Assembly (NCBI GenBank): GCA_022072405.1
Contig: JAJVHX010000007.1
Location: 1-64,000, forward strand
Reading direction: 5' to 3'
Source of the DNA: Phycisphaerae bacterium
GTDB taxonomy: Bacteria > Planctomycetota > Phycisphaerae > UBA1845 > CAIVHJ01
DNA: 64,000 bases
The translations under genes were made by a program, and so were the position numbers. Shown piece after piece: positions 1 through 64,000 of the stretch (positions within the stretch are counted from its first letter, which is position 1; each line of letters opens with the position of its first letter). The notes beneath the pieces are model-generated. The model did no database searches. It had not been told where the DNA came from and saw nothing but the letters and a program-made list of their open reading frames with translations.

Positions 1-44
1 TGCTTAATCCACTCACCCGATAATTTGGAAACCTTCTTGGTCAT
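1..44 (-). CDS. Partial CDS, N-terminus only, unknown product
   Basis: The complement of the first 44 bases reads MTKKVSKLSGEWIK and runs off the window edge. A strong ribosome-binding site (aaggagg) lies nine to ten bases before the ATG, which is why I accept such a short start. There is too little protein to name a function. Confidence 0.5.
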   Translation of the reverse strand, partial: MTKKVSKLSGEWIK

Positions 45-124
45 GATGAATTGCCTCCTTGGGCAATCCATCGGCAATTTGAAGCTTTAAACGACGGCGG
101 GGAAGAAAAAAACTCCCCGACCCC

Positions 125-1072
125 TCAGTTATTTATTACACTCAGCACATCCCGTTCAAATAACTGGATGACAAAGAAATAAGTACAGAAAGTCGCTACC
201 AGTGCAAACAATCCTGCCGACAGCAACATTAACCAGCCACGTTTGATTTGCAGGTACAGCCGTGCACCGATGATGAGGGACGCTATCCAACCGATCGTTA
301 TCGTAACGGAGATCCCTTGATTAATAATAGCAGCCTCTGGAAGTGAATTTCCGGAACGGTTAAACAGAGTATAGGTGGAATAGAACGCCCAATAGAGCCA
401 GTACATTAATCCGAGCCAATATGTTCCGCTTGAATAAATGACCAGACGGACCAGATGGCCTGACTTGATGCGAAAACGCAGTAATGAGCGGTGATAGAAT
501 TGACACCCCAGATAATGAAAAACCAAAAATAAACAGAAGGGTGACGTACCCCATAACCATGGTTCAATATAATCCGGCAGGAAATTGATCATCCACGACA
601 ATTCTCGTAACACATCTTTATTAGCCTGGGCAAATGAAATACTAGAACTGGCGATGGGAAGTAGCACGGATAGTTGAAAAAGCCAATAACCGTAGCCGCT
701 GGCCGACCCGATTACGGGTAGTAGCAGCAAGGAGAGAATTCCATAAACCCAGATCATGACCGGGCGGGGTTCCCATTCGAGTTTGACTTCGCGCCACAGG
801 CGCCAAGGTCGCACAGTGAGCCAGGCAGTACGAACGAAAGAGCGAACCGGGCGTCTGCGCCACTGATATTCAAAAAGTGGCTTGGAGCGTAATTCCCGGG
901 CGGCACGCAACTGGTCCAGGTTGGCGAGCAGACCGCATTCCGGGCAGCGTAGTTGAGGCAAGCCGCGCAGACTGTAACCGCAGCGCGGGCAATTGAATTC
1001 CTCATCAGTAATGGATGGGACGGGTACAACTGTCGTGGAGGCGTTGTCGCCATGAGCGGATGAATTATCCAT
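125..1072 (-). CDS. Membrane protein with N-terminal zinc ribbon
   Basis: The 315-residue protein begins with a short hydrophilic stretch and a four-cysteine zinc ribbon at about residues 28-48 (CPRCGYSL, then CPECG). A basic, Trp/Arg-rich juxtamembrane segment and about five hydrophobic helices follow (roughly 105-310). No catalytic motif is visible. Ribbon-plus-membrane proteins of this kind are common in Phycisphaerae and their role is unknown to me. It lies 15 bases downstream of gmd on the same strand and is probably co-transcribed with the nucleotide-sugar genes. It differs from the other four such proteins here in having the ribbon at the N-terminus rather than the C-terminus. Confidence 0.8.
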   Translation of the reverse strand: MDNSSAHGDNASTTVVPVPSITDEEFNCPRCGYSLRGLPQLRCPECGLLANLDQLRAARELRSKPLFEYQWRRRPVRSFVRTAWLTVRPWRLWREVKLEWEPRPVMIWVYGILSLLLLPVIGSASGYGYWLFQLSVLLPIASSSISFAQANKDVLRELSWMINFLPDYIEPWLWGTSPFCLFLVFHYLGCQFYHRSLLRFRIKSGHLVRLVIYSSGTYWLGLMYWLYWAFYSTYTLFNRSGNSLPEAAIINQGISVTITIGWIASLIIGARLYLQIKRGWLMLLSAGLFALVATFCTYFFVIQLFERDVLSVINN

Positions 1073-1087
1073 ACTATATATTAGGCT

Positions 1088-2113
1088 TCAGATCGGTCTG
1101 GTTTCGCGGCCATCTTTGAGGGCTTGGCGGCGTTCGCGGTCGAGGTCGTGGTCGATCATCATTTTGACGAGCTGGTCGAAGCTGACTTTGGGCTGCCAGC
1201 CGAGTTCCTGGCGGGCTTTGGTCGGGTCGCCCTGGAGGATATCGACTTCGGTGGGGCGGTAGTAGCGCGGGTCGATCTCGACGAAATCACGATAATCGAG
1301 GCCCACCTCGCGGAAGGCTTTTGCAGCAAATTCGCGCACCGTGTGGGTCTGGCCGGTGGCGATGACGTAATCGCGCGGCTGTGTTTGCTGCATCATCAGC
1401 CACATGGCTTCGACGTAATCACCCGCGTAACCCCAGTCGCGTTTGGCTTCCAGATTACCGAGGTAGAGTTTTTTATCCAGCCCCAGCTTGATCCGCGCCG
1501 CACCACGAGTGATTTTTCGACTGACGAAGGTTTCGCCGCGCCGGGGCGATTCGTGGTTGAATAGGATGCCGTTGACGGCGTAGATGTTATAGGCTTCGCG
1601 GTAGTTGACGGTGATCCAGTAGGCGTAAAGTTTGGCGGCGGCGTAGGGGCTGCGGGGGTAAAACGGGGTTTGCTCGTTCTGCGGGGTTTGCTGCATCCCA
1701 CCGAACAGTTCACTGCTGCTGGCCTGGTAGTATCTGCACTCCAGATGTTCATAGCGGATCGCCTCCAGCAGGCGGAGTGAACCCAGCCCGCCAACATTGG
1801 CGGTATATTCGGGGATATCGAAGCTGACGCGGACGTGCGACTGGGCAGCGAGGTTGTATATTTCGTCGGGGCGGATTTCTGCCACCAGCTTGGCGAGATT
1901 GGATGAATCCGTTACGTCGCCGTAGACCAGGCGGAGTTGTGGATCAGGTTCGTGCGGATCGACAAAGAGGTGGGCGATACGCGGGGTGTTGAAGGTGCTG
2001 GCTCGGCGGATGATGCCGTACACCTCGTAACCCTTCTGCAGCAGCAGTTCGGTCAGATAGGAACCATCCTGACCGGTTATACCGGTGATCAATGCCTTTT
2101 TTCGATTGGCCAT
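1088..2113 (-). CDS. gmd: GDP-mannose 4,6-dehydratase
   Basis: Gmd is an extended short-chain dehydrogenase that converts GDP-D-mannose to GDP-4-keto-6-deoxy-D-mannose in the cytoplasm. The 341 residues match the usual length. Visible are the Rossmann motif [10 protein letters not shown] (about 11-20), ASSSELFG (about 131-138) and the catalytic Tyr-x3-Lys in [10 protein letters not shown]; the C-terminal part ([14 protein letters not shown]) is also typical of Gmd. Its product is the common precursor for GDP-fucose, GDP-perosamine, GDP-rhamnose and GDP-colitose. It follows the reductase and the DegT-family enzyme in the same direction, separated from the reductase by a 240-base gap that contains a palindromic repeat. 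Confidence 0.96.
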
Positions 2114-2267
2114 GTAACCCTCGCTAAATTAACCACGGAGACACAAAAGTACGGAGAATTCATATAATCTCTGATACTGGTATCGTTTGAATCCAATGCA
2201 TTTCCGGGAGGGTGAAGACCGCTCCCTTACGGTCGCGGCTCGGTGAAACAATACCACTATCTAATCT

Positions 2268-2299
2268 TAAAGAGCCGCGGGTTTATAGCGCGCGAAGCA
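2268..2299 (-). repeat. REP-A palindromic repeat (minus orientation)
   Basis: Read on the minus strand this is a degenerate copy of the dispersed palindrome (cttcgcgcg...acccgcggctcttt). It lies in the gap between the reductase gene and gmd. The left arm is eroded and the right arm is well kept. Confidence 0.6.
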
Positions 2300-2354
2300 T
2301 GGACAGCATGTATCAGCAGTGACTGAGTCAGTTATCATTTTTTTGCCATGCTGC

Positions 2355-3353
2355 TTAAACCGGATCGTGTAAATTAATTTCGTCACGATGTTGCAGATAC
2401 CATTTCAACGTTTGCAGAATACCGTCATCTAGTGAAGTCTGTGCCGTAAATCCGAATTGTTCGCGCGCTTGGGTGGTGTCCAGGCCGCGACGGGGTTGGC
2501 CGTTGGGTTTGCTGATATCCCAGATGATTTTACCGGAAAATCCGCAGTGGCGGGCAATTTTCTCCGCCAGTTCACGGATGGAAATTTCCTGCCCGTTGCC
2601 GAGGTTGACCGGTTCGCTGGAGTCGTAATCTTGAGCGGCGCGGACCAGGCCATCGGCGGCGTCATCGACGTAAAGAAACTCGCGAGTGGCGCTGCCGTCG
2701 CCCCAGAGGGTGATCGAGGGCTGGTTGGCGAAGCTGGCTTCGACACATTTGCGGAGGATGGCAGCCTGGGCGTGTGAACTGCTCCGGCGGAAATCGTCGC
2801 CCGGGCCGTAAAGGTTGGCCAGCAGCAACACCACGGCATTGAAGCCGTACTGCTGCCGGTACGCCGCGGATTGCACGATGAGCATCTTCTTGGCCAAGCC
2901 GTAGGGGGCGTTGGTCTCTTCAGGGTAACCATCCCAGAGTTGACTTTCACGGAAGGGGACCGGGGCGAATTTCGGATAGCTGCAGACCGTACCGCTGGCG
3001 ACAAATTTTTTGAGACCGCGCTGCCGGCCATGCTCCATGAGCAATAAACCCATCATGGCGTTGTCGTAGAAGAATTTGCCGGGGTTGGCCTGGTTGGCCC
3101 CGATGCCGCCGCCGCTGGCTGCCAGATGGATCACGAGATGTGGTTGATAAATATCGTAGAAGCGCTGCACGTCGGTATCGTTCCGCAAGTCGAATTCGCG
3201 CGAACGGGGAATATAATAGCAGCCGGATCTTCCGGGGTTATTGGCATTGCCAGGTTGCAGACCATGCGCCTGCAGTTGGCGCGCGACCGCCTGGCCGAGA
3301 AACCCCGCGCCACCGGTGATGGCGACAACCTGTTGAAGAAGATCAAGACCCAT
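2355..3353 (-). CDS. fcl: NAD-dependent epimerase/reductase, GDP-L-fucose synthase (or ColC) type
   Basis: This 332-residue extended short-chain dehydrogenase has the NAD(P) motif GGAGFLGQAV at about residues 15-24, the catalytic YGLAKK motif, and the ANLYGPGDDF segment seen in GDP-fucose synthases. Such enzymes epimerise and reduce GDP-4-keto-6-deoxymannose to GDP-L-fucose. The homologous ColC does the equivalent step on the 3-deoxy intermediate to give GDP-L-colitose. Sequence reading alone cannot separate the two. The neighbouring PLP enzyme with a His-for-Lys replacement makes the colitose reading attractive. The protein starts 42 bases after the aminotransferase-like gene ends, in the same direction. 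Confidence 0.85.
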   Translation of the reverse strand: MGLDLLQQVVAITGGAGFLGQAVARQLQAHGLQPGNANNPGRSGCYYIPRSREFDLRNDTDVQRFYDIYQPHLVIHLAASGGGIGANQANPGKFFYDNAMMGLLLMEHGRQRGLKKFVASGTVCSYPKFAPVPFRESQLWDGYPEETNAPYGLAKKMLIVQSAAYRQQYGFNAVVLLLANLYGPGDDFRRSSSHAQAAILRKCVEASFANQPSITLWGDGSATREFLYVDDAADGLVRAAQDYDSSEPVNLGNGQEISIRELAEKIARHCGFSGKIIWDISKPNGQPRRGLDTTQAREQFGFTAQTSLDDGILQTLKWYLQHRDEINLHDPV

Positions 3354-3395
3354 AAGTAGATTGTATCATGCCGGCGAAGAATGTTCGCGCGGACG

Positions 3396-4811
3396 TTAAT
3401 GCCCGCGCCTCTTTGAAGAATCGACGATTGTACCTACGGTATCAATGACATACTGTACTTGTTCAGCGCTGACGTTGGGGTTGATGCCGATCATCAAGCC
3501 GCGTTCATGGATGCGATCGGCGACGGGCAGCGGCCAATCGATCCGCCAGTTCGCGGTGCGGGCCACCGGTTGGCGGGCGAGATTGCCGCCGACAATCGGA
3601 CGGGTTTCAATGCGGGCTTGTTCGAGATGCCGGCGAAAGGTGGCGCGGTCGAATGGTGCTTGATCCTTCAGGATCATCCCAAAACCGAAGGCGGAGTGCA
3701 GGTGGTTGGCGGATTCCTGCTGAAAATCAAGGATATCTGAAAATCCGGCCAAGCCGTCGCGTAATTGTTGTCGGACCTGGCGACGCTGCTGAATGTAGGT
3801 GTCGAGTTTGGCGAGTTGAACGAGGCCCAGAGCGGCGTTGATTTCGGTCGGGCGGACGTTGTAACCCTCGGTGACGAAGACCCAGCGGTCATCCATCTGG
3901 CCGGCGAGTCGGGCCAGTTCCGCACGGTCGCTGCGCTCCCGAATCCAGCCGTGGGCTCTGAGCGATTTCAACCGATTCATCAAATCCTCATCCGCACCGC
4001 TTGTGCCCGTCAACGGTTGATCAGCAGGGTTCTGTTGATCGCTGCCGGCAGCCGGCTGCCGGCTGTTGACGCTGACCATGCCGCCTTCGATGGTGGTCAT
4101 GTGGTGCGAAAAGAAAAAGCTGAAGCTGCTGAGTAATCCAAAGGTTCCGACCTTTTGGCCGTTCACCCTGGCGCCATGCGCTTCACAACAATCTTCAACC
4201 ACCCACAAGTTGTGCCGATGAGCAATTTCCATCAGTTCGACTATATGAGCTGGATTACCCAGCAGGTGAACGATGACGATGCCGCGTGTGCGAGGGGTGA
4301 GCGCTTGTCGGACGCGTTGCGGATCGAGGTTGAAGGTGTGCGGATCGACATCGACCAGCACCGGCACGCCGCCCGCCTGGCGGATCGGGTGGATCGTCGT
4401 GGACCAGGTGACGGCGGGAACGATCACTTCATCACCGGGGTTGAACTGATATTGATCATTCGCGCGGGCTGAAGCTTGCGGCTCATGGTTGTTATCTACG
4501 GAAACATCCGGTTGGGCGAGTGCGGCGAGGGCCAGCAGGTTGGCGCTGGATCCGGAATTGACCATCACACTACCGGCAGCACCGAGATAGTGACTCCAGG
4601 CCTGTTCGAAGGTGTGGGTACGAACACCCATCGTAAACTTGCCGCTGAGCAGTACTTCAACTGCGGCAGCGAGTTCATCCGCATCAATGGTGTTGGTCGC
4701 CAGAGGCCAGCTGTTGGAGTTGAGCGGTGATGTGGCGGCGGCGGCGTAGACCCGCACCTGCTGGAGGATCTGCTGCTGCCACTGTTGCACATGCTCATTC
4801 ATGCCCGCCAT
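3396..4811 (-). CDS. DegT-family PLP enzyme with His at the lysine site (ColD/RfbH-like 3-dehydratase)
   Basis: The 471-residue protein is a DegT/DnrJ/EryC1/StrS fold enzyme. The active-site segment reads SFFFSHHMTTIEGG; aligned with the family pattern (SF...K..TT.EGG), His236 occupies the position of the PLP lysine. A histidine there is known in ColD (GDP-4-keto-6-deoxymannose 3-dehydratase) and in E1/RfbH, which remove a hydroxyl instead of transaminating. With gmd and an Fcl/ColC-like gene beside it, I infer a role in GDP-3,6-dideoxyhexose (colitose-like) synthesis. It is about 80 residues longer than ColD. Two low-complexity insertions explain much of this: about residues 100-118, which overlaps a palindromic repeat, and about 255-280. 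The start could instead be the Met three codons in. Confidence 0.8.
   Translation of the reverse strand: MAGMNEHVQQWQQQILQQVRVYAAAATSPLNSNSWPLATNTIDADELAAAVEVLLSGKFTMGVRTHTFEQAWSHYLGAAGSVMVNSGSSANLLALAALAQPDVSVDNNHEPQASARANDQYQFNPGDEVIVPAVTWSTTIHPIRQAGGVPVLVDVDPHTFNLDPQRVRQALTPRTRGIVIVHLLGNPAHIVELMEIAHRHNLWVVEDCCEAHGARVNGQKVGTFGLLSSFSFFFSHHMTTIEGGMVSVNSRQPAAGSDQQNPADQPLTGTSGADEDLMNRLKSLRAHGWIRERSDRAELARLAGQMDDRWVFVTEGYNVRPTEINAALGLVQLAKLDTYIQQRRQVRQQLRDGLAGFSDILDFQQESANHLHSAFGFGMILKDQAPFDRATFRRHLEQARIETRPIVGGNLARQPVARTANWRIDWPLPVADRIHERGLMIGINPNVSAEQVQYVIDTVGTIVDSSKRRGH
4459..4490 (+). repeat. REP-A repeat inside a coding region
   Basis: A full copy of the dispersed palindrome (cgcgcgggctgaagcttgcg) lies within the DegT-family gene. 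On the coding strand it is translated in frame as EPQASARAND, just before the conserved NPGDEVIVPA segment, so it enlarges a surface loop without breaking the frame. Confidence 0.8.
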
Positions 4812-4873
4812 TGAACCACCAAGTCACCCACGCGCCAAGGGAAATAGAAAATGGAAAATTGAAAAACCGGAAA

Positions 4874-5578
4874 TCATTTATTTGCTTTGTTGAAGTGCTG
4901 GCCCAGGAAGAGTTCACGCAGGTAGAGTTTGACAAAGCGCAGCCCGGTGGGGATGGAGTGGGCTTTGCTCTGGCCGCCGATGCGGGCCCCTTCGGTGGTG
5001 GGGAATTCTGCGATGTACAGGCGGCGCTTGAAGGCCCGGATCGAGCTTTGATACTCGATGGTGTAGCCCGGTCCGTCGGGGCGCAGTTGCTCCCAGGCGT
5101 TTCGCGTGATGGCGCGATAGCCGTTGATCGTGTCGGTGATGAACGGGCGGCGATTCCAGGTCAGGTTGGCCATGATGCCGAAGGCCTGGTTGGCCCACTT
5201 GCGCCATTTGAACCGTTGATGATCCTCTTCGTTGCGGGCGCCCTTCATCATCCTTGAGGCGATCACCATGTCATAGCCCTGTTCGAGCAGCGGGCGGAAT
5301 TTGGGTATGTCGGCGGGGTCTTCATTGCCGTCGGGGCTGAAAAAAATCAGAGCGTCGCCGGTGGCGGTGGCGAAGGCGATGCGGAAGGCTTCACCGCGCC
5401 CGCGCGAGGTCTGCTCGACGACCCGGAAATGGTGCCGGGCGTAGAATTCGCGCGTGCCGTCGGTCGATCCGCCATCGACGGCGAAAGCTTCATCGACACT
5501 ATCCAGCGGTACTTTCTCGAGTAGCGCCCGCACGCCGTCGATCTCGTTAAAGGTCAGCAGCACCAGTGATATTTTCAT
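4874..5578 (-). CDS. Family 2 glycosyltransferase, DPM1-like
   Basis: The 234-residue protein starts with a GT-A fold N-terminus (KISLVLLTFNE), followed by the acidic nucleotide-binding segment DGGSTDGT (about 36-43) and a metal-binding region near FFSPDGNEDP (about 74-83). There is no C-terminal membrane anchor, so it resembles the short, soluble dolichyl-phosphate-mannose-synthase-like branch. It is the first gene of the minus-strand sugar operon and probably transfers a sugar from an NDP donor to a lipid or glycan acceptor; the acceptor is unknown. Confidence 0.85.
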   Translation of the reverse strand: MKISLVLLTFNEIDGVRALLEKVPLDSVDEAFAVDGGSTDGTREFYARHHFRVVEQTSRGRGEAFRIAFATATGDALIFFSPDGNEDPADIPKFRPLLEQGYDMVIASRMMKGARNEEDHQRFKWRKWANQAFGIMANLTWNRRPFITDTINGYRAITRNAWEQLRPDGPGYTIEYQSSIRAFKRRLYIAEFPTTEGARIGGQSKAHSIPTGLRFVKLYLRELFLGQHFNKANK

Positions 5579-5759
5579 GGGACCCTATTCCTCAGTTGCG
5601 ATTTATTATCGACCGGATAGTCAGTGATGATTGACGTAAATTGAGATGAAGGTGTTGCAATCTGCAGACACCCGGCTGAGCCGCTATATCGTCATTACCG
5701 GGACGGGTACAATAGCTGCGAATGAGGATGATGATGTTGTTACTTGCAGGGAGATCGTG

Positions 5760-6092
5760 ATGAAGACGGTGGTGATTATTCGGCAGGCGGGGATGGGGTT
5801 GGGCAGCGACGAACTGGGGCAGAAGATTCTGGCGACATTTCTGGGGAAATGCAGCGCCCTGGCGGGGTTGTGCGCCATATTATTTTATAACGGCGGCGTG
5901 CAGTTGCTGGCGGAGGGTTCGACGCTTTTGCCTGTGCTGTCCGCCTTGCAGGAGCGCGGGATCGATCTATTGGCCTGCGGCAGCTGTGTTGATTACTTCA
6001 ATCTGCGCGACCACCTCCGTGTCGGGCAGGTCAAGGGCATGGATGACCTGCTGGTCGAAATGAATCGGGCCGACAAAGTAATCACGCTGTAG
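5760..6092 (+). CDS. YedF-like DsrE-family protein (110 aa)
   Basis: From the Met at 5760 the protein reads MKTVVIIRQAGMGLGSDELG and continues with the FYNGGVQLLAEGS and LLACGSCVDYF segments that mark the C-terminal domain of YedF-type sulfur/selenium-metabolism proteins. The usual N-terminal TusA-like domain is absent. The ORF track begins 38 codons earlier, but the extra sequence does not look conserved, and an agggag ribosome-binding site precedes the inner ATG. The conserved cysteine in CGSC is the likely functional residue. It is divergent from the sugar operon and appears to stand alone. Confidence 0.75.
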   Translation: MKTVVIIRQAGMGLGSDELGQKILATFLGKCSALAGLCAILFYNGGVQLLAEGSTLLPVLSALQERGIDLLACGSCVDYFNLRDHLRVGQVKGMDDLLVEMNRADKVITL

Positions 6093-6115
6093 GTGACGTC
6101 GTTCGTCACTTGTGA

Positions 6116-6147
6116 TTCGCGGCTCGTGGGCCTTATTGAGCCGCGAA
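6116..6147 (+). repeat. Perfect 10-bp inverted repeat downstream of the YedF-like gene
   Basis: The arms ttcgcggctc and gagccgcgaa are perfectly complementary and separated by 12 bases, 23 bases after the stop codon. There is no T-run, so it may be a processing hairpin or a relative of the dispersed repeats (it contains CGCGGCTC) rather than an intrinsic terminator. Confidence 0.5.
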
Positions 6148-6160
6148 CGCTCGCGGGCGG

Positions 6161-6775
6161 GTGATACAACAGGTAACGGGGAACAGCAGTAAAGGACTTG
6201 AATCGGTGCTACCGGCTGCTTCCATCCGGGTGATCGATCCACGGAACTACTGGACCTGGTCGGAATTGTTTGGCAGCGGTATAGGTGTTGGGTTGATCAA
6301 CTACCTGCCCAGCCTATTCGGCGGTGTCATTCTGGTTAGCGGAGTGATATTTGGATTGTTGCTTATCGTACTTTTCCCAGTCATTTTCATTGGTTTTGTT
6401 TCCTCTAAAATCCGTGATTGGTGTAGTGCTTATTTACTCGGGATAGGTATTGGTACTGCGTATCTTGTACCCGCGCTACTGTTGTTTCTACTCCAGATTG
6501 TGATTGAAATGAAACTCGCCTGGCTACTGGTTTTGTTAATAGCTATTGCAGTTATTGCCCAGATCCCCGGAGTGATAGCAAGTGGGGTTTGGTATGTTGT
6601 GTATCGTCTGGGACCGCCGCGCATCATTCAGGATGGGACACGGTGTCCGGGGTGTGGCTATTCGCTGGTTGGGAATCAATCAATGGTTTGCCCGGAATGC
6701 GGGCGAGCGTACACTTTTACGGAACTGGGGGTGACCGCCGAGAAATTTATCGAAACTGGTCGATCAACGGTATAG
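6161..6775 (+). CDS. Membrane protein with C-terminal zinc ribbon
   Basis: The 204-residue protein (GTG start) has a hydrophilic N-terminus, about four hydrophobic helices between residues 40 and 150, and a C-terminal zinc ribbon (CPGCGYSL, then VCPECGRAY). The tail FTELGVTAEKF is nearly repeated in the next gene (YSELGVTAEEF), so the two are tandem paralogs. No enzymatic motif is seen and the function is unknown. The gap to the next gene is 17 bases, indicating a two-gene operon. Confidence 0.7.
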   Translation: MIQQVTGNSSKGLESVLPAASIRVIDPRNYWTWSELFGSGIGVGLINYLPSLFGGVILVSGVIFGLLLIVLFPVIFIGFVSSKIRDWCSAYLLGIGIGTAYLVPALLLFLLQIVIEMKLAWLLVLLIAIAVIAQIPGVIASGVWYVVYRLGPPRIIQDGTRCPGCGYSLVGNQSMVCPECGRAYTFTELGVTAEKFIETGRSTV

Positions 6776-6792
6776 CCATACAGGATTGATTC

Positions 6793-7431
6793 ATGTCTCA
6801 TCAATTTCTACAGCCGGAAGAAATCATCTCATTACGCAAACTGATTATCAATTCAGTGCTGGTTGGAATGGCCGCTTCGGTGGCGTTATGGTTATTTCTT
6901 GTACCCTTGATGCTGCTGGTAATGAGTTGGGGGAAGCTGTTTGCCGGCGTAACCTATATGGTTCTGGGGATATTTATTCTCTCCTGGTTGACAGCAATTA
7001 TCATAGCTGACAGACGGTTTCACTTTCAGATCATCACCGGTCCTCGTGCTGCTTGGGTTGGAGCCACAGTGGGTGCAGCGGCCAACCTGTTACCTTTAAT
7101 ACGATTATTATGGGTCAAGGGGCCCACATTATATAAAATGCAATATTTCAGTATCTGGGCGATTAGTATTGCGGTGGCGGCGTATCTGACTTGGCAAATC
7201 TGGGTTATCCGAAATAACCTGGGAGCGCGTACTGTTATAACGACTCAGCCGGAATGCCCATGTTGTGGATATCAGTTGATTGGTAACAGGAGCAAAGTTT
7301 GTCCGGAATGCGGGCGAGCGTACAGTTACTCAGAGCTGGGGGTGACTGCTGAGGAGTTTGAGAAAAGGACGAGAGATCAAGGGGAACAGGCAAGAGGCAA
7401 CCGACCGATGACGATTGAGCAGCAGAAGTAG
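6793..7431 (+). CDS. Membrane protein with C-terminal zinc ribbon, paralog of the preceding gene
   Basis: This 212-residue protein repeats the architecture of its upstream neighbour: about four hydrophobic helices (roughly 20-145), a short basic linker, the zinc ribbon CPCCGYQLIG / VCPECGRAY, and the SELGVTAEEF tail. A charged extension rich in Arg and Gln closes the protein. The ATG at 6793 is the first in frame. The membrane halves are much more diverged than the ribbon-tail part, which suggests the ribbon is the constrained module. Confidence 0.75.
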   Translation: MSHQFLQPEEIISLRKLIINSVLVGMAASVALWLFLVPLMLLVMSWGKLFAGVTYMVLGIFILSWLTAIIIADRRFHFQIITGPRAAWVGATVGAAANLLPLIRLLWVKGPTLYKMQYFSIWAISIAVAAYLTWQIWVIRNNLGARTVITTQPECPCCGYQLIGNRSKVCPECGRAYSYSELGVTAEEFEKRTRDQGEQARGNRPMTIEQQK

Positions 7432-7459
7432 AGCTGGTTTCAAAATCACCGATTAAGGC

Positions 7460-7493
7460 TTCGCGCGGGCTCAAGCCCGCGGCTCATTGAATT
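7460..7493 (+). repeat. REP-A repeat, well preserved
   Basis: tCGCGCGGGCTcaAGCCCGCG followed by gctcattgaatt. This copy also keeps outer flanks: ctggtttcaaaat to the left (about 7434) and attatgaaatcacttcc to the right, which are roughly complementary, so the full element may be about 75 bp. Confidence 0.85.
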
Positions 7494-7531
7494 ATGAAAT
7501 CACTTCCAATGTGTCGTCACCCCAACGGGTG

Positions 7532-7563
7532 TTGCGCGGGCTTAAGCCTGCGGCTCCTTGAAT
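7532..7563 (+). repeat. REP-A repeat, second copy in tandem
   Basis: gttGCGCGGGCTtaAGCCTGCGGCTCcttgaatt, in the same orientation and 72 bases after the previous copy. The arm change GGGCT/AGCCT leaves one wobble pair. Confidence 0.8.
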
Positions 7564-7635
7564 TATGGTACTACCATCAGTCTGAAGTCTGATACATGAA
7601 CTATATTTCGACATGGGTCAATCGCCATTCGACAT

Positions 7636-8865
7636 TTATCTGATTTTTTCGCCGGCGACGTAGAGTTGGTGCAGGCGGCATTGGCCGCTGAGCAGGGCGT
7701 CGGCGGGAGTGTCGAATTCTTCATCATCGGGCAGTTGGAAAATAGCCAGGTCGGCGGTTTTGCCGGGTTCCAGCGAGCCGATCTGTTGAGCGAGTCCAAG
7801 AGCACGGGCGCCGTTAATCGTGCCCAGTTGCAGAATCAGCTCCGGCGGCAATTCCGGATGCTGTTCATGCAGATTGATCATCTCCTCAAGAATGCTGAGG
7901 CTGGGGCTGCTGGCCAGGCTGTCGGTGCCCAGGCAGATATTCACGCCGCCGCCCAGCAGCTCCGCCAGCGGATAGGGTTCATGCTGAAAGTGCTGATGAG
8001 TGCGCGGACAGTAAGCGACGCTAGTTCCCGTGGCACAGAGCAGGTCGATCTCCTCGTGATCCACATAGTTGCCATGGGCCACCAGACAATCCGGCCCCAA
8101 TAATCCCATCTGACACAACCAGCGGATCGGCGTGATACCGGGGATCGGAATCCGCTCGTCCCAGATGCCCAGTGTTTCCAGCATTTCACGAAAGCGCCCC
8201 AGTCCGGTCTGGAGGAACTGGATTTCCTCGATCGTTTCCGCCAGATGAGTACAGACCGGCAGATCATGCTCGCGGGCATGGTAGATCACTTTTTTGAAAC
8301 CGTTTTCCTCGACCGAATAGGGCGCGTGGGGTGACAAGCCGGTGATGAGGTGCGGAGAGTTGTACCGGGTATCGGCGGCGATGCGTAGACGATCGTCGAT
8401 CAGGTGGCGCCGCCGGCCGATGCCGATCACCTCGCCAAAAGAAACGACCCGCAGCGGACCGTTGGTCAGCAGTGGGCGGGTCAGGTGGCAGAGGCGGCTG
8501 ATATCGCCGACCGTCGTGACGCCAGCCTGTAACGATTGTTCAACACCGCGCTGAACCGCTTCCACGGTGAGTTGTTCGAGTTCCGTCTGGCTGAGCTGCT
8601 GCTGCAGGGCGACGACGCGCAGCAGCCATTCCGGCAGATCGCGCGGCTGTTGCCACTCGCCCTGCAGATGCGAGAGTTCGAGATGGGTATGGGCATTAAT
8701 CAACCCAGGCAAAATGATGGCCCGGTCAAGCACTTGCACGGTTTCGACGGTAGCGGGCAGCGGTTGTGGTCCGAGATAGTTTATCCCTGAACCCTTGATC
8801 TGAATAAAGCCATCAGCGATGGCTGGGGTGGTTATGGGTACGATCCAGGGGGCGGATAAAATCAT
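7636..8865 (-). CDS. Metal-dependent amidohydrolase (ATZ/TRZ-like deaminase family)
   Basis: From the Met at 8865 the protein is 409 residues long. It has the metal-binding motif LPGLINAHTHLELSHL near the N-terminus, later THLAETIEE (metal His and acidic residue), VAHGNYVD, and the final metal Asp in CLGTDSLAS. This is the pattern of cytosine/guanine/aminodeoxyfutalosine-deaminase-type amidohydrolases acting on N-heterocycles; the substrate cannot be read from the sequence. The ORF extends 32 codons further upstream, but those residues do not look like the family N-terminus (MILSAPWIVP). It stands alone in its strand between two unrelated genes. Confidence 0.85.
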   Translation of the reverse strand: MILSAPWIVPITTPAIADGFIQIKGSGINYLGPQPLPATVETVQVLDRAIILPGLINAHTHLELSHLQGEWQQPRDLPEWLLRVVALQQQLSQTELEQLTVEAVQRGVEQSLQAGVTTVGDISRLCHLTRPLLTNGPLRVVSFGEVIGIGRRRHLIDDRLRIAADTRYNSPHLITGLSPHAPYSVEENGFKKVIYHAREHDLPVCTHLAETIEEIQFLQTGLGRFREMLETLGIWDERIPIPGITPIRWLCQMGLLGPDCLVAHGNYVDHEEIDLLCATGTSVAYCPRTHQHFQHEPYPLAELLGGGVNICLGTDSLASSPSLSILEEMINLHEQHPELPPELILQLGTINGARALGLAQQIGSLEPGKTADLAIFQLPDDEEFDTPADALLSGQCRLHQLYVAGEKIR

Positions 8866-9059
8866 GGCACTATCCGATAAACTCACCGACTTTCGATAAT
8901 ACCCCGACACGGGGAGCCGGTGATGAGGGGGCATGATCGCCGATTCACTCACTTTCGCCAAGCATCAATATCGGACTTGAAATTGGGTTGAATCGCCGGG
9001 CAGGTATTTTACACTTAATCTCGTGGGGGTATTTGGACAATTGCTAGGGGGGTAAACTC

Positions 9060-9611
9060 ATGTCCAGCATCGGGGCCGGAAGCATAGCGGGCACAAACGC
9101 TGCGCTGACCGCCCACTACCTGCAAGGAACACAACGCGATCTGCAGGCAGCCGGTCAACAGCTCACACGTCAGAGCGCCAAAACACCGCAGAGTTCAACA
9201 GACAGCCGACAACCGATCTATGGCGCCGGGTCGGAATTTGCACTGGTGGTCACCGAGTATGCGGATCAGGCCGACCAGTTGCAGAAGGATTTTGAGAAGC
9301 GTCGCCAGGAACGCCAGGCGGAACTGGAACAGCAGGCTCGCGAACTGGCCAAGGCGGAAGCCGCCAGCAGGTTCAAGCAGCCGGACGCGCCAGACGCTAA
9401 AGAAAGTGACGCTGCTCAGGATGATGAATCTGCCGAACAGTCGATTCTGAAATCGCTTTCCGGGCCGGAAGCTTCCCAAGCGAGCGAGTCGAAATCGGCG
9501 CTGAAGCAGCTCGATCCACAGGCCAAGGCGCCATCGAGTCGGAGCCTATCCGCGCTGGCGGAAGAACCGGAGTCGATGCTGCGGTTCGGTCATCTGGATG
9601 TGGTGGCGTAG
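9060..9611 (+). CDS. Small charged protein of unknown function
   Basis: The 183-residue protein is preceded by a ggggggt ribosome-binding site. It has no signal peptide or membrane segment. A strongly charged, Gln/Glu/Arg/Ala-rich stretch (about 65-105) should form a coiled coil, followed by a low-complexity acidic and serine-rich tail. Nothing in it is recognisable. Codon use and the ribosome-binding site make it a likely real gene. Confidence 0.6.
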   Translation: MSSIGAGSIAGTNAALTAHYLQGTQRDLQAAGQQLTRQSAKTPQSSTDSRQPIYGAGSEFALVVTEYADQADQLQKDFEKRRQERQAELEQQARELAKAEAASRFKQPDAPDAKESDAAQDDESAEQSILKSLSGPEASQASESKSALKQLDPQAKAPSSRSLSALAEEPESMLRFGHLDVVA

Positions 9612-9705
9612 TCGCTGACGCCTGATGATTTTACCTGCCGGATCACCCGCACAGATCGGGTCTGTCTCCATTTTTACCCCACAAATTCAGTATACTTTTT
9701 ATGTT

Positions 9706-9804
9706 AGCGGATTAGGGTGGGCCACTGCCATATCAACAGTGGTCAAAGACCGCACGGCTCACAGAGCCGTGGCACACCCATCCTATCACTCCAGTCGGTT
9801 CGCT
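9706..9804 (+). repeat. Element B copy (MITE-like, about 99 bp)
   Basis: The segment begins AGCGGATT and ends CGGTTCGCT, roughly inverted termini, and contains the hairpin gCACGGCTCacaGAGCCGTGgcacac. The same hairpin and termini recur near 16.1 and 30.8 kb. A second internal inverted repeat (ccactg...cagtgg) is present here. Confidence 0.6.
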
Positions 9805-9862
9805 ATGCCAGTCTGCGAGCATACACCCTCCGGCAGGCGGCTCTTTGATTATGAGAATCCCA

Positions 9863-11410
9863 TCAGGGTTGCAAGGAGAGTTGGCGATCCGGCAGCGGAT
9901 GTAATCCGAGTTTGGCCAGTTCGGCAGGGATGTCGTGCATGCGCATGGCGGGCGGCAGCGGGCCGGCAGTGGTGATGACCATGCCGGTCGAACCCGGGGC
10001 GTTCAGGTTGCCGTGAACCGACTGCATACTGACGAAGAAATTGAAAAAGCGCGTGCCCTGGAAATAGCCATCGGCCAGTGAAACGAGTACCTGAGCGGGA
10101 TACTGCATCAGGCCATGCCACGCCCGCCACAGCCGGTAACAGGGGTCGGGATAGGTGTGGGTGATGGTGGCGGCGAAGAGGTCAGCATCCGCAATGAAGC
10201 CCTCGGCATCCATTTTTCCGGCGGCCTGCAGTTGTTCAATGATGGGCAGGAGCTGCAGCGGATCGCCCGAATCAACCGTGTAACGGAAGCGCAGATTTTG
10301 CGGATGGGCAGCGGTGGTATTGCGTTCATCATCGGCTAGCCAGTCAAGGCGTGCGCGCGCGTTGCGGGAGCAGATGACGATCTGTTCGCCCTCGCAATAG
10401 GCGGTCAATTCCACACCGATAATTCCAACGACATCGGCGGCGACGCGAGCCGGCTGCAGCGTGTAAATGCTGGCGGCGGTGACCGGGCCGAAACGCGGCA
10501 CGATCACGTCATTGGGTTGTTCGAGGTGGTCGACATTGCGGTAGCCCATTTCCTTCAGGGTGTCATACAGCGGCACAAATTGACTGGGCAGCAGGTTATG
10601 GCCATGATCGGAGAAAATGGTGATCTGCACGCGGCCTTTGGTGACACGCATGATCTCCCGGCAGAAGCGATCGACCTCGACCAGAATCCGCTGGTGGCCG
10701 TTGCGACCGTGGATGGAACCCAGAGCACTGGTGGCGATGCTGTATCCGAAAAAGGTCGGCTGGGTGGAGTGGTAGAAACCCTGCTGCATATTGTGCAGTT
10801 CGATGTCGAAATGGGTCTGCGGCCAGAGGTAAACGTAGGCGTGGCGCATGCTGTTCATGGTGTAATCGACCAGTTCCATCCAGCGGGCATTGCCGCGCGT
10901 CAGGTAGACATCCGTGCCGTTGGAGAGCTGTTGGCCGTCGTAATATTTTGATTCCATACCCAGCGTCGTGTGAGCCACGCCGAAATATTCCGGGAACGAG
11001 GTATCGGTCATCGCCGGGAAGGGGGCAATCTGGCGGCTGGGCGGGTAGAAGAAGCGGAAGCGGCCCTGGGCGTAGAGTTCGGCGACCATGTTGTAGGGGA
11101 TGCTGTCGAGCAGGATGTAGAATTCGCGGACCTGGCTGCGATCCAGCTGTTCGAGCAGCACCTCCTCGTCGAACTCGCCATTGAAATCCTGATCGTAACG
11201 GAGCATGGCGACGCGACCGTTGTTGCCCACCACTTCCGCATAGTCCGGCCGGCCGTCGTTGTTCAGATCATATTGACATTCGAGCCGGCCGTCAGGTTGA
11301 TGCAGTTCGGCATATGGCGCGACCGGCATGAGGGTCGGTTTGGCGCACCCCGCCATCCATAACACCATACAACAGCAGCCCCAGCCCCACCCATTACGCG
11401 CTGATTTCAT
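9863..11410 (-). CDS. Lipoprotein with alkaline-phosphatase-like domain
   Basis: The 515-residue protein starts with a signal peptide ending in the lipobox MAGC (Cys22), so it is probably anchored outside the cytoplasmic membrane. A short EF-hand-like segment (DLNNDGRPDYAE) follows at about 49-60. The middle contains FSDHGHNLLPSQF near residue 265, which resembles the second metal-binding Asp-His...His set of alkaline-phosphatase-superfamily enzymes (phosphodiesterases, sulfatases). The N-terminal nucleophile motif of that superfamily is not obvious, so activity is uncertain. It is monocistronic, convergent with the small charged gene across Element B. Confidence 0.65.
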   Translation of the reverse strand: MKSARNGWGWGCCCMVLWMAGCAKPTLMPVAPYAELHQPDGRLECQYDLNNDGRPDYAEVVGNNGRVAMLRYDQDFNGEFDEEVLLEQLDRSQVREFYILLDSIPYNMVAELYAQGRFRFFYPPSRQIAPFPAMTDTSFPEYFGVAHTTLGMESKYYDGQQLSNGTDVYLTRGNARWMELVDYTMNSMRHAYVYLWPQTHFDIELHNMQQGFYHSTQPTFFGYSIATSALGSIHGRNGHQRILVEVDRFCREIMRVTKGRVQITIFSDHGHNLLPSQFVPLYDTLKEMGYRNVDHLEQPNDVIVPRFGPVTAASIYTLQPARVAADVVGIIGVELTAYCEGEQIVICSRNARARLDWLADDERNTTAAHPQNLRFRYTVDSGDPLQLLPIIEQLQAAGKMDAEGFIADADLFAATITHTYPDPCYRLWRAWHGLMQYPAQVLVSLADGYFQGTRFFNFFVSMQSVHGNLNAPGSTGMVITTAGPLPPAMRMHDIPAELAKLGLHPLPDRQLSLQP

Positions 11411-11815
11411 GTTCCAACCTGTAATTGTTTATGGTGATCCAACTTTGCTGGCCGACCGGGCAGCAAGTTGAGCGAAGTAGTATACGACAAGCGCACTCGC
11501 CCGATAGTCCACGGCGCATTAATTTTTGAAATTCCACCTACTCAATTAAGATTGTCAGAATCTGATAATATCCGGCAGCTGAAGAGTTTTTTCATCGAAC
11601 GAATAATCTATACACCGGCTGATCATCTACTTAACATGCTTATTTATAAATGGTTAGAGATGAGATGGCTATATTGCGGATTGTAGATGGGTCGGGCAGG
11701 GGCGAAAATAGTTTAGATTGAAAGACGAACTCACTGATGTCACGATGGATTAACTCGCGGGCAGCGAGAGAACAGATCGATTCACAGCCCTGATTTAAGT
11801 GATGGATGGTGTTGG
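11411..11815. other. Intergenic region, about 400 bp, AT-rich
   Basis: This gap separates the divergent lipoprotein and FHA-like genes and must hold promoters for both. It is AT-rich from about 11520 to 11720. A 72-codon ORF (11468-11686) lies here, but it lacks a ribosome-binding site and has no recognisable features, so I do not call it. No repeat copy is seen. Confidence 0.4.
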
Positions 11816-13396
11816 ATGTGGGGCGGATTATTCAAAGCACGATTGAATGCAGCACGCAAGGCGCTGAGTGAGGGTCGGCTGGAGGAAGCGTGGCGGATCG
11901 CCGGGGCGGCTGATCTGCAGGCCGACAGTCAGGGGCAGCAACTTCGAACCCAGATCGGACAGCAATTCTTTGTCCGAGCCGAGCAACGCTTTCAGCAGCA
12001 GGATTCAGCCGGCGCCCTGATCGACCTGATATTGGCGGAGCAGGCGGGGGTCGCGGTTCAACGGATTCATGATCTGCGGACTATTATCCAGGGAGCAGCT
12101 GAGCATCTCAAAGCGCAGCGCGCCGATCAGCAGCAGGTGCTGCGAGCAGCCGAAGCACGTCTGGCGAATGGCAGTCTGTATACCGCACGGGAAATTCTGC
12201 ATCAGGTGCCCCAGGCGGATGGAAAAGTGCAGGATTTGCATGCGGAGATGGAACAACGTGAACTGCGGGCCGCAGCCCTATTGAAGGAAGTGGCGGAACA
12301 TGCCGGCGAACAACGTTGGGGACTGGCGATCAATCGACTAGCCGAAGCCCGGCGTTTGCATGCCAAGTCCCCGGCAGTGGTACAGTGGGAGAGCCGTCTA
12401 CAGGAGGTGATCCTGCAGCGCGTGCAGGAAGCGCTGGTTGAAGGGCGTTTGCCGCGGGCCATCGAAGAATTCAACTGGGTAGTAAACTGGGGTGGACACA
12501 GCGGGCAGCGGGAGGTGGCGTTGTGGCTGAGTGCGGTACATGAGGCCGGTGCTGCGGTTCGCAGCCATGATTATGAAAGTGCCCGGCGGAAGTTGCTGGC
12601 GGTGCGTCATGCTCTGCCGCAGGCCAAGTGGCTTGACCCGATCTGCGAGCAGCTCGCCCAGGTGGAGGAATTGATCACCCAGTTGCATGGCGGGCCACTG
12701 GGTATTGCGAATGGCGAATTAAACATCAGGAAGGAAGCAGACCAACAGAATAAGCTGGTCGTCACCGGGCGATCGCTGGATGACACGGTGGCCATGGTGC
12801 AGCGGGGGGGGGAGGCGTTGCCCTCACGGCTGTTGATGATGGTGGATGGAGCGGGCAGTTATCTGCTGGTGCGGGGGTTGCGGGCGACGATCGGCCGGGC
12901 GGCGGGACGGACCGTGGCGGATATTCCGCTGCTGGCGGATCTGGCGGAGGTGGCGGCGGAGATCATCCGGGCCGAGGAGGATTATTTCCTGGTGGCCCGC
13001 GAGCCGGTGAATGTGAGCGGCCAGCCAGTGACCCGCAAGCTGTTACAAAATGGCGACAAGATTATCCTGGGCAAACGGGCCAAATTGACGTTTATTTTGC
13101 CATCGCGGAAGAGTACGACGGCGGTGCTGGAGGCGAGTGAATCGACCCGCCTGCCGCGGGATGTTCGCCGGGTGGTGTTGATGGATCGGCTGGTAACGTT
13201 GGGGCCGACCAGTACCAGCCAGTTGCTGATCCCATCGATGCGCGAGGAAATGGTCTTGATGGAACGTGGCGGTCGGATGTTTTTGCGCTCACCGCGCGTC
13301 ATGAGTGATGGCGGTCAGGAAGTGGTGGTGGGTCGATCCTTGGCGTGTGGTGATGTGAACGTAGTGGTGCAATCCTGGCCGGCGGAGGTTGCGTAA
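11816..13396 (+). CDS. FHA-domain-like protein with TPR-like helical N-terminus
   Basis: The 526-residue protein begins with a long amphipathic helical region (about 1-290) rich in Ala, Arg, Glu and Gln. A forkhead-associated-like domain follows at about 345-430: RATIGR, DIPL.ADL, VNVSGQPV and LLQNGDKIILG match the FHA pattern in order. The Ser and His that normally contact phosphothreonine (LSxxHA) are replaced by LAEVAA, so phosphopeptide binding may be lost. A second, weaker module ends the protein. It lies 100 bases before a Ser/Thr kinase, with one dispersed repeat between. FHA proteins paired with PpkA-type kinases regulate type VI secretion; TssM and TagF occur elsewhere in this window. 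Confidence 0.7.
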   Translation: MWGGLFKARLNAARKALSEGRLEEAWRIAGAADLQADSQGQQLRTQIGQQFFVRAEQRFQQQDSAGALIDLILAEQAGVAVQRIHDLRTIIQGAAEHLKAQRADQQQVLRAAEARLANGSLYTAREILHQVPQADGKVQDLHAEMEQRELRAAALLKEVAEHAGEQRWGLAINRLAEARRLHAKSPAVVQWESRLQEVILQRVQEALVEGRLPRAIEEFNWVVNWGGHSGQREVALWLSAVHEAGAAVRSHDYESARRKLLAVRHALPQAKWLDPICEQLAQVEELITQLHGGPLGIANGELNIRKEADQQNKLVVTGRSLDDTVAMVQRGGEALPSRLLMMVDGAGSYLLVRGLRATIGRAAGRTVADIPLLADLAEVAAEIIRAEEDYFLVAREPVNVSGQPVTRKLLQNGDKIILGKRAKLTFILPSRKSTTAVLEASESTRLPRDVRRVVLMDRLVTLGPTSTSQLLIPSMREEMVLMERGGRMFLRSPRVMSDGGQEVVVGRSLACGDVNVVVQSWPAEVA

Positions 13397-13419
13397 TTAA
13401 TTCACCGGCGGATGAGACT

Positions 13420-13451
13420 TTCGCGCGGACTGAAGTCCACGGCTCTTTGTA
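13420..13451 (+). repeat. REP-A repeat with compensatory arm change
   Basis: tcGCGCGGACTgaAGTCCacGGCTCTTTG. The arms read GGACT/AGTCC instead of GGGCT/AGCCC, so both sides changed together. It lies between the FHA-like gene and the kinase. Confidence 0.85.
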
Positions 13452-13495
13452 GTCAAGATAAGCAACTTGTGTTGGCAGAATGAGGGACGGAACAG

Positions 13496-16066
13496 GTGGC
13501 ATATACATACAAACATGGTGATCGGCCGCTGGAAGGCTATCAGATTCAGCGGGCGGTGGGTCGCGGTGGATTCGGCGAGGTGTATTATGCCGTCAGCGAC
13601 AGCGGCCGCGAGGTAGCCTTGAAATATCTGCGCGACAACCCGGAAGTGGAGCTGCGGGGCATTACCCAGTGCATGAATCTGAAAAGCCCTTACCTGGTGA
13701 ACATTTTTGACGTGAAGCAGAACGCCCAGGGCGAATATTTCGTCATCATGGAATATGTCAACGGGCCGAGTCTGCGCGACATGCTCATCGCCGAACCGAA
13801 GGGACTGGGGTTGCAGAAGGCCGCGTTTTTTGTGCGCGAACTCGCCAAGGGGTTGAGTTATCTGCATGATCGCGGCATTGTTCATCGTGATCTCAAACCG
13901 GGTAACATTTTTTACGAGGACGGCTACGCCAAGATCGGCGATTACGGACTGAGCAAATTCATCAGCGTGTCGCGCCACAGTGCCCAGACCAGCAGCGTCG
14001 GTACGGTGCATTACATGGCTCCGGAGGTGGGCAGCGGCAATTATTCCAAAACGATCGATATCTACGCCCTCGGTGTGATGCTTTACGAAATGCTGCTGGG
14101 CCGGGTGCCCTACGAAGGGGCGAGCATGGGCGAGGTCCTGATGAAGCATCTGACCCAGCAGCCTGAAGTCGATCAGTTGCCGGCGCCCTTCGCCGACGTG
14201 ATCCGCAAGGCCCTGGCCAAGGATCCCAAGGATCGCTACCAGGATGTCAGCGAGATGGTCGAGTCCATCTTCGGGCAGGAGCAGATTCAGGAGAGCATGC
14301 GCGGGTTTGAACCCGCCAGCCTGACCATATATGCCGCCCGCGCCGCCCAGGATGTGCCGCGCATGCAGCGCTCGCCGGTCGATCTGAATATCGGCGGAAG
14401 AAAAGAAGGGGTCGCAGGTTTTAACCCGCGCGGAGCAGATATCCAGGGGGTTGGTGCGCAGGATTTCAGCAAGCGCTTCGTGGAACGCGCTCTGGGTCAG
14501 GCGCCGGTCGGTAGCGGACTCCCTGCCGGGGTTGCTCGGCCGCAGCGCAGCGGGAAAATGGGAATCGCCTCACTAAAACCGATCGTCGAACAGGGTGATA
14601 CGATCCGTTCATCGGTTCCTATTTCCGGATCGCAGCGCTTGCTGCGCTTATTATCCGCACTGGTTGTAACCGTGCTGGTCTCGGTCGGGGCCGGTCTGAT
14701 TTCCAACGATCGGCAATTTGATGAATTCTGCGCGGGGGCCGTTGGTGTAATTCTGCTCAGTGTGGTCGGCCTGGGGATCGGCAACAGTCTGATCCCGAAG
14801 CTCGGTCCGCAGGCACCCGGTTTGATTCAGCGTTTACTCCTGACGGGCTGTGGGGCGCTGGGATGCATTTTTTTGGGCAGCGGCCCGCACTATGTAACCG
14901 ATATTATTGTTCCCTATCTGATCATGCTCTTTGTTCTGGACTGGCGTCATCGGATACGGATGGGGTTGCGGGGCGAGTTCGGCTGGTGGGAGGCGGTCAC
15001 GGCGTCCATCTGGATGTTCGTCGGATCCGCGATTGCCGATGGGGATCATTTGATCTTCTGGGCGGCGGGTCTGGGGGCGGGGCTGTCGATTTCGCTGCAG
15101 GCGTTTTCGTGGGCCTGCATCCGCAATCCGCTGCCGCCGGACGATGATCCGAACTGGCCGAAGCGAACAACTGAACCTCTCGAGTTAAGGCAAGCATTGG
15201 CCTCGCCGGAAACTGCCGATAACGTTGCCCCGCCACCCGCGCCAATGCCGGAAACGGAAGCGTTCAGTCCGCATAGGGGACTCCTTCATCTGCAGTTGGC
15301 GACGCGGGCGTTCGATCGTCCATCGCCCCGCAACCGGGGTGGTATCATTGCGGCGAGCTTGTTGATCCTGATGTTGAGCAGTGTGATCGCGTTGATCGAA
15401 AATCGACCCCGTGCGCTAGAAGCCCCTGCAACTCCGCAGGCGTTATTTCAGATGCAGACCCCCGAATGGAGTTTGGAGGCCAGTCGGGAGGGCGGACAGG
15501 TGACAGGTCCGGGTCTGGCGATGAAAGCCGATGCTTCCGGTGCGCAAGTCAACACGTCGCAGGCGACGATTCATGTCGGCAGTGAACTGAATCCGCTGGC
15601 GGCTCAGCCAGGAAATGGCTGGTCGGTGGGGCGGGCAGGTCGTATCGTACAGGTATGGGCCTGGGCGGGGATCGTGTTGTGTGGTGGTTATATTCTGTAC
15701 AAGCTGGTCGCTCGACGTCCGGCGATTCCGGTATCAGGAATATTCAATCAGCCGGCGATGCTCAGTGGTGATTGGGCGGCGACGCCGGCCATGGATGTAC
15801 CGGTGACGAATGGTGTGCAACCCGGCTCGGTGAGGTCACACCAGCCCGCGACGAGGGAAAGTCGATCGGTACTGATTGCGTACATTTTGTGGCTCTTTTT
15901 TGGTATCCTGGGGGTTCACCGTATCTATTGCAACCGCATCGGGACGGCGCTGATTTGGTTTCTCACCGGCGGATTGCTGGGGATCGGTTGGCTGGTCGAT
16001 CTCTTCCTGATTCCAAGGCTGGTTCGCGAGGCCGATGATCGCGCCAGCGGGAAATTTCTCGTGTAG
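13496..16066 (+). CDS. Ser/Thr protein kinase, membrane-bound, with C-terminal TM2 domain
   Basis: The 856-residue protein starts at GTG 13496. The kinase domain spans about 17-265: GRGGFGEVY glycine loop, VALKYL lysine, IVHRDLKPGN catalytic loop, DYG in place of DFG, and the APEVG activation segment. A 110-residue linker, likely disordered, contains two sequences resembling the dispersed repeat. Several membrane helices follow (about 385-515 and 610-640), another near 720, then a C-terminal TM2 domain (LFFGILGVHRIYC, about 790-850). The kinase should face the cytoplasm. Neighbours are an FHA-like gene upstream and a sigma factor downstream; the ECF-kinase pairing is frequent in planctomycetes. 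Targets are unknown. Confidence 0.9.
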   Translation: MAYTYKHGDRPLEGYQIQRAVGRGGFGEVYYAVSDSGREVALKYLRDNPEVELRGITQCMNLKSPYLVNIFDVKQNAQGEYFVIMEYVNGPSLRDMLIAEPKGLGLQKAAFFVRELAKGLSYLHDRGIVHRDLKPGNIFYEDGYAKIGDYGLSKFISVSRHSAQTSSVGTVHYMAPEVGSGNYSKTIDIYALGVMLYEMLLGRVPYEGASMGEVLMKHLTQQPEVDQLPAPFADVIRKALAKDPKDRYQDVSEMVESIFGQEQIQESMRGFEPASLTIYAARAAQDVPRMQRSPVDLNIGGRKEGVAGFNPRGADIQGVGAQDFSKRFVERALGQAPVGSGLPAGVARPQRSGKMGIASLKPIVEQGDTIRSSVPISGSQRLLRLLSALVVTVLVSVGAGLISNDRQFDEFCAGAVGVILLSVVGLGIGNSLIPKLGPQAPGLIQRLLLTGCGALGCIFLGSGPHYVTDIIVPYLIMLFVLDWRHRIRMGLRGEFGWWEAVTASIWMFVGSAIADGDHLIFWAAGLGAGLSISLQAFSWACIRNPLPPDDDPNWPKRTTEPLELRQALASPETADNVAPPPAPMPETEAFSPHRGLLHLQLATRAFDRPSPRNRGGIIAASLLILMLSSVIALIENRPRALEAPATPQALFQMQTPEWSLEASREGGQVTGPGLAMKADASGAQVNTSQATIHVGSELNPLAAQPGNGWSVGRAGRIVQVWAWAGIVLCGGYILYKLVARRPAIPVSGIFNQPAMLSGDWAATPAMDVPVTNGVQPGSVRSHQPATRESRSVLIAYILWLFFGILGVHRIYCNRIGTALIWFLTGGLLGIGWLVDLFLIPRLVREADDRASGKFLV
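14299..14324 (+). repeat. Possible REP-A copy inside the kinase gene
   Basis: GCGCGGGTTtgAACCCGCcagcctg resembles the dispersed palindrome with arms GGGTT/AACCC. It is translated in frame as RGFEPASL at the start of the interdomain linker. The right flank is weakly conserved, so this is tentative. Confidence 0.45.
14411..14434 (-). repeat. Possible REP-A copy, inverted, inside the kinase gene
   Basis: On the minus strand this reads cCGCGCGGGTTaaAACCTGCGAC, close to the repeat core. It is translated on the plus strand as VAGFNPRGAD, again in the variable linker about 30 codons after the first candidate. Confidence 0.45.
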
Positions 16067-16108
16067 AAGGAGAGGGTAAAGGATTAGAGGATTTAAAGAT
16101 ATTGGAAT

Positions 16109-16257
16109 TGGTTTCATTTTTATTGGTCCGCCTGATAGAAACCCCGTGGTGTGCCAAGGCTCTGTGAGCCGTGCGGGATGGCGATCCTCCACCACGGCGG
16201 GTACAGCCGTGGCACACGCAATTCCCACACCACGGAACGATTAACTCGAATCCGCTC
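16109..16257 (-). repeat. Element B copy, longest (about 149 bp)
   Basis: On the minus strand it runs from AGCGGATTCG to ATGAAACC and matches the copy at 30.8 kb at both ends (cggaacgattaa; tattggtccgcctgat). The central hairpin ggctctGTGAGCC is present. An extra segment of about 40 bases around 16170-16220 contains another partial hairpin half. Confidence 0.75.
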
Positions 16258-16289
16258 TAGAACCCGTTTCATAATTGAATTAATGAGCA

Positions 16290-16325
16290 TCGCGCAGGCT
16301 AAAGCCTGCGGCTCTTTGATTTTTG
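16290..16325 (+). repeat. REP-A repeat, well preserved
   Basis: tCGCGCAGGCTaaAGCCTGCGGCTCTTTG with compensatory arms CAGGCT/AGCCTG. The right flank atttttgaaaccacttcc and left flank cgtttcataattgaatt are roughly complementary, giving an outer inverted repeat. Confidence 0.85.
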
Positions 16326-16425
16326 AAACCACTTCCAGGGAATGACATCCCTCGGATTCTCGATCCTGCAACCTTCTTCTAATCAACTGGACCATAACGG
16401 GTAGGACTCGCTACCATATTCAATT

Positions 16426-17319
16426 ATGGCGGCGGATTCGGCAGAACAATATCTGGTCGAACAGATCCGGGCCGGTCAAGCGGATGGCTGGCAGCGGTTG
16501 ATCGAGCGGTATCATGGCCGGCTGCTGGCGTTTGTACGTGGGAGAATGGCCAGCGTCGCTGACGCCGAGGATCTGGTGCAGGAGACCTTTATCGGTTTTC
16601 TACAGAGCCTGCCGCGCTATGATGAGCGGCGGTCGCTCGAAACTTTTCTGTTCACCATCTTACGCTACAAATTAACGGATTATCTGCGTGCACGCGGGGC
16701 GGGAGTGCGCGGGCTGGTGACGCCGGCGGAGGACTGGTGGGAAGAAGCGACACCCAGCGGCGGTGAATCGCCGAGCCGGGCGGCAGCGCGAATGGAATCG
16801 AATCGTCAACAGTACACGTTGCTGGCGGAGTTGTTACGGCGGCTGATCGGCGAATTGCGCGATCGGCAGGCGTTTGATGATCTGCAGGTGATCGAGCTGC
16901 TGTTTTTCAGCGGGATGCGGAACAACCAGGCGGCGGAACTGCTGGAGCTGGATGAGAAGCAGGTGGCCGGGGTGAAGTTCCGGGCGGTGCAGCGGCTGCA
17001 GAAATACCTGGAGGACATGCTGGCGGCGGGGCAGTCGGGACTGGAGGAAATCGGCGGGGAGAGTACGGTCAGCGCGGTGTGGCGGGCGGAACGAATCACC
17101 TGTCTGAAGCGGTCGACGCTGGGGCAATATCTGCTGCGCGTACTGGAAGAGCCGTGGTGGAGTTATACGCAGTTCCATCTCGATGTGGTGGGGTGTCCGC
17201 TGTGTCTGGCCAATCTGGTTGATCTGCAGGCGGAAGAGAGCGGGGTCGTTCACACTCCGGCCCGGGAGCGGATTTTTGCCAGCAGCGTCGGATTTCTGTC
17301 ACGAGTCGCACCCAGCTGA
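16426..17319 (+). CDS. RNA polymerase sigma factor, ECF-like
   Basis: The 297-residue protein has sigma region 2 at about 20-95 (AEDLVQETFIGFLQSLPRY, then FTILRYKLTDYLRARG) and region 4 at about 130-190 with a helix-turn-helix (NQAAELLELDEKQVAGVKF). The 100-residue C-terminal extension is unusual and contains two cysteines (GCPLCLAN), perhaps a sensing or anti-sigma-like element. It lies 360 bases downstream of the kinase gene, separated by Element B and a dispersed repeat. ECF factors next to membrane Ser/Thr kinases are common in planctomycetes, where phosphorylation is thought to replace an anti-sigma factor; that is inference here. Confidence 0.85.
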   Translation: MAADSAEQYLVEQIRAGQADGWQRLIERYHGRLLAFVRGRMASVADAEDLVQETFIGFLQSLPRYDERRSLETFLFTILRYKLTDYLRARGAGVRGLVTPAEDWWEEATPSGGESPSRAAARMESNRQQYTLLAELLRRLIGELRDRQAFDDLQVIELLFFSGMRNNQAAELLELDEKQVAGVKFRAVQRLQKYLEDMLAAGQSGLEEIGGESTVSAVWRAERITCLKRSTLGQYLLRVLEEPWWSYTQFHLDVVGCPLCLANLVDLQAEESGVVHTPARERIFASSVGFLSRVAPS

Positions 17320-17372
17320 TCAGGTCGGGGTGCAGATTTATCGAAGAGAGTTCACCAGCAAAGGTAGACGCA

Positions 17373-17411
17373 TCGCGCCGGCTGAAGCCGGCGGCTCTTT
17401 GAATTTTTGAA
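17373..17411 (+). repeat. REP-A repeat with compensatory arm change
   Basis: tCGCGCCGGCTgaAGCCGGCGGCTCTTTGaatttttgaaacc. The arms are CCGGCT/AGCCGG, again changed on both sides. It separates the sigma factor from the next gene. Confidence 0.85.
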
Positions 17412-17459
17412 ACCAGTACTAAGGCGAAATTTGTTTTTTCAGATAAAGAGGTTCTGGTG

Positions 17460-17861
17460 ATGGTGCAACGGGATCGACAACCACGGCTGCTGTTTTTCAC
17501 CGTAACGCTGCTGGCGGCGACATTTCTGCTGCTGGTGGTGTGGTCGAAGATGCGCCGGGTTAAGGTGGTGGTCAGTAATCAGAGCACGGAGTTGCTGGAA
17601 GGAGTGGTGCTGGAGTTTGACGGCGGGCCGCTGCAGATAGAGCAGATTGCGGCCGGGCAGGAGGTGCGGTTTGAAATCCGAACCCGTAAAACAGCCGACC
17701 TGATCCTGCACTGCCAGACCGCCGACGGCCAGGAGATCATTCAACAGATTGCCCAGAGCGTCAGGCCGGGTGACGGCGGATCAGTACTGGTGGTATTCAG
17801 TACATCAGCAACGGGCTTTGATATCAAAGTGGAGCAGCGCCTGCAGCGCTATCCCATCTGA
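17460..17861 (+). CDS. Small membrane-anchored protein, unknown function
   Basis: The protein has a basic N-terminus followed by one hydrophobic helix (about residues 8-28) and a beta-rich domain of about 100 residues outside the membrane. No known motif is seen. The ATG at 17460 is preceded by an agagg ribosome-binding site; the ORF track begins one codon earlier at GTG. It sits 54 bases before a cysteine-rich gene and may be co-transcribed with it. Confidence 0.65.
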   Translation: MVQRDRQPRLLFFTVTLLAATFLLLVVWSKMRRVKVVVSNQSTELLEGVVLEFDGGPLQIEQIAAGQEVRFEIRTRKTADLILHCQTADGQEIIQQIAQSVRPGDGGSVLVVFSTSATGFDIKVEQRLQRYPI

Positions 17862-17914
17862 TTATAAAATGGGGGAAGGTCTGATCAAACAAGGATTACA
17901 GAAAGGATCAGGTT

Positions 17915-19048
17915 ATGGAATTACCTGTCGTGGCTTTACCGCGTCCGTCCAGTTCCGTGGGGGTATTGCCGCCGCTGTATGCCCGCTGGATGGATGAGTT
18001 TCTGGGCCAGGGGCTGCCGACCGAAACGAAGGCCACCTGTGCCCAGTGCGCCATGTGTGCCTATCAGGATGGTCAGCCGATCCTGAATGATTATACCTTT
18101 GATCCAGCGATCAAGTGCTGCACGTATATACCCAACCTGCCCAATTATCTGGTCGGTAACATTCTGCGGGATGAGAATCCGGATATGGCCGCGGGGCAGA
18201 GCAGTTTGCGTAGCCGCATGGAGGCGGGTGAAGGAATCACTCCGTTGGGAGTCAGCCTCTCCAGCATGCAACAGGTGGTTTATTCCCACGTGGCGATGAA
18301 TCGGGGATTCGGGCGGAGCAAGGATGTGCGCTGCCCGCATTATGTGGAGGGGCGGTGCGGCATTCATCGGCATCGCAATGCGGTTTGTTCGACCTATTAT
18401 TGCAAGTATGATCGCGGACAGATCGGTCTGGATTTCTGGTCGCGCGTCAATGTGTTGTTGATGCATCTGGAACGGGAGTTGAGTCTGTGGGCGGCCATGC
18501 AGTTACTGGATGATCCGAAGCTGCTGGCGGTGATGGCGCGGCATGATTCGATGCCCATTCTGGGGGGCAAGGCGGAGACACGAGCCCCGGCGGGAAACTG
18601 GGTCAATGTCTGGGGGAAGTGGTGGCATGAGCGCGAAGCCTATTATCAGCAGACGGCTGAGCGGGTGAATGGGTTGAGTTTTGCAGAGGTGCTGACCATC
18701 GGCGGGGCGACGGCACAGTTCCGAGCCCAGTCGATGCGCCGTGGTTATGAGGAACAGATGACCGAACGGCTGCCGGAGCAACTGACGGTGCGCGAGTTGA
18801 AAATCCGCCACTTCGGTCCGGAAGATTGTTTTATCGAGTCTTATTCCCCGACTGACCCGCAGGCCGTACCGCAGCCGCTGCTGGAAGTGCTGCCTTATTT
18901 TGATGGCAAGAGATCGGTTGCCGAAGTGATCGCGGTGGTGGATCAGGAAAAGGATATTGTGCTGGATACGGGCTTGATACAGAAGCTGGTCGATTTTCAG
19001 ATTCTGGTACAACCGGCGCCCGCCGCGGGTAGCGGATCCACGGGTTGA
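17915..19048 (+). CDS. Cysteine-rich protein of unknown function
   Basis: The 377-residue soluble protein has one cysteine cluster near residues 29-36 (CAQCAMC), a CC pair at about 68, and another cluster near 132-160 (CPHYVEGRCGIHRHRNAVC, then YYCKYD). This is reminiscent of CxxxCxxC metal- or iron-sulfur-binding proteins of the YkgJ type, but the spacing is not identical. The C-terminal 100 residues contain a PqqD-like segment (LLEVLPYFDGKRSVAEVI). The ribosome-binding site aaagga supports the start. A metal-dependent role is possible; the substrate is unknown. Confidence 0.6.
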   Translation: MELPVVALPRPSSSVGVLPPLYARWMDEFLGQGLPTETKATCAQCAMCAYQDGQPILNDYTFDPAIKCCTYIPNLPNYLVGNILRDENPDMAAGQSSLRSRMEAGEGITPLGVSLSSMQQVVYSHVAMNRGFGRSKDVRCPHYVEGRCGIHRHRNAVCSTYYCKYDRGQIGLDFWSRVNVLLMHLERELSLWAAMQLLDDPKLLAVMARHDSMPILGGKAETRAPAGNWVNVWGKWWHEREAYYQQTAERVNGLSFAEVLTIGGATAQFRAQSMRRGYEEQMTERLPEQLTVRELKIRHFGPEDCFIESYSPTDPQAVPQPLLEVLPYFDGKRSVAEVIAVVDQEKDIVLDTGLIQKLVDFQILVQPAPAAGSGSTG

Positions 19049-19052
19049 TGAG

Positions 19053-19110
19053 CATCACCGGCCATGAAAAAGGGGTTGGGTTTTCTGGACCCAACCCCGA
19101 TCCGGTGATG
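19053..19110 (-). terminator. Nested hairpin; intrinsic terminator for the minus-strand gene
   Basis: An inner stem ggggttggg/cccaacccc (19072-19080 with 19090-19098) lies inside an outer stem catcaccgg/ccggtgatg. On the minus strand the inner hairpin is followed by cttttt, the usual T-run, so it should end transcription of the deiminase-like gene. It may also act on the convergent plus-strand gene. Confidence 0.75.
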
Positions 19111-19134
19111 TCACTACTAACCGCCAGTGAAATT

Positions 19135-21309
19135 CTATGGCCAGTACGGGACCGGCTTGATGTCGATCGGTGTCAATTTATCAGGGTAAGGCGCCACCGA
19201 AGACCAGATGGCGGGTCGGCGAATCTGCTTTACAGTTACTGACATGTAATCGTGAAAAGTCTTTTTGTTGTAGGGGCGGTCCGCGTAAACCAGGAAGGTC
19301 ATCACGCCATCTTCGTCGATGTAATCGGCGAAATTGGAGCGGATATAACCCACCAGCGTTTCATCACGGTTTCCGGCGTAGGTATCCATGGCGCGATGCT
19401 GGCCTAAGAGTCCCTGGCCGTTGCTCCAGTTCTGATGTGCATAATCCCAGACATAGAGTTCCACATCCATGCAGGTATCAGCGAATCCCTCCCACTTCAC
19501 GGCGATTTCGTTGATCTTGGAAGGCAGTTCGGTGATGGTGAATTCAAAGACATGGGTGGATTCATAACCCGCCGAAACCGTCGGGGAGTTGTAGCGGTTG
19601 GGGTCGGAAGTGGAACCGCCGGTGGCGTCGGAGAGCGACAGGGCGGTGTAACTGGCTGTGGCCAGCGGGGTGGTCACCGGTAAGGGGTTTCCGTCAATCG
19701 CGCTCCAGAGATTGGTCTGGGTGCCGAATGCGAAATGATCCACTTCGGCGCCGGTAGCGAAATCATAGACTTTTTTAATGCCCCACTGGTGTTTGTACTG
19801 ATTGCTGATCGCAGTGGCGGGCGTGCCGTCGGCGGCGTAAGCTGTTACCTTGATACGGGCCAGGTTGGAAGCGCCCTGGGGCAGTGTCCAATCGTAGGAG
19901 CCGGTATTGGGCACTCCGGTAGCGATCGTGGTCCAGCTCTGGCCGTTGTTCAGTGAGTAATAGAGATTAACCGTGGGCAACGGGACGTTGTAATTGTCGG
20001 TGGCATTCCAGCGAATCGTCTCGACCGAACCCTTGAGCCAGACTTCACCGCCGGCGGGGCTGATGATGTGCGCGGCGGGCAGTTCTTCGACATAGCGGGG
20101 AACCTGCATCACGATGCAGTGAATTGCCCCAGCTGCGGGGATGATGCTGTTGCATTGAATCGGCACGATTTCCACACCCGGACCAGCGGCCGCCTGCCAG
20201 ATGGCCAGGGCTTCGGCATCTTCGTCGTTGTAAGCGACATTTCCGCCTGGCAGGATTGCGGTGCCGTAGACCGGTATGAAGATACGGTTGTTAACCCGGA
20301 AGGCGTTGGTATAGGTGTAGTGGGTGCTGCCGACGTTCCAGGCTTTAGGACGGTAGACCTCAAAGCCCAGGGCCTGCATGTAGGATACGGCGTTATCGGT
20401 GATGGAGATCGCTACGGGGTTGGAGCCGGGGATGAACTCGGATAGGATCACGGTGTCTTCATCGACGAGGTACATCCACATATCAATATGGCCCGTGGCA
20501 TCCACAAAGCTGGGCAGCTTGGGCATGATATGCAGGGTATCAATGCCCTGAAAAGTGTCATAGAGTTCACGGATGTAATCCTCGGTAAAACCGAGGGAGG
20601 TCGGATTATCAAGCGTAATCAATGAGGTGACGAAGCCGGAACGACCTGGTCCGGGCTGGAAATTCCCACCGGAATAATAGAGGTCCATATCATAGGTGGG
20701 CATGATGAAATCATCGTCGCCGGTCAGCGTGGGAATAAAATTATCCAGCGGGCGGGTGTTGTAATAATGACTATCCACGATGGCCAGTGTGCCATTTTGC
20801 CAGATGAAGTGGGGGCCGAAATCGCGCAGCCACACCGAGTCAGACGGATGGATCAGGAAAACCACCTTGCTCATGTCCGCACCGGCGGCGATGAAGGCAT
20901 TGGTGGCATGGGTCTGCTGGGCAGCGCTCGAAACCACCACATAGGCAATTTCGTCATGGTTGGGATTTCCGGTCAGCGCCGCCACACAGGCGGTCACTAC
21001 CGACGTATATCCGTTAATGGAATGATAACGGAACATGACGCCATGAGTCGGGCCGTATTCCGGTGGTGATTCGATCAGGCCGGTGGTGGGGACTTTAAGA
21101 GCCTGACGCAGTTGCAGAGCATAGGGAAAGAGCGACTGGTTCGGGTCGTCCGGTGTGCCGCCCTCCCGGTAGCGCGGTAAATTCTTATCCACATTTTCGA
21201 GGTCGTCAGCGACGACCGCAGGCGAATCGGCTTGCTGCTGGGCCCAGAGGGGCATGGCTGACCAACCGCAACAGATGACTCCGACCATCATAAGTAGTTG
21301 TTTTCGCAT
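19135..21309 (-). CDS. Secreted peptidylarginine-deiminase/agmatine-deiminase-family enzyme
   Basis: From the Met at 21309 (ribosome-binding site aggaggt) the protein is 724 residues with a classic signal peptide ending LWAQ. The catalytic domain (about 60-395) shows the family's guanidine-modifying residues in order: WLRDFGPHF (Asp), GGNFQPGPG, ATGHIDMW (His) and AAGAIHCIVMQVP (nucleophilic Cys). This is the pattern of the bacterial PPAD/agmatine deiminase family, which deiminates guanidino groups. A Kre9/KNH-like beta domain (SPAGGEVWLKGS) follows, then a C-terminal beta domain of unknown type. Secretion plus accessory domains points to an extracellular polypeptide or peptide substrate rather than cytoplasmic agmatine. 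The ORF track start 26 codons upstream is unlikely. Confidence 0.85.
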   Translation of the reverse strand: MRKQLLMMVGVICCGWSAMPLWAQQQADSPAVVADDLENVDKNLPRYREGGTPDDPNQSLFPYALQLRQALKVPTTGLIESPPEYGPTHGVMFRYHSINGYTSVVTACVAALTGNPNHDEIAYVVVSSAAQQTHATNAFIAAGADMSKVVFLIHPSDSVWLRDFGPHFIWQNGTLAIVDSHYYNTRPLDNFIPTLTGDDDFIMPTYDMDLYYSGGNFQPGPGRSGFVTSLITLDNPTSLGFTEDYIRELYDTFQGIDTLHIMPKLPSFVDATGHIDMWMYLVDEDTVILSEFIPGSNPVAISITDNAVSYMQALGFEVYRPKAWNVGSTHYTYTNAFRVNNRIFIPVYGTAILPGGNVAYNDEDAEALAIWQAAAGPGVEIVPIQCNSIIPAAGAIHCIVMQVPRYVEELPAAHIISPAGGEVWLKGSVETIRWNATDNYNVPLPTVNLYYSLNNGQSWTTIATGVPNTGSYDWTLPQGASNLARIKVTAYAADGTPATAISNQYKHQWGIKKVYDFATGAEVDHFAFGTQTNLWSAIDGNPLPVTTPLATASYTALSLSDATGGSTSDPNRYNSPTVSAGYESTHVFEFTITELPSKINEIAVKWEGFADTCMDVELYVWDYAHQNWSNGQGLLGQHRAMDTYAGNRDETLVGYIRSNFADYIDEDGVMTFLVYADRPYNKKTFHDYMSVTVKQIRRPAIWSSVAPYPDKLTPIDIKPVPYWP

Positions 21310-21613
21310 AAGACCTCCTGGAGATGGTGAATAGATGGTGAGAAATTCGACTGAAAATATTAGAACGGGACCGGGATGGTGCGTCAATATGGCTTCAAAT
21401 CAGACCTGGTCGATTCTATATCAGGAAATAGCCATTTAGATAGTCTCCAGGGCCGTTAACAGGATATTTGCATAACACATAAATTTATGTTTCAGCAGGG
21501 GTTGAGCGGCGCGCACTCCAGCCGGGAGGACGCAACTTTTTAATGTGGGGTGTTGAAATTAATTTTCACGGGAGAGACAAAGGCAACAGTACGGTTACGG
21601 GTTTTGAGGGAAC

Positions 21614-21686
21614 TGGAGCTAGAGGGACTTGAACCCTCGACCTCTTGCATGCCATGCAAGCGCGCTCCCAACTGCGCCATAGCCCC
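21614..21686 (-). tRNA. tRNA-Ala (anticodon GGC)
   Basis: On the minus strand the 73 bases fold as a standard tRNA: acceptor GGGGCTA with TAGCTCC (one G-U pair), a D-arm containing GCGC...GCGC, anticodon stem CTTGC/GCAAG around loop ATGGCAT giving anticodon GGC, and a T-arm AGGG/CCCT enclosing GGTTCAAGT. The discriminator base is A and no CCA is encoded. It lies between the deiminase-like gene and dnaE. Confidence 0.93.
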
Positions 21687-21754
21687 GGGCGACTTCCACG
21701 AGCCGGCGATGGCCTGCGGGAGTCGAAAGAACTATTACACTCACTTGGCAGGGA

Positions 21755-24700
21755 TTAGTCAACTGCGGGGCGGAGCGGGCCGGCCAGAGTGAGCGAATCC
21801 AAGCCGAGCAGCTGTTCAATATCCTGCCGCAGCCGGGGAGAGGGCAGCACCCGTTCGCCCGGACCGCAGCGCACCCAGGCCCATTGCTGATCGCGGGTCA
21901 GAATCTGCAGCAGCACGGGAATTTCACCCGGATGCTGGCGGAGTATTGTCTCCAGTTGGGGGAGAATGTCCGGTGGGTGCTGGTCGCTGGAGAGGCGGAT
22001 GTGTACCTCCTGCGTCAGGCGATGTTCGACTTCTTCCAGGGGGATGATATCGGCGGTGCGGAGGGCGGGAATCTCGCGGCGGCGGTCCACCAGACCTTTG
22101 AAAAAAAGCACACGGTCCAGCAGCAGCAGGGGGCGGAAGCGTTCCAGATCGGCGGGGAAGAGAATGACTTCGACCGATCCTGTGGTGTCTTCGACGGTGG
22201 CGATGCCCATCCGGGCACCGGCGTTCCGGCCGCTCTTGGTAACGACGGTGCGCAGTTTGGTGAGCAATCCGCCGAGCACCACCTCCGTCCCGTCGGTAAA
22301 AGTGGCCAGCCCCCGGGTGGTGGCGGAAGCGTAGCGGCGAATCAGCGCCTCGTGCTGGGCGAGCGGGTGGTTGGTGATGTAAAAGCCCAGCACCTCTTTT
22401 TCGTAAGCGAGCAGTTCCGCTTCGCTCCATTGCTGGTTGGCGGGAATGGCGGGGTAGTGTACCGGTGCGGCGGGGGATTCCGGTCCGGCGAAGAAATCCA
22501 TCAGTGACATCTGGCCGCTGAGGCGGTCGCGCTGGCGATTCTGCCCCGCTTCGTAGGCACTCTCAATCACGGTCATGAGTGCTTTGCGCATCGCCCCGGT
22601 GGAATCGAAGGCACCGGCTTTGATCAGGGCTTCGATGGCTCCGCGATGCACAGCCGACAGATCAACCCGCTCACAGAATTCGTACAGGTTTTTGAACTCC
22701 CCGTCTTCGGTTCGGGCGTGAATGATGGCCTGGACGGCTTTTTCGCCCAGTCCCTTGATGGCGCCCAGGCCGAAGCGCAGATACCCGGACAGGGCATCGA
22801 AGGGGTGCTTATCGGCCGACGGATCGGCATCGCGCTGGCTGAAGCCCGCGGCTCTTGGAGAAGCGATCGGATAGACCGGGGTGAAGTCGTAGCCGGAGGA
22901 GTTGATATCGGGCGGTTTGACGACGATCTGCATGCGGCGGCACTCTTCGATATGTTCGATCACCTTGTCGGTGTTACCCATTTCAAAGGTGAGGACGGCA
23001 GCCATGAACTCCAGCGGGTGGTAACACTTCATGTAGGCGGTCTGGAAGGCGATGAGGGCGTAGCCGGTGGAATGGGCCTTGTTAAAGGCGTAGCCGCCGA
23101 AGCGGAGGATGTTCTCAAATATTTCATTGGTGACGGCGTCGGCGAGGCCGTTGGCCCGGCAACCGGCGAGAAAATCTTCGCGCATGGCGGCGATCATGGC
23201 GGTGTTTTTCTTGCTGATGGCCTTGGCGAGGCGGAAGGCTTTTTTCAGTTCGATATTGCCGAGGCGATTGACCAGCCGCGAAACCTGCTCCTGATAAACC
23301 ATGATGCCGTAGGTTTCCGCGAGTACTTCAGTCATCAGCGGGTGGGGCGTGGTCCAGGCTTCACCATGTTTGCGCGAGACGTAGGCATCGATGTTGACCA
23401 TCGGCCCGGGGCGGTACAGGGCGTTGGCGGCGATCAGATCGTGAATGCGATTGGGTTTCATCTTGCGCAGCACGTCGCGCATGCCGTCTGATTCAAACTG
23501 AAAGATGCCCCGGGTATCCCCCTCGGCGAAGACGCGATAGACGCTCTGATCGTCGAGGTCCAGTTGATCCAGGTTGATGGTCCGGCCGATTTTTTTCTCG
23601 GCGAGTTGGCGGGCCCGTTCCAGCGTGGTGAGGGTGCGCAGGCCGAGAAAATCCATTTTTAACAAGCCGACCTTTTCCACGGTCGGGCCGTCATACTGGG
23701 TAACAATCTGTTCCAGGCCTCCACTCCCGGCGGCGGGTGGTTTGTAGAGCGGCAGGAAATTTTCGAGCGGTTGATCGGCGATGACCACACCGGCCGCGTG
23801 GACTCCGGCGTGGCGGGCCAGCCCTTCGATGCGTTTGCTGATATCGATTACTTTTCTGACCAGCGGGTCGGACTGGTAGAGCTTGGCCAGTTCCGGCTCG
23901 GATTCGAGGGCTTTGTCGATGGTCATGTGCAGTTCGGCGGGGATCAGCTCGGTGAGCTTGGTGGCCCGCTCGAACTCGATGCCCAGCACGCGGGCGACGT
24001 CTTTGACGGCGGCGCGGGCTTTGAGCGTGCCGAAGGTGATGATCTGGGCGACATGGCCATATTTCTGCCGCACGTAATCGAGCACCTGCTGGCGACCTTC
24101 CTGGCAGAGGTCGATGTCGATGTCGGGCATTTCGTCGCGGTCGGGGTCCATGAAGCGTTCGAAGTAGAGTTCATAGCGCAAGGGGTCGGGGGCGGAGAGG
24201 CCAAGGCAGTAGCCGACCACCGAACTGCAGGCCGAACCGCGCGCTCCGCAGGGAATCCCCTGCCGCCGGGCATATTCAACGAAATCCCAGACGATCAGAA
24301 AATAGCTGGAAAAACCCTTGCCGGCGATCACGCTGAGTTCATAGTCGATCCGCTCACGGATGGCGGGGATCCGTTCACCATAGCGCTGGAGCGCCCCGGC
24401 ATAGACCAGCTCGCGCAGGTAATCGTTATCGCTTTTTTTCTGCGGCGGATGATAGACCGGGGCGTAACGTTTGCCGAAGGATAGTTCGAGGTTGCAGAGA
24501 TCGGCGACATGCAGAGTGTTGGAGAGCAGTTCCGGGTGGTCGGGGAACAGCGTCGCCATTTCCGCGCCGGTTTTGAGATAAAATTCCTCGCTGGGAAACT
24601 TGAAGCGGTCGGTTTCGTTGACCAGGCTGCCGGTGGAAATACAGCAGAGCACGTCGTGGGCTTCGGCATCGTCGCGGTGGAGATAATGGACGTCGTTCGT

Positions 24701-25348
24701 GGCGATGGCGGCGACGCCGAGGCGCCGGGCCATATCGAGCAGGGCGGGGTTGAGCTGGCGTTGTTCAGGAATGCCGTGATCCTGCAGCTCGATGAAGAAG
24801 CGATCCGGCCCGAAAATTTCGAGATAACTCCTGGCGACATCTTCCGCCATTTTCTGATCGCGATGCAGGAGCAGTTGCGGCAACTCGGCTCCAAGACAGG
24901 TGGAGGTACAGATCAGCCCCTCACTGAATTCACGCAACGCTTCCTTGTCAATCCGGGGTTTGTAGTAAAAACCTTCGCGATAACCGAGAGTAGCCAGCTT
25001 GAGCAGATTGTGATAGCCGGTAAGGTTCTGAGCCAGCAGCAGCAGGTGGTAACTGGTATCACCGCCGATGCACTTGGCTTCTTTGTCGCTGCGGTGGCGC
25101 GGAGCCAGGTAGGCTTCCATGCCGACCAGCGGTTTGATACCGGCTTTGCGGGCGGCAGTGAAAAACTCTATGGCTCCGAACATGTTGCCATGGTCGCTGA
25201 TGGCTACGGCGGGCATGTGCAGCTCTTGCAGCCGGGCCATGAGGCGGTGAATTTCAGTCGCCCCATCGAGCAGGCTGTAATGGGTGTGCAGATGGAGGTG
25301 AACAAATGGGGGTGCGGCTGCAGAAACTGACGGCGGTGGTATGACCAT
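21755..25348 (-). CDS. dnaE: DNA polymerase III alpha subunit
   Basis: DnaE is the replicative polymerase. The 1197-residue protein begins with a PHP domain (HLHLHTHYSLLDG; ISDHGNMFGA). The polymerase active-site aspartates are in PDIDIDLCQEG (about 409-419). Motifs such as DFLGLRTLTT, RPGPMVNID and FNKAHSTGYALIAFQ follow, then the helix-hairpin-helix region (LRFGLGAIKGLGEKA) and an OB fold near 1000-1080. Length matches the family. A dispersed palindromic repeat is present in frame at about residues 830-840 (ASPRAAGFSQRDAD), in the variable stretch before the helix-hairpin-helix region. It is monocistronic. Confidence 0.97.
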   Translation of the reverse strand: MVIPPPSVSAAAPPFVHLHLHTHYSLLDGATEIHRLMARLQELHMPAVAISDHGNMFGAIEFFTAARKAGIKPLVGMEAYLAPRHRSDKEAKCIGGDTSYHLLLLAQNLTGYHNLLKLATLGYREGFYYKPRIDKEALREFSEGLICTSTCLGAELPQLLLHRDQKMAEDVARSYLEIFGPDRFFIELQDHGIPEQRQLNPALLDMARRLGVAAIATNDVHYLHRDDAEAHDVLCCISTGSLVNETDRFKFPSEEFYLKTGAEMATLFPDHPELLSNTLHVADLCNLELSFGKRYAPVYHPPQKKSDNDYLRELVYAGALQRYGERIPAIRERIDYELSVIAGKGFSSYFLIVWDFVEYARRQGIPCGARGSACSSVVGYCLGLSAPDPLRYELYFERFMDPDRDEMPDIDIDLCQEGRQQVLDYVRQKYGHVAQIITFGTLKARAAVKDVARVLGIEFERATKLTELIPAELHMTIDKALESEPELAKLYQSDPLVRKVIDISKRIEGLARHAGVHAAGVVIADQPLENFLPLYKPPAAGSGGLEQIVTQYDGPTVEKVGLLKMDFLGLRTLTTLERARQLAEKKIGRTINLDQLDLDDQSVYRVFAEGDTRGIFQFESDGMRDVLRKMKPNRIHDLIAANALYRPGPMVNIDAYVSRKHGEAWTTPHPLMTEVLAETYGIMVYQEQVSRLVNRLGNIELKKAFRLAKAISKKNTAMIAAMREDFLAGCRANGLADAVTNEIFENILRFGGYAFNKAHSTGYALIAFQTAYMKCYHPLEFMAAVLTFEMGNTDKVIEHIEECRRMQIVVKPPDINSSGYDFTPVYPIASPRAAGFSQRDADPSADKHPFDALSGYLRFGLGAIKGLGEKAVQAIIHARTEDGEFKNLYEFCERVDLSAVHRGAIEALIKAGAFDSTGAMRKALMTVIESAYEAGQNRQRDRLSGQMSLMDFFAGPESPAAPVHYPAIPANQQWSEAELLAYEKEVLGFYITNHPLAQHEALIRRYASATTRGLATFTDGTEVVLGGLLTKLRTVVTKSGRNAGARMGIATVEDTTGSVEVILFPADLERFRPLLLLDRVLFFKGLVDRRREIPALRTADIIPLEEVEHRLTQEVHIRLSSDQHPPDILPQLETILRQHPGEIPVLLQILTRDQQWAWVRCGPGERVLPSPRLRQDIEQLLGLDSLTLAGPLRPAVD
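22829..22860 (+). repeat. REP-A repeat inside dnaE
   Basis: tCGCGCTGGCTgaAGCCCGCGGCTCTTgg matches the dispersed palindrome and lies within dnaE. It is translated on the minus strand as SPRAAGFSQRDA and preserves the frame. DnaE proteins normally have a short, variable connection at this point. Confidence 0.85.
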
Positions 25349-25679
25349 ATATTCTATTATTGGGGGTGGCGGCAGCGATTGACCGTTAAATAGTGGAATT
25401 TAGGGGTTTTCAGCAACGGATTCAATCAGCAAATCTCTGGTACAGTCGGATATCAGTGTTAAAACGTGGGATGGATTGCGTCAGCGGCTGAATTGTAAAG
25501 GATTTAGATTCGACTCTTACGATAATACACAAGGAAAAGGAAACTTTTGCCAATGGGCAGGTTGGGCTGCTAAAATCTCAGACCTGTAACCATTGGCGTG
25601 GTCAGTCGGGGTTTCATTCGTAAAATCTGGGAACCGGTCGTTATTGGCGACTGTGGCAGGAAAGAAACGAGGCTTCATT

Positions 25680-27179
25680 TTGCGATATCGCGATACGGTA
25701 TTGATGATGTTATTAGTGGTCGGCCTGGGGGGTTGTGTCGTACCACAACCGAGTGGTAAAGGGGATTGGTTCATCAAGACCGAAGCCCGCCACGGCATGT
25801 CCTATTATCTTTATCTGCCGGAAGACTACGTCAAGCGCGACCAGCAACAGCCGGCGGATAAGAAATGGCCGATCGTCATGACTTTCCACGGCATGCGCCC
25901 CTGGGATAGTGCTGGCGCCCAGATTATGGAGTGGCAACAGGAGGCGGATCGCTATGGGTTTGTCGTGATCGCACCCAGTACACGGATTTCGGATCTGCTG
26001 GGTGAACTGCCACTGCGCCATGTGAACAGCAGTCTGAAGGCTGATGAGCGCGATGTGCTGGCGGTGCTGGATGAGGTCGTCGCCAATTACGATGTAGATC
26101 CACGTTATGTATTGAGCACCAGCTGGTCGATGGGCGGGTATCTGGCCCATTACATGGTCAATCGCCATCCGGACCGGTTCAGCTGTCTGGCGGTGCGGCA
26201 GTCGAATTTTTCGGCGGATATACTGGATCCGGCCCAGGTGCCGAAATATCGCCATCAGCGGATGGCGGTGTTTTACACGAAAAACGATTTCAATATTTGC
26301 CAGCGGGAATCGCAGGAAGCGATTGCCTGGTATCGGCAGTTTGGTTTTGATATCATCGGCGGCATCGTCGATAATCTGGGCCACGAGCGGACTCCGGAGG
26401 TGGCGGCTGCATTTTTTGCTGAGACCTGCGGGGCGGTGGCGAAGACTCCGCCGACGGAATTGGCGACTCGAATCACCATTGAGGCGTCACCGGTAGCCCC
26501 CATCCAAAGTTCACCCAGACCGGGTGTATCAGGTGCGACCCCGCCGCGACCCGCAAATGCAGGGAACGCGGCCGCGCAGCAGACTCCACCACGGCCCAGC
26601 GGGGCCCAACCTATCGCTCAGAAAAGTTCCGTAGCTGCTTCGCCCAATCCGCCGAAAGGCAGTGGTGGAGCCAAGCCTCTATCGCGCACCGGAACGAACG
26701 TCACCAAGCCGCCGGCTGCTCGGGTGGCTTCGGGGCCGGCGGTGACCAACCGTCCTCCGACGCGTTCGGCCCCTACTCCTCCCGCCAAAGTTCAGCAACT
26801 GCCCACGCAGACCATTGATCTGACGCAACGTCCCCAGCCGACCTCCAAACCAGCGACCGGGGAGGCAGCCGCTAAAACGGCGACCCCACGTGAGAACAGT
26901 CCGCTGAATGTCAAACTGAGCGCTTATATCGGGATCAGCCCGATGCTCATCAGTTACACGGTGCAGATGCCGGCGGAGCTGATGAAAGATGCGGATGTGT
27001 TGTGGATGGATAACGGCCAGCCGATATCACGCGGGATCAGCGGTCAGAAGTCGCTGGTGGAACCGGGACAACATCGCCTGGAAGTGCTGGTCGTCGCGTC
27101 GGACAACAAAGAATATCGTGCTTCCAAAACGGTGACGGTACTGGAACGTCTGGCGATCGACGATGAATCCTCCGATTAA
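25680..27179 (+). CDS. Lipoprotein esterase of the polyhydroxybutyrate-depolymerase-like alpha/beta hydrolase type
   Basis: Starting at TTG 25680 gives a short lipoprotein signal ([18 protein letters not shown]). The ORF track begins 29 codons earlier, also at TTG, with a poor signal. The hydrolase domain (about 20-260) shows [13 protein letters not shown] (oxyanion region), [14 protein letters not shown] as the nucleophile elbow (S.S.G variant of GxSxG) and a late His in [11 protein letters not shown] long Pro/Ala/Thr-rich linker (about 270-410) leads to a C-terminal beta domain of about 80 residues. It is probably a surface-anchored carboxylesterase or depolymerase. yidD overlaps its 3' end. 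Confidence 0.75.
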
Positions 27180-27555
27180 AAATTCAACTACTGCAGTCCT
27201 CGACCTGACCGCGCGAACGACATCGCCAACTCCCATAAACCAGGAAATGAGTCCGTCTGCCCATCAAACAGTCGTGGTGTCCAATCGTACCCTATCTCGG
27301 TTATATGGAGTATGGCGGATAATGCACTACCTGCTGGTGGGGATGCTGGTGGTGGTGATCCAAGCCTATCAGTATGGGTTACGGCCGCTGCTGGTCGGGC
27401 AGTGTAAATTTTTCCCCTCCTGCAGTCATTATGCTCAGGAGGCACTCCAGCGGCATGGGATTCGGCGGGGCGGGTGGTTGGCTCTGAAACGACTCGGTCG
27501 ATGTCACCCGTTCAATACGGGCGGCATCGACCTGGTGCCGGATGATTGGGTCTGA
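27163..27555 (+). CDS. yidD: Membrane protein insertion efficiency factor
   Basis: YidD is a small membrane-associated protein that aids YidC-dependent membrane insertion. The diagnostic segments are present: [31 protein letters not shown] and [19 protein letters not shown]. The ORF begins at 27163, overlapping the esterase gene by 17 bases, and gives a 50-residue N-terminal extension compared with typical YidD. A later Met (near 27247, behind an aggaa site) or the Met before HYLLVG is a plausible alternative start. yidD usually lies with rpmH, rnpA and yidC; none are here. Confidence 0.9.
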
Positions 27556-27580
27556 GTCGGATTAGAACCCGTCCGTCGTC

Positions 27581-28294
27581 TTACATGCTTTGTCGTCTTG
27601 TAGTAGAGGGTGTGGACGGGGACTGTCCCTCTGTACTCTCCTCTGCCTTACTCTTGCTGGCAGAGCCTTTGCGTTCGTAAAGCACGGTAACGAGCGGGGT
27701 AGAGGGTGAATCTTCCTCGCCTGGTTTATTCTCGATGGTGAAGGTGATCTTGTCGGCGCTGTCGAATTTGTATTTGTGTTGAGGCTGACTGGTATCTTCA
27801 TCGCCATCGGCGCCGATGGCGGTAAAGACGAGCGTCTGGGTATTGGCGTCATATTCACCGGAAAATTCCTGGCCGCTGTTGTAGTTGTTGAACCACCAGT
27901 AGCGATATTGGCCCAACTCCTGGTTGTAGGTCATCACCGCGTGGCCTTCGAGGGCCATGTTGCGATCCTTGTTACGGCTGCGATATTCGCCCATCACATA
28001 GAGATCGCCAAGCTCCTTGGTATAGCTGGCGTCCCCTTTACCTTTGCTGGCGGGTTGATCGCCGTCGGCGGGATAATCTTCATCGATTTTCCATTTGCCT
28101 TCAAAGCGATATAACAGTTTGACGCCGCTGTCGGAGGTGGAGACATCGGTGGGGCGTTCATCACGACCGGGCTTGGCAGCGGCGGGGTCTTGCATTCGGT
28201 CATTATCATGTGGATCCTGAGCCTGTAACCGAGGAGAGGCGAAATACAATGCGATAACCAAGCCAGCAGCCAGTGTCAGCATCCGGGCGCACAT
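27581..28294 (-). CDS. Secreted protein, DUF1579-like
   Basis: The 237-residue protein has a signal peptide (LTLAAGLVIALYFASPRLQA) and a beta-rich domain: an opening FEGKWKIDEDY motif, then YVMGEYRS, AVMTYNQELGQYRYWWFNN and LVFTA. This resembles DUF1579/lipocalin-like proteins that begin with a 'xGxW' motif. The C-terminal 35 residues are low-complexity Ser/Glu/Thr. It lies downstream of the superoxide dismutase but behind a terminator, so it is probably transcribed separately. Function unknown. Confidence 0.65.
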   Translation of the reverse strand: MCARMLTLAAGLVIALYFASPRLQAQDPHDNDRMQDPAAAKPGRDERPTDVSTSDSGVKLLYRFEGKWKIDEDYPADGDQPASKGKGDASYTKELGDLYVMGEYRSRNKDRNMALEGHAVMTYNQELGQYRYWWFNNYNSGQEFSGEYDANTQTLVFTAIGADGDEDTSQPQHKYKFDSADKITFTIENKPGEEDSPSTPLVTVLYERKGSASKSKAEESTEGQSPSTPSTTRRQSM

Positions 28295-28313
28295 GGATCA
28301 TCTCCTAGAAGAA

Positions 28314-28349
28314 AATAGCAGGAAGAAGTCGATGCTTCTTCCTGCTATT
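28314..28349 (-). terminator. Intrinsic terminator of the superoxide dismutase gene
   Basis: A perfect 15-bp stem (aatagcaggaagaag with cttcttcctgctatt) closes a six-base loop; on the minus strand it is followed by a T-rich tail (ttcttct). It lies about 30 bases past the sod stop codon. Confidence 0.85.
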
Positions 28350-28377
28350 GTACCGAAAAGGCCAGCCTTGAGGGAAG

Positions 28378-28992
28378 TCAGGCTTTCCGGGCGGCATCGT
28401 ACAGTTCGGCGACCTTGTTCCAGTTGATGACATTCCACCAGGCGGTGATATAGTCGGGGCGGCGATTCTGGTATTTCAGGTAATAGGCATGTTCCCAGAC
28501 GTCCAGTCCGAGGATGGGATGGTGGCTTTCCATGATGGGGCTGTCCTGGTTAAGGGTGTTGAAGCAATGCAGTTGGCCGCCCTTGACGGTCAGCCAGGCC
28601 CAGCCGCTGCCGAAACGGGTGGTGGCGGCGGTGGTGAATTTTTCCTTGAAGGAGTCAAAGGTACCGAAGGTGGTGTCGATAGCTTTGGCGAGGTCGCCGC
28701 GCGGGGAGCCGCCGGCGCCGCTGCCCATGATCTGCCAGAAAAGGGTATGATTGGCATGGCCGCCGCCGTGATTTATGATCATCTGGCGGATATTGTCGGG
28801 TGCGGAATTCACTTCACGGAGCAGTTGTTCGAGTGGTTTGTTGGCGAGGGCTGCCTGACCTTCGAGGGCTTTGTTCAAGCTGGTGACATAGGTGCTGTGA
28901 TGTTTGGTATGGTGGATCTCCATGGTGCGGGCATCGATGTGCGGTTCAAGGGCGTCATAGGCGTAGGGTAGCGGGGGTAACGTATGGCTCAT
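28378..28992 (-). CDS. sod: Iron/manganese superoxide dismutase
   Basis: The 204-residue protein has the typical N-terminus ([16 protein letters not shown]), the metal ligand His in [13 protein letters not shown], a second His in [13 protein letters not shown], and the C-terminal signature [15 protein letters not shown] containing the last two ligands. It disproportionates superoxide in the cytoplasm. Whether it uses iron or manganese cannot be decided by eye. It is monocistronic with its own terminator. Confidence 0.95.
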
Positions 28993-29100
28993 GATGATTC
29001 TCCTGAGTGTAGATAGTGTGACTCTCTGATGGCTGGGCCGTCAGGCGATAGCCCGATAGCCCGTTCGAAACAGCCCAGAATTATAGGCGGATGGCGGAAC

Positions 29101-30663
29101 ATGAACAGGCGTTATCTGGATAAGATTCTAACTGACGCTCAGCTAACAGCCTGGGTCGAGCGGATCCGGGCCGCGGGGCAGCGGATCGTGTTATGCCATG
29201 GCTGTTTCGACATTGTGCACCCCGGCCATATCCGCCACCTGGAATTTGCCCGGCGGCATGGTGAACAGCTACTGGTATCGATCAGCGGGGATGCGGTGAT
29301 CGACAAGGCGGCGGAGCGTCCTTACATTCCCCAGGAACTGCGAGCCGAAAATCTGGCGGCGCTGGAGATGGTGGATGCGGTGTTTATCGCACCCGGAGCC
29401 ACCGCACTGGAAGTGCTGCAACAGGTGCAACCAGATGTGTATGTCAAAGGGGAGGAGTATCAGGGTTCGGCTGATCCGCGTTTTCTGGCGGAGCAGCAAC
29501 TGGTGGAACACTCGGGCGGGCGGGTGATCTTTTCCAGCGGAGATATTATCTACAGTTCGACGGCGCTGTTGCAGGCGGTAGGGGGTGATCCGGAGCTGGA
29601 TTCGCGACGGCTGGCGTACGTCTGTCAGCGGCACGAGATCAGTCGGCTGCTGCTGGAGACACTGATCAGTCGATTCGCTGCTCAGCGGGTGATCGTGGTG
29701 GGGGATATTATCGTCGATCGCTACATTCATTGTGATGCGCTGGCAGTGGCGGCGGAAGCGCCGGTGATGTCGCTGCGGCAGCTGGATGAGCATGTGTATA
29801 TCGGCGGGGCGGGGGTGGTGGCGAGGCATCTGGCTGCTCTGGGAGCTAACGTGACACTGATGAGCAGTCTGGGCAAGGAAAGTTATTCCGAACGGGCGGC
29901 GACTGAACTTCAGCAGGCCGGTGTGGAACTGCTGGCGATTCATTCACGGCCGGCGTTGCCGGTCAAATCGCGATACCTGGTGGAGACACAGAAAATTTTC
30001 AAAGTGGAACAGACTGAGCAGGTGCCACTGGACAGTGTGGCGTTGCGGCGGCTGGTGGATTTATTGCAGGAACGGGCGGGGGCGGTGTCGGCGGTGATCT
30101 TCTGCGATTTCGGTTATGGGGTGGTGAGCGAAGGATTGCTGCAGCAGGTGTTGCCGGCGTTGCGGCCGCGCGTGCCGGTACTGGCGGCGGATGTCAGCGG
30201 GCCGCGCGGCAGTCTATTGCATTACCGGGAGGTGGACCTGTTCTGCCCGACCGAGCGGGAGGTGCGGGCTACGCTGCATAATTATGAGGATGGTTTGTCG
30301 CAGGTGGCGTGGGAGTTGTTGCGGATCACGCAGGCCCGGCAACTGCTGGCGACGCTGGGCCATCGCGGACTGGTGGCGTTTCAGCGGCCGACGACCGATC
30401 CGCATTCATCGGCGTGGCATGGCCGATTGCGCAGCGATTACCTGCAGGCCCTTGAAGGGCGGGCCATCGATCCGCTGGGCTGTGGCGATGCGCTGCTGGC
30501 AGGGGCCACGCTGGGCTTGTGCGCCGGGGCCAGTCTGCTGCAGGCTGCATACCTGGGCAGTTCCCTGGCCACGCTGGAAGCTGCGGAACTGGGTAACATC
30601 CCGATCGGCGCTGATCGGTTGCGGCGATTCCTGGCCACGCGAACCGAATTGAACCATGAATAA
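29101..30663 (+). CDS. hldE: Bifunctional HldE-like protein with reversed domain order
   Basis: The first 160 residues form a cytidylyltransferase-type domain (VLCHGCFDIVHPGHIRHLEF, with the HxGH signature; later VKGEEYQG). The rest is a PfkB-family sugar kinase (VVGDIIVDRYIHCD near the start and DPLGCGDALLAGA containing the catalytic Asp). HldE in enterobacteria carries the kinase first and the nucleotidyltransferase second; here the order is swapped. HldE makes ADP-L-glycero-manno-heptose precursors for LPS. The ORF track begins 24 codons earlier; Met at 29101 fits the domain boundary better. The anion hole reads GCGD where GAGD is usual. Confidence 0.8.
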   Translation: MNRRYLDKILTDAQLTAWVERIRAAGQRIVLCHGCFDIVHPGHIRHLEFARRHGEQLLVSISGDAVIDKAAERPYIPQELRAENLAALEMVDAVFIAPGATALEVLQQVQPDVYVKGEEYQGSADPRFLAEQQLVEHSGGRVIFSSGDIIYSSTALLQAVGGDPELDSRRLAYVCQRHEISRLLLETLISRFAAQRVIVVGDIIVDRYIHCDALAVAAEAPVMSLRQLDEHVYIGGAGVVARHLAALGANVTLMSSLGKESYSERAATELQQAGVELLAIHSRPALPVKSRYLVETQKIFKVEQTEQVPLDSVALRRLVDLLQERAGAVSAVIFCDFGYGVVSEGLLQQVLPALRPRVPVLAADVSGPRGSLLHYREVDLFCPTEREVRATLHNYEDGLSQVAWELLRITQARQLLATLGHRGLVAFQRPTTDPHSSAWHGRLRSDYLQALEGRAIDPLGCGDALLAGATLGLCAGASLLQAAYLGSSLATLEAAELGNIPIGADRLRRFLATRTELNHE

Positions 30664-30710
30664 TGGAGAAATAATCATTGCAGGTCCGGTCTCGTAATTT
30701 CTGGAATTAT

Positions 30711-30858
30711 TCCGCGCGGGCTAAAGCGGATTCGTATTAATCGTTCCGTAGTGCAGGACTGCAATATCACACGGCTCACGGAGCCGTGGCACACCACGGG
30801 GTCTTTATCAGGCGGACCAATAACAATGAAACCGCTCTGAAGCCCGCGGCTTTTTGAA
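30711..30858 (+). repeat. REP-A repeat split in two by Element B
   Basis: The left half (tccGCGCGGGCTaaag, 30711-30726) and right half (ctgaAGCCCGCGGCTttttgaag, from 30836) together rebuild one palindromic repeat. Everything between them is Element B. The loop hexamer CTRAAG occurs on both sides, as a target-site duplication would leave. Confidence 0.8.
30726..30836 (+). mobile_element. Element B copy nested inside a REP-A repeat
   Basis: About 111 bp beginning gCGGATTCG and ending AAACCGCT, imperfect inverted termini, with the hairpin CACGGCTCacgGAGCCGTG in the middle. It encodes nothing. It matches the reverse complement of 16109-16257 along both ends. Non-coding, short, inverted termini and a possible target duplication together suggest a MITE-like element. 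Confidence 0.7.
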
Positions 30859-30904
30859 GATCACTGAAAATACCTGGGGTGGTACACTCAACACTTATGT
30901 TGCG

Positions 30905-31705
30905 CTAGGCTTCGTGAGGCAGAGATTCGGCGGATTCTGTAGTGGTGGTCAGGCCATCAAACAAAGTGGAGCCGACGCGGATGAGAGTGGCACCTTCTTC
31001 GATGGCGACTTCAAAATCGTGGCTCATACCCATGGAGAGTTCGCGGAAGTCGGTGCCGACCAATTCCTGCTCGTGCAGTTCGTCATGCAGTTCGCGCAGC
31101 CGGGCGAATATCGGGCGGGTCTGTTGCGGATCATCGGTGTACGGGGCCATGGTCATCAAACCGACGATGCGCAGCCCGGACAGGGCCTGCATCTGTTCGA
31201 GCAGTATCTGCATTGCTCCGACGGCCATGCCGAACTTGGTCGATTCACTGGAAAGGTTGACCTGCAGGAGAATGTCGACGGTGAGCTGATGACGGCGGGC
31301 TTCGTGGCTGATCTGCTCCGCCAGGCGGAGACTATCCACCGAGTGAATCACGGTGACCCAGGGCAGCAGGGTGCGCACCTTGTTGCGCTGCAGGTGGCCG
31401 ATCATGTGCCAGCGCGGCTGGGATGAAGCGTTCGCCTCCCTACCGAGCAGGCGACGACGTTTGCAGGATTCGTTGATCATGGCGGCGCGGCGGATCAGTT
31501 CCTGAGCGCGACTTTCTCCAAGAGTGCTCAACCCCAGTTCCAGCGCTAAGCGCACGACGTCCAGATCGACATATTTGGTGACGGCGACGAGGCGGATGTC
31601 GGCGGGGTCGCGACGGGCGCGGGCACAGGCAGAAGCGATCCGCCACTGCAAACGTTCATAATTATCGTGCAGGCGTTGGGCGGCAGGTGGGCGGGCGATG
31701 TTCAT
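30905..31705 (-). CDS. yggS: YggS/PLPBP-family pyridoxal-phosphate homeostasis protein
   Basis: From the Met at 31705 (ribosome-binding site gaggtg) the protein has 266 residues. It shows the PLP-binding segment RLVAVTKYVD with the Schiff-base lysine, then LGESRAQELIRRA, WHMIGHLQRNKVR, VDILLQVNLSSESTKFG, GLMTMAPYTDD, LSMGMSHDFEVAIEEG and IRVGSTLFDG, all family landmarks in order. The protein binds PLP without catalysing a known reaction and buffers vitamin B6. The ORF track start 20 codons upstream lacks support. Confidence 0.93.
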   Translation of the reverse strand: MNIARPPAAQRLHDNYERLQWRIASACARARRDPADIRLVAVTKYVDLDVVRLALELGLSTLGESRAQELIRRAAMINESCKRRRLLGREANASSQPRWHMIGHLQRNKVRTLLPWVTVIHSVDSLRLAEQISHEARRHQLTVDILLQVNLSSESTKFGMAVGAMQILLEQMQALSGLRIVGLMTMAPYTDDPQQTRPIFARLRELHDELHEQELVGTDFRELSMGMSHDFEVAIEEGATLIRVGSTLFDGLTTTTESAESLPHEA

Positions 31706-31856
31706 GAACGACACCTCAAGCCATTTCCCCACTGTGAAAGATAACAATTTTATAGACAGTGACAATCATTTTCCCGTTCGTTAGGATTAAGTTCACTTAA
31801 CAGGCCGTCGAACGGAGCACTGTAGTCTGGTGGTGCTGGCGATATTAAATTACAGC

Positions 31857-31890
31857 CTCGTGCAGGCTGAAGCCTGCGGCTCTTTGAATT
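31857..31890 (+). repeat. REP-A repeat
   Basis: tCGTGCAGGCTgaAGCCTGCGGCTCTTTGaatt, arms CAGGCT/AGCCTG. It lies in the divergent gap between yggS and trmB, 38 bases before the trmB start. Confidence 0.85.
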
Positions 31891-31927
31891 AGAACTGGGT
31901 ACTGGCGACGAGGAATGAGTAGAGAAA

Positions 31928-32551
31928 ATGGCGCTGGTGTTGGATGACATTATTCACGCATTGCCGATCGAACCGGCGCTGCTCGACCTGGCTGGTTTGT
32001 TTGGCAATGAACATGCAGTGGAGCTGGAAATAGGTACGGGTAAGGGAAATTTTCTGTTGGAACGGGCGCAGCTTCATCGGGAGCGGAATTTCATCGGAGT
32101 GGAATGGGCCAACCAATATTTTCTGCATGTGGCCCAGCGGGCAGCCAAACGGGGTCTTGAGAATGTGCGGATGCTGCGTACCGATGCCAAAGTATTGGTA
32201 ATGTGTTGTTTGCCAGCCGCTGCGCTGGAGGTTGTGCACATTTATCATCCCGATCCCTGGCCGAAGAAGCGACATCACAAACGACGGTTGATCAATGCTG
32301 AATTTGCCGAAGCGCTGGTGCGGGTGGTCACGCCGGGCGGAGCCATCTATCTGCAGACCGATCATGACGAATATCACCAGGTGATGAAAAACGTGCTGGG
32401 CCAGCGAACGGAACTTGAACTGACTCTGGAGCTTACCAATAATCCTACGACCGCCGAATTACTGACGGCGACGAATTACCAGAAAAAATATCAGCAACAG
32501 GGTCGCAACATTAACCGACTCGAATACCGGCGGAAGGAATTGTGTTCATGA
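31928..32551 (+). CDS. trmB: tRNA (guanine-N7-)-methyltransferase
   Basis: TrmB methylates guanine 46 in the variable loop of tRNAs using S-adenosylmethionine. The 207-residue protein has the SAM-binding motif LEIGTGKGNFLLE, the FIGVEWANQY and VRMLRTDAKVL segments, and the signature HIYHPDPWPKKRHHKRRL (PDPWPKxRHxKRR is diagnostic). It heads a run of five genes, several of them overlapping; its stop codon overlaps the next start as ATGA. Confidence 0.95.
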   Translation: MALVLDDIIHALPIEPALLDLAGLFGNEHAVELEIGTGKGNFLLERAQLHRERNFIGVEWANQYFLHVAQRAAKRGLENVRMLRTDAKVLVMCCLPAAALEVVHIYHPDPWPKKRHHKRRLINAEFAEALVRVVTPGGAIYLQTDHDEYHQVMKNVLGQRTELELTLELTNNPTTAELLTATNYQKKYQQQGRNINRLEYRRKELCS

Positions 32552-33843
32552 ATGGCGTTCGCCTCAGTCGAGCAGTTGGGTTCAGGCGAATGTGCTGGAG
32601 TGCGCTATTGTTGGGTGCGCTGTCGGGCTGCAATGATGAAACGTCAATCTGCACCGCGGGTGGGGCGAGTGCGGCGGATTATCAACTGTCGCCATCCGGT
32701 GAGGTGGTGGCGGTGGTTGATCCGGTGCTCTTCGATAAGGTGTTTGATTGGCAGGACAGTGGTACACCGGCGGGCAGTCAGAATTTTGAATGTCTGGTGA
32801 ATTATTTTACGCAGCGTTACAGCAATGATGTGGATATGCTGCTGGTGGTGCTCAATATATCGCGGGCTGATTTTCTGGAGCGCAGTACGAGGCGGGTGGT
32901 ATCCAATTTCACGGTGACGCAGCGGGTGTTTGACAGCGGAATCGGCTTGCAGAGCATTCCCTTGAGCAGCCAGGTGGGCGGAGCGGCGTTGCGGAGTTTC
33001 AGTTTTTTTGGAGTGCGCGAGGGAATCGAGGCGGGTCCGGCGTTGCATGAACTGGCCCATAACTGGGCAGCTTACCTGGATGGTCCGGAGTCGTTGCTGG
33101 CCCAGGTGTCAGCATCGCCGGTGGCGCACTGGGGGTTTACGTCGGTGGGCGGAGCGCTGGGCGGCTGGGATCCCCAGACGCTGGAACCGCTGGCGGTAGA
33201 TCGGTTCCGGGTATGCAGCCCGTCACCGTTTGAGCGATTTTCACCGGCGGGTTACGCCAATGATAATATTCCCTATGCCCCGCTCGAACTCTACCTGATG
33301 GGACTGATTCCCGCTGACGAAGTGCCGCCAATTGAAGTAGCCATCAACCCGGTAGTGTCGAGCAGCGACGGGCAGTGTTCGGAAATTTATGCCGATGGGA
33401 TGGAGACGGTGACCATCGATGAAATCGTAGCGGATAATGGCGCGCGGGTTCCCGCAGCCGAGGAAGCGCCGACGCAGTTCCAGTTGGGGGTCATGCTGAT
33501 CAGCGATCATTATCTTGATGAGCAGGAATGGCAATATTATGAGGAAGCACTGCTCTGCCTGGAGGCGAGCGGTTCCTGCGGACGGCTGGTTGAAGGCGTG
33601 ACCAGCATCGCCGGGCAGCAGCCGATCTTTATCCCGCTCAGTTTTTATGAAGCCACCGGCGGGCGAGCGGAACTGCAGTTCGAGCAACTCGAGGAACTGC
33701 CGTCGAGTGAAAGTACGAATTCGACCGACAGCGGCACGCTGAAGCAGTCGCGCCGTCGCGGATCAGGAGAATGGCAGGTGGTGGAGTGTCCGCTGAATGA
33801 ACAGCCCGCTGATGATGGAGGGGAGTCATGCAGCGCTGGGTAG
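32548..33843 (+). CDS. Lipoprotein with HELAH zinc-protease motif
   Basis: The start ATG overlaps the trmB stop (ATGA), implying translational coupling. Residues 1-30 form a lipoprotein signal with lipobox ALSGC. The motif LHELAHNWAAY (about residue 168) is an HExxH zinc-binding site; a third ligand is not obvious. The rest is a globular domain of about 400 residues with five or six cysteines, suggesting an exported, disulfide-containing protein. It is followed without a gap by two membrane-protein genes. I cannot name the peptidase family. Confidence 0.65.
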   Translation: MNGVRLSRAVGFRRMCWSALLLGALSGCNDETSICTAGGASAADYQLSPSGEVVAVVDPVLFDKVFDWQDSGTPAGSQNFECLVNYFTQRYSNDVDMLLVVLNISRADFLERSTRRVVSNFTVTQRVFDSGIGLQSIPLSSQVGGAALRSFSFFGVREGIEAGPALHELAHNWAAYLDGPESLLAQVSASPVAHWGFTSVGGALGGWDPQTLEPLAVDRFRVCSPSPFERFSPAGYANDNIPYAPLELYLMGLIPADEVPPIEVAINPVVSSSDGQCSEIYADGMETVTIDEIVADNGARVPAAEEAPTQFQLGVMLISDHYLDEQEWQYYEEALLCLEASGSCGRLVEGVTSIAGQQPIFIPLSFYEATGGRAELQFEQLEELPSSESTNSTDSGTLKQSRRRGSGEWQVVECPLNEQPADDGGESCSAG

Positions 33844-34343
33844 TACCGGTTTATCCGCAGGCGGTGGATCGCGGCTGGTCGCTGCGCCAGGGATTGTCGT
33901 GGGGGTTGGCGGCGACGACGGGGATGGCGTTGCTATTGGCGGTGCTGATGTGCGGACTGGCGCGGTGGGTTCCTTTTCTGCTGATCGACGATTTCATGCT
34001 GGTGGACAGCCAGCCGGAAGCGTGGACACGGGTTTATCCGTGGGGGTTCGGGGTAACCGGGTTGCTGGGGGCGCTGGTCGGGTGGATTCTGCTCGAAACC
34101 ATGCAGCGGTCTTCGGGGATGGCGGGCAGTCTGTGCACGGGCTATGCGCTGCTGATGGCCATCGCAGTGATCGGGGTGAAACATCTCTGGTATGCTCTTT
34201 ATGGTGTGCAGACTTCGGAGGGATTTATCGCCGGCTGGCAGTGGGTCAGCCCGGAGTATCTGCTCTGGTACAGCTATGGTTCCTGGGTCGGGCTGGGGGC
34301 GCTGCTGCTGTGGCGGAGGCTGATGGAACGTGAAGCGGAATGA
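33828..34343 (+). CDS. Four-helix membrane protein
   Basis: The 171-residue protein starts within the end of the preceding gene behind a strong ggagggg ribosome-binding site. Four hydrophobic helices are visible (about 20-50, 62-85, 98-122 and 140-162). Its last 50 residues (KHLWYALYG...GWQWVSPEYLLW) resemble in layout the C-terminus of the next gene, so the pair may be distant paralogs. Function unknown; the operon position suggests a partner of the exported protease-like lipoprotein. Confidence 0.65.
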   Translation: MQRWVVPVYPQAVDRGWSLRQGLSWGLAATTGMALLLAVLMCGLARWVPFLLIDDFMLVDSQPEAWTRVYPWGFGVTGLLGALVGWILLETMQRSSGMAGSLCTGYALLMAIAVIGVKHLWYALYGVQTSEGFIAGWQWVSPEYLLWYSYGSWVGLGALLLWRRLMEREAE

Positions 34344-34399
34344 AACTCGCGCTGACCCTCGTCTAGTCCGTTCCAGACCGACTAATTATACTAATCGCC

Positions 34400-34930
34400 A
34401 TGCGAACGCTGAATGACATGCCTGACCAATGGCAGGAACACTCGTCAACAGAGTGGTCGGTGGCGAAGGGGGTGCGGAACGGCCTGATGGCGACGGCGGT
34501 GGCGGCGCTGGCGGCGGCAGGATTACTTCTGCTGGTGACCTGGCAATCGCCGGGGTCGTTCATCATCACCGGTGACGACCTGGAAGGCGGCATCCTGCGA
34601 ATGTTTCTGGGAAAGGTATTGCTGCAGGTGCTGGTGGCTGCGGGGCTGATGCGGCTATTGCTCGGGGTGATGATTCGATTTTCCGGCGGGCTGACCGGCG
34701 GGGGGACCACGATACTGGTGGTACTGCTGGCGGTGGCGATTCTGATTTCGAAACATCCACTGTTGGCGGTGGTGGGGTATGATGGCGGTACGGGTCTGGT
34801 GACAGGGGGTCACTGGCTGAATCCGGGTGTGATCTTGATGAGCAATCTGTGCAACTGGGCTGGGGTGGGGCTGGGAGTGGTGCTGTTCAAGGATGGCAGC
34901 GGGGTGCTGGAGTGGCTGGGGTATGGTTGA
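34400..34930 (+). CDS. Four-helix membrane protein, possible paralog of the preceding gene
   Basis: This 176-residue protein has an acidic N-terminus, then hydrophobic helices at about 30-55, 70-95, 105-122 and 145-165. The segment KHPLLAVVGYDGG...GGHWLNPGVIL parallels the upstream protein. The gene overlaps the start of tdk by a few bases. No catalytic residues are seen and the role is unknown. Confidence 0.65.
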   Translation: MRTLNDMPDQWQEHSSTEWSVAKGVRNGLMATAVAALAAAGLLLLVTWQSPGSFIITGDDLEGGILRMFLGKVLLQVLVAAGLMRLLLGVMIRFSGGLTGGGTTILVVLLAVAILISKHPLLAVVGYDGGTGLVTGGHWLNPGVILMSNLCNWAGVGLGVVLFKDGSGVLEWLGYG

Positions 34931-35495
34931 AGCGGGGGTGGAGCTGATCTGCGGTTGTATGTTCAGCGGCAAGACGACGCGCCTGTTGCAGCGGGTCGCC
35001 GAGCTGCAGGCGGCTGGTTTGCGGGTGAGCAGTTTCAAACATGCCCTCGATGATCGCTATTCCGCCACCGCTATTGTCAGTCATGCCGGAGCGAGCTTAC
35101 CGGCCATTCCGATCCGCACGCCTGGTGAATTATTTAATTATGTGGAAGCCAGTGATGTGCTGGTCGTCGATGAGATTCATTTTTTCGGAGCCGATTTTTT
35201 AGCGACCTGTCATCGGTTGATCCAGCAGGGGCGTTATGTGATCGCCGCCGGACTGGATCGCGACATGTGGGGAGATGAATTTCCACATGTACGGGCACTG
35301 ATGTCTATGGCGCATACCCTGGTCATGCAGGGGGTGTGCGCGGTATGCGGTTTACCGGCCAATCGCACCCATCGCAAAGTACCGCTGCTCAACAATGACC
35401 TGGTCGGCGGCCCCGATGAATTCGAAGCCCGCTGCGAAGAACATTTTCGACCTCCTACTGCTCCCAAACCCGAACATATCATGGGATTGGCATAA
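34923..35495 (+). CDS. tdk: Thymidine kinase
   Basis: Tdk phosphorylates thymidine to dTMP in the salvage pathway. From Met 34923 the protein has 190 residues with the P-loop GCMFSGKTTRLL, the Walker-B segment VLVVDEIHFF, the lasso region containing RTHRKVPLL, and the structural zinc site CAVCG...CEEHF. The ATG at 34923 overlaps the end of the upstream membrane-protein gene; the earlier start in the ORF track reads through non-family sequence. It closes the trmB operon. Confidence 0.95.
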   Translation: MVEAGVELICGCMFSGKTTRLLQRVAELQAAGLRVSSFKHALDDRYSATAIVSHAGASLPAIPIRTPGELFNYVEASDVLVVDEIHFFGADFLATCHRLIQQGRYVIAAGLDRDMWGDEFPHVRALMSMAHTLVMQGVCAVCGLPANRTHRKVPLLNNDLVGGPDEFEARCEEHFRPPTAPKPEHIMGLA

Positions 35496-35500
35496 AAGCC

Positions 35501-35603
35501 GTAGTACTCGGCCTCGGTGCCGACGAGAAGCTACTATGCAACGGTCGACGCGGAGGTCGACCGCTACAAATCAAGACGGCCGGCAGAGACGCCGGCCGCT
35601 ACA
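35501..35603 (-). repeat. Three consecutive GC hairpins (REP-C cluster)
   Basis: Three palindromic units follow one another: an imperfect one near 35505-35527, CGGTCGAC/GTCGACCG (35542-35563) and CGGCCGGC/GCCGGCCG (35577-35598). On the minus strand the last two begin GTAGCGG and have six-base loops. The arms differ in a paired way. This family is distinct from REP-A and Element B. Confidence 0.65.
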
Positions 35604-35712
35604 TTGATTTTCCTGGGATTTTAGCCCCACGTTGTTGGGTGATCTGCAGGGCGTGTTCGTAGCCGGCATCGGCGTGGCGGAAGAGGCCCATGGCGGGATC
35701 AGCGGTGAGGAT
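35599..35712 (-). pseudogene. Remnant of a urocanate hydratase 3' end
   Basis: On the minus strand this reads [18 protein letters not shown], continues in frame through [12 protein letters not shown], and ends at a stop codon. It is the last 37 or so residues of a HutU protein. The intact hutU ends the same way about 1.1 kb further on ([20 protein letters not shown]). The copies differ at several positions (EHALQI versus DHALHT), so this is an old or foreign fragment, not a recent duplication. Confidence 0.85.
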
Positions 35713-35743
35713 GCCTAAAATTGGGATGTGGCAGGTTGTTTAA

Positions 35744-36700
35744 TCAATTCACACAGGGAGTGAAGGCTTCTTCGGGTGCATGGCATTGCCGGGTCTCGAT
35801 GGTGACATGGGCCAGTTCCTCATGCTCGCTCAATAACTGCCGGTAATCTTCGGCGGGTTTGGGGTGATGAGCGACGATCGACACGATGGCGGCGTAGCGG
35901 CCGGCGGCCACTTGCCAGATATGCAGATCGGTGACGAGTGAATCGCCATCACTTTCCACCGCGTGTTTAATTTCCTCCGGCAGGTCGGAACGGGTGGGAG
36001 TATGATCCAGCAGGATGCCGCTGGTATCGCGGATCAAAGAGTAAGCCCAGATGGAAACGACCCCGCTGCCGACGATACCCATCAGTGGATCAAGCCAGGT
36101 CCAACCCAGGAATTTGCCGGTGGTCAAGGCGATAATAGCGGTGACCGAAGTGAGCGTATCCGCCAGAACATGGATATAGGCCGCTCGAAGATTCAGATCA
36201 TGGTGGTGATGCGGATCGTGGACATAATCATGTTGGTGCGCGTGGTGATGATCCTGGAGCAGCAGAGCGCAGACCAGATTAACCAACAGACCGATGATCG
36301 CCACCGCGATGGCCTGGTTGAAATGAATCGGAAGAGGGACGAAGCAGCGATGGACCGATTCACCGGCCATGAACAAGGCGATCATGGCCAGCACCACCGC
36401 GCTGGTAAAACCGCCCAGCACGCCCATTTTTCCGGTACCGAAACTGAATTGCGGATCGGCGGCGTGGCGGCGGCTGAAGTAATAAGCCAGTGCGGTGATG
36501 AGAAAGGCGGTCAGATGCGTGCACATGTGCCAGCCGTCGGCCAGCAAAGCCATTGAATTAAAGATCATTCCTGCCGCGATCTCGACCAGCATCATTGTTC
36601 CCGTGATGGCGATGACCAGACGGGTCCGGTGTTCGGCATGGGTGTAGTCCTGCTCGAACCGGTGAGTATGTTTCCAGCGTGCGGGATTGTTGTGGTGCAT
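35744..36700 (-). CDS. dmeF: Cation diffusion facilitator, DmeF-like
   Basis: From Met 36700 (ribosome-binding site aggaag) the protein has 318 residues. It opens with the HTHRF..DYTHAEHRTRL segment typical of DmeF, followed by six membrane helices. The metal site is in ALLADGWHM (helix 2) and HVLADTLTS (helix 5), with a long His-rich loop (DHHHAHQHD...DPHHHHD) between helices 4 and 5. DmeF-type transporters export Co2+, Ni2+ or Zn2+ by proton antiport. The ORF track extends 107 codons upstream into hutU in another frame; that part is not real. It lies between two hutU 3' ends. Confidence 0.88.
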   Translation of the reverse strand: MHHNNPARWKHTHRFEQDYTHAEHRTRLVIAITGTMMLVEIAAGMIFNSMALLADGWHMCTHLTAFLITALAYYFSRRHAADPQFSFGTGKMGVLGGFTSAVVLAMIALFMAGESVHRCFVPLPIHFNQAIAVAIIGLLVNLVCALLLQDHHHAHQHDYVHDPHHHHDLNLRAAYIHVLADTLTSVTAIIALTTGKFLGWTWLDPLMGIVGSGVVSIWAYSLIRDTSGILLDHTPTRSDLPEEIKHAVESDGDSLVTDLHIWQVAAGRYAAIVSIVAHHPKPAEDYRQLLSEHEELAHVTIETRQCHAPEEAFTPCVN

Positions 36701-36725
36701 GGATGCTTCCTGGAAGCTGTGAGGA

Positions 36726-38399
36726 TTAGATGGACGAATTATAGTTGGTTTTTCCTGGGATTTTGGCCCCGCGCTGCTGAGCGGTATGGAGGGCGTGGTC
36801 GTATCCGGCGTCGGCGTGGCGGAAAAGGCCCATGGCGGGGTCGGCGGTGAGGACGCGCTGGAGGCGGCGATCGGCGGCGGGCGTGCCGTCGGCAACGATG
36901 ACCTGTCCGGCGTGGAGCGAATAGCCGATGCCCACGCCGCCACCGTGATGGACGCTGACCCAGGTGGCACCGCAGGCGGTGTTAAGCAGCGCATTAAGGA
37001 TCGGCCAGTCGGCGATGGCATCGGAGCCGTCTTTCATGGCTTCGGTTTCGCGGTTGGGGCTGGCGACGCTGCCGCAATCGAGATGGTCACGACCGATGAC
37101 GATCGGGGCGCGCACTTTGCCATCGCGCACCAGCCGATTAAATGCCAGACCCATTTTGGCCCGCTCGCCATAGCCTAACCAGCAGATGCGCGAGGGCAGA
37201 CCCTGAAACGCGACTCGCTCGCCCGCCAGTTTGATCCAGCGCACCAGGTGATGATTTTCCGGGAAGGTGTCGAGCACGGCCTGATCGGTCACGGCTATGT
37301 CGTGCGGATCGCCGGATAGAGCGACCCAGCGGAACGGTCCCTGGCCTTCGCAGAAGAGCGGGCGGATATACTCGGGCACGAACCCTTTGATGTCGAAAGC
37401 GTTGTTCACGCCGACCTGGACCGCCTGGCCTCGGATGTTGTTGCCGTAGTCAAAGGCGATGGCGCCGCGTTTCTGCAACTCCAGTATGGCCTGCACGTGC
37501 TCGCCCATCGCCCGCATTGATTCCCGGATATAACGCTGCGGATCGCTGTTGCGCAGCTTAAGCGCCTCCTGATAACTGAATCCATTGGGGACATAGCCCT
37601 GCAGGGCGTCGTGAGCACTGGTCTGGTCGGTGACGATATCGGGGGTGATGTTGCGGCGGACCAGTTCGGGCAGCACATCGGCAGCGTTGGCCACCAGAGC
37701 TATGGAGAGGGCTTTTTTTTCCCGCACCGCCTGGTGCAGCAGTTGGAGCGCCTCATCTAGAATATGCGTGACCCTGTCGCAGTAGCGCGTTTCGAGGCGG
37801 CGTTGAGCCCGTGCGGGATCCACTTCCACACACAGAGCTACACCATTATTCATGGTGACGGCGAGAGGTTGAGCACCCCCCATGCCGCCGAGTCCGGCGG
37901 TGAGCACCCATCGGCCGGTCAGGTCGCCTCCGAAGTGGGTTCGAGCGCAGGCGCCGAAAGTTTCATACGTGCCCTGCAGAATGCCCTGGGTGCCGATATA
38001 GATCCAACTGCCGGCGGTCATCTGGCCATACATGGTGAGACCGAGTGCTTCGAGGCGGCGGAATTCATCCCAGTTAGCCCAGTGAGGAACCAAGAGCGAA
38101 TTGGCGATCAGGACGCGCGGGGCGTCTTCGTGGGTCTGAACCACTCCGACCGGCCGGCCGGACTGCACCAGCAGGGTTTCGTCGAGTTGCAGTTTTTTCA
38201 GGGTGTCACAGATCAGGTCGAAATCTCGCCAGGTACGGGCAGCTTTACCGGTACCGCCGTAGACGATCAGTTCGTCGGGTTTCTCCGCCACGCCGGGACT
38301 GACGTTGTGCATTAGCATGCGCAGGGCGGCTTCGGTCAACCAGCCGCGGCAACTGAGGGTGGTACCGGTGGGCGGATAAACGGTTCGTGGAGTGGACAT
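36726..38399 (-). CDS. hutU: Urocanate hydratase
   Basis: Urocanase hydrates urocanate to imidazolonepropionate in histidine degradation, using NAD+ as an electrophile. The 557-residue protein (from Met 38399) has the expected length and landmarks: [67 protein letters not shown], and the active-site [14 protein letters not shown]. No hutH, hutI or hutG lies beside it. The start in the ORF track is 14 codons earlier. Confidence 0.96.
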
Positions 38400-38549
38400 A
38401 GGCGGTTCCTGATGCTGGAGTAGCGGATGATCGATCAGCATATAGGATAATGCAGAGTTCGCACGGGCTAAAGAGCAGTGTTCCAGGTTGTCAGGCGGTT
38501 GCAGGAATTAAGATTAAACGGATTTCAGCGCGTCGTCACATCTACAAGG

Positions 38550-38581
38550 TTCGCGCAGGCTCAAGCCTGCGGCTCGTTGAG
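38550..38581 (+). repeat. REP-A repeat, well preserved
   Basis: tCGCGCAGGCTcaAGCCTGCGGCTCgttga, arms CAGGCT/AGCCTG, in the hutU-tssM gap. Confidence 0.85.
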
Positions 38582-38746
38582 AAAGAAATCCGCTTGTAGA
38601 CGTTCAGCACGCCTGGTAAACCTGCCCGCCTGCTGGCGCTGAAAGAAGATATAGCGTTCGGCTCTTTAATACTTTATTGGTGGGGGTGGGGGGCGTATGA
38701 TGTTGGCGAGGTGACGGGAGCGGAGTGACCGCAGCATGGGACAGGG

Positions 38747-38778
38747 TTCGCGCGGGCAGAAGCCAGTGGCTCTTTAGA
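38747..38778 (+). repeat. REP-A repeat, degenerate, just before tssM
   Basis: ttCGCGCGGGCagaAGCCAGTGGCTCTTTagagg. The right arm has two changes. It ends in the agagg that serves as ribosome-binding site for tssM. Confidence 0.7.
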
Positions 38779-38792
38779 GGTTGATCATCGTC

Positions 38793-41700
38793 ATGGGAGA
38801 TTGGTGGAATCAATATCGGCGATTGCCGCTGGAGTTGCGGCTGATCACCCAGCTGGTGTGGTGGGGCGGGCTGGCGTATGGGGCGCGAATGGCATTACCC
38901 AGCCAGATCGGGAATTATCTGCTGGTCGGGGTAGTGATGGTGGTGGTGGTGCGCTATGCGGTGCTCAAGGCGCTGCAGTGGCGAGAGGCGGGGCAGGGCC
39001 GAAAACTGGATCGGGAGATCAGCGGGCAGGCGAGCGGTCCATCGCGTCGGGAAGTGGCGGAGAAGGAAAAAGAGCTGCGCACCAAGTGGAGCGAGGGGAT
39101 CGAAAAGCTGCAGCGGTCGAAGGTGTCGCTCTATCAGTTGCCCTGGTACATGATTCTGGGTGAGCCGGGGGGCGGCAAGACCATGACGCTGCTCAACAGC
39201 GGGATGGATTTTCCACTGGGCAAGGATGAGTTGCCGGGTTTCGGCGGGACGCGCAATTATAACTGGTGGTTCACCAACACCGCGGTGATTATGGATCTGG
39301 CGGGGCGACTGGTCTTTGAGCAGGAGGGGACCAGCGACCGGCAGGAGTGGGATGCGTTTCTGAAGCTGCTGAAGCGGCGGCGGAGCTGTCCGATCAACGG
39401 AGTGATCGTGGCCTTGCCGGCGGACAAGTTGATGGGCGACTCGGCGGAGCAGCGCTATGAAAGCGCGGCGATACTGCGCGATCGGCTGCGGCAGATACAG
39501 AACACGCTGGGAGTGCGGTTCCCGATCTTCTTCCTGATTACCAAGGCGGACCTCATTGCCGGTTTTACGGAGTTTTATAACGAACTGGATTCGGTGCAGC
39601 GCAATCAGATTTTCGGCTGGTCGCGGCCGGGCGACTTTGACGCTCCCTACGATACCAAGCAGTTTGGCGAAGAATTTGAGCAACTGGCCCGGCGGCTGGA
39701 TGAGCTGCGGCTGAAGTTTCTGGCTCGCAAAAGCGGAGCGGGTGAGATGGGCTGGATCTTCACCTATCCGGAAGCGTTTCGCAGCCTGCAGCAGCGGATC
39801 AACGACTACCTGGAAGTGATCCTGAGCAAGAGCATCTTTGCCGAGCCGCTCTTTTTCCGCGGGTTCTATTTCACCAGTGCGCTGCAGGAAGGCCGGCCGG
39901 TGCTGGAGGTGCTGGGCAAACATTTTTCCGAGGAGGAATTGGAAAATCTGGAGGGAGTCTTCCCGCAATCGCGGGCTTTTTTCATACACGATTTTTATAC
40001 CGAGAAGGTGGCGCGGGAGCAGGGGATGATCTTCCGATCGGCGCGGCATATTCGACAGACGCGAGTGTTGCGTCATTCGACGCTGCTGATCGGTGTGCCG
40101 GTGGTGGTGGCGATGGCGGTGCTGACCTGGCTGGGCTATGGAGCCTATCGGGAGACGGTAGCCGGTCCGCGTACCACGGTGCAAAAAGCGATAGTGATGG
40201 TGCAAAACGGCTCCACAACCGGTGCAACTGACGATCTGGCTGCGGTGGTGAAGCTCGCCCAGGAGCTGGACGCCGCAGCGGAGCAATTGCGCGAGCCACC
40301 GGCGCTGGCCCGGATCATGTTTTCCAGCGTGGGGCAGGAAGCGACTCGACGGATTCGGCAGGTACAACGGGAATTGATCGGGCAGCGGCTGATCGTTCCG
40401 ACGGTACGTTCAGTGGAGAGTGTCCTGTCGGATAGCACACACGTGCTGGCATCGGAGGAAATTCAGCCTTTTGGTCACAGTATGACCGCGTATCTGCAGG
40501 CCTTCTTTGGCAGCAGCAGCGGAGCGTGGGGGGATCTGCAAGCGGTTGAGCCTGCTGCAGGATCGACGGATGCGGCTGAGTGGATCAAGCGTTTTGGTGA
40601 CAGCGAACTGGGTGGTGATTGGCGACGGGCCATTGCGACGGATGCAGCGCGCGGTCGGAAAACGATTCTGGCGGCGGTGGGCCGGGCGGAGCAGTATTGG
40701 CAGAGTGTCGCCAATATCGAGCAGCACCCGGACTATCAATGGTGGGTGCAGGTGTGTGCGCGCACGGAAGAAGTGCGAACGAGCTATGGGCAATTATTGG
40801 ATATGGAGCGGGAATTTCAGCGGGTGGGCAGCCGGCAGCGATACGAGGAGCTCAGCCAGGAATTACTGAAGACTTTTCCACAGGTTGACGGCCATTCAAC
40901 GAATACCAGGTTGCTGGAGCGGGTACGCGAGTTGCTGTCCAAGGCCCCGCGCGACAGTCAGAGCGGTTTGATCCTGTCGCTCGATGTGCTGGTGGAAAAT
41001 AATCTCAAGTTGCTGGATGAATTCTGCGAACAGCTACTAAAGGCGGTACCAGGCAATCCATCCGGTGAGGGGCAGGTGGAATTAGCCAATGAACTGCGCA
41101 GTCGGTTGACGCAATTGAAGCAACAGGTGCGCGAGCAACTGGTCAGTACGCGCGGGGCGTTCAAGGCCCGGCTGGCAGAGACCCGTTTTCTACTGGAGCC
41201 GATGCCGGCCCAGGCACCACAACGCTATGAACTGGTGGCGGCGACGGAAGAAGTCGAACGGGTATTGCAGCAGGAGGTGGCGGCGGGGCTGTTGCCGCAG
41301 GATGAGCAGGAGGTGGAAGCCCTGTTGAGCGCCTGGGAGACCGAGGTTCGCGGGCTGATGGAGCGTACGGCACCGACGATCGACTTGCGGGTGGAAGCGA
41401 GCTGGGAGCCGGAGCGGCTCAAGAAGCTGGTCAGCACGGTTTACCAGACGCGGCGGCGGTATGAAGGACAGGCGCTGGTGGATCGTTTGGCCCAGCGATT
41501 GGAGGAGCTGCCCGAGCAGGGTTTAGCCAAATTCATGGAGAATGAGGAGGATGAGAGCCGGACCCGCACGCTGCGTTTTGGCGGATTGAAGAATCGCCAT
41601 GCCGGCTCGTTTCTGATCAGCACGGTGCGGGCCAAACAGAGTTTGCAGCAGCGGCTGGCGGAAGCGGAGCAGCAGGGATTGATCAGCGACGCCGGTTATC

Positions 41701-43064
41701 TGAACGAGCAGCTTAACGCCGGGGTGCGTAAGTATGTGGAGCATTATCTGCGGAGCTGGTCGGCGGCTTATGGCCAACAGCGTTTCGAAGTGGTGGCGGC
41801 GATGGTGCTCGATCCGCCGAAGAACTGGAGCGAATATCGGCAGTGGCTGGGTGAGCAGGGCGAGGCGTTGGGGCGTGAGCATGAGGAGTATCAGGAAGCA
41901 CTGCTCAAACACGCGCTGGAGCCGTTTCGACGTGCGGATAATACGGGTGAAGGGGAAGTGACCGCGCGTGCGGAAATTCGTCGTGAGGCAGAGCGGATCA
42001 GTTGGGCGGGGGCGGAGGCGCTGGAGCCGTTATTCCGTCGCTATATGGAAGGCGGTGAGTTGAAGAGTTCTGCTGAATTTATAAAGCAATGGTCAGTGTG
42101 GGTGCGGCAGGGACGGGAATTTCGGGTAGAGCGGCTGGAGGATCTGGAGCAGGCGTTCGATTGGCCGGTGACCCCAGCAGCAGATGAAAAGGATGATCGG
42201 CTGCTTGTGCAGTTGCAATATGTGCTGAAGATGGGACGGACTCTATTGGCCAGGGAGATTGATGAAAAAGTTCTACCGCAACTGACCCTGGTGATCGCAG
42301 CGGAGAGTAGGCCATTTGTTATTTCCGGGGGCAACTACGAAGGCGTCGATGATCAGCAGCTGCTTGGCTTGTTGCAAGAGTTGAAGAGCTGGGGCGCGTT
42401 TGCCGAACACAGCAGATTGTATGGTGACGATACTCAACGGTTTGCTGAAGTAGGGGCGCTGGCCAGCCAGTGGCTGATGCTGCTGGAACCCGATGCGCTC
42501 AAGATCAGTGTCCGAATAGCGGAAGGTAATGGGGAGATTAACGATACGGCTGGATTTGGGGATTATTACCAGGAAGTGGCACTGCGTTTGCCAGGTATGC
42601 TGAGTGAGGGAGGGGAAACCATACGGGAAATTCGTCTGTCGCTGGTTAGCGGCAGTGCAGCACCGGTTCGCGCCTGGAGTTGGCGGCAGGCTAAGCAACA
42701 GCAGAAAGCCGGCCAGATTGTTCTCGCCAATCCAACGGCTAAGGTGCAGATGTTGCCCAACGCTGTACCCGAGCCGCGTCTCTTGGCGCTGGATCATGAC
42801 CAGGCTGAGGACTATACCTTTGCACTGTTCGAATTGCTGGAGCGGCATGGCCAACCGGTGGATCCGGAGCGCCGAAAATGGCACTTGAATATCGGAGTGG
42901 AAGTCAAAGAGCTTCCGGGACTGGAAAATGAAACGGCTGATCCTGCTTTTCGAGCGGTGCAACTGGTGGTGGAGCTGGCCACTCCGGGAGTGGCTTTGCC
43001 GTTGCCGCTTGATCCTGCCCAATGGATTGACCGTGTTCCTGCAATGCCCGCCGCGCCGTGGTGA
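38793..43064 (+). CDS. tssM: Type VI secretion system membrane-complex protein TssM (IcmF)
   Basis: TssM spans the inner membrane and links the baseplate to TssJ/TssL. The 1423-residue protein has N-terminal membrane helices (about 15-55), an IcmF-type nucleotide-binding domain with Walker A MILGEPGGGKT (about 120-130), the characteristic GGTRNYNWWFTN and VIMDLAGRLVFEQ, a third membrane helix (about 435-458), and a long helical periplasmic part ending in a beta-rich C-terminus (ALPLPLDP). The usual Walker-B motif DTAGRY is here DLAGRL. Length is above the common 1100-1300. It is followed by tagF; tssL, tssJ and sheath genes are not in the window. Confidence 0.9.
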   Translation: MGDWWNQYRRLPLELRLITQLVWWGGLAYGARMALPSQIGNYLLVGVVMVVVVRYAVLKALQWREAGQGRKLDREISGQASGPSRREVAEKEKELRTKWSEGIEKLQRSKVSLYQLPWYMILGEPGGGKTMTLLNSGMDFPLGKDELPGFGGTRNYNWWFTNTAVIMDLAGRLVFEQEGTSDRQEWDAFLKLLKRRRSCPINGVIVALPADKLMGDSAEQRYESAAILRDRLRQIQNTLGVRFPIFFLITKADLIAGFTEFYNELDSVQRNQIFGWSRPGDFDAPYDTKQFGEEFEQLARRLDELRLKFLARKSGAGEMGWIFTYPEAFRSLQQRINDYLEVILSKSIFAEPLFFRGFYFTSALQEGRPVLEVLGKHFSEEELENLEGVFPQSRAFFIHDFYTEKVAREQGMIFRSARHIRQTRVLRHSTLLIGVPVVVAMAVLTWLGYGAYRETVAGPRTTVQKAIVMVQNGSTTGATDDLAAVVKLAQELDAAAEQLREPPALARIMFSSVGQEATRRIRQVQRELIGQRLIVPTVRSVESVLSDSTHVLASEEIQPFGHSMTAYLQAFFGSSSGAWGDLQAVEPAAGSTDAAEWIKRFGDSELGGDWRRAIATDAARGRKTILAAVGRAEQYWQSVANIEQHPDYQWWVQVCARTEEVRTSYGQLLDMEREFQRVGSRQRYEELSQELLKTFPQVDGHSTNTRLLERVRELLSKAPRDSQSGLILSLDVLVENNLKLLDEFCEQLLKAVPGNPSGEGQVELANELRSRLTQLKQQVREQLVSTRGAFKARLAETRFLLEPMPAQAPQRYELVAATEEVERVLQQEVAAGLLPQDEQEVEALLSAWETEVRGLMERTAPTIDLRVEASWEPERLKKLVSTVYQTRRRYEGQALVDRLAQRLEELPEQGLAKFMENEEDESRTRTLRFGGLKNRHAGSFLISTVRAKQSLQQRLAEAEQQGLISDAGYLNEQLNAGVRKYVEHYLRSWSAAYGQQRFEVVAAMVLDPPKNWSEYRQWLGEQGEALGREHEEYQEALLKHALEPFRRADNTGEGEVTARAEIRREAERISWAGAEALEPLFRRYMEGGELKSSAEFIKQWSVWVRQGREFRVERLEDLEQAFDWPVTPAADEKDDRLLVQLQYVLKMGRTLLAREIDEKVLPQLTLVIAAESRPFVISGGNYEGVDDQQLLGLLQELKSWGAFAEHSRLYGDDTQRFAEVGALASQWLMLLEPDALKISVRIAEGNGEINDTAGFGDYYQEVALRLPGMLSEGGETIREIRLSLVSGSAAPVRAWSWRQAKQQQKAGQIVLANPTAKVQMLPNAVPEPRLLALDHDQAEDYTFALFELLERHGQPVDPERRKWHLNIGVEVKELPGLENETADPAFRAVQLVVELATPGVALPLPLDPAQWIDRVPAMPAAPW

Positions 43065-43105
43065 ACAGCATTTTATTAATCGACATCACTACTGCCGACT
43101 CGAAC

Positions 43106-43134
43106 CCGCGCGGGCTGAAGCCTGCGACTCGTTA
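43106..43134 (+). repeat. REP-A repeat between tssM and tagF
   Basis: ccGCGCGGGCTgaAGCCTGCGaCTCgtta. It lies in the 117-base gap of a probable tssM-tagF operon. Confidence 0.8.
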
Positions 43135-43181
43135 TTGAATGGGTTAAAGAAACAGCCATCATCGCAGTGGAGGGCAGCGTT

Positions 43182-44174
43182 ATGAGTCCGCTGCGCAAGC
43201 TGCTGGATCGCTGGGTGGGCGGGCCGGATGAGGGTTCGGCAGTGGGATTACTGCGGGCCTTCGGCAAGCTGCCCAGCAGCAGTGAGTTTGTGCAGGTGGA
43301 ATGCGGATCGGGTGCGGCCAAGGTTTTTGCCGAATGGATACGGGTGGGGTATGAGGGATGGGTTCGGCTGCGGGGTAGTGATAAAAGCGGAGAAATCAGG
43401 GTTTCGCGGCTGTTTATGCGTCTGTCCGGTTTTCGCGATCGCGCGGTACTGGCCGTGGTGTCACCGAGTCGTGACAGTGCTTCGCCGCCGCGGTTTTTTC
43501 CCTTCGCGCTGTATGTGCTGGTGCCCTGGGGTGAGGAGCGTAACTGGATTGAAGCGCTGGTGAAATGGAACCGGGTCTGGGAAGAGCTTGAGAAACTGCT
43601 GGCGGCGCTGGTCGGCGGATCGATGAAGGTGGGCGAGTTGCGCGGCATGGAATTGGCCATGCAGGAGCCGGCGGAACTGGAACCGGCGGACGAACTGGAA
43701 AAAATATTGCGTGGTGAGGCTTTTGGGGAATGGTGGTCGGCGCTGGCCCGCAGCCATGGCGGAGTTGATGAGCAGGCGGGTGCAGCGCTGTTGCTGGGAC
43801 TCGAGTCGGCTGGGCGGCAGGATCAAGGGCTGACGGTGCGTCTGCCGCTGGCGCGGCAGCGAGCGATCTGGCCTCAGGCGCTGGCGTGGCTGAGCTGGAT
43901 CGGGCAACAGAGCTTTTCGACGCAACCCCCGACGCTGATACGCCTGCCGGTTAATGGTGGAACGATTGATCCGACGCTGACGCTCAGCCTGCGACCGGTG
44001 GTGAGTGATGATTTTCTGATCGTGACCAGCGGTGTGGATGATTATTCCCGGGTGGAAGATTGGCAGACGCTGGTGCGGCAGGGAGGCGATACGATCGGAG
44101 TCCGCTGGCAGGCTTTTTGCCGCGCAGCGCACAGCAGTTTATGGGATTTCGTACACTTCACATCCGAAAAATAG
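43182..44174 (+). CDS. tagF: TagF-like type VI secretion regulator
   Basis: The 330-residue protein has the TagF N-terminal pattern GLLRAFGKLPSSSEFVQVE followed by FAEWI and, further on, FFPFALYVLVPW. TagF represses type VI secretion post-translationally through the Fha scaffold in systems also controlled by PpkA-type kinases. The ATG at 43182 has a ggaggg site; the ORF track starts five codons earlier at GTG. The C-terminal half (RQRAIWPQALAWLSWIG, FLIVTSGVDDY) is less familiar. Confidence 0.75.
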   Translation: MSPLRKLLDRWVGGPDEGSAVGLLRAFGKLPSSSEFVQVECGSGAAKVFAEWIRVGYEGWVRLRGSDKSGEIRVSRLFMRLSGFRDRAVLAVVSPSRDSASPPRFFPFALYVLVPWGEERNWIEALVKWNRVWEELEKLLAALVGGSMKVGELRGMELAMQEPAELEPADELEKILRGEAFGEWWSALARSHGGVDEQAGAALLLGLESAGRQDQGLTVRLPLARQRAIWPQALAWLSWIGQQSFSTQPPTLIRLPVNGGTIDPTLTLSLRPVVSDDFLIVTSGVDDYSRVEDWQTLVRQGGDTIGVRWQAFCRAAHSSLWDFVHFTSEK

Positions 44175-44525
44175 AAATCAATTCTGGGTGTTATTACCCA
44201 GTTGGCAATTCCCCAGGTGGGCAATTTCACTCGCCGATTATTTGCACCAAATGGCATAAACTGCTTCATTTAAATGCGTTATAAGCTCACAGAATTCTGC
44301 TGAGTATCATCGCGCTACTGATTTCACTATCGCGCATATTCTATTTCCATGCGTCTCACCCACTCCCCTCCATCCTTGCTTCTACTTCCCCAACCCGGCC
44401 TATTAACTTCACAGCTGGGTACACCACAGGGTGCGCAGCCTGAGTAGGGATAATGGCCCGCTTAAAGATCAGTTTCAATGGGGGGCGGGTTGAGAACCAA
44501 CATACCTTTCACAGGGGGATAAGTC
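44175..44525. other. Intergenic region, about 350 bp
   Basis: Nothing coding is supported here. A short inverted repeat, tgggtgttattaccca (44197-44212), lies 23 bases past the tagF stop but has no T-run. The last 25 bases carry an agggggat ribosome-binding site for the next gene. An overlapping ORF (44453-44662) is a shadow in another frame. Confidence 0.4.
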
Positions 44526-45224
44526 ATGTCTATCCGTTACGCTGTTTTTCAGAATTCTTTGCAGGCCGGGCAGTTTTATCCGCGTCCGATCAGCGAAAAC
44601 ACGCGCACGCTGGAGACGCTGATCCGCAACATCAGCCAGAAGACCACCCTCTCTGCCGCTGATATTCAGGCGGTTATCCTGGCTTTTATCCAGGAGATCA
44701 TCGACGGTCTGCTGGATGGAGATCGCCTCAATATCGACGGGCTGGCCACTTTCAGCGTGCGGCTGTCGCAGGTGATGACGGCGATCACCGACCGCTTCGA
44801 TTTCGGGCAGGGCGGCCAGTTACTGGTCTCCACGACGGTTCATCCGGCGGTGACTTCTGCTGTTCGCTCACAAGCCACTTTCGAAAAACTGAACCTGCCG
44901 GCCAAGCAGCCGCTGCTGGTGAATTTTTTCGACGCGGCCTCCAAGCAGAGCGGTGTCTATACTGCTGGTTCCATCGGGCAGATCGCGGGTGAGAATCTGA
45001 AAATCGGCGACCTGTCTGTCGCGGACCAGGGCCTGTTCTTTATCAGCAACTCGGGCGGGACGGAAACGGCGGTGCAGGTGATTCAGAATAACGGCGATCG
45101 TAAGCTGGTCTTTGAGATTCCCAGCGGTCTCACGGGGAATCAGCGGCTGGTGGTGCGGACCCGCTATACGCCGACCGGTGCCCTGCGCAGCGGCGAACTT
45201 TCGGAGCCACTGCTGCCGGCCTGA
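44526..45224 (+). CDS. HU-like DNA-binding domain protein with DUF4469-like C-terminus
   Basis: The 232-residue protein has an N-terminal domain of about 120 residues with the pattern of HU/IHF-related proteins described in Bacteroidetes (LETLIRNISQKTTLSAADIQAV, then a beta arm with GDRLNIDGLATFSVRL). A C-terminal Ig-like domain (GSIGQIAGENLKIGD...GLFFISNSGG) of the DUF4469 type follows. Such proteins are thought to bind nucleic acid, but evidence is thin. It stands alone between the type VI genes and the efflux island. Confidence 0.7.
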   Translation: MSIRYAVFQNSLQAGQFYPRPISENTRTLETLIRNISQKTTLSAADIQAVILAFIQEIIDGLLDGDRLNIDGLATFSVRLSQVMTAITDRFDFGQGGQLLVSTTVHPAVTSAVRSQATFEKLNLPAKQPLLVNFFDAASKQSGVYTAGSIGQIAGENLKIGDLSVADQGLFFISNSGGTETAVQVIQNNGDRKLVFEIPSGLTGNQRLVVRTRYTPTGALRSGELSEPLLPA

Positions 45225-45287
45225 TACCGTTTCTGAAACCACCAAGACTCGAAGGCACCAAGTCATATCAAGTTATCAGTAAAACCA

Positions 45288-45321
45288 GAGGAGGCGGAAG
45301 GAATTTCCTTCCGGCCTCCTC
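45288..45321 (+). terminator. Long GC hairpin after the HU-like gene
   Basis: Arms gaggaggcggaaggaa and ttccttccggcctcctc pair over 16 positions with a single bulged C. The T-run is poor, so termination may be partly factor-dependent. Confidence 0.65.
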
Positions 45322-45371
45322 ACCTGCTATCTACGATCCACCATCCACGACTTACGATTCACTATCCCGTG

Positions 45372-45832
45372 TCCAGACGCTGGACAACGCCTGCGCAGCT
45401 GCTGGTGAACGACAGACGGGCAACTGGTGAACGGCTGACCAAAGCTTGATGAAGGGTTGACCAGCTGCTCGTGAAGCTTTCGCCTCATGCTAATTGATTA
45501 AGACGGTACCATTCACCTATCTTAGATTCTCTGTTGCCTGCGCTCATGTTGCTAATTTCTTGTTCTTGGTCTCTCTCAATTTCTATCCCATTCTGTGGTT
45601 TAAGAGCGTGTGTGAAAAGCGTTCCTGGGTCCAGTTATCGTCGAGGAATCATGAAGTGGATCATAACGCAACGGAGTAGGGTGGCGCGTTGTGGGAATAG
45701 GGATGGTCGTCCCGGCGCCGCTGTTGACGAAGTCCGCAAGCGGTGGTTCGCCGACCAGCGGCTGGTCAACCCTACGCCAGCCTTTGGTCAGTCGTTGACC
45801 AGCCGCTGGTCAACCGTTCAGCAGCCCCTGCT
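45372..45832. repeat. Two inverted 110-bp arrays of 22-bp repeats
   Basis: Array 1 (45372-45481) is five consecutive 22-mers, for example accagctgctcgtgaagc; array 2 (45723-45832) is five more on the opposite strand, for example accagcggctggtcaacg. Approximate unit consensus is ACCAGCnGCTGGTnAACGnnTG. Units 2-5 of array 1 align in register with units 1-4 of array 2, best for ACCAAAG...GAAGGGTTG. The 241 bases between are AT-rich and hold no convincing gene. Many units are themselves palindromic around AGCnGCT. Confidence 0.75.
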
Positions 45833-46282
45833 CCGGTTCTGCTCTGCGTCGGGTCGCTGTCGCCATGATGATTATATATACTCGTCCACCGATCGCTGAA
45901 CCTTAGCTGAGTAGCAGGCGCGAGGAAATTGGCCGATACAGGCTCATTCCCTTCCCAGGCCTCAACGAAAACCGACTCACCCACTTTTTAATAAAACTAT
46001 CCGACAACGAACAATACATTACATTGTTTCCTGGAATTCAATTAACGTAAATTAAGCCCGGTATGTACCTACAAAGCATAGATTATTATGATTATTTTGT
46101 GATTATTTCTGTGTACGTTAAACTCATTTTACTTTAGTCTGCATTTGGCAAAAATATCTAATGATACTTCTACCGAGGAGTTTTTAGGTCTATATTCTTC
46201 AACCACTTGATAGCTCTTATCTACAGTTATGAATGTTAGATAAGGGATAAGAAACTATATTGCTTTTATATAGGAATAATTC
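45833..46282. other. AT-rich upstream region of the sigma-54 activator gene
   Basis: No gene is supported in this 450-base stretch. It is clearly richer in A and T than its surroundings and ends with an inverted repeat described separately. It is the probable promoter and control region for the regulator that heads the efflux island. Confidence 0.5.
46216..46244. promoter_or_regulatory. Inverted repeat upstream of the sigma-54 activator
   Basis: cttatcta and tagataag are perfect 8-bp inverted repeats 13 bases apart, centred about 50 bases before the start codon. It could be a protein-binding site or an RNA hairpin in the leader. Confidence 0.4.
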
Positions 46283-47839
46283 GTGTCAGGTGTTGCGATA
46301 AATAGCCAGGTTGCCGCTGTTGGGGAACAGTACCAGGCATTGCTCGCTGTATCGACTGCGATCACCACACAGCGGGACTTGCCGGCATTGTTTCATGAGT
46401 TGGGTACGCAACTTGTCCAGGTAGTGCATTTCGATGCCCTCTCTCTCGTGCTGCACGAGGAGGACACTGACCTGATGCGGTTGCATGTCTTGAAATCGCG
46501 AGAACAGCTTTCCCCGCCGCCCGTGATCGACCTGCGTCCGGAACACGACCCCGCAGGCGAAGTCTGGCGAACTCAGCAGCCGCTTATAACCTCGAACATG
46601 GACGAGCTGCAGCGTTGGCCAAAGTTTCTAGAATGGGTAAGGCCGTACGAAGCGCAAAGCCATTGCTGGCTGCCTCTGACCACAGCGCGACAGCGGCTGG
46701 GCGCTCTGGTTTTCACGTCCAAGCAGCCCGCGACCTATGACGGATCGGACGTGCACTTCCTGCAGCTAGTCGCTAACCAAGTGGCTGTGGCCGTCGAGAA
46801 TGCTCTGGCGTTCCAGGAGATCGAGGCGCTGAAGGACAAGCTCGCCAAGGAAAAGGCTTATCTGGAGGAAGAGGTTCGAACCGAGCACCATTTCGGTGAT
46901 ATTGTCGGCGAGAATGCGGCGCTGCGCGCTATTCTCCGGCAAATCGAAACGGTTGCTCCCACGGATTCCACAGTACTGATCCTCGGCGAAACCGGTACCG
47001 GCAAGGAACTGATCGCTCGATCCGTGCACGATTTGAGCCCGCGCCAAGGCCGTACGTTCGTCAAGCTGAATTGTGCGGCGATTCCTACAGGTTTGCTCGA
47101 AAGCGAATTGTTCGGTCATGAGAAAGGCGCCTTCACCGGTGCGATCAGCCAAAAACTGGGACGCTTTGAGTTGGCCCATCAGGGGACGTTGTTCCTTGAT
47201 GAAGTGGGCGATATTCCGCTTGAGCTTCAGCCCAAGCTGCTACGCGTGTTGCAGGAGCAGGAATTCGAGCGGCTCGGCGGCACGAAGACTATTCGCGTGA
47301 ACGTGCGTGTGGTGGCCGCCACCCACCGCAACCTCATGGAGATGATTGCGGAAAATCGCTTCCGGAGCGATTTGTATTATCGGCTATATGTCTTTCCGAT
47401 CACACTGCCATCGTTGCGCGAGCGCCCGGATGACATCCCGCGTCTGGTGCGTCACTTCACCCAGAGTTTCGCGCGTCGCATGGGTCGGCGGATTGAATCC
47501 ATCCCGTCATCGGTAATGGATGCCCTGGCTCGCTACTCCTGGCCGGGCAACGTGCGCGAGCTGCAAAACGTGATCGAGCGGGCGGTGATTCTCTCTCCTG
47601 GTCCGACACTGCAGGTCGCGTTGACCGATTTGCAGCCTGTACCGATACAGCCCGCGACCCCAACTACTGCAGCGGAAGCGATTACTCTTACCGATGCCGA
47701 ACGAGAGCATATCCTGCGGGCATTGCGCGAAACCAATTGGGTTCTCGGCGGCCTCGATGGCGCTGCCGCCCGCCTGGGCATGAAGCGCTCCACGCTACAC
47801 TGGAAGATGAAGAAGCTCGGCATCACCCGCCCCGATTAG
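46283..47839 (+). CDS. Sigma-54-dependent transcriptional activator (GAF-AAA+-Fis)
   Basis: The 518-residue protein (GTG start, agga site) has an N-terminal GAF sensor domain (about 20-165), a linker coiled coil, and an AAA+ domain (about 205-440) with Walker A LGETGTGKELIARS, the sigma-54-contacting GAFTGA loop (about 282), LFLDEVGDI and RVVAATHRNL. A Fis-type helix-turn-helix closes the protein (VLGGLDGAAARLGMKRSTL). It resembles FhlA/NorR-type activators that sense small ligands. It heads the efflux island in the same direction; codon use and absence of dispersed repeats set the block apart. Confidence 0.93.
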   Translation: MSGVAINSQVAAVGEQYQALLAVSTAITTQRDLPALFHELGTQLVQVVHFDALSLVLHEEDTDLMRLHVLKSREQLSPPPVIDLRPEHDPAGEVWRTQQPLITSNMDELQRWPKFLEWVRPYEAQSHCWLPLTTARQRLGALVFTSKQPATYDGSDVHFLQLVANQVAVAVENALAFQEIEALKDKLAKEKAYLEEEVRTEHHFGDIVGENAALRAILRQIETVAPTDSTVLILGETGTGKELIARSVHDLSPRQGRTFVKLNCAAIPTGLLESELFGHEKGAFTGAISQKLGRFELAHQGTLFLDEVGDIPLELQPKLLRVLQEQEFERLGGTKTIRVNVRVVAATHRNLMEMIAENRFRSDLYYRLYVFPITLPSLRERPDDIPRLVRHFTQSFARRMGRRIESIPSSVMDALARYSWPGNVRELQNVIERAVILSPGPTLQVALTDLQPVPIQPATPTTAAEAITLTDAEREHILRALRETNWVLGGLDGAAARLGMKRSTLHWKMKKLGITRPD

Positions 47840-48029
47840 CGCGCTAATCTGCTGGCGCAGGTGCCAAGTGATTGGCGCTGCTTAGCTGGCGCGCCCCGCA
47901 AGCCTCCTACAACATTGCTATCAATAACTCCTTTCTTGGGCTTCTCTTAGAAAACAAGTGGCCAGAGATTACCCTTTTGGAATATCCAATGCTCATATAG
48001 GGCGTAGAGGAGGAAACAGACGGCCACAA

Positions 48030-48065
48030 GATCGCCGGCGAATGAAATAAGACGAGTCGGCGATC
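48030..48065. promoter_or_regulatory. Inverted repeat upstream of the STAS gene
   Basis: gatcgccg and cggcgatc form a perfect 8-bp stem around a 20-base spacer, 35 bases before the STAS start. The 260-base gap between the activator and STAS genes should hold a promoter; I could not find a convincing sigma-54 -24/-12 element. Confidence 0.35.
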
Positions 48066-48099
48066 GGTGGCCCCAGACTCCTTAACCGAGGTGTTTTCG

Positions 48100-48372
48100 A
48101 TGTTAAGAATCACGACGCAAGACCATCCGCGAGTCATCACCATCCTGCTCGAAGGCCGACTGGAAGGGCCCTGGGTGCGTGAGCTGGAACTGTGCTGGCG
48201 CAGCATGCTGGACGGCGAGAGCAGGCCAACCATTTGCGTGGATCTGACGGGTGTGACCTACATCGACGCGGCGGGCAAGGCTCGGCTGGCCCAACTGCAC
48301 GAGCAAGGAGCACGGTTCGTTGCCAGTGGCTGCGCGACGAAAGCCGTGGTGGCCGAGATAGTCGATCCCTGA
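48100..48372 (+). CDS. STAS-domain protein lacking the phosphorylatable serine
   Basis: From Met 48100 (ribosome-binding site gaggtg) the protein has 90 residues and is a single STAS domain: VITILLEGRLEGPWV, then ICVDLTGVTYIDAAGKARL. In anti-anti-sigma factors the latter motif is usually D-S-S/S-G with a phosphorylated Ser; here it is D-A-A-G. It should therefore not be switched by phosphorylation at that site. The SpoIIE-type phosphatase gene follows 55 bases later. Confidence 0.8.
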   Translation: MLRITTQDHPRVITILLEGRLEGPWVRELELCWRSMLDGESRPTICVDLTGVTYIDAAGKARLAQLHEQGARFVASGCATKAVVAEIVDP

Positions 48373-48426
48373 ACAACAAATATCACCAACATGCCTGTAA
48401 ATGCGCGGGCAGTCAGGAGAATTTTC

Positions 48427-49290
48427 ATGTCAGCAAAGGATGACCCATCAACCCCGGGAAGCACCACAACAACTGCACACGCACAACTGGCCGACCATGT
48501 CCTCCGACTGAACCGCGAGTTACGCAAAGCACGAAGCCAGCTGGCCAGCTACAGTGATACACTCGTCGCGATCCAACGCTCGATTCTGCCGCAACAACTG
48601 CCCGGCGTTCCGGGCCTTGATCTGGCGGTTCGATTCGCCGATGTCGATGGCGTCGGTGGCGACTTCTATGACGTACGGCCGATCGGACCCGGTTGCTGGG
48701 CGATTATCATCGGTGACGTGAGCGGCCACGGTCCTGCCGCCGCGGCGATCCTCGCTTTGGTTCACGCCTTGGGCAACACCTTCCCCAACCAGGATGCAGC
48801 CCTTTCACCGGGTGAAGCTTTGACATTGATCAACCAGCCCTTGGCAACTCGTTATCTGGCTGATACAGGCAAATTCATGACCGCTTTCGTGGGTTCCTAT
48901 CACGTAGAAACCCAGATACTCACTTATTCCGCGGCGGGCCACCCTCCGCCGCGACTGGTGCGCGGTAACGCGATTCACCGGCTCGATGCGGTCTCCGGAA
49001 TGCCGCTGGGCATCGACAGCAACTGCACATATCGGAACGAGTGCTTGCAACTCCAGTCGGGCGACCGCCTGGTTTTGTTCACCGACGGCATCACGGAAAG
49101 CACCAATGCATTATGCGAACTCTACGGTGACGAGCGTCTGGATAGCGTCCTGCGTGATCCGGCGAGTAGCGCTGCAGAACTGCTGGGCCGCGTGGTCGAA
49201 TCTGCACGGACATTCCGGGCGGAACGACCGGCGGATGATGATGAAACGTGCCTCGTTGCGATGGTCAAAACTCTTCAACAGAACGCTTGA
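48427..49290 (+). CDS. SpoIIE/RsbU-type PP2C protein phosphatase
   Basis: The 287-residue protein (Met 48427, aggag site) begins with a short coiled coil (LNRELRKARSQLASYSDTLV) and then a PP2C-like domain of the SpoIIE family: ILPQQLPGVPGLDLAVRF, VGGDFYDV (metal Asp), IGDVSGHGPAAA (metal Asp), YSAAGHPPPRL, LFTDGITES and DDETCLVAM. Such enzymes dephosphorylate STAS proteins. No sensor domain is attached. The adjacent STAS protein lacks the target serine, so its substrate may be elsewhere. Confidence 0.9.
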   Translation: MSAKDDPSTPGSTTTTAHAQLADHVLRLNRELRKARSQLASYSDTLVAIQRSILPQQLPGVPGLDLAVRFADVDGVGGDFYDVRPIGPGCWAIIIGDVSGHGPAAAAILALVHALGNTFPNQDAALSPGEALTLINQPLATRYLADTGKFMTAFVGSYHVETQILTYSAAGHPPPRLVRGNAIHRLDAVSGMPLGIDSNCTYRNECLQLQSGDRLVLFTDGITESTNALCELYGDERLDSVLRDPASSAAELLGRVVESARTFRAERPADDDETCLVAMVKTLQQNA

Positions 49291-49314
49291 GTTTGATGAA
49301 AGTGAGGTTGTGCG

Positions 49315-50919
49315 ATGGCGATCACAAATGATGAACGCGCTCGAACTTCGAGCGAAACCGATCAATATTTTTCTGAAGCGTTGCTGCCTGCAGCGGAGGA
49401 CAGTTCTCCTGCTGAATTAGCCGATCAGCCGGCAGAACTCCCTCCTGCTCACCGCACGTCTTCTTCAGCAACCGTAGCCAGTCCGCGACGACACCGCCTG
49501 AAAAAGTGGGCAATCGCAGCGGTGGTCGTGGCTGGCTTGGCGGTTGCCGGATATTACTACCTGCTCCCCATCGTGGATACCGCACTGAACGCCGTGAGTA
49601 CCGATGACGCTTACGTCAATGGCCACGCAACCTTCGTGGCTTCACGGGTGTCAGGTCAAGTGACCAAAGTGCTGGTGGACGACAATCAGCGGGTGAAGAA
49701 GGGTGATGTTCTCGTACAGCTCGATCCCGAGCCTTACGACGTACAAGTCAACATCGCCAAGGCCGCCGTTGATGCCGCGCGGGCTGATCTCGAAGTTGTA
49801 CGGGCGCAAACGCGCGGCTTACAGGCGCAAATCAGCAGTCAGCATTTTGCACTGTTGCACGCGATCGAGGAAGTGGACAATCAGATTGCGCTGCTTCATG
49901 CCCGCGTCGCCACGCTTAACGCCCGGCAGGCGACATTCGACAATGCCGAATATGAGTATCACCGCATCGAGCGGTTGTTCAAAACGAGTGTTGCGAATGA
50001 GAAAGAGATGGAAGACGCCACGGCCGCTCTGAAGGTGGCCCAAGCCCAGGTGGATGAAGCCCGGGAAGCAATCTACCAGGTGCGTGTTGCCCTGGGTCTG
50101 CCGCGCAGCCCCGAATCGGGCGATCTCACGGAAGTGCCTCCTAATCTGGATCAGACTTTTTCTGTGGTGCGGCAGACGCAGGCCAGCCTCATCCAGGCGG
50201 CGGCCCAACTGGGGGTGAATCAACCGCTTGATGATTCTCCCCGAGATATGGTCGCGAAATTCCAACAGCGCGATCCGGAGGGCAATATTGACCGGATCTT
50301 TGCGATGTTGCTGGAGGATGCTCCTGCGGTCAGGCAGGCGCAAGCCAGGCTGGCTTCGGCCCAGCGCCGTCTTAATGAGGCTGAATTGAACCGCCGTTAC
50401 TGTGACATTGTCAGCGAGATCGACGGTGTGGTGACCCGCCGCAACGTCAATCCCGGTAACACCGTTCAAGCGGGACAAGCACTCATGGCCGTCCGCTCGC
50501 TGACTGAAATCTGGATTGATGCCAATTTTAAGGAGACGCAGCTCGCTGATCTGCGCATTGGTCAGCGCGTTAGCTGCAAAGTGGATATGTACGGCCACCA
50601 TCGTGAGTTCGAAGGGCGCATCACCGGATTTACCATGGGAACGGGCCAGACACTCGCACTTCTGCCACCGCAGAACGCGACGGGTAACTTCGTCAAAATC
50701 ATCCAGCGCCTGCCGGTTCGCATCGAGCTGCTCGATTATAACCCCGACGAGGCGCCGCTGTTCGTCGGTCTCTCGGTCGAACCGTTCGTCTACTTCAAGG
50801 AACCGCCCACCGGTCCGCACGCCGGAGAAATCCTGCAACCACTGGCCGATCTTCCGTCCGCCGAATCGGGCACTACCACCGGTATTGCAACTTCATCCGC
50901 AAAGGTGAACGAATCATGA
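49315..50919 (+). CDS. HlyD/EmrA-family membrane fusion protein
   Basis: The 534-residue protein has an N-terminal cytoplasmic tail, one membrane helix (about 60-85), the lipoyl-like motif GQVTKVLVDDNQRVKKGDVLVQLDPEPY, a long helical hairpin (about 140-340), and a second lipoyl half (YCDIVSEIDGVVTRRNVNPG). This is the EmrA type of periplasmic adaptor working with a major-facilitator pump. It is longer than EmrA (about 390), mainly through the hairpin. Its stop codon overlaps the pump gene start (ATGA). Confidence 0.92.
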   Translation: MAITNDERARTSSETDQYFSEALLPAAEDSSPAELADQPAELPPAHRTSSSATVASPRRHRLKKWAIAAVVVAGLAVAGYYYLLPIVDTALNAVSTDDAYVNGHATFVASRVSGQVTKVLVDDNQRVKKGDVLVQLDPEPYDVQVNIAKAAVDAARADLEVVRAQTRGLQAQISSQHFALLHAIEEVDNQIALLHARVATLNARQATFDNAEYEYHRIERLFKTSVANEKEMEDATAALKVAQAQVDEAREAIYQVRVALGLPRSPESGDLTEVPPNLDQTFSVVRQTQASLIQAAAQLGVNQPLDDSPRDMVAKFQQRDPEGNIDRIFAMLLEDAPAVRQAQARLASAQRRLNEAELNRRYCDIVSEIDGVVTRRNVNPGNTVQAGQALMAVRSLTEIWIDANFKETQLADLRIGQRVSCKVDMYGHHREFEGRITGFTMGTGQTLALLPPQNATGNFVKIIQRLPVRIELLDYNPDEAPLFVGLSVEPFVYFKEPPTGPHAGEILQPLADLPSAESGTTTGIATSSAKVNES

Positions 50920-52523
50920 CTACCATAGCCGTCAATCCGGCATTGAATCGTTCGACGGTGAATCCCTGGCTTGTGGCTATCGCCGTGGTCGTACCCACCT
51001 TCATGGAAATTCTGGACACGACCGTCGCCAATGTCGCATTACGTTACATGGCCGGCGGCCTGGCGGCGCCAGTATCCGACAGCGAGTGGGTCATCACCAG
51101 CTACCTGGCTGCGAATGCCATCGTCCTGCCGATCACCGGCTGGTTGTCATCACGCCTTGGCCGACGTAACTACTTCCTGCTCTCCATCGCCGTCTTCACC
51201 ATTTCCTCTGCTCTATGCGGTCTGGCTACCAGCCTTGAGCAGATGATCCTGTTCCGGGTGATCCAGGGATTATCGGGTGGCGGACTTCAGCCATGCAGCC
51301 AGGGAGTTTTGCTGGACAATTTCCCACCCGAGAAGCAAGGTACGGCTATGACGCTGTTCGGGCTGGCTGCCATCATCGCACCGATCGTGGGACCCACGCT
51401 GGGAGGCTGGCTATGCGTGAACTACAACTGGCGGTGGATTTTTCTCATCAACGTTCCGATCGGCCTCTTCGCGCTGGCCGCCTCATACCTGTTGATTGAA
51501 GACCCAGATTACCTCAAACGCGAGCGTGCAGAGTTGCGTCACCAGCCGCTGAATTTCGATTACATCGGACTGGGTGTTTTGGCGCTAGTGATGTCCTGTT
51601 GGGAGATTATCCTGAGCAAGGGTCAGGAGTGGGATTGGCTGGGTGATCCGTTTGGGCGCATGCCGTTTCTGGTGATGCTGTTCGTCGTGGGGCTTGTCTT
51701 TTTAATTGTCTGGGAGATGCGGATCGCCAATCCAATCATCAACTTCCGAGTTTTGGGAGATCGCAATCTGGCCATGTCTTGCGTGATCCTGTTCTGTTCA
51801 TTCGCCGTGGTATATGGAGCGAGCATCGCCTTGCCGGGTATGTTGCAGACGCTTTTCGGTTATGACGCCCTCCGCGCCGGTCTGGTGATGTCACCGTCGG
51901 GGGTGTCTTCGATGGCCGCAATGGTGCTCGTCGGTGTATTGCTGGGCCGGCAATTCGATGCCCGCTGGATGATCGCCGCGGGATTGGTGGCGATGGCTGC
52001 CGGAAGCTACTGGATGGCACGGATGAATCTTCTGATCGGCCCGTGGCAGGTGGTCGGCCCGCGGATGTTGCTGACGCTCGGCCTGGGACTGATTTTCGCC
52101 CCGGCGAATGTGGCGGCATTCAAATACATTCCATTACATCTACGCGGGGCGGCGGTCGGGCTGCTCGCCCTACTGCGTACTGAGGGCGGTAGCGTTGGCA
52201 CATCGATGACCAAGACGGTCGTAGATCGACAACTGCAGTTTCATACTGAGCGGGTGGGCGAATTCCTCGACCCGCTGAATCCGCACGTGAATACGTTTCT
52301 GGATCAGTCCAGGGCGTTCTTTTTACAGCATACCGGTGATCCATCCGGCGCTCAGCTGGGAGCCCTGCAAGCACTGGCCGAATTGCGCCTGCAGCAAGCT
52401 GCTTCGATGGCCTACTTCGATGTCTTCTGGTTGTGTGGTGTTCTATCTCTGGTTCTGGTCATTCTAATTTTTCTGATGAAGCGTTCTGTGGCCGAAAAGG
52501 GTGAAATCATCGGGGCAGAGTAG
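50916..52523 (+). CDS. DHA2-family major-facilitator drug exporter (EmrB-like)
   Basis: The 535-residue protein has the 14-helix DHA2 layout with landmarks EILDTTVANVALRYMAGGL (motif D1), GWLSSRLGRRNYFLLS (motif A), LFRVIQGLSGGGLQPCSQ (motif B) and LAAIIAPIVGPTLGGWLC (motif C, antiporter signature). EmrB-type pumps export hydrophobic drugs or acids by proton antiport with an EmrA adaptor. No TolC-like gene is nearby. Confidence 0.94.
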   Translation: MTTIAVNPALNRSTVNPWLVAIAVVVPTFMEILDTTVANVALRYMAGGLAAPVSDSEWVITSYLAANAIVLPITGWLSSRLGRRNYFLLSIAVFTISSALCGLATSLEQMILFRVIQGLSGGGLQPCSQGVLLDNFPPEKQGTAMTLFGLAAIIAPIVGPTLGGWLCVNYNWRWIFLINVPIGLFALAASYLLIEDPDYLKRERAELRHQPLNFDYIGLGVLALVMSCWEIILSKGQEWDWLGDPFGRMPFLVMLFVVGLVFLIVWEMRIANPIINFRVLGDRNLAMSCVILFCSFAVVYGASIALPGMLQTLFGYDALRAGLVMSPSGVSSMAAMVLVGVLLGRQFDARWMIAAGLVAMAAGSYWMARMNLLIGPWQVVGPRMLLTLGLGLIFAPANVAAFKYIPLHLRGAAVGLLALLRTEGGSVGTSMTKTVVDRQLQFHTERVGEFLDPLNPHVNTFLDQSRAFFLQHTGDPSGAQLGALQALAELRLQQAASMAYFDVFWLCGVLSLVLVILIFLMKRSVAEKGEIIGAE

Positions 52524-52539
52524 GCCGTATAGACGAATT

Positions 52540-52674
52540 GGCCTGCCCCCCTAGAACTGGACCAGGTGGAGAGGGATACGAAGTATTACTCTACACTAGA
52601 GAGGAAGGAGGCAGCAAATGAAAGGCAAGCGTTATTCCCCGGAACAGATCATCCACAAGCTTCGCGCGGGCTAA
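52540..52674 (+). pseudogene. Left end of an IS3-family element, truncated at a REP-A repeat
   Basis: From 52618 the sequence encodes MKGKRYSPEQIIHKLRAG and stops. The first 15 residues are the start of an IS3-family OrfA (KRYSPEQIIxKLR), and an aaggagg site precedes it. The upstream stretch (ctagaactggaccagg) is plausible IS3 terminal sequence. The reading frame is cut exactly where the dispersed repeat begins (aagCTTCGCGCGGGCT). Confidence 0.75.
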
Positions 52675-52692
52675 CGCGAGTGGCTGTTTGAA
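52659..52692 (+). repeat. REP-A repeat at the IS3 remnant
   Basis: ctTCGCGCGGGCTaaCGCGAGTGGCTgTTTGAAtaa. The right arm is degenerate. It marks the right edge of the efflux block and supplies the stop codon of the truncated orfA. Confidence 0.7.
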
Positions 52693-53094
52693 TAATCAAT
52701 CCAAGCCTGGTGCATTTTCAAATTTGCGATATCGGCCGGCGGTTCTTGGATGCGGTCCAAAACGTCCGACACTGAGGCTGGATGCAGCCGATTCATTTAT
52801 TGAACACAGATACGGGGGTCGGTTGTTATGAGAAAATTAAATCCGCTCTAGTCTCCGGTTGGTGAAGTAGTGGGACAGAGCCGAGCCAGGTGATCATCCA
52901 GCGCTGCGATCATAATCAGTATCAAATCAGTCGGTAATCTACTGGCTGGTTGAAAGGAGATCGGGTCAAGGCACTTGGGGTCAGTGGGGTGAAAGGTTAT
53001 AATGCATATTGCATATCAATATGCAGTTGAGCCGTTGATTGGAATTAACGGTTGAAGCTGCACCACTCCCCCTCGACCAGGGAGCGATACCGAG
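52693..53094. other. Intergenic region, about 400 bp
   Basis: No gene is supported. Around 52848-52857 a fragment resembling the end of Element B occurs (aatccgctctag). The palindrome at 53003 is listed separately. Confidence 0.4.
53003..53025. promoter_or_regulatory. Perfect palindrome upstream of the thioredoxin/dockerin-like gene
   Basis: tgcatattg and caatatgca are perfect 9-bp inverted repeats separated by five bases, about 70 bases before the start codon. The short spacing and AT-rich arms look like a dimeric repressor or activator site. Confidence 0.5.
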
Positions 53095-55080
53095 ATGTGG
53101 CCAATGTTGGTAATGGGGCTTTGTGTACTGGGCAATTTCAGTAGTGTGTTGTGGGGGGTAACGGATCCGCCGGTGAAGCTGGTGCATACGGGGCGATATA
53201 ACCATCAGAATATCGGGCGCGATCATCTGGTGGGGTGCATTGCGTTTGACGGGCATTATGGTTTGACTTGTTCGTATGACGCGTTACGGGTGATTGATCT
53301 GGCGATGCTACCGTCGGGTAGCGGGAGCGGGGCGTTTGTCAGTGAATTGCGCGGACACGATGTATATTCATTAGTGAAATATAATGATGAATATTTTTTT
53401 GCGAATATCCGCCTGGGCGGATTGGGTGTAGTGCGGGTGGACCCGGAGAGCAAGACGATCACCTGGCTGGTCACGGTGGAGGAGCCGGGCGTATTTTATG
53501 AAGGGATGAAGCTGGTGGATGATCGGTTGTATGTGGCGGCTCATCGGTATGGATTGCGAGTGTATGATGTGAGTACGCCAAGTATGCCGGAGCTGATCGG
53601 ATCGCTGACCGAGGGTTTTACGGATGCCTTTGCAGTGGAGGTGGTGGGGCGGGTGGCCTATGTGGCCGATGGAGCTGGGGGGATGAAGCTGGTTAAGGTG
53701 GAGAATCCGGCGGCGATGGAGATCGTAGCGGGGGAAGGTCCGGGATCAGGAGCGTCGGGTACGAGTGAGGATGTGCTGGCGATTGGTGCCGATATTTATG
53801 TTGCGGCCGGGAGTGCCGGCGTGGTGCGCTATATCAACGGGCAGTTGGAGCAGAAAGTGTATTATGAGACACCGACGCTGGCGAAAGCGTTGTCGCAGGT
53901 AGGTGACAATTTTCTGGCGGTGGCGGATATCAGCGGAGTGGTGCTTTATCGTGTGGAAGCGGACGGGCAACTGACCTGGCAGACGCGGGAGGCGGGTTTG
54001 CATCGAATGCTGGGTACGAACGGAGTGACGTTGCGGTTGTGGCATGGGGTAGCGGATTGGCAGGGAACTCATCTGATTGCGGCGAACTGGGATGCGGTTG
54101 ATGTCTATCAGTTGGTGGCGGCGGACGAAGTGGTTCAGGCAGATATTACGGCGAGTGTTCAGCGACTTCGATTCAACATTTCCGGCGGCGATAAGACGGT
54201 AAAGCTGGTTAATGAAGGAACGGCTCCGTTATTGATCAGCGACATCACCGGTAATGGAGTGAGTTTCAGTGTGCAACCGACGAGCGGCACGATTGAGCCG
54301 GGGGGCTTGCTGGAGTTGCAGATTCATTACACGGGAGGCGCACCCGGTGAAGGGTTGTTCAAGATATACAGTAATGATGCAGACGAAGCCATCCTGCCGG
54401 TGAAAGTATTCGGGCAGACCAGTTACCTGGATCCGGGCGAGTCGGCGGCGGACTTTACGCTGCCCCGGTGGATTTATAATCATACGACACAGAGCTGGAG
54501 CTATGATACGTTTCAACTGTCTGAGCAGGCGGGCAAGGTCGTTTATTTTCAGGTTTACGGCACCTGGTGTCCGGCGTGTCTGCCGGTGATCGCGGATCTG
54601 CAGAATTCAGTGGTGGCGGAGTTTGAAGGACATCCGCAGGTGGTGACTTTGATCATGAGCCAGAAAGAATCGGCGGCGGTGCTGGAGGAGTATTGGGACA
54701 ATCTGTATTTACGGGCACCGATGCTTTTTGATCTAGCGGGCAATGTTGCTCAATTTCAATATGCTCAGCCGCCGACCGGGTTGCCGTTTTCGCGTGGCTT
54801 TATCATTGGTCCGGAGCAGGTGGTGGTGGATACCCTATTCGGAGCGGACAGTGCCGGGGTGATCAAGACCCTGAAGAAGGAGTTGCTGAAAATAGCTATC
54901 GCGGGAGATGCCAATCTGGATGGGCAGGTGAATGGAGAGGATTACCGGGCGTTGCGTCTGGCGTGGGGAGCTTGTGAGGATGTGGAATTCTGCCCGGCTG
55001 ATTTTAATGATGATGGGGTGGTGGACAAGGCTGATCTGGTGATAATGCGTGAGCATTATGGTGAGCAGGCAGAACCGTAA
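53095..55080 (+). CDS. Secreted multidomain protein: LVIVD-like repeats, thioredoxin-like domain, dockerin-like tail
   Basis: The 661-residue protein starts with a signal peptide (about 1-21). Residues 30-340 form beta-propeller-like LVIVD repeats (DRLYVAAHRYGLRVYDVS, VAYVADGAGGMKLV). An ASPM/choice-of-anchor-type beta domain follows (VKLVNEGTAPLLISDI), then a redoxin domain (about 440-590) with the active-site motif GTWCPACLPVI. The tail has two dockerin-like calcium motifs, GDANLDGQVNGEDY and ADFNDDGVVDKADL. It is presumably exported; the CPAC centre suggests thiol-disulfide activity. Tandem GD.N.DG tails are frequent in planctomycete secretomes. A terminator follows. Confidence 0.8.
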   Translation: MWPMLVMGLCVLGNFSSVLWGVTDPPVKLVHTGRYNHQNIGRDHLVGCIAFDGHYGLTCSYDALRVIDLAMLPSGSGSGAFVSELRGHDVYSLVKYNDEYFFANIRLGGLGVVRVDPESKTITWLVTVEEPGVFYEGMKLVDDRLYVAAHRYGLRVYDVSTPSMPELIGSLTEGFTDAFAVEVVGRVAYVADGAGGMKLVKVENPAAMEIVAGEGPGSGASGTSEDVLAIGADIYVAAGSAGVVRYINGQLEQKVYYETPTLAKALSQVGDNFLAVADISGVVLYRVEADGQLTWQTREAGLHRMLGTNGVTLRLWHGVADWQGTHLIAANWDAVDVYQLVAADEVVQADITASVQRLRFNISGGDKTVKLVNEGTAPLLISDITGNGVSFSVQPTSGTIEPGGLLELQIHYTGGAPGEGLFKIYSNDADEAILPVKVFGQTSYLDPGESAADFTLPRWIYNHTTQSWSYDTFQLSEQAGKVVYFQVYGTWCPACLPVIADLQNSVVAEFEGHPQVVTLIMSQKESAAVLEEYWDNLYLRAPMLFDLAGNVAQFQYAQPPTGLPFSRGFIIGPEQVVVDTLFGADSAGVIKTLKKELLKIAIAGDANLDGQVNGEDYRALRLAWGACEDVEFCPADFNDDGVVDKADLVIMREHYGEQAEP

Positions 55081-55106
55081 GCCGTGATGTATGACGAGTG
55101 CCTAAG

Positions 55107-55134
55107 AACCCACGGAGTCCATCTGTGGGTTTTT
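55107..55134 (+). terminator. Intrinsic terminator
   Basis: Stem aacccac/gtgggtt with an 11-base loop followed by a run of T, 27 bases after the stop codon of the thioredoxin/dockerin-like gene. Confidence 0.75.
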
Positions 55135-55401
55135 ACATGCGCGTCGTGGACTGATCGGTCATCAATGATCGGAGGCAGGGCGCGCGGGGATCCGTTTTGA
55201 ACCATTGGGGAATTCCTGCCAAGTTCTGGTTTCGACGTCAGCTGTTAGCTGGGAGAGAAAATGGTCAGAAAGAACGGCCCCATAGATGGCTTTTGCCTGC
55301 TGGTCAGCGGTGTATCAAAATATCGCTCGCACGTTAATCCTTGTTTCCAGGTTCCTATCGAGGATTCTTCATCATGCCCCGCCGCGTCCTGTGAACAAAA
55401 T

Positions 55402-55692
55402 TTCTGATGCTCGCACCACCGCGGCTGCTGATCAGCCGATTCGCTGCCAGCGATTCCTCGGCGGACTGCTCAAACATTACTACCAGCCCGCCGCCTGACC
55501 AGACTCATCTGCCGAAATACTCTTGACTCGACATCGGAACTGTATTATTTATCGGCAGTGACTTCCTGGATGGCTCAGCATCCAGCTTGAGTTGTACGCC
55601 TCCTTCAAACCCCCATTCCATCGTTACACGCTACTCGAAAAACAAAAGGGACGAGCAGCAACATTTTCATACACCGCTGATACGGCGCGGGC
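55402..55692 (+). mobile_element. Insertion-sequence right end, copy 1 (291 bp)
   Basis: This segment is nearly identical to 58477-58766. Its first 97 bases encode the end of an integrase-type transposase (TTAAADQPIRCQRFLGGLLK, then HYY and a stop at 55498); the rest is the downstream non-coding end. The upstream transposase gene is missing, so this is a dead fragment. Both copies end at gatacggcgcgggc, after which they diverge. Confidence 0.85.
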
Positions 55693-55733
55693 GCGGTCAA
55701 TATCATCTCGTTGGAACTCATAAGCAATTAATC

Positions 55734-56291
55734 TTATTCCAAGCCTCTGAATTCAAAACCACGTAGTCGTATAGCTCCCTTATACAAACAATTCGTAAGG
55801 GCAGTAGAAAAGAGTTCTTTGTCAGCCAAGCACAAATAAAATAATCGACATCTATCTTGGGTCATAGTTCGTATTACAACCGTTCGATATCCGCCATTAT
55901 CCAGTTGTTGATAGAAGACGTCGTCGCTATCACGAATAATGTCGATCCAATCCTGCATTCGTCCTTCCAACGGGCCGACTATGCGAGTATCTTGCCCAAT
56001 GGACTCATTCCACGCTAGACTTGCTTTCAGTTCTGCCAAATCCTTAATACTGAAATCGCAAATAATGTGAAGGGATGCCTCATGTGTATATGGCTGATAA
56101 CGCAATTGAAAGTCAGATACTGTGTTCGGCAATCGGAGTTCCATGAAGTTTTCAATTGTAGTCAGTTCACCACGAGGAAACTTAGGTATTTGCATAGTAT
56201 CCGAAAAATGAATGACCACAAATATCGATGGTACAAGTACCGCAATTATTAACAACACAATTAAATTTCGTTTTCGCTGTGTCATTGTCAT
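55734..56291 (-). CDS. Membrane-anchored protein, putative immunity protein of the RHS module
   Basis: The 185-residue protein has one N-terminal membrane helix (about 9-28) and a soluble domain of about 155 residues outside or inside the membrane. It starts 14 bases after the stop codon of the RHS toxin fragment, in the same direction, which is the standard place for the cognate immunity gene. It is AT-rich compared with the housekeeping genes. No family is recognised. The immunity call is from context only. Confidence 0.6.
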   Translation of the reverse strand: MTMTQRKRNLIVLLIIAVLVPSIFVVIHFSDTMQIPKFPRGELTTIENFMELRLPNTVSDFQLRYQPYTHEASLHIICDFSIKDLAELKASLAWNESIGQDTRIVGPLEGRMQDWIDIIRDSDDVFYQQLDNGGYRTVVIRTMTQDRCRLFYLCLADKELFSTALTNCLYKGAIRLRGFEFRGLE

Positions 56292-56305
56292 TGAAGTCCA
56301 CTAAA

Positions 56306-57568
56306 TTATGGACCAAAGTCCGTCTTTTGTATTACTTTCGAGTAAACATGCATTCCATAAAACCAATATTCAGATCCCAATTTCCATTTTATTCTGTATT
56401 TTAATAAACCATCAATTCGATAATCTCTCATAACACCGTATCTATGCATTTCAGCCATTTCATAATCATCAACAAAACCAGCTCCTACCCCTGGTGGTTG
56501 ATTGATATCCCAATCATAAAAATCTCTGAAGAATATAGTCCATACCATTTCATATATACTATTCTTGCATTTAATGTCAGTTGCCTTAGCATTAAAATAA
56601 AAGGCACCAACAGCAGTATTCCACGTGTCGGATGTCGCAACAACTCTATAGTCGTCATAGCTGACTATCTGCTTACCAAATGGCTTTTCGGACTCAACAT
56701 ATCTCATCGCACTTTCAACATAATCCGTAAATGCTTTACGTCCACCAACGTCTGATGATATTAACTTTTGTATGTCAATGGTTCTTGGAGTACCAGTGTT
56801 GTTGTAGAAGTGCCTTAGATGGTCAGCAGCAAGTTTATATAGGAACTGCCCACCCGTAAATGTCCGCCAAGTACGATCACGAACATCATCAATGTATGCC
56901 TTCTTGCCTACAGTGGACCATGATCCGTATAATTTTTTACTTTCTTCCATATCATGTGCATAGGGATGAGGTGGTGTCTCTGTACCTATCTTGTACGTAG
57001 CAAATCCAGAGTAATCAACATACTCTAACGGATTACTGCGTGCATACTCATAAAGGTTCATGCCATCGACATAAACATCCCCACGACTCCCACCTGTAAT
57101 CATTTGTAGGCCACGTTTGCCCCATCTAATCCTATCTCCCGCTACAGCAGGGTCTCTTTGCAACCATCTTCCATGTACTGGGTCATATTCTCTGCCTCTG
57201 CCGTAATACAACAGCAAATTCCCGCTATCGATCACGTCGAGGGGTTGTCCGGTGAAGAGGTAGGGGATGTTGTAGGCGGTGGCGGAGATCGGCGTGCCGG
57301 AGCCATTAAACAGCGACGGATCGCCGTAGGTGTCGTAGTCGTACTGTTCGACGAGCGTGGCGCTGGCGCTCGTCAGGCCAGCGACGCTGAAGAGTTCACG
57401 GTGAATATAATAATAGTCGCGCCCGCGGACCACGATGATCGGGTCGTATTCCACTTCCCACAGCATCGTCGGGATACTGATGATCTCCGGAGCGGGGAGG
57501 AACTCCCACGAATAACTCTCCGCCGTGTCGCTGAATTTTTTCAGGTTGGCTTTTTTTCGGACGGCTCC
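56306..57568 (-). pseudogene. RHS-repeat protein, 3' fragment with toxin tip of unknown type
   Basis: The frame is open from 57568 (preceded by a stop) and shows the end of an RHS core: YDYDTYGDPSLFNGSG, YLFTGQPLD, YYGRGREYDPVHGRWLQRDP, GMNLYEYARSNPLEYVDYSG. The 230 residues after YVDYSG are the variable tip, AT-rich and unlike the core, with DWDINQPPGVGAGFVDDYEM near the end. The N-terminal shell is missing, so it cannot be a complete RHS; the ORF track picks an internal ATG at 57466. It may be an orphan toxin cassette usable by recombination with a full RHS gene. The tip's activity is not recognised. Confidence 0.8.
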
Positions 57569-58116
57569 TCAATATGTAGGTTTTTCAACAACTCCGGGTC
57601 GAATTCCGTACCGCATTCGGGACAAATAGCTTTTATTAGGTTAAATAAATCATAGCCACACAATAAGCATTGATATCGTCTAGATCGCTTTCTCTTCAAG
57701 AACCACAGATATACTCGATAAGCTGGAATTATACTGAAGATAACAGAAGGGATCCATAATGGTATCATCACTTCCCATACTAGCCCGGTAACAGCAGATG
57801 AGGTTACAATTGGCATCCATATTGTAAAAGTATTAAATTTATTTCCAATATGGAATCCAGTTACTTCAAGGTAGTCACCATTTATCTCAAATCCAGCTTT
57901 TTCCGTATCTTCCCAAATAAGGCATCCAGCACGCAACTTAAAAATAATATAATGATTTTCTCTTGATCTATCATTGCCTTTAAAAATTGTCCAATTAATT
58001 GTTCGATAACTAATTACCCATAATATTAAGCAGCATATAAACAAAATAGCAGATAATATTATGGCTTTCCCCGCTATTCTAGATTTCTTATCCTTAATCA
58101 CGGAAGTACCGGCCAT
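57541..58116 (-). CDS. Membrane protein with C-terminal zinc ribbon in immunity position
   Basis: From Met 58116 the protein is 191 residues: two or three hydrophobic helices (about 15-40, 100-150) and a C-terminal zinc ribbon (QCLLCGYDL, then CPECGTEFD). This is the same architecture as the Phycisphaerae-type membrane proteins at 6.2, 6.8 and 61.2 kb. Its start overlaps the end of a short reading frame that looks like a toxin tip, and its end runs into the next RHS fragment. It could be a co-opted immunity protein or an unrelated paralog. The ORF track start (58152) overlaps the upstream frame more deeply. Confidence 0.6.
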   Translation of the reverse strand: MAGTSVIKDKKSRIAGKAIILSAILFICCLILWVISYRTINWTIFKGNDRSRENHYIIFKLRAGCLIWEDTEKAGFEINGDYLEVTGFHIGNKFNTFTIWMPIVTSSAVTGLVWEVMIPLWIPSVIFSIIPAYRVYLWFLKRKRSRRYQCLLCGYDLFNLIKAICPECGTEFDPELLKNLHIEEPSEKKPT

Positions 58117-58316
58117 TCTATTGAAGTAGTTTTCTCGCGTAATTTGCAGCATGCTTTATTGTTGCCCAGAAGATATTTATCCTCTATATCATTCCACTCA
58201 ACATCACTTACTTTTACTAATCTAGCAGCAGCTTGACAGTCCAACTCATGTCCATCAGAAATTCCATCTCGGTCAAAATCGTTCGCAACCAATGCTGCAT
58301 TAACAGCTGGCCTCAT
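58098..58316 (-). pseudogene. Fragment, possible third toxin-protein C-terminus
   Basis: The 72 codons contain a calcium-binding-like stretch (NDFDRDGISDGHELDC) and a short C-terminus (EKTTSIEWPVLP). Upstream it meets the transposase fragment, so its N-terminus is lost. Because it overlaps the start of the following gene by 19 bases in the same direction, like toxin-immunity pairs, I suspect it is the tip of a lost RHS-like or other secreted protein. Confidence 0.45.
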
Positions 58317-58324
58317 ATTTCCTC

Positions 58325-58573
58325 GCGTCGCATGGCCTCCGCCATCTGCAACACATCGCCCGCGAATATGTCACTTTCTACAATCGCTATCGCCCCCATC
58401 AGGGTATCGGCAATCAACCACTGCCAACCGGTCCACCCCCGACTCGACCTCGCCGCCGAAGTTCGGCGAGCAGAACTTCTGATGCTCGCACCACCGCGGC
58501 TGCTGATCAGCCGATTCGCTGCCAACGATTCCTCGGCGGACTGCTCAAACATTACTACCACCCCGCCGCCTGA
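58325..58573 (+). pseudogene. Integrase-type transposase, C-terminal fragment
   Basis: The plus-strand frame reads HIAREYVTFYNRYRPHQGIG and continues in frame to a stop at 58571-58573, ending GGLLKHYYHPAA. YNxxRPHxGxxxxxP is the classic end of rve integrase-core transposases (IS3/IS481 type). The N-terminal catalytic part is absent. The last 97 bases are duplicated at 55402-55498. Confidence 0.85.
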
Positions 58574-58766
58574 TCAGACTCACCTCGCCTTGATGCTTGA
58601 CTCGAAACCCAATCCATATTATTTATCGGCAGTAACTTCCTGGATGGCTCAGCATCCAGCTTGAGTTGTACGCCTCCTTCAAACCCCCATTCCATCGTTA
58701 CACGCTACTCGAAAAACAAAAGGGACGAGCAGCAACATTTTCATACACCGCTGATACGGCGCGGGC
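58477..58766 (+). mobile_element. Insertion-sequence right end, copy 2 (290 bp)
   Basis: Near-identical partner of 55402-55692, covering the transposase end and about 190 bases of downstream sequence. Differences are few and mostly in the 40 bases after the stop codon. The two copies lie downstream of different toxin/immunity modules. Confidence 0.85.
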
Positions 58767-59060
58767 TGATTCACTCCCGTCCGGCGAATAATCGTTAATA
58801 CCCTGTTTTCAGATACTTGCATCGTTTTCAGCCGCAGCGGACCGGTCCCGACCCTGTGATGAACCAGTTATCATATCCACACGGCTTCCATTTCCAATGA
58901 TCACCGCACTCATATTTGTTCATCCGATCCAGCGATTCCACGAACACCGCTTACACCGCTGCACAAAGTTGATCCAGCCCACTCGAAACATACCGATACC
59001 CTACCTACCCAAGCTCGCTTTCCGGTTCGTTTCTATTTTTGTACATTACGCTCACACCGC
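58767..59060. other. Intergenic region, about 290 bp
   Basis: No gene or repeat is supported between the insertion-sequence end and the putative immunity gene. Confidence 0.4.
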
Positions 59061-59444
59061 CTAAGATAAATTTCCTTGTTGTCTTCTAAAATTGCGCGGG
59101 ATCCAGCGATCTTTTCGCCCTTCTTCCAACTCCAGATATTTAACGACTGATCGAACAATTACGTCACCAGAAATCTCACGGACCACGATAAATGGTCCCC
59201 CTCTTGTATAAATATCTGTCGTCTCTTGCTCAAGAAGCACATCATTAATGAATTTCACAGAGCAGACACTGAATAAACGCCAGTTGATATCCGTATCATA
59301 ATATACTCGAATATCGGCGCATCTGGTCAGATCAGTAACATCACTACCTCTATCTAACTCAATGCGACTTATTCCTTCACAACTATGTTCCCTAATGCAG
59401 GACTCAATTTGACGTTGTAATTTTTCTTCTGCTTCAATACTCAT
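59061..59444 (-). CDS. Putative immunity protein for the RHS RNase-like tip
   Basis: The 127-residue soluble protein (Met 59444, ggag site) starts 12 bases after the stop of the RHS fragment. It is rich in Glu, Asp and Arg with an acidic N-terminal half (SIEAEEKLQRQIESCIRE), which would suit binding to a basic RNase. No family is recognised; the call is from context. Confidence 0.6.
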   Translation of the reverse strand: MSIEAEEKLQRQIESCIREHSCEGISRIELDRGSDVTDLTRCADIRVYYDTDINWRLFSVCSVKFINDVLLEQETTDIYTRGGPFIVVREISGDVIVRSVVKYLELEEGRKDRWIPRNFRRQQGNLS

Positions 59445-59456
59445 ACGCAAACTCCA

Positions 59457-60977
59457 TCAGTCGTACCAAAAAGTTACGATTTTGCCATCAGCAGTATAAA
59501 TCCCACCAGGAATACCATCGATTTTGTAGCCTACGCCCCCGTCGATAGGAAACTCGAATTTTTCATGTTTGTGTATATGCCAGAACGCTATCGCATCATC
59601 AGTATATTCTTCCAGCGTTAAGCCAAATTTCTTGGCGTGTTTTTCCCAATGGTATATGGTTTGTGCTTTATTACCCTTCCAATTATTCTGCACTTTATAC
59701 CATTCATTTGAAGACATATAGCTCTTAAAATAATCATCATAGGTTATTTTAGAGCGTCGTTGGAGCTTACCTGCTATTGGCTTAAGTAGTCCCCATGACT
59801 CCGGTACGCCGACATTGGCGCTGAGCCAGTTAAATGAATTCTTAAAACCAATCCAACCACCTACCAACTTCAAAGTACCGCTGAAGGTGATATTTTTAGC
59901 CTCCCACATGTCGCGCAGGCCGTCAACGATTCCAGCAGCGCTCAGCGCCAATCCGCCCGCCACCGCGGCCACCGGACAGAGTGCGCCAGCTACGCCAAAC
60001 GCAGCCGTAGTGAGCGCGGCATTAAAGACGCCCTGTGCAATCTGGTGCATCTTTTCCAACGCCCATTGACCAAAGGCCACGTTATCCGCATAAAGAGAGT
60101 AGATCGCGTCATCGACCGCAATAAACGGATCAAATAGCCCCAGTGGGTCGTTGCCGCGCAGCGGATTGCCGCGGAGATACTGATACAGATTCATCCCGTC
60201 GCCATATAACCCGCCGGCACTAAAGAGCAAACTGGCAACGGCATTCTCCGCATTCATTCGCATCGCCGTATAAAGAATCAGCGCCGTGTCATTGGGATCT
60301 CTTTGTAAGAATCGGCCCAGCGTGGGGGAATAGATGCGGGCGCGGTTGTGGTAGCATTTGATCTCCGGCAGATAGAGCAGCCCCTGGTGGCCGAAGGGAG
60401 ATTTGAGAATCGTCGTTTCCCAGTTGATCGCCTGGCCGGCGGCAGTTTCGGCAGCGAGGTAATTGCCATAGGGATCGAAGCTGTACTGATCCACCAGATT
60501 GCCGTTCACGTCGACCAGGCCGGTGACGTTGTAGTTGCCGTCACGCATCACGAAGTAGAGCACCGCCGACGTCGGCGAACTGTAGCGCCAGATCGCCACC
60601 GGCTCATCGACGTAATCAAACCCGTAGACGATGACGGTTTCGATCGTCCAGGGCGCCACCGGCGTGATGCCCGTCCCGCCCGACCACGACTCCAGCAGCC
60701 CCGGCAGCGATTCTCCGCCCGTTGCGCTCGTCCCCGTCCCGCCGCCGATTTCCAGACCCGCCTCCACCCCCGACGCATGCTGCAGCGTCCGCCGCTGTAT
60801 CTCAATGATCCGGCTGCCGTCGTAACGATAGCGCCACGCCCCTTCCAGCGACCCGCCCAGTGCCGTCACCTCCCGGACCATCAGCCGGCTCAACCCGTCA
60901 TACCGATAGCTCGACACCAGCCCGTCCGACTGATTCCGAACCTGCACCAGCCGATTCCACGCATCGTTATTCGGTTG
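59457..60977 (-). pseudogene. RHS-repeat protein, 3' fragment with RNase-like toxin tip
   Basis: The frame is open from 60977 (after a stop) and shows RHS repeats: GLVSSYRYDGLSRLMVREV, WRYRYDGSRIIEI, YNVTGLVDVNGNLVDQYSFD, then the core end RIYSPTLGRFLQRDPND and GMNLYQYLRGNPLRGNDPLG. A hydrophobic pre-toxin segment follows (ALTTAAFGVAGALCPVAA). The tip carries HWEKHAKKFGLTLEEYTDDA and ends GGIYTADGKIVTFWYD, a pattern of BECR-fold (barnase/EndoU/ColE5-D/RelE) RNase toxins. The N-terminal shell is missing. The ORF track begins at an internal GTG. Confidence 0.8.
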
Positions 60978-60978
60978 T

Positions 60979-61161
60979 CAAAGAGCAGCCGATCTACTCG
61001 AAATATATCCATGCCTTACCTCGCGTCGTATCTGGTCGGTACGGGCGATCAGCAGCCTGGGGGTGACCGATGGCAATGTCGTCACGATTAGTGCCCGGGC
61101 GGATGCCCTGGGGCCGCCGAATCACCCCAGTTCGATTATCGAGTGTCTGGATGAAAGCTGA
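60979..61161 (+). pseudogene. 3' remnant of an unidentified gene
   Basis: On the plus strand, directly after the point where the RHS frame breaks, the sequence reads AADLLEIYPCLTSRRIWSVR and continues with SSLGVTDGNVVTISARADAL, ending in a stop at 61159-61161. It looks coding and resembles the end of a secretion/pilin-type protein, but I cannot identify it. The abrupt switch marks a rearrangement junction near 60978. Confidence 0.5.
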
Positions 61162-61758
61162 TCAATGCTGCAACAGCTTCTGGTTGTCAATCCGCCGGCC
61201 ACATTCCGGACAGACACCACTGAGGTTACCCGTCAGGTCATAATCACATTGCCAGCAAAACCGATCCTGTGCTTTTTGCGCTTGCTGAACGAGATAATTC
61301 CGCCAGCGAAATCCGCACCAGATCATCCATGATACAAATGCCAGAATAGTGATAAATAATGGACACCAATCGGACCAGTTCAACTGAGCGTTCAGTGCCG
61401 AGATGAATATGGCATATAAGAATGATCCCCAGATCAATGTGGCGACGGTGCCGGCCACACAGCATGGAGTGGTTTCCAGTCGAAAGCACCAGATACCATA
61501 GCCGAATCCGAAGCCTGCCAGAATAATGATGGCAACGACGTGACTGAATGATTCAACTCGCGAGGCGGTTTCCAGGAGAAACAGTACGGGGACGATAAAT
61601 ACGATGGGCGTTGAAGCGACAACGGTACGTTGCATTTCGGAATCGACAAGGTGGCGACTGGTAAATAGTGTAAAAGCGGCGACAATCAGGCAGGCCAGCA
61701 ACGATTGCGGGCCAACAGGATTTAGATCATAAAAATAGAATCCACCACAGGCCAGCAT
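61162..61758 (-). CDS. Membrane protein with C-terminal zinc ribbon
   Basis: From Met 61758 (gagg site) the protein has 198 residues: about five hydrophobic helices up to residue 155, then FCWQCDYDLTGNLSGVCPEC and a short tail. It is the fifth zinc-ribbon membrane protein in this window; the function is unknown. The ORF track start is three codons earlier at GTG. It stands alone, convergent with the gene remnant. Confidence 0.7.
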   Translation of the reverse strand: MLACGGFYFYDLNPVGPQSLLACLIVAAFTLFTSRHLVDSEMQRTVVASTPIVFIVPVLFLLETASRVESFSHVVAIIILAGFGFGYGIWCFRLETTPCCVAGTVATLIWGSFLYAIFISALNAQLNWSDWCPLFITILAFVSWMIWCGFRWRNYLVQQAQKAQDRFCWQCDYDLTGNLSGVCPECGRRIDNQKLLQH

Positions 61759-61957
61759 GGATAGCACCTCGAAGGAAGGTCCGGGCGCTGCTTCCAGACA
61801 ATGCTAGGCTCTAGTAATCAAACGAATCAAGGGATTATGAAAATTATTATTGCATTTCGTCAAGCTCATCTCGTTTTTGAAATTTCAAATTTGAAGACTT
61901 GCTCATGAAGCAGCAGATACGAAATATCGAGCGGCTGGGGATGGCGAGGTGTGGAGT

Positions 61958-62725
61958 TCAGAAGCCGGAGACCTCGGGCCAGGACCAGGCGGCGAGTTCG
62001 CCGATGCGCTGGTAATGAGTCATGTTGAAGTGCAGCGGCGTGACGACGACGTAGCCTTCGTTGAGCAGGTGGAGGTCGCTGTCGGGATCGTCGATCTGGC
62101 CGAAGTCGCCATCAAGCCAATAGTACATGCGCCCGTCGGGCCCCTGAAATTTGACATACTTGTCTTCCATGGTCTGGAGCGCCTGGGGAGCGACGCGGAC
62201 ATCTTTGGGCGGGCCTTTGGCGAGATTGGGAATGTTGATGTTGATGAGTTGGCCACCGCTCAGCCCGCGCTGCAGAAACTCGCTGATCAGGCGGAGCGCG
62301 ATGCGGGCAGCCCGCGAGAAGTCGAGTTCCTCGCCGTGTTCCAGGGAGACGGCGAAGCTGGGCACTCCGAAGAAAGCTCCGTCGGCGGCGGCGGCGACGG
62401 TACCGGAGTAGAGGACGTTAATGCTGAGGTTGGAGCCGTCGTTGATACCGGAGACGATCAGGTCCGGCCGGCCGCCGATCAGTTCGGTCAGGGCGAGTTT
62501 GACGCAGTCGGCGGGTCGGCCTTCGACAGCGAAGCCATGAAATTCACCATGGACATGAATTTTACGGACCGGAATCGGTCGCAGCACGGTGATGGCATGA
62601 GCGACGGCGCTCTGGCCGGTCTCCGGTGCAGCCACATGCACTTCGCCCAGAGTCGTCAGTTCGCGATACATGGCGGCGATGCCCGGCGCAAGAATACCAT
62701 CGTCATTGGTCAGCAGAATCTTCAT
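61958..62725 (-). CDS. surE: 5'/3'-nucleotidase SurE
   Basis: SurE is a metal-dependent nucleoside monophosphatase often linked to stationary-phase survival. The 255-residue protein begins MKILLTNDDGILAPGIAAM with the DD metal-binding pair, followed by VAAPETGQSAVAHAIT, GRPADCVKLAL, LIVSGINDGSNLSINVLYSG and a C-terminal part of family length. It stands alone; surE often precedes pcm, which is not seen here. Confidence 0.96.
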   Translation of the reverse strand: MKILLTNDDGILAPGIAAMYRELTTLGEVHVAAPETGQSAVAHAITVLRPIPVRKIHVHGEFHGFAVEGRPADCVKLALTELIGGRPDLIVSGINDGSNLSINVLYSGTVAAAADGAFFGVPSFAVSLEHGEELDFSRAARIALRLISEFLQRGLSGGQLININIPNLAKGPPKDVRVAPQALQTMEDKYVKFQGPDGRMYYWLDGDFGQIDDPDSDLHLLNEGYVVVTPLHFNMTHYQRIGELAAWSWPEVSGF

Positions 62726-62899
62726 GATCGCGATTGTAGAGGAAAAGAAAGGGAGAGGGTAGAGGGGGCAGCGAACAGTCCACGGAGAACAGGCAGAGTT
62801 AAATGCGGCGGAAATATAGACAATCGATCTGTAAGAAATTGAAAATGGAAAATGGAACGGGGAGAATAGGACAATTGAGGTTCGTCCAGGTGGATTCGA

Positions 62900-62932
62900 G
62901 TCCGCGCGAGCTGAAGCTCGCGGCTCGGAGTT
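62900..62932 (+). repeat. REP-A repeat with compensatory arm change
   Basis: tcCGCGCGAGCTgaAGCTCGCGGCTCgga. Arms GAGCT/AGCTC are changed on both sides. It lies in the divergent gap between surE and nnrE. Confidence 0.85.
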
Positions 62933-62980
62933 TATCGGTCACCGGCAGACGGCGGATGAGATTGAGCATAACGGGTGAAT

Positions 62981-63652
62981 ATGATGAGAGCATTAACGCG
63001 GCAGGAAATTCGGGAGCTTGATCGTCGGGCGATTGCCGAGTACGGAATACCCGGCGCAGTTCTGATGGAAAATGCGGGACGGAACACAGCGCAACTTATT
63101 CTGCAGCAGATCGAACCGGAAGCGCCGCCGGCAGTGGGTATTTTCTGCGGCAGCGGCAACAATGCCGGAGATGGTTTCGTGATCGCCCGTCACCTGCACA
63201 ACGCCGGCCTGCCCGTGCAGCTTATTCTGGTGGGTGATGTGGAACGACTGCCCGACGAAGCACGAATCAATATTGAGATTGTCCGCCGGATGGAATTGCC
63301 GATGCTTCGCTTTGACGAGCCGACGATCGGTCCGTTGATTGAGCAGTGTGAAATAATCATCGATGCATTACTGGGTACAGGTTTCAGCGGTTCGCCGCGC
63401 CCGCCCTATGATGCCGCCATCCGGGTGATCAACGCCGCTGATCACGCCTGGCGGGTGGCGGTGGATTTACCCTCGGGGCTGGACTGCGACAGTGGCCAAC
63501 CGGCGGATTCCACCGTGCGCGCCGACTGCACCATTACTTTCGTCGCCCGCAAGATTGGTTTTGATGCACCCGCCGCCGAACCCTATCTGGGTCAGGTTTA
63601 TGTCGTCGATATCGGCGCTCCCCGCGAATTATTGGACGCCCACAGATCCTGA
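62981..63652 (+). CDS. nnrE: NAD(P)H-hydrate epimerase (YjeF N-terminal domain)
   Basis: This enzyme interconverts the R and S forms of damaged NAD(P)H hydrates for repair. The protein of about 223 residues has the family segments IRELDRRAIAEYGIPGAVLM, FCGSGNNAGDGFVIARHL, EIIIDALLGTGFSG and VAVDLPSGLDCDSG. Only the epimerase domain is present; the ADP/ATP-dependent dehydratase domain (NnrD) found fused in many bacteria is absent. The start is ATG 62981 or 62984; the ORF track begins at an earlier GTG. Confidence 0.94.
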   Translation: MMRALTRQEIRELDRRAIAEYGIPGAVLMENAGRNTAQLILQQIEPEAPPAVGIFCGSGNNAGDGFVIARHLHNAGLPVQLILVGDVERLPDEARINIEIVRRMELPMLRFDEPTIGPLIEQCEIIIDALLGTGFSGSPRPPYDAAIRVINAADHAWRVAVDLPSGLDCDSGQPADSTVRADCTITFVARKIGFDAPAAEPYLGQVYVVDIGAPRELLDAHRS

Positions 63653-63763
63653 ATTAATAACACTTTGTCGAACAACGCGCTGCGGTCCTTCATTTTTCAG
63701 CTCCAGTATCGTATTTTTCAGATAGAGGAGTACGAGAAATCCGCGCCGCATGATGAGACCAGA

Positions 63764-64000
63764 ATGATATCACCACGAAGAAAATCTGCGCTGGGCTGGC
63801 GGCTGGGGATCGTGCTGTCGGTCGGGTTGGTGGGCACGCTGCTGGGCGCGGTCTGCTATGGGCAGATATTTCGCGCGGCGCGGAGCTGGCCGGCGTGGCA
63901 TGATCAACAGGTGTACTGGAACCTGACGGAACCGCTCCGCCGCATGATGGCCGGCGAGTCGTCACAGACGCCGGTGCAATTTGAACAGTGGTCGGCGGTG
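63764..64000 (+). CDS. Partial membrane protein, N-terminus only
   Basis: The frame begins MISPRRKSALGWRLGIVLSV with a basic N-terminus and one hydrophobic helix (about 12-33), then continues beyond the window end (79 codons seen, WHDQQVYWNLTEPLRRMM). Function unknown. It starts 112 bases after nnrE. Confidence 0.55.
   Translation, partial: MISPRRKSALGWRLGIVLSVGLVGTLLGAVCYGQIFRAARSWPAWHDQQVYWNLTEPLRRMMAGESSQTPVQFEQWSAV

Follow-up and report, generated by a model that had tools for sequence, protein, structure and literature searches.

The window, that is, the whole stretch of 64,000 nucleotides that was analyzed, carries on its minus strand a gene for an enzyme of the DegT/DnrJ/EryC1/StrS family, in which a preliminary description of the DNA had placed an in-frame copy of a short palindromic repeat, REP-A. 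This placement is borne out, as the core of the repeat is read as EPQASARA at codons 110-117 of 471. The features of the locus are as follows.

3396..4811, minus strand: gene of a ColD/RfbH/E1-type DegT/DnrJ/EryC1/StrS family enzyme, 471 amino acids (Pfam, NCBIfam, PDB and fold matches)
4463..4484, minus strand: REP core GAGCCGCAAGCTTCAGCCCGCG, 22 bases, in the enzyme gene, read as EPQASARA (residues 110-117)
approx. 4458..4505, minus strand: insertion 1, about 16 codons (residues 103-118), containing the REP; placed by homolog spacing, ends uncertain by a few codons
approx. 3996..4064, minus strand: insertion 2, about 23 codons (23-24; residues 250-272), private, not a REP-A copy; placed by homolog spacing
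4005..4072, minus strand: structured DNA within or overlapping insertion 2 (DNA fold)

The gene at 3396-4811 is a single open frame whose product matches Pfam PF01041 with an E-value of 1.2e-86. The top NCBIfam model is RfbH, with a score below the model's cut-off, and the best PDB matches, by sequence as well as by predicted fold (TMt 0.92-0.93), are the E1 dehydrase (CDP-4-keto-6-deoxyglucose 3-dehydrase) and ColD (GDP-4-keto-6-deoxymannose 3-dehydratase). The enzyme has in common with both a histidine at the position of the catalytic, PLP-binding lysine, within the motif SHHMTTIEGG in which H236 and H237 are invariant, and differs from them in possessing two extra loops of ~16 and ~23 residues. 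From its sequence and modeled fold, it would appear to be closest to the PMP-dependent NDP-4-keto-6-deoxyhexose 3-dehydratase type. All 25 columns that are invariant among 38 homologs are retained. Since the frame is open and every invariant residue is present, a pseudogene can be ruled out, and a mis-set start codon is similarly ruled out because the REP, at codon 110, is preceded as well as followed by conserved sequence. The earlier view that the frame is preserved and the enzyme otherwise intact is thus upheld, and the protein is presumably made and active.

For comparison, a set of 81 homologs was assembled. A single-sequence protein query against genome contigs gave no matches; an alignment query gave 80, to which the ortholog from a genome of the same family, G002, was added. 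The spacing between L98 and G126 is 27 residues in the host enzyme and 7-14 in all 81 homologs, none of which carries the REP-encoded residues. The same residues in orthologs, the result that had been named as refuting the idea, are thus absent from this set, and by this comparison insertion 1 is a private segment of some 15-16 codons. As this is longer than the conserved repeat of ~29 nt, neighboring non-repeat bases must belong to the insertion as well. The interval 4459-4490, corresponding to codons 108-118, had been credited with supplying about ten residues, EPQASARAND, of which EPQASARA does come from the core, although the full insertion is larger. Nor does the segment directly precede NPGDEV, as had been thought: five residues, QYQFN, separate its terminal AND from PGDEV. 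Where the G002 ortholog (57-61% identical) runs ...LASPIWKTGLRPGDEV, the host enzyme runs ...LAQPDVSVDNNHEPQASARANDQYQFNPGDEV. The exact ends of insertion 1 are uncertain because the nearest ortholog, at this level of identity, belongs to another genus, and a two-step origin is possible.

In the AlphaFold model of the enzyme, which has an overall pLDDT of 90, the weak internal stretches are residues 101-120 and 251-270. The pLDDT falls to 54-57 across insertion 1 and to 52-54 across insertion 2. Insertion 1 forms a low-confidence loop in a confident fold, bounded by a helix on one side and by a strand starting at GDEV on the other. At the level of DNA, the 7-bp stem of the copy at 4463-4484 contains two A·C mismatches, and its fold is no better than that of shuffled sequences (z +0.98, compared with -1.95 for an intergenic copy). 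The repeat that was described as complete is therefore present, but it is not pristine. Its decayed stem argues against a hairpin function, and the in-gene copy looks like a decayed element, a tolerated fossil rather than a working hairpin.

The conserved short repeat to which this copy belongs is ~29 nt long, with the consensus CAAnGAGCCGCRGGCTTYAGCCYGCGCGA. At up to 3 mismatches, there are 101 copies in the genome (G000; 3.57 Mb, 28 contigs), compared with 0 for a backward-pattern control. In the window, GAGCCGCAAGCTTCAGCCCGCG occurs 10 times at up to 3 mismatches, with 0 expected from shuffles; a first-guessed core, AGCGAGCCCGCCC, had been dropped, its matches being at chance level. Besides the copy described above, the pattern matches in the window, and the second host gene, are the following.

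7464..7485, minus strand: intergenic REP copy
7535..7556, minus strand: intergenic REP copy
16293..16314, minus strand: intergenic REP copy
17376..17397, minus strand: intergenic REP copy
21755..25240, minus strand: DnaE (DNA polymerase III alpha), 1161 amino acids, second host in the window (Pfam DNA_pol3_alpha, finger, PHP, HHH_6)
22833..22854, minus strand: REP copy in DnaE, giving RAAGFSQRD in the other forward frame
31861..31882, minus strand: intergenic REP copy
38554..38575, minus strand: intergenic REP copy
43109..43130, minus strand: intergenic REP copy
62905..62926, minus strand: intergenic REP copy, with a called gene on either side

About one third of the genome, 1.19 Mb comprising contig C7, most of C1, C2, and most of C3, was scanned for gene context. 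It contains 105 copies of GAGCCGCNGGCTTNAGCCNGCGC at up to 3 mismatches, whereas the reversed pattern has 0 matches at this threshold and 1 at 4 mismatches. The 7-bp stem is fully paired in 64 of these copies, and a test of whether stems of in-gene copies are weaker overall gave no significant difference (p 0.11). Two forms can be distinguished: a long form of 80-odd bases with terminal inverted repeats GTGGTTTCAAAAT...ATTTTGAAACC, none of whose 28 copies lies in a gene, and a short form, for which 30 of 77 copies do (Fisher p 1.6e-5). The long form is MITE-like, often ends in CTAG, and was seen at its 28 places in C1, C2, C3 and C7 (for example C2:5655 and C1:160874), all intergenic. Within the host's own order the REP is distributed patchily, being present in 23 of 114 genomes.

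The copy in the DegT-family gene is no isolated oddity, as 30 copies, the second in-window one in DnaE included, are read through within genes in this third of the genome. Genes were called by a home-made codon-usage method, and 17 of the 20 other hosts scanned carry Pfam domains, among them those of DnaE, ArgS, an acyl-CoA synthetase, an ArgC-like protein, QueC, ValS, LigA, a DAP/Arg decarboxylase and a CofH-like radical SAM enzyme. Per Mb, there are 31 REPs within genes and 319 outside them, a roughly tenfold difference that would follow if genic insertions were mostly lost. Of the in-gene copies, 29 are read in three stop-free frames (13 as ARAEARG-type peptides from the opposite strand, 9 as xAAGFSPR and 7 as EPRASAR) and 1 in a fourth; no copy is read in the frame in which a stop is always present. 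One of the 30, the match at C7:11993 with 3 mismatches, is probably due to chance.

Comparison with relatives shows that the REP segment is absent from their ArgS, ArgC, QueC and LigA orthologs, among others; in ArgS the insertion appears as a clean gap of 15-16 residues, and ArgC is longer by 14. In the G002 orthologs of CofH and DnaE, on the other hand, REP-derived residues (CofH) or REP-like residues (DnaE) are found at the same site as in G000. Such an insertion can therefore outlast a genus, or else one site has been hit twice.

Insertion 2 of the DegT-family enzyme is of a different kind. The spacing from M245 to R285 is 39 residues, compared with 15-16 in all 81 homologs. The DNA at 4005-4072 has an outer stem, GTCAAC../..GTTGAC, inside which lie the perfectly palindromic 20-nt sequence GCCGGCAGCCGGCTGCCGGC and another hairpin; its fold of -20.5 kcal/mol (z -4.15) was equaled by 0 of 200 shuffles. 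The insertion 2 DNA (3996-4072) contains a strongly folding, multi-branch palindrome that occurs in single copy in the 1.19 Mb, where exact matching of the 20-nt palindrome found only itself and nothing beyond 20 bases. The lack of a second copy there gives no reason to class it as a repeat.

Together, these observations make it probable that a short-form REP was inserted in frame in the ColD-type gene, that its stem has since decayed, and that its peptide persists as a loop that is neutral, or nearly so. In this mechanism, a short-form REP of a family that flanks Y1 (HUH) transposases would have entered the gene together with a few neighboring bases, ~45-48 nt in total, and would have survived since its length was a multiple of three, the frame in which it landed was free of stops, and the site was a loop. 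More generally, the Y1 transposase system would spread the short REP, and most insertions into genes would be lost, leaving those that keep the frame, lack stops and hit loops. The hairpin would decay afterwards as DNA, while the peptide would be carried along, presumably without function. Mobilization of the REPs by the Y1 transposase is suggested by the proximity of the two.

It could instead be supposed that the REP-derived loop was recruited to serve the enzyme, for instance by gating the substrate, binding a partner or making an oligomer contact. That some intragenic REPs occupy the same site across genera, as in CofH and DnaE of G000 and G002, does indicate that tolerated insertions can last. 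However, insertion 1 is private and forms a low-confidence loop, and REP peptides in unrelated enzymes merely follow the frame of the DNA, so that recruitment is an unlikely explanation. An even smaller chance must be given to the proposal that the REP acts as nucleic acid, that is, as an mRNA or DNA hairpin or as a pausing or stability signal, with its coding being incidental. REPs elsewhere do affect transcripts (PMC3733652), and intergenic copies in G000 still pair, yet this is at odds with the broken stem and poor fold of the in-gene copy. Finally, it is most improbable that the loop lengthened in the normal course of divergence, through replication slippage or recombination, and came to resemble a REP by chance or convergence, for although the second private insertion shows that this gene tolerates loop growth without a REP-A copy, the 22-mer belongs to a 101-copy family with 0 copies expected by chance, and REP and insertion coincide in many other genes.

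In-frame insertion of a short-form REP, the favored explanation for the DegT-family enzyme, has a larger counterpart in the same genome. The gene for ValS (C3:191447-195667, L069:11447-15667, minus strand), the only one in the genome above the valS cut-off, encodes 1406 residues and contains at residues 534-595 an in-frame Y1_Tnp domain, with a Pfam E-value of 1.1e-4 that lies just under the curated cut-off. The HUH (DHVH) and tyrosine (EYVENQ) motifs of this IS200-like/RAYT domain are intact, and ValS itself retains its HLGH and MSKSK motifs. REPs are found upstream of the embedded domain at codons 438 and 452, and inverted downstream at codon 664; four further REPs form two inverted pairs, and all seven are in frame. 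The ValS orthologs of G001 and G002 lack the Y1 domain. Similarly, LeuS of G000 (C17, L111:4349-7816, minus strand) contains an in-frame Y1 domain between two diverged REPs. Free-standing Y1 genes also adjoin REPs, in G001 (C262) and G002 (C168). The Y1 proteins of the REP-A group have a YVxxQ-type motif, which is not an exact fit to class 3, so that an assignment to that class is at most tentative.

Related genomes show the same arrangement in ValS, GcvP, IleS, AlaS and PurH (loci L112-L120 and L123). In PurH, an in-frame Y1 domain flanked by the same REP is present in G008, G012 and G015, after NNYLDADAAL... and before FIKHTN, and in G014 a different Y1 is found at this very site, which implies that permissive sites are reused. 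AlaS contains one such domain in G013 and two in a single gene in G014; IleS contains one in G004 and in G014, and ValS and GcvP of G004 are also hosts. Overall, open frames of at least 800 codons with a Y1 match occur in 8 of 21 genomes, and all of these frames are free of stops.

The preliminary description had named the Rickettsia palindromic elements as the known case of palindromic repeats entering genes in frame. Those of the RPE-1 type are longer, about 100-150 bp, and confined to Rickettsiales, and we know of no transposase for these elements, whereas in G000 the REPs also accompany a Y1 transposase. Rickettsial elements, which also occur in Wolbachia, resemble the present REPs in being palindromic repeats in frame at permissive sites of functional or conserved genes (PMC3733652). 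They are not the only precedent, as in-frame intragenic REPs have been described in many bacteria, including Opitutus terrae and R. conorii, with hosts such as the DNA ligase of O. terrae and uvrA, DnaE and tRNA synthetases of the listed species (Di Nocera et al. 2013, PMC3733652). These intragenic REPs, and not the rickettsial elements, are the closer relatives of the G000 case. Like those of the GTAG and CGTC superfamilies (PMC3733652), the REPs of G000 belong with high-copy palindromes of 20-40 nt that occur as singles or inverted dimers, are mostly intergenic but sometimes in frame in genes, and are linked to Y1 proteins. However, neither tag is conserved in the G000 repeat, in which CAAnGAGCC...GCGCGA is conserved, with CAAnGAGC as the 5' part. 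Two further differences are that the insertions in G000 are shown against orthologs, and that the transposase gene itself lies in frame inside its hosts.

The embedded domains themselves resemble the TnpA-REP/RAYT (Y1 HUH) transposases and REPtrons (class scheme in PMC6006769) in combining a Y1_Tnp domain, with HUH and catalytic tyrosine, and REPs flanking it in opposite orientations; they differ in being read in the same frame inside ValS, LeuS, PurH and other enzymes. Corneloup et al. (2018; PMC6006769) came across Y1 proteins of unexpected length and left them aside, taking them for fusions or errors of annotation. A search of the open-licence literature gave no description of a Y1 transposase embedded in frame in an essential enzyme. 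While intragenic REPs were already known, what appears to be new is that a REP-flanked Y1 transposase is read in frame within LeuS and within the one clear ValS of the genome.

By sequence, REPs and whole transposases would thus appear to reside within essential genes without breaking them. It is somewhat more plausible than the contrary that REPs and Y1 transposases in this order have a coding mode. In this mode, the elements would enter permissive loops without loss of frame, the hosts being essential single-copy enzymes (ValS, LeuS, IleS, AlaS, PurH and GcvP, in addition to many genes with REPs alone), and the transposase would be synthesized as an internal domain of a host enzyme whose gene cannot be lost. 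Palindromic insertions that keep the reading frame have mostly been considered a peculiarity of rickettsiae, with scattered REP cases besides, yet one genome seems to carry several dozen of them, in core genes that include DnaE, LigA, ArgS and ValS, and its only clear ValS harbors in frame the responsible transposase or else a relative. Such genomes would offer a natural large-scale experiment on the sites at which proteins tolerate insertion, a way for mobile DNA to contribute new segments to proteins, and the testable idea of a mobile element sheltering inside essential genes. A further warning is that long or odd tRNA synthetases in them should not be put down to annotation errors.

Other repeats may be read in a similar manner. 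The embedded Y1 domains at four loci of other genomes (L112, L114, L115 and L120) are flanked by further repeat-derived peptides, PLPHGRGSE, HPSRDREGA, GTGVSPVQAG and HRRDADAP, which probably represent in-frame readings of different REP families.

Follow-up and report, generated by a model that had tools for sequence, protein, structure and literature searches.

How does a palindromic repeat come to lie in frame inside the gene of the replicative DNA polymerase, and how is it tolerated there? The question is raised by a stretch of 64,000 nucleotides (the window) from a Phycisphaerae bacterium (contig JAJVHX010000007.1), whose source genome, designated G000, is a metagenome assembly of 3.57 Mb in 28 contigs.

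The REP-A Copy in dnaE

The dnaE gene is coded on the minus strand (21755-25348) as an open reading frame of 1197 aa, and two NCBIfam equivalog models, both above cut-off, identify its product as DNA polymerase III alpha. The core of the repeat REP-A, TCGCGCTGGCTGAAGCCCGCGGCTC, lies within it at 22830-22854 of the plus strand, and fits the family pattern TCGCGCNGGCTNAAGCCNGCGGCTC without a mismatch. On the minus strand, this core codes for residues 832-840 of DnaE (RAAGFSQRD), which form part of the peptide SPRAAGFSQRDA at residues 830-841. The initial annotation had reported an in-frame copy at about residues 830-840; its coordinates are right, and the insert is confirmed as a genuine REP-A copy in frame. 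The features of the gene are as follows.

21755-25348, minus strand: dnaE, DNA polymerase III alpha subunit (open reading frame; NCBIfam models)
22781-22879, minus strand: variable loop of DnaE, residues 824-856, 33 aa (loop survey; 3-residue turn in Thermus; pLDDT below 50 at 829-852)
22827-22864, plus strand: 38-nt REP-A element, the core plus less conserved flanks (13 copies in direct-repeat family D1; extended consensus built from 78 copies)
22830-22854, plus strand: REP-A core in dnaE (0 mismatches to the family pattern; translation)

The copy has diverged from the family: its stem is interrupted by a T-C mismatch, and in place of the conserved tail tTTGAA it has TTGGAG. The frame is kept, in line with the earlier remark that the insertion must be tolerated in an essential gene; the essential status of dnaE, and of valS, leuS, alaS, and purH below, is taken from other bacteria.

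The REP-A Family in the Genome

REP-A consists of a 25-nt core, or 38 nt with the tail, and has a 7-bp stem, which in size and copy number agrees with REPs as imperfect palindromes of 20-40 bp present in high copy. Seventy-eight copies yield the consensus TCGCGCnGGCTnAAGCCnGCGGCTCtTTGAA, beyond which conservation is weak; neither GTAG nor CGTC, the terminal tetranucleotides of the superfamilies of those names, occurs in this extended consensus. Compensation is seen at the free stem positions N6-N17, which form a pair (G-C, A-T, G-T, or C-G) in 83 of 107 copies. With up to three mismatches allowed, the genome holds 222 copies, 144 forward and 78 reverse, as against 0 matches of a reversed control pattern. 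The window has 12 copies at the same threshold (0.00 expected from 100 shuffles), all 12 on the plus strand. Apart from the dnaE copy, these are:

4460-4484, plus strand: copy in frame in the gene of a DegT/DnrJ-family aminotransferase (3396-4811, minus strand), peptide EPQASARAN
7461-7485, plus strand: intergenic copy
7532-7556, plus strand: intergenic copy, 1 mismatch
13421-13445, plus strand: copy with 3 mismatches
16290-16314, plus strand: intergenic copy
17373-17397, plus strand: intergenic copy with perfect stem
31858-31882, plus strand: copy with 1 mismatch
38551-38575, plus strand: intergenic copy
38748-38772, plus strand: copy with 2 mismatches
43106-43130, plus strand: copy with 2 mismatches
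62902-62926, plus strand: copy with 3 mismatches

Two other repeats were seen in the window. A second palindromic family, CACGGCTCACAGAGCCGTGGCACACC, is present at 9753-9780, 16193-16220, and 30770-30797, and a stretch of about 300 bp is duplicated 3 kb apart (55386-55692 and 58461-58766, 92-95% identical).

Location relative to genes was determined for the 107 copies in 1.26 Mb of the 3.57 Mb genome, with genes called by our own simple dicodon model (coding fraction 0.84). Thirty-one copies (29%) lie wholly inside genes, one lies at an edge, and 75 are outside called genes, whereas random insertion would place about 90 of the 107 in genes. As the coding share is far under this expectation, most coding insertions have been purged or avoided. 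A check of the six frames of REP-A, proposed at the outset, revealed three that are fully stop-free, and 30 of the 31 coding copies use one of them: 14 on the element's own strand (IARAEARGS) and 16 on the opposite strand (RAAGFSPRE, EPRASARA). The suggestion that the element is always translated in a single reading direction thus fails, with 15 coding copies read on the repeat's own strand and 16 on the opposite one. For the DegT-type and dnaE copies it was right about the strand, which is the same, but the frames differ (EPQASARA versus RAAGFSQRD). Coding copies are hosted by valS, argS, ligA (NAD-dependent DNA ligase), argC, queC, an acyl-CoA synthetase, a lysA-type diaminopimelate/ornithine decarboxylase, the DegT aminotransferase, and others. 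For argS, ligA, argC, and queC, orthologues from the same family (G001, G002), 61-71% identical, have no REP-A peptide and represent empty sites, with alignment gaps of about 12-25 residues.

The DnaE Loop as an Insertion Site

In Thermus DnaE, only 3 residues separate the positions that flank the insert (882 and 886, corresponding to 824 and 856 here), so that a 3-residue turn stands against a loop of about 33 residues between two beta strands. Among 73 distinct loops of relatives, the length varies from 5 to 65 aa with a median of 13, is at least 20 aa in 20 of them, and is in every case a multiple of three nucleotides. High GC content and hypervariability mark the loop in all relatives surveyed. 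This agrees with the first description of the site as a normally variable connection ahead of the helix-hairpin-helix (HhH) region; the repeat lies immediately before RFGLGAIKG/HhH. An AlphaFold2 model (mean pLDDT 85), built on an alignment of 39 sequences from the window and relatives, gives pLDDT below 50 to residues 829-852, between strands 823-825 and 856-858, and the loop carrying the repeat is accordingly predicted to be disordered. From the variation in loop length together with the model, REP-A appears to sit at the tip of a very tolerant beta hairpin, where it contributes only about 10-12 of some 20 additional residues.

Other genomes carry other repeats in this loop. In G002, of the same family, it holds a different palindrome, AGAGCCGCGAGCGCGAGCGACCGGCC (GAGCC..GAGCG..AGCGA), with 10 sites in that genome, although the same genome has 129 copies of REP-A. 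The loop of G061 (locus L112) contains GCAGGTCTCTGACCTGC units of the family GGCAGGTCTCTGACCTGCC, with 39 sites genome-wide, and that of G041 a stretch of 68 nt, of which an 85% copy lies elsewhere within 30 kb. The loops of G018 and G042 contain GGGATC- and GGGGCC-type arrays with inverted arms; these are a weaker case than REP-A, since the GGGATC family is a low-complexity array that its reversed control also matches (51 versus 23 and 85 versus 35). Two further loop inserts (L034, L056) have no second copy within about 39 kb each, which is a weak test. An empty dnaE site was not found in the close relatives, as G002 has the other insert and dnaE of G001 was not located. The DnaE loop is a recurrent permissive site, with a different multi-copy repeat in at least three other genomes, and the inserts are best read as independent hits by unrelated repeat families at one spot.

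Further observations were made in the course of this survey. Locus L104 (JANQQE010000032.1), titled Alphaproteobacteria, has a DnaE loop peptide identical to that of the Phycisphaerae record L123 and is probably mislabelled or misbinned. G042 codes for a second, DnaE2-like polymerase (G042:C79:22910-27103, open frame of 1438 aa) with several GGGATC arrays, and DnaE2 frames of 1300-1750 aa are present in other genomes of its family.

RAYT Transposases Nested in Essential Enzymes

The genome has three matches to PF01797 (IS200-like, Y1), one a free-standing gene (contig C14) and two inside open reading frames of essential enzymes. The first of the two, at C3:191447-195715 (L219:11447-15715, outside the window), codes for a valyl-tRNA synthetase of 1422 aa with a RAYT of about 190 aa in frame between QWFVKMDDMTDKCPNLAK and GLATQVLNAADEIQFIPERY. 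This valS gene contains seven REP-A copies, all in frame: two before the RAYT, one after it, and four elsewhere. G001 and G002, of the same family, have a plain ValRS (frames of 1092 and 1033 aa) with an empty site at the RAYT position. The second, on contig C17 (L312:351-3824), is a leucyl-tRNA synthetase of 1158 aa with a RAYT in frame within the editing domain, flanked by a REP-A variant of its own. The RAYT domain scores 28-42 bits against the NCBIfam model REP_Tyr_transpos and does not reach its cut-off of 80. The Pfam score of the ValRS-borne RAYT is 22.7, just under the cut-off of 23; the RAYT does pass the PF01797 cut-off when the genome is searched, as it does in the leuS and purH cases. 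At the ValRS loop where G000 has a REP pair, a tandem NDERPTT repeat is present in G001 (L300) and a REP-A-type peptide, ARAEARGS, in G002, which makes this another recurrently hit loop.

The RAYT of the genome was used as a query against 114 genomes of the order. This RAYT, designated subtype A, is in frame in valS of G000, G053, and G086, all at the same site, in leuS of G000, and in purH of seven genomes of three families (L242-L248), where one site is shared. Inverted REP-A-type palindromes flank 11 of 11 nested subtype-A RAYTs, with a shuffle expectation of 0.04 or less, and all 11 therefore combine a Y1 HUH gene with inverted REP flanks, the arrangement that defines a REPtron/RAYT. The leuS copy and the purH copy of G028 have their own REP variants, that of G028 on both sides of the RAYT. 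Ten of these 11 RAYTs retain both the HUH and the Tyr (Y-x-x-x-Q) motif; the G074 copy has DRVH instead. A second RAYT subtype (YGTWLHG) is flanked by a different palindrome, inverted CCGCTCCCTNACGGTCGCGGCTC, and lies in frame in alaS of G102, G041, G103, G044, G040, and G013 (L309, L314, L315, L317, L318, L319), the site in G013 AlaRS being unlike that of the other alaS cases. The same subtype is in frame in valS of G004 and, in other orders, of G312 and G482. The nested valS RAYT of G486 has yet another flanking palindrome. The identity of the host enzymes was borne out by domain models in the cases scanned. Nested RAYTs are thus common across the class; outside it, RAYT relatives are free-standing genes of 155-230 aa (392 genomes of the phylum).

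Between two species of one genus, the purH RAYT has dN of 0.084 and dS of 0.65, and the C-terminal part of PurH 0.071 and 0.62; the values for RAYT and enzyme are closely alike, and the RAYT is thus under purifying selection. For several nested RAYTs, the 60 codons upstream contain neither ATG nor GTG nor TTG, so that translation of these RAYTs is hardly possible except as part of the host enzyme. The RAYT tree does not recover the purH and valS groups as single clades, and the shared sites may reflect either old inheritance or repeated insertion. Two further arrangements were recorded: in G109 a RAYT and MutS share one open frame, the RAYT coming first, and in G049 a RAYT lies inside an MmeI-type restriction enzyme (L310, L311).

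Origin of the dnaE Insert

At least 10 REP-A copies were found in 9 of 11 genomes with a subtype-A RAYT, as against 11 of 50 without it (Fisher p 3e-4). The cognate pairing is a trend and not a rule, because G002 is rich in REP-A but has only weak RAYT matches. Plus-strand copies of REP-A lie in regions of higher local GC skew than minus-strand copies (p 4e-4, one copy counted per 5-kb cluster; contigs C7, C1, C2, and C3). Insertion by way of single strands at replication forks would produce such a bias; this mode is established for IS200/IS605-type Y1 transposases (PMC6006769). On these comparisons, REP-A is best read as the mobilised end sequence of the subtype-A RAYT.

REP-A could also have spread without a transposase, through template switching or gene conversion between palindromes, with the RAYT as an unrelated passenger. 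The state of G002 would suit such a process, as would the low-complexity palindromic GGGATC arrays of G018 and G042, which have no evident transposase. It would leave unaccounted for the inverted REP-A-type flanks on every nested subtype-A RAYT, the private variant on both sides of the G028 purH RAYT, the change of flanking palindrome with the RAYT subtype, and the strand bias that tracks GC skew, and we consider it unlikely.

Retention of the dnaE copy for a function, either as an mRNA or DNA hairpin (pausing, gyrase or IHF site) or as a peptide useful to the polymerase, is more doubtful still. REPs elsewhere act on mRNA stability and supercoiling, and several relatives have different repeats in the same loop. 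Roles of REPs in mRNA stability and supercoiling have also been hypothesised by others (PMC3733652). The dnaE copy, with its broken hairpin, folds no better than shuffles (z +0.44), and stems are intact as often in coding copies (14 of 31) as in intergenic ones (39 of 76), which argues against a functional hairpin in dnaE; the encoded residues are predicted to be disordered and are not conserved.

If the nested elements were removed from protein or RNA in the manner of inteins or introns, mature DnaE and ValRS would not contain them, and inteins do prefer essential enzymes of nucleic-acid metabolism. In the nested proteins examined, however, no intein (Hint/splicing) domain was recognized, only Y1_Tnp and host domains; an Rfam scan of the window matched tRNA as the sole family and thus neither an intron in dnaE nor another RNA family; and REP peptides of 9-12 residues are far too short for self-splicing. 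Removal is accordingly very improbable. Chance likeness of an ordinary DnaE sequence to the repeat, for which the hypervariable GC-rich loop would give some room, is excluded for practical purposes by the shuffle controls (the match to a family of 222 copies is exact, where none is expected) and by the relatives, in which the peptide was sought, as the annotation had advised, and was absent from 72 of 72 other distinct loops, mostly short ones.

Placement by a RAYT remains the preferred reading. The dnaE insert would be the relic of a REP element, a non-autonomous palindrome of 25-38 nt, most likely placed as single-stranded DNA by an HUH/Y1 RAYT, the RAYT genes of the same genome carrying inverted REP-A flanks. 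With three of six frames free of stops and the frame kept, insertions in exposed loops could persist as harmless extra peptides, and the remaining insertions in genes would be purged. One such site would be the loop that joins strands 823-825 and 856-858 of DnaE, where unrelated repeats would have inserted independently in several relatives. The same tolerance may have admitted REP-RAYT-REP units in frame into valS and leuS here and into valS, alaS, and purH in relatives, where the transposase would be translated within an indispensable enzyme, would be hard to delete, and would be retained through the host gene. We hold with good confidence that the dnaE insert is a REP relic placed by a RAYT at a permissive loop, that loop insertions which keep the frame survive, and that whole units became nested likewise.

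Comparison with Known Systems

Rickettsia palindromic elements (RPEs) resemble REP-A in being palindromic repeats in frame in essential genes; REP-A has 31 coding copies. The rickettsial elements belong to another phylum and RPE-1 is longer, and we know of no RAYT linked to RPEs. Inteins with homing endonucleases resemble the nested RAYTs in that a nuclease forms an in-frame segment of essential enzymes at a site shared by many species. Unlike with inteins, no splicing domain was recognized in the nested cases; mature protein presumably retains the insert, and the part of the nuclease is taken by an HUH transposase bounded by REPs.

Di Nocera et al. (2013) described REPs in genes of several species, many with a role in replication or repair, including a DnaE of Rickettsia conorii as well as DnaE2, DNA ligase, and tRNA synthetases (PMC3733652). 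Like REP-A, these GTAG/CGTC REPs are short palindromes, mostly intergenic, with some in frame in replication, repair, and tRNA-synthetase genes. In contrast to them, REP-A has neither end, its 222 copies include 29% inside genes among those sampled, and one dnaE loop has been hit by unrelated families in different genomes. A REP in dnaE alone is therefore an already-known type of event (PMC3733652); the pattern of nested RAYTs is not. REPtrons and the class 3 TnpA-Y1 of Planctomycetes and Acidobacteria, a rare planctomycete Y1 class with REP-like flanks, share the HUH/Y1 gene with inverted REP flanks, but those described are separate genes, whereas the units found here are embedded entire and in frame in essential enzymes; the Tyr motif is Y-x-x-x-Q here and Y-x-x-x-x-Q in class 3 (PMC6006769). 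No report of a whole REP-RAYT unit in frame in an essential enzyme was found in the open-access literature searched.

Our overall reading, which we consider probable though less secure than the origin of the dnaE insert, is that complete REP-RAYT-REP units of Phycisphaerae lie in frame in ValRS, AlaRS, LeuRS, and PurH at preferred sites, and that the transposase, made solely as a domain within the enzyme and maintained by purifying selection, spreads in-frame REP peptides from there to DnaE and to dozens of further proteins. Such a lifestyle of a mobile element, previously undescribed, would amount to a refuge like that of inteins but without splicing. The 2018 survey of Y1 transposases dropped unexpectedly long proteins as fusions or annotation errors (PMC6006769), and surveys that drop long RAYT proteins may have lost exactly such nested cases. 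For overlong housekeeping proteins in Planctomycetota, annotation error is not the necessary reading. In DnaE, ValRS, AlaRS, and PurH, the nested units and REP inserts amount to insertion scans done by nature, which mark permissive loops. If the reading is true, a transposase kept as a translated domain within an essential enzyme would be a non-splicing counterpart of inteins, and nested RAYTs would explain how REP systems escape loss.

Follow-up and report, generated by a model that had tools for sequence, protein, structure and literature searches.

One of the closest described counterparts of the repeat analyzed here is RUP of Streptococcus pneumoniae, a multicopy, intergenic element of ~107 bp with terminal inverted repeats, a TA target and IS630-resembling ends, which often lies within other mobile elements and for which mobilization by IS630-Spn1 has been proposed (excerpts of PMC2229807). 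The Correia/NEMIS elements of Neisseria, treated in the same excerpts, carry TA at their termini and come in size classes of ~107 and 155 bp that differ in an internal segment. A separate group of insertion sequences (IS621, ISPpu9, ISRm22 and others) targets a fixed point of REP palindromes, with ISRm22 inserting at the REP axis of symmetry; the families named are IS3, IS110, IS4, IS256 and IS5, and the words IS630 and MITE do not occur in the available part of PMC1525189. REPs themselves are high-copy palindromes that flank Y1 transposase (RAYT) genes in REPtrons, and they have been found inside ORFs, tRNA synthetases among them (excerpts of PMC3733652).

The window (the whole stretch of 64,000 nucleotides analyzed, from a Phycisphaerae bacterium) holds a REP palindrome, REP-A, that is split by another repeat, Element B. 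We consider it very probable that Element B is a MITE (nonautonomous DNA transposon) of the IS630/Tc1-mariner type, inserted at TA into the loop of an older REP-A. Element B resembles RUP in each of the features of sequence and location listed above but differs in that the IS630 elements whose ends are similar come from other genomes of the order alone, and in that its core carries REP-B hairpins and some of its copies lie in a REP loop (PMC2229807, in part). With Correia/NEMIS it shares the terminal TA and two size classes, here 114 and 152–154 bp; the likeness is one of description, end sequences aside, and neither a REP core nor a REP-loop target is described for Correia/NEMIS in the available text (PMC2229807). 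Like the REP-targeting insertion sequences (PMC1525189, in part), it occupies a constant position within a REP palindrome, but differs in doing so in only 2–3 of 20 copies. TA-targeting MITEs are thus already known (RUP and Correia, in the excerpts of PMC2229807), and Element B adds a member. REP-A in turn resembles the REPs of REPtrons as a high-copy palindrome flanking Y1 transposase genes, whereas here the transposase domain itself lies in frame within a synthetase, unlike REPtrons as described in the available part of PMC3733652. Among open-licence papers, we found no report of an IS630-type MITE in REP loops, nor of a RAYT or REP transposase domain in frame within essential or host enzymes.

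Table 1. Features of the split REP-A locus, with comparison copies from the window and the REP-A-flanked Y1 domains of the same genome.
Feature	Position	Strand	Remark
Left arm of split REP-A palindrome (GCGCGGGC)	30714..30721	+	joined-flank score 22/23
TA target, left copy	30722..30723	.	
Element B, short form of 114 bp that lacks the first internal palindrome	30724..30837	+	
Terminal inverted repeat at end 1, differing from GAGCGGATTCGTGTTAATCGTTCCG by 2 mismatches	30724..30748	+	
Core palindrome REP-B (CACGGCTCACGGAGCCGTGGCACACCAC)	30770..30797	+	hairpin at tip in predicted fold
Terminal inverted repeat at end 2, differing from GAGCGGTTTCATTTTTATGGGTCCG by 2 mismatches	30813..30837	-	
Target, right copy, TA decayed to TG	30838..30839	.	
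Right half of split REP-A (AAGCCCGCGGCTT)	30840..30852	+	
Second Element B copy of the window, 152-bp long form	16106..16257	-	TA kept at 16258-16259, other flank decayed
Intact REP-A, loop CTAAAG, close to the 16106-16257 copy, for comparison	16292..16314	+	
LeuRS with REP-A-flanked Y1 domain in frame	L071:1349-4813 (own genome, C17)	-	
ValRS with REP-A-flanked Y1 domain in frame	L072:948-5213 (own genome, C3)	-	

The halves of the split palindrome (30714–30852) are separated by ~111–114 bp. When Element B is removed and one TA is kept, the site would read GCGCGGGCTAAAGCCCGCGG, and the joined flanks depart from the REP-A pattern at a single position (22 of 23 match). REP-A is a host repeat with 220 matches within 3 mismatches in its own genome (3.57 Mb in 28 contigs, 93.7% complete), compared with 1 for the reversed control. 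As background, a score of at least 20 was obtained at 2 of the 2121 TA sites of the window, both of them exact matches, and a score of at least 17 at 7, true REP-A copies included. Joined flanks also restore REP-A at 23/23 positions for L016 (C2:233.7 kb) and at 17/23 for L003 (C11:70.6 kb), whereas the remaining 17 copies of Element B score 10–14 of 23. Because the joined flanks restore REP-A, this palindrome came first and Element B moved into it in the past. REP-A is certainly the older repeat at two places (the window copy, L001, and L016) and probably also at L003, which is decayed and less certain. Both the nesting and the order of events given in the preliminary description are therefore borne out, as is its match of the insert to the reverse complement of 16109–16257 (88 nt at 85% identity, to ~16110–16257, with element ends at 16106 and 16257). 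Its claim of direct evidence that Element B moves holds for past movement but not beyond it, given that this copy differs by 13% from its nearest relative and that one TA has already become TG.

The ends of Element B (GAGCGGATTCG/GAGCGGTTTCA) define a family. A genome-wide search with two 25-base end patterns, allowing up to 3 mismatches, matched 16 sites for one end and 9 sites for the other, with 0 for the reversed patterns used as controls, which is more than chance would give. The family comprises ~20 copies with 25-bp imperfect terminal inverted repeats (GAGCGG...CCGCTC), and those that have both ends and are uninterrupted measure 88–154 bp, which is too short to hold a transposase gene. 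TA lies directly outside the ends on at least one side in 20/20 copies and on both sides in 10 (L002, L003, L004, L007, L008, L016, L017, L036, L052 and L058; with a manual 1-base correction of the ends of L036 and L017 for small indels). In five others (L001, L005, L006, L035 and L065) one flank keeps its TA and the dinucleotide at the opposite flank has changed, four (L039, L073, L074 and L076) have a single recognizable end, and L075 has TG on one side and an outer TA that was read by eye beyond a second inserted element. GAG and CTC stay constant with Element B at unrelated sites while the bases outside TA vary, and the target duplication is a 2-bp TA. The letters adjoining this TA read CTAR/YTAG in 13 of the 15 uninterrupted copies with both ends (exceptions L002 and L065), compared with 119 of 2123 TAs in the window, and therefore CTAR is the preferred target.

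This family bears on the explanations that compete with a TA-inserted MITE. In the preliminary description the element ran CGGATTCG...AAACCGCT and the loop hexamer CTRAAG was its target duplication. CTAAAG and CTGAAG do stand on the two sides of the window copy, and CTAAAG stands on both sides of L003, but the corresponding hexamers are unlike elsewhere (TTAGAG/CTAATT at L002 and CTAGAG/CTAGCG at L004), where GAG...CTC is constant and TA alone is duplicated. At the window copy, the left CTAAAG (30721–30726) consists of C, TA and the AAG of Element B, and the right CTGAAG (30837–30842) of the C of Element B, TG and the AAG of REP-A. The element that runs AAGCGG...CCGCTC (30724–30837) is accordingly bounded by a duplication of 2 bp rather than 6 (TA at 30722–30723 and TG at 30838–30839). 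Alignment of the 20 copies, which had been proposed for defining these features, yielded the shared ends and the TA duplication and not the earlier termini. We regard the CTRAAG version, already refuted by the Element B copies outside REP-A, as extremely improbable.

It is equally hard to credit that the split palindrome reflects an assembly join, or recombination between two REP-A copies, with no insertion at all. The assembly is in 28 contigs and ~220 REP-A copies could recombine, yet L016, elsewhere in the genome, is built in the same way, keeps both TAs and gives a joined REP-A of 23/23, and the ends and TA are common to 20 copies of Element B. Slightly less remote, but still very unlikely, is a mosaic origin of Element B from REP hairpins, with spread by a Y1 (RAYT) transposase rather than by a DDE enzyme. 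Other families of the order do have the core REP-B palindromes with no Element B ends around them, and three Y1_Tnp genes but no DDE_3 were found in the genome. However, a TA duplication with long terminal inverted repeats is unlike Y1 transposition, which is not known to duplicate any sequence, and the Element B ends are absent (within 6 mismatches) from all three Y1 loci.

A MITE moved by an IS630-type enzyme is therefore the reading that we prefer. IS630/Tc1-mariner elements have TA targets. A transposase that recognizes the ends of Element B (88–154 bp, with 25-bp terminal inverted repeats starting GAGCGG) would excise it and integrate it at C-TA-R. An older REP-A offers such a target in its loop (GGGC-TA-AAGCCC), which Element B would have entered here and at one or two other places; one TA would later decay to TG. 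Mobilization in trans by an IS630-family transposase, since lost or absent from the assembly, appears the most likely route, and both the transposase family and a lack of current activity are inferred. No DDE_3 (IS630) transposase gene was found in the genome, whose assembly may lack it, being 93.7% complete and in 28 contigs; DDE_3 is present in 69 of the 114 genomes of the order. Among 30 IS630 (DDE_3) loci retrieved from the order, 12 have TAGAGC at what is, by position, the element end, and six of the 30 (L098, L102, L103, L106, L107 and L113) have it at both ends, 1027–1059 bp apart. One of these, L098, reads TAGAGCGGTTTCA and equals the second end of Element B over 13 bases. Beyond TAGAGCGG, the ends of Element B (TCCG) are unlike the IS630 elements found, most of which read GTAGC further in.

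Other searches of related genomes returned parts and cousins. The relatives compared included no second genome of the genus, and none of them showed an unsplit REP-A at the corresponding place. Matches to the 111-bp query within the order were 21–31-bp pieces of the REP-B palindrome alone. A 112-bp element of a genome of the same family (L086 in G001) has TAGAGCGG at both ends; it was rejected as Element B itself and is a different element, a cousin. Scans of other genomes' contigs, which may not include this genome, gave no match to the exact Element B end pattern and no relative of the protein neighboring the split REP-A. We take this protein to be sugar-kinase/nucleotidyltransferase-like.

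Whether REP-A attracts Element B beyond its TA depends on the comparison. The REP-A loop CTAAAG happens to fit the CTAR target. Three of 20 copies lie in REP-A, and the probability of at least three is 6e-5 to 8e-4 relative to noncoding TA sites, and 0.02–0.18 relative to noncoding CTAR sites, varying with the number of TA-holding REP-A loops. Note that the amount of noncoding sequence is an approximation, obtained by covering the window greedily with ORFs and scaling to the genome. A preference for REP-A beyond CTAR was not significant among the 20 copies, and CTAR preference may explain the 2–3 found there. What emerges is a family of bacterial repeats whose ends are clear, whose target is TA and whose order of nesting is dated.

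In folding predictions, the window copy of Element B reaches −40.3 kcal/mol compared with −29.1 for shuffles (z −3.5; better than 200/200 shuffles), and a long copy reaches −76.2 kcal/mol (z −5.5). When the flanks are included, the REP-A arms are predicted still to pair around the element, and therefore the hairpin would have been lengthened by the insertion and not destroyed. The locus is thus modeled as three stacked hairpins, with the REP-A stem outermost, the Element B stem in the middle and REP-B at the tip, which suggests that pairing of a REP stem can survive the insertion of an IS630-type MITE into its loop. The window gave tRNA alone at the Rfam gathering score, and the Element B locus gave nothing up to E 1, and therefore it corresponds to no known RNA family.

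Long copies (152–154 bp) carry REP-B as an inverted pair of palindromes. A shared 38-bp deletion reduces the window copy and L002, which occupy different TA sites, to 114 bp. This shared length and deletion indicate that the short form itself probably moved, and the 87% identity between these two copies indicates that the insertion event is old. Three copies (the window copy at 30724, L003 and L052) start with AAG in place of GAG, and two of the three lie in REP-A loops; the REP-A loop may have converted them, or they may form a sub-lineage.

The REP-B palindrome free of Element B ends, seen in other families of the order, forms an inverted pair at some loci. Two of these (L029 and L034, in genome G057 of another family) are REPIN-like, and such pairs suggest that Element B captured a REP pair. 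The window's own genome also has small elements that are flanked by TA, differ at their ends (GAGCGGATTAAG.../GCGCGATTTAAC...) and have the same REP-B core (L011, L012, L020, L021 and L023), and therefore several MITE families share this core. A second small element with GGTACTGGTAWMGTTT ends occurs in the window at 2173–2261, on C8 at ~54.2 kb (the left flank of L002) and on C11 at ~145.3 kb (L057/L075), where it is inserted within a copy of Element B. It has an 8-bp duplication, CATTATTC at C8 and GTTTCATT at C11, of which ~6/8 positions are kept in the window.

The Y1 loci yielded a by-product of the Element B question that may matter more than the nesting, namely transposases within enzymes. 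Two of the three Y1_Tnp genes of the genome have REP-A on both sides, in inverted orientation, and these two lie within long open frames (Table 1). The leucyl-tRNA synthetase with the Y1 insert is 1154 aa long, scores 1027 bits against TIGR00396 in three pieces (profile 1–140, 142–269 and 273–842), and is the only one over the TIGR00396 cut-off in the genome; the valyl-tRNA synthetase is 1421 aa long. The third RAYT is free-standing (L069, C14:49237–49464; NF047646 over cut-off), with neither REP-A nor REP-B close to it within 6 mismatches.

We lean, by a small margin, toward a reading in which REP-A is spread by a Y1 (RAYT) transposase that has an intact catalytic His-x-His and Tyr and resides in frame within essential enzymes (the only LeuRS and a ValRS here, with relatives in PurH, AlaRS and ValRS). 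With the REP ends translated as linkers, the host enzyme would still be produced and would carry the transposase as one more domain, intein-like but without splicing. The scattered REP-A loops would offer CTAR sites at which IS630-type MITEs could land. If true, this arrangement would account for the maintenance and expression of a REP-spreading transposase that has no promoter of its own.

A search of the order with the LeuRS insert gave matches in 53 of 114 genomes. The 31 Y1 domains examined are the 30 best-scoring loci, which are biased to the LeuRS query, and the ValRS domain of this genome. A host enzyme was recognized by Pfam in the same frame for 21 of them: PurH (7), AlaRS (7), ValRS (3), LeuRS (1), another class I synthetase (1), MmeI (1) and MutS (1), with the Y1 domain on the N side of MutS domain I in the last case. 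L126 and L131 were called ValRS from their sequence, the Pfam match being to a class I synthetase domain. No host domain was found in two longer frames, and eight of the 31 are short frames of 157–234 aa. The insertion point is the same in 7/7 PurH, 3/3 ValRS and 5/7 AlaRS hosts, the AlaRS exceptions being L137, which differs, and L143, which is cut off at a contig end. In the alignment, His-x-His is kept in 30 of the 31 domains and Tyr in 29. Many of the inserts are adjoined by the linkers EPRASARA and ARAEARGS, which are REP-A read in frame. In a tree of 29 Y1 domains (L133 and L149 left out), the AlaRS group, together with L135, stands apart from the PurH/LeuRS/ValRS group with good support, and six of the seven PurH inserts fall together with moderate support.
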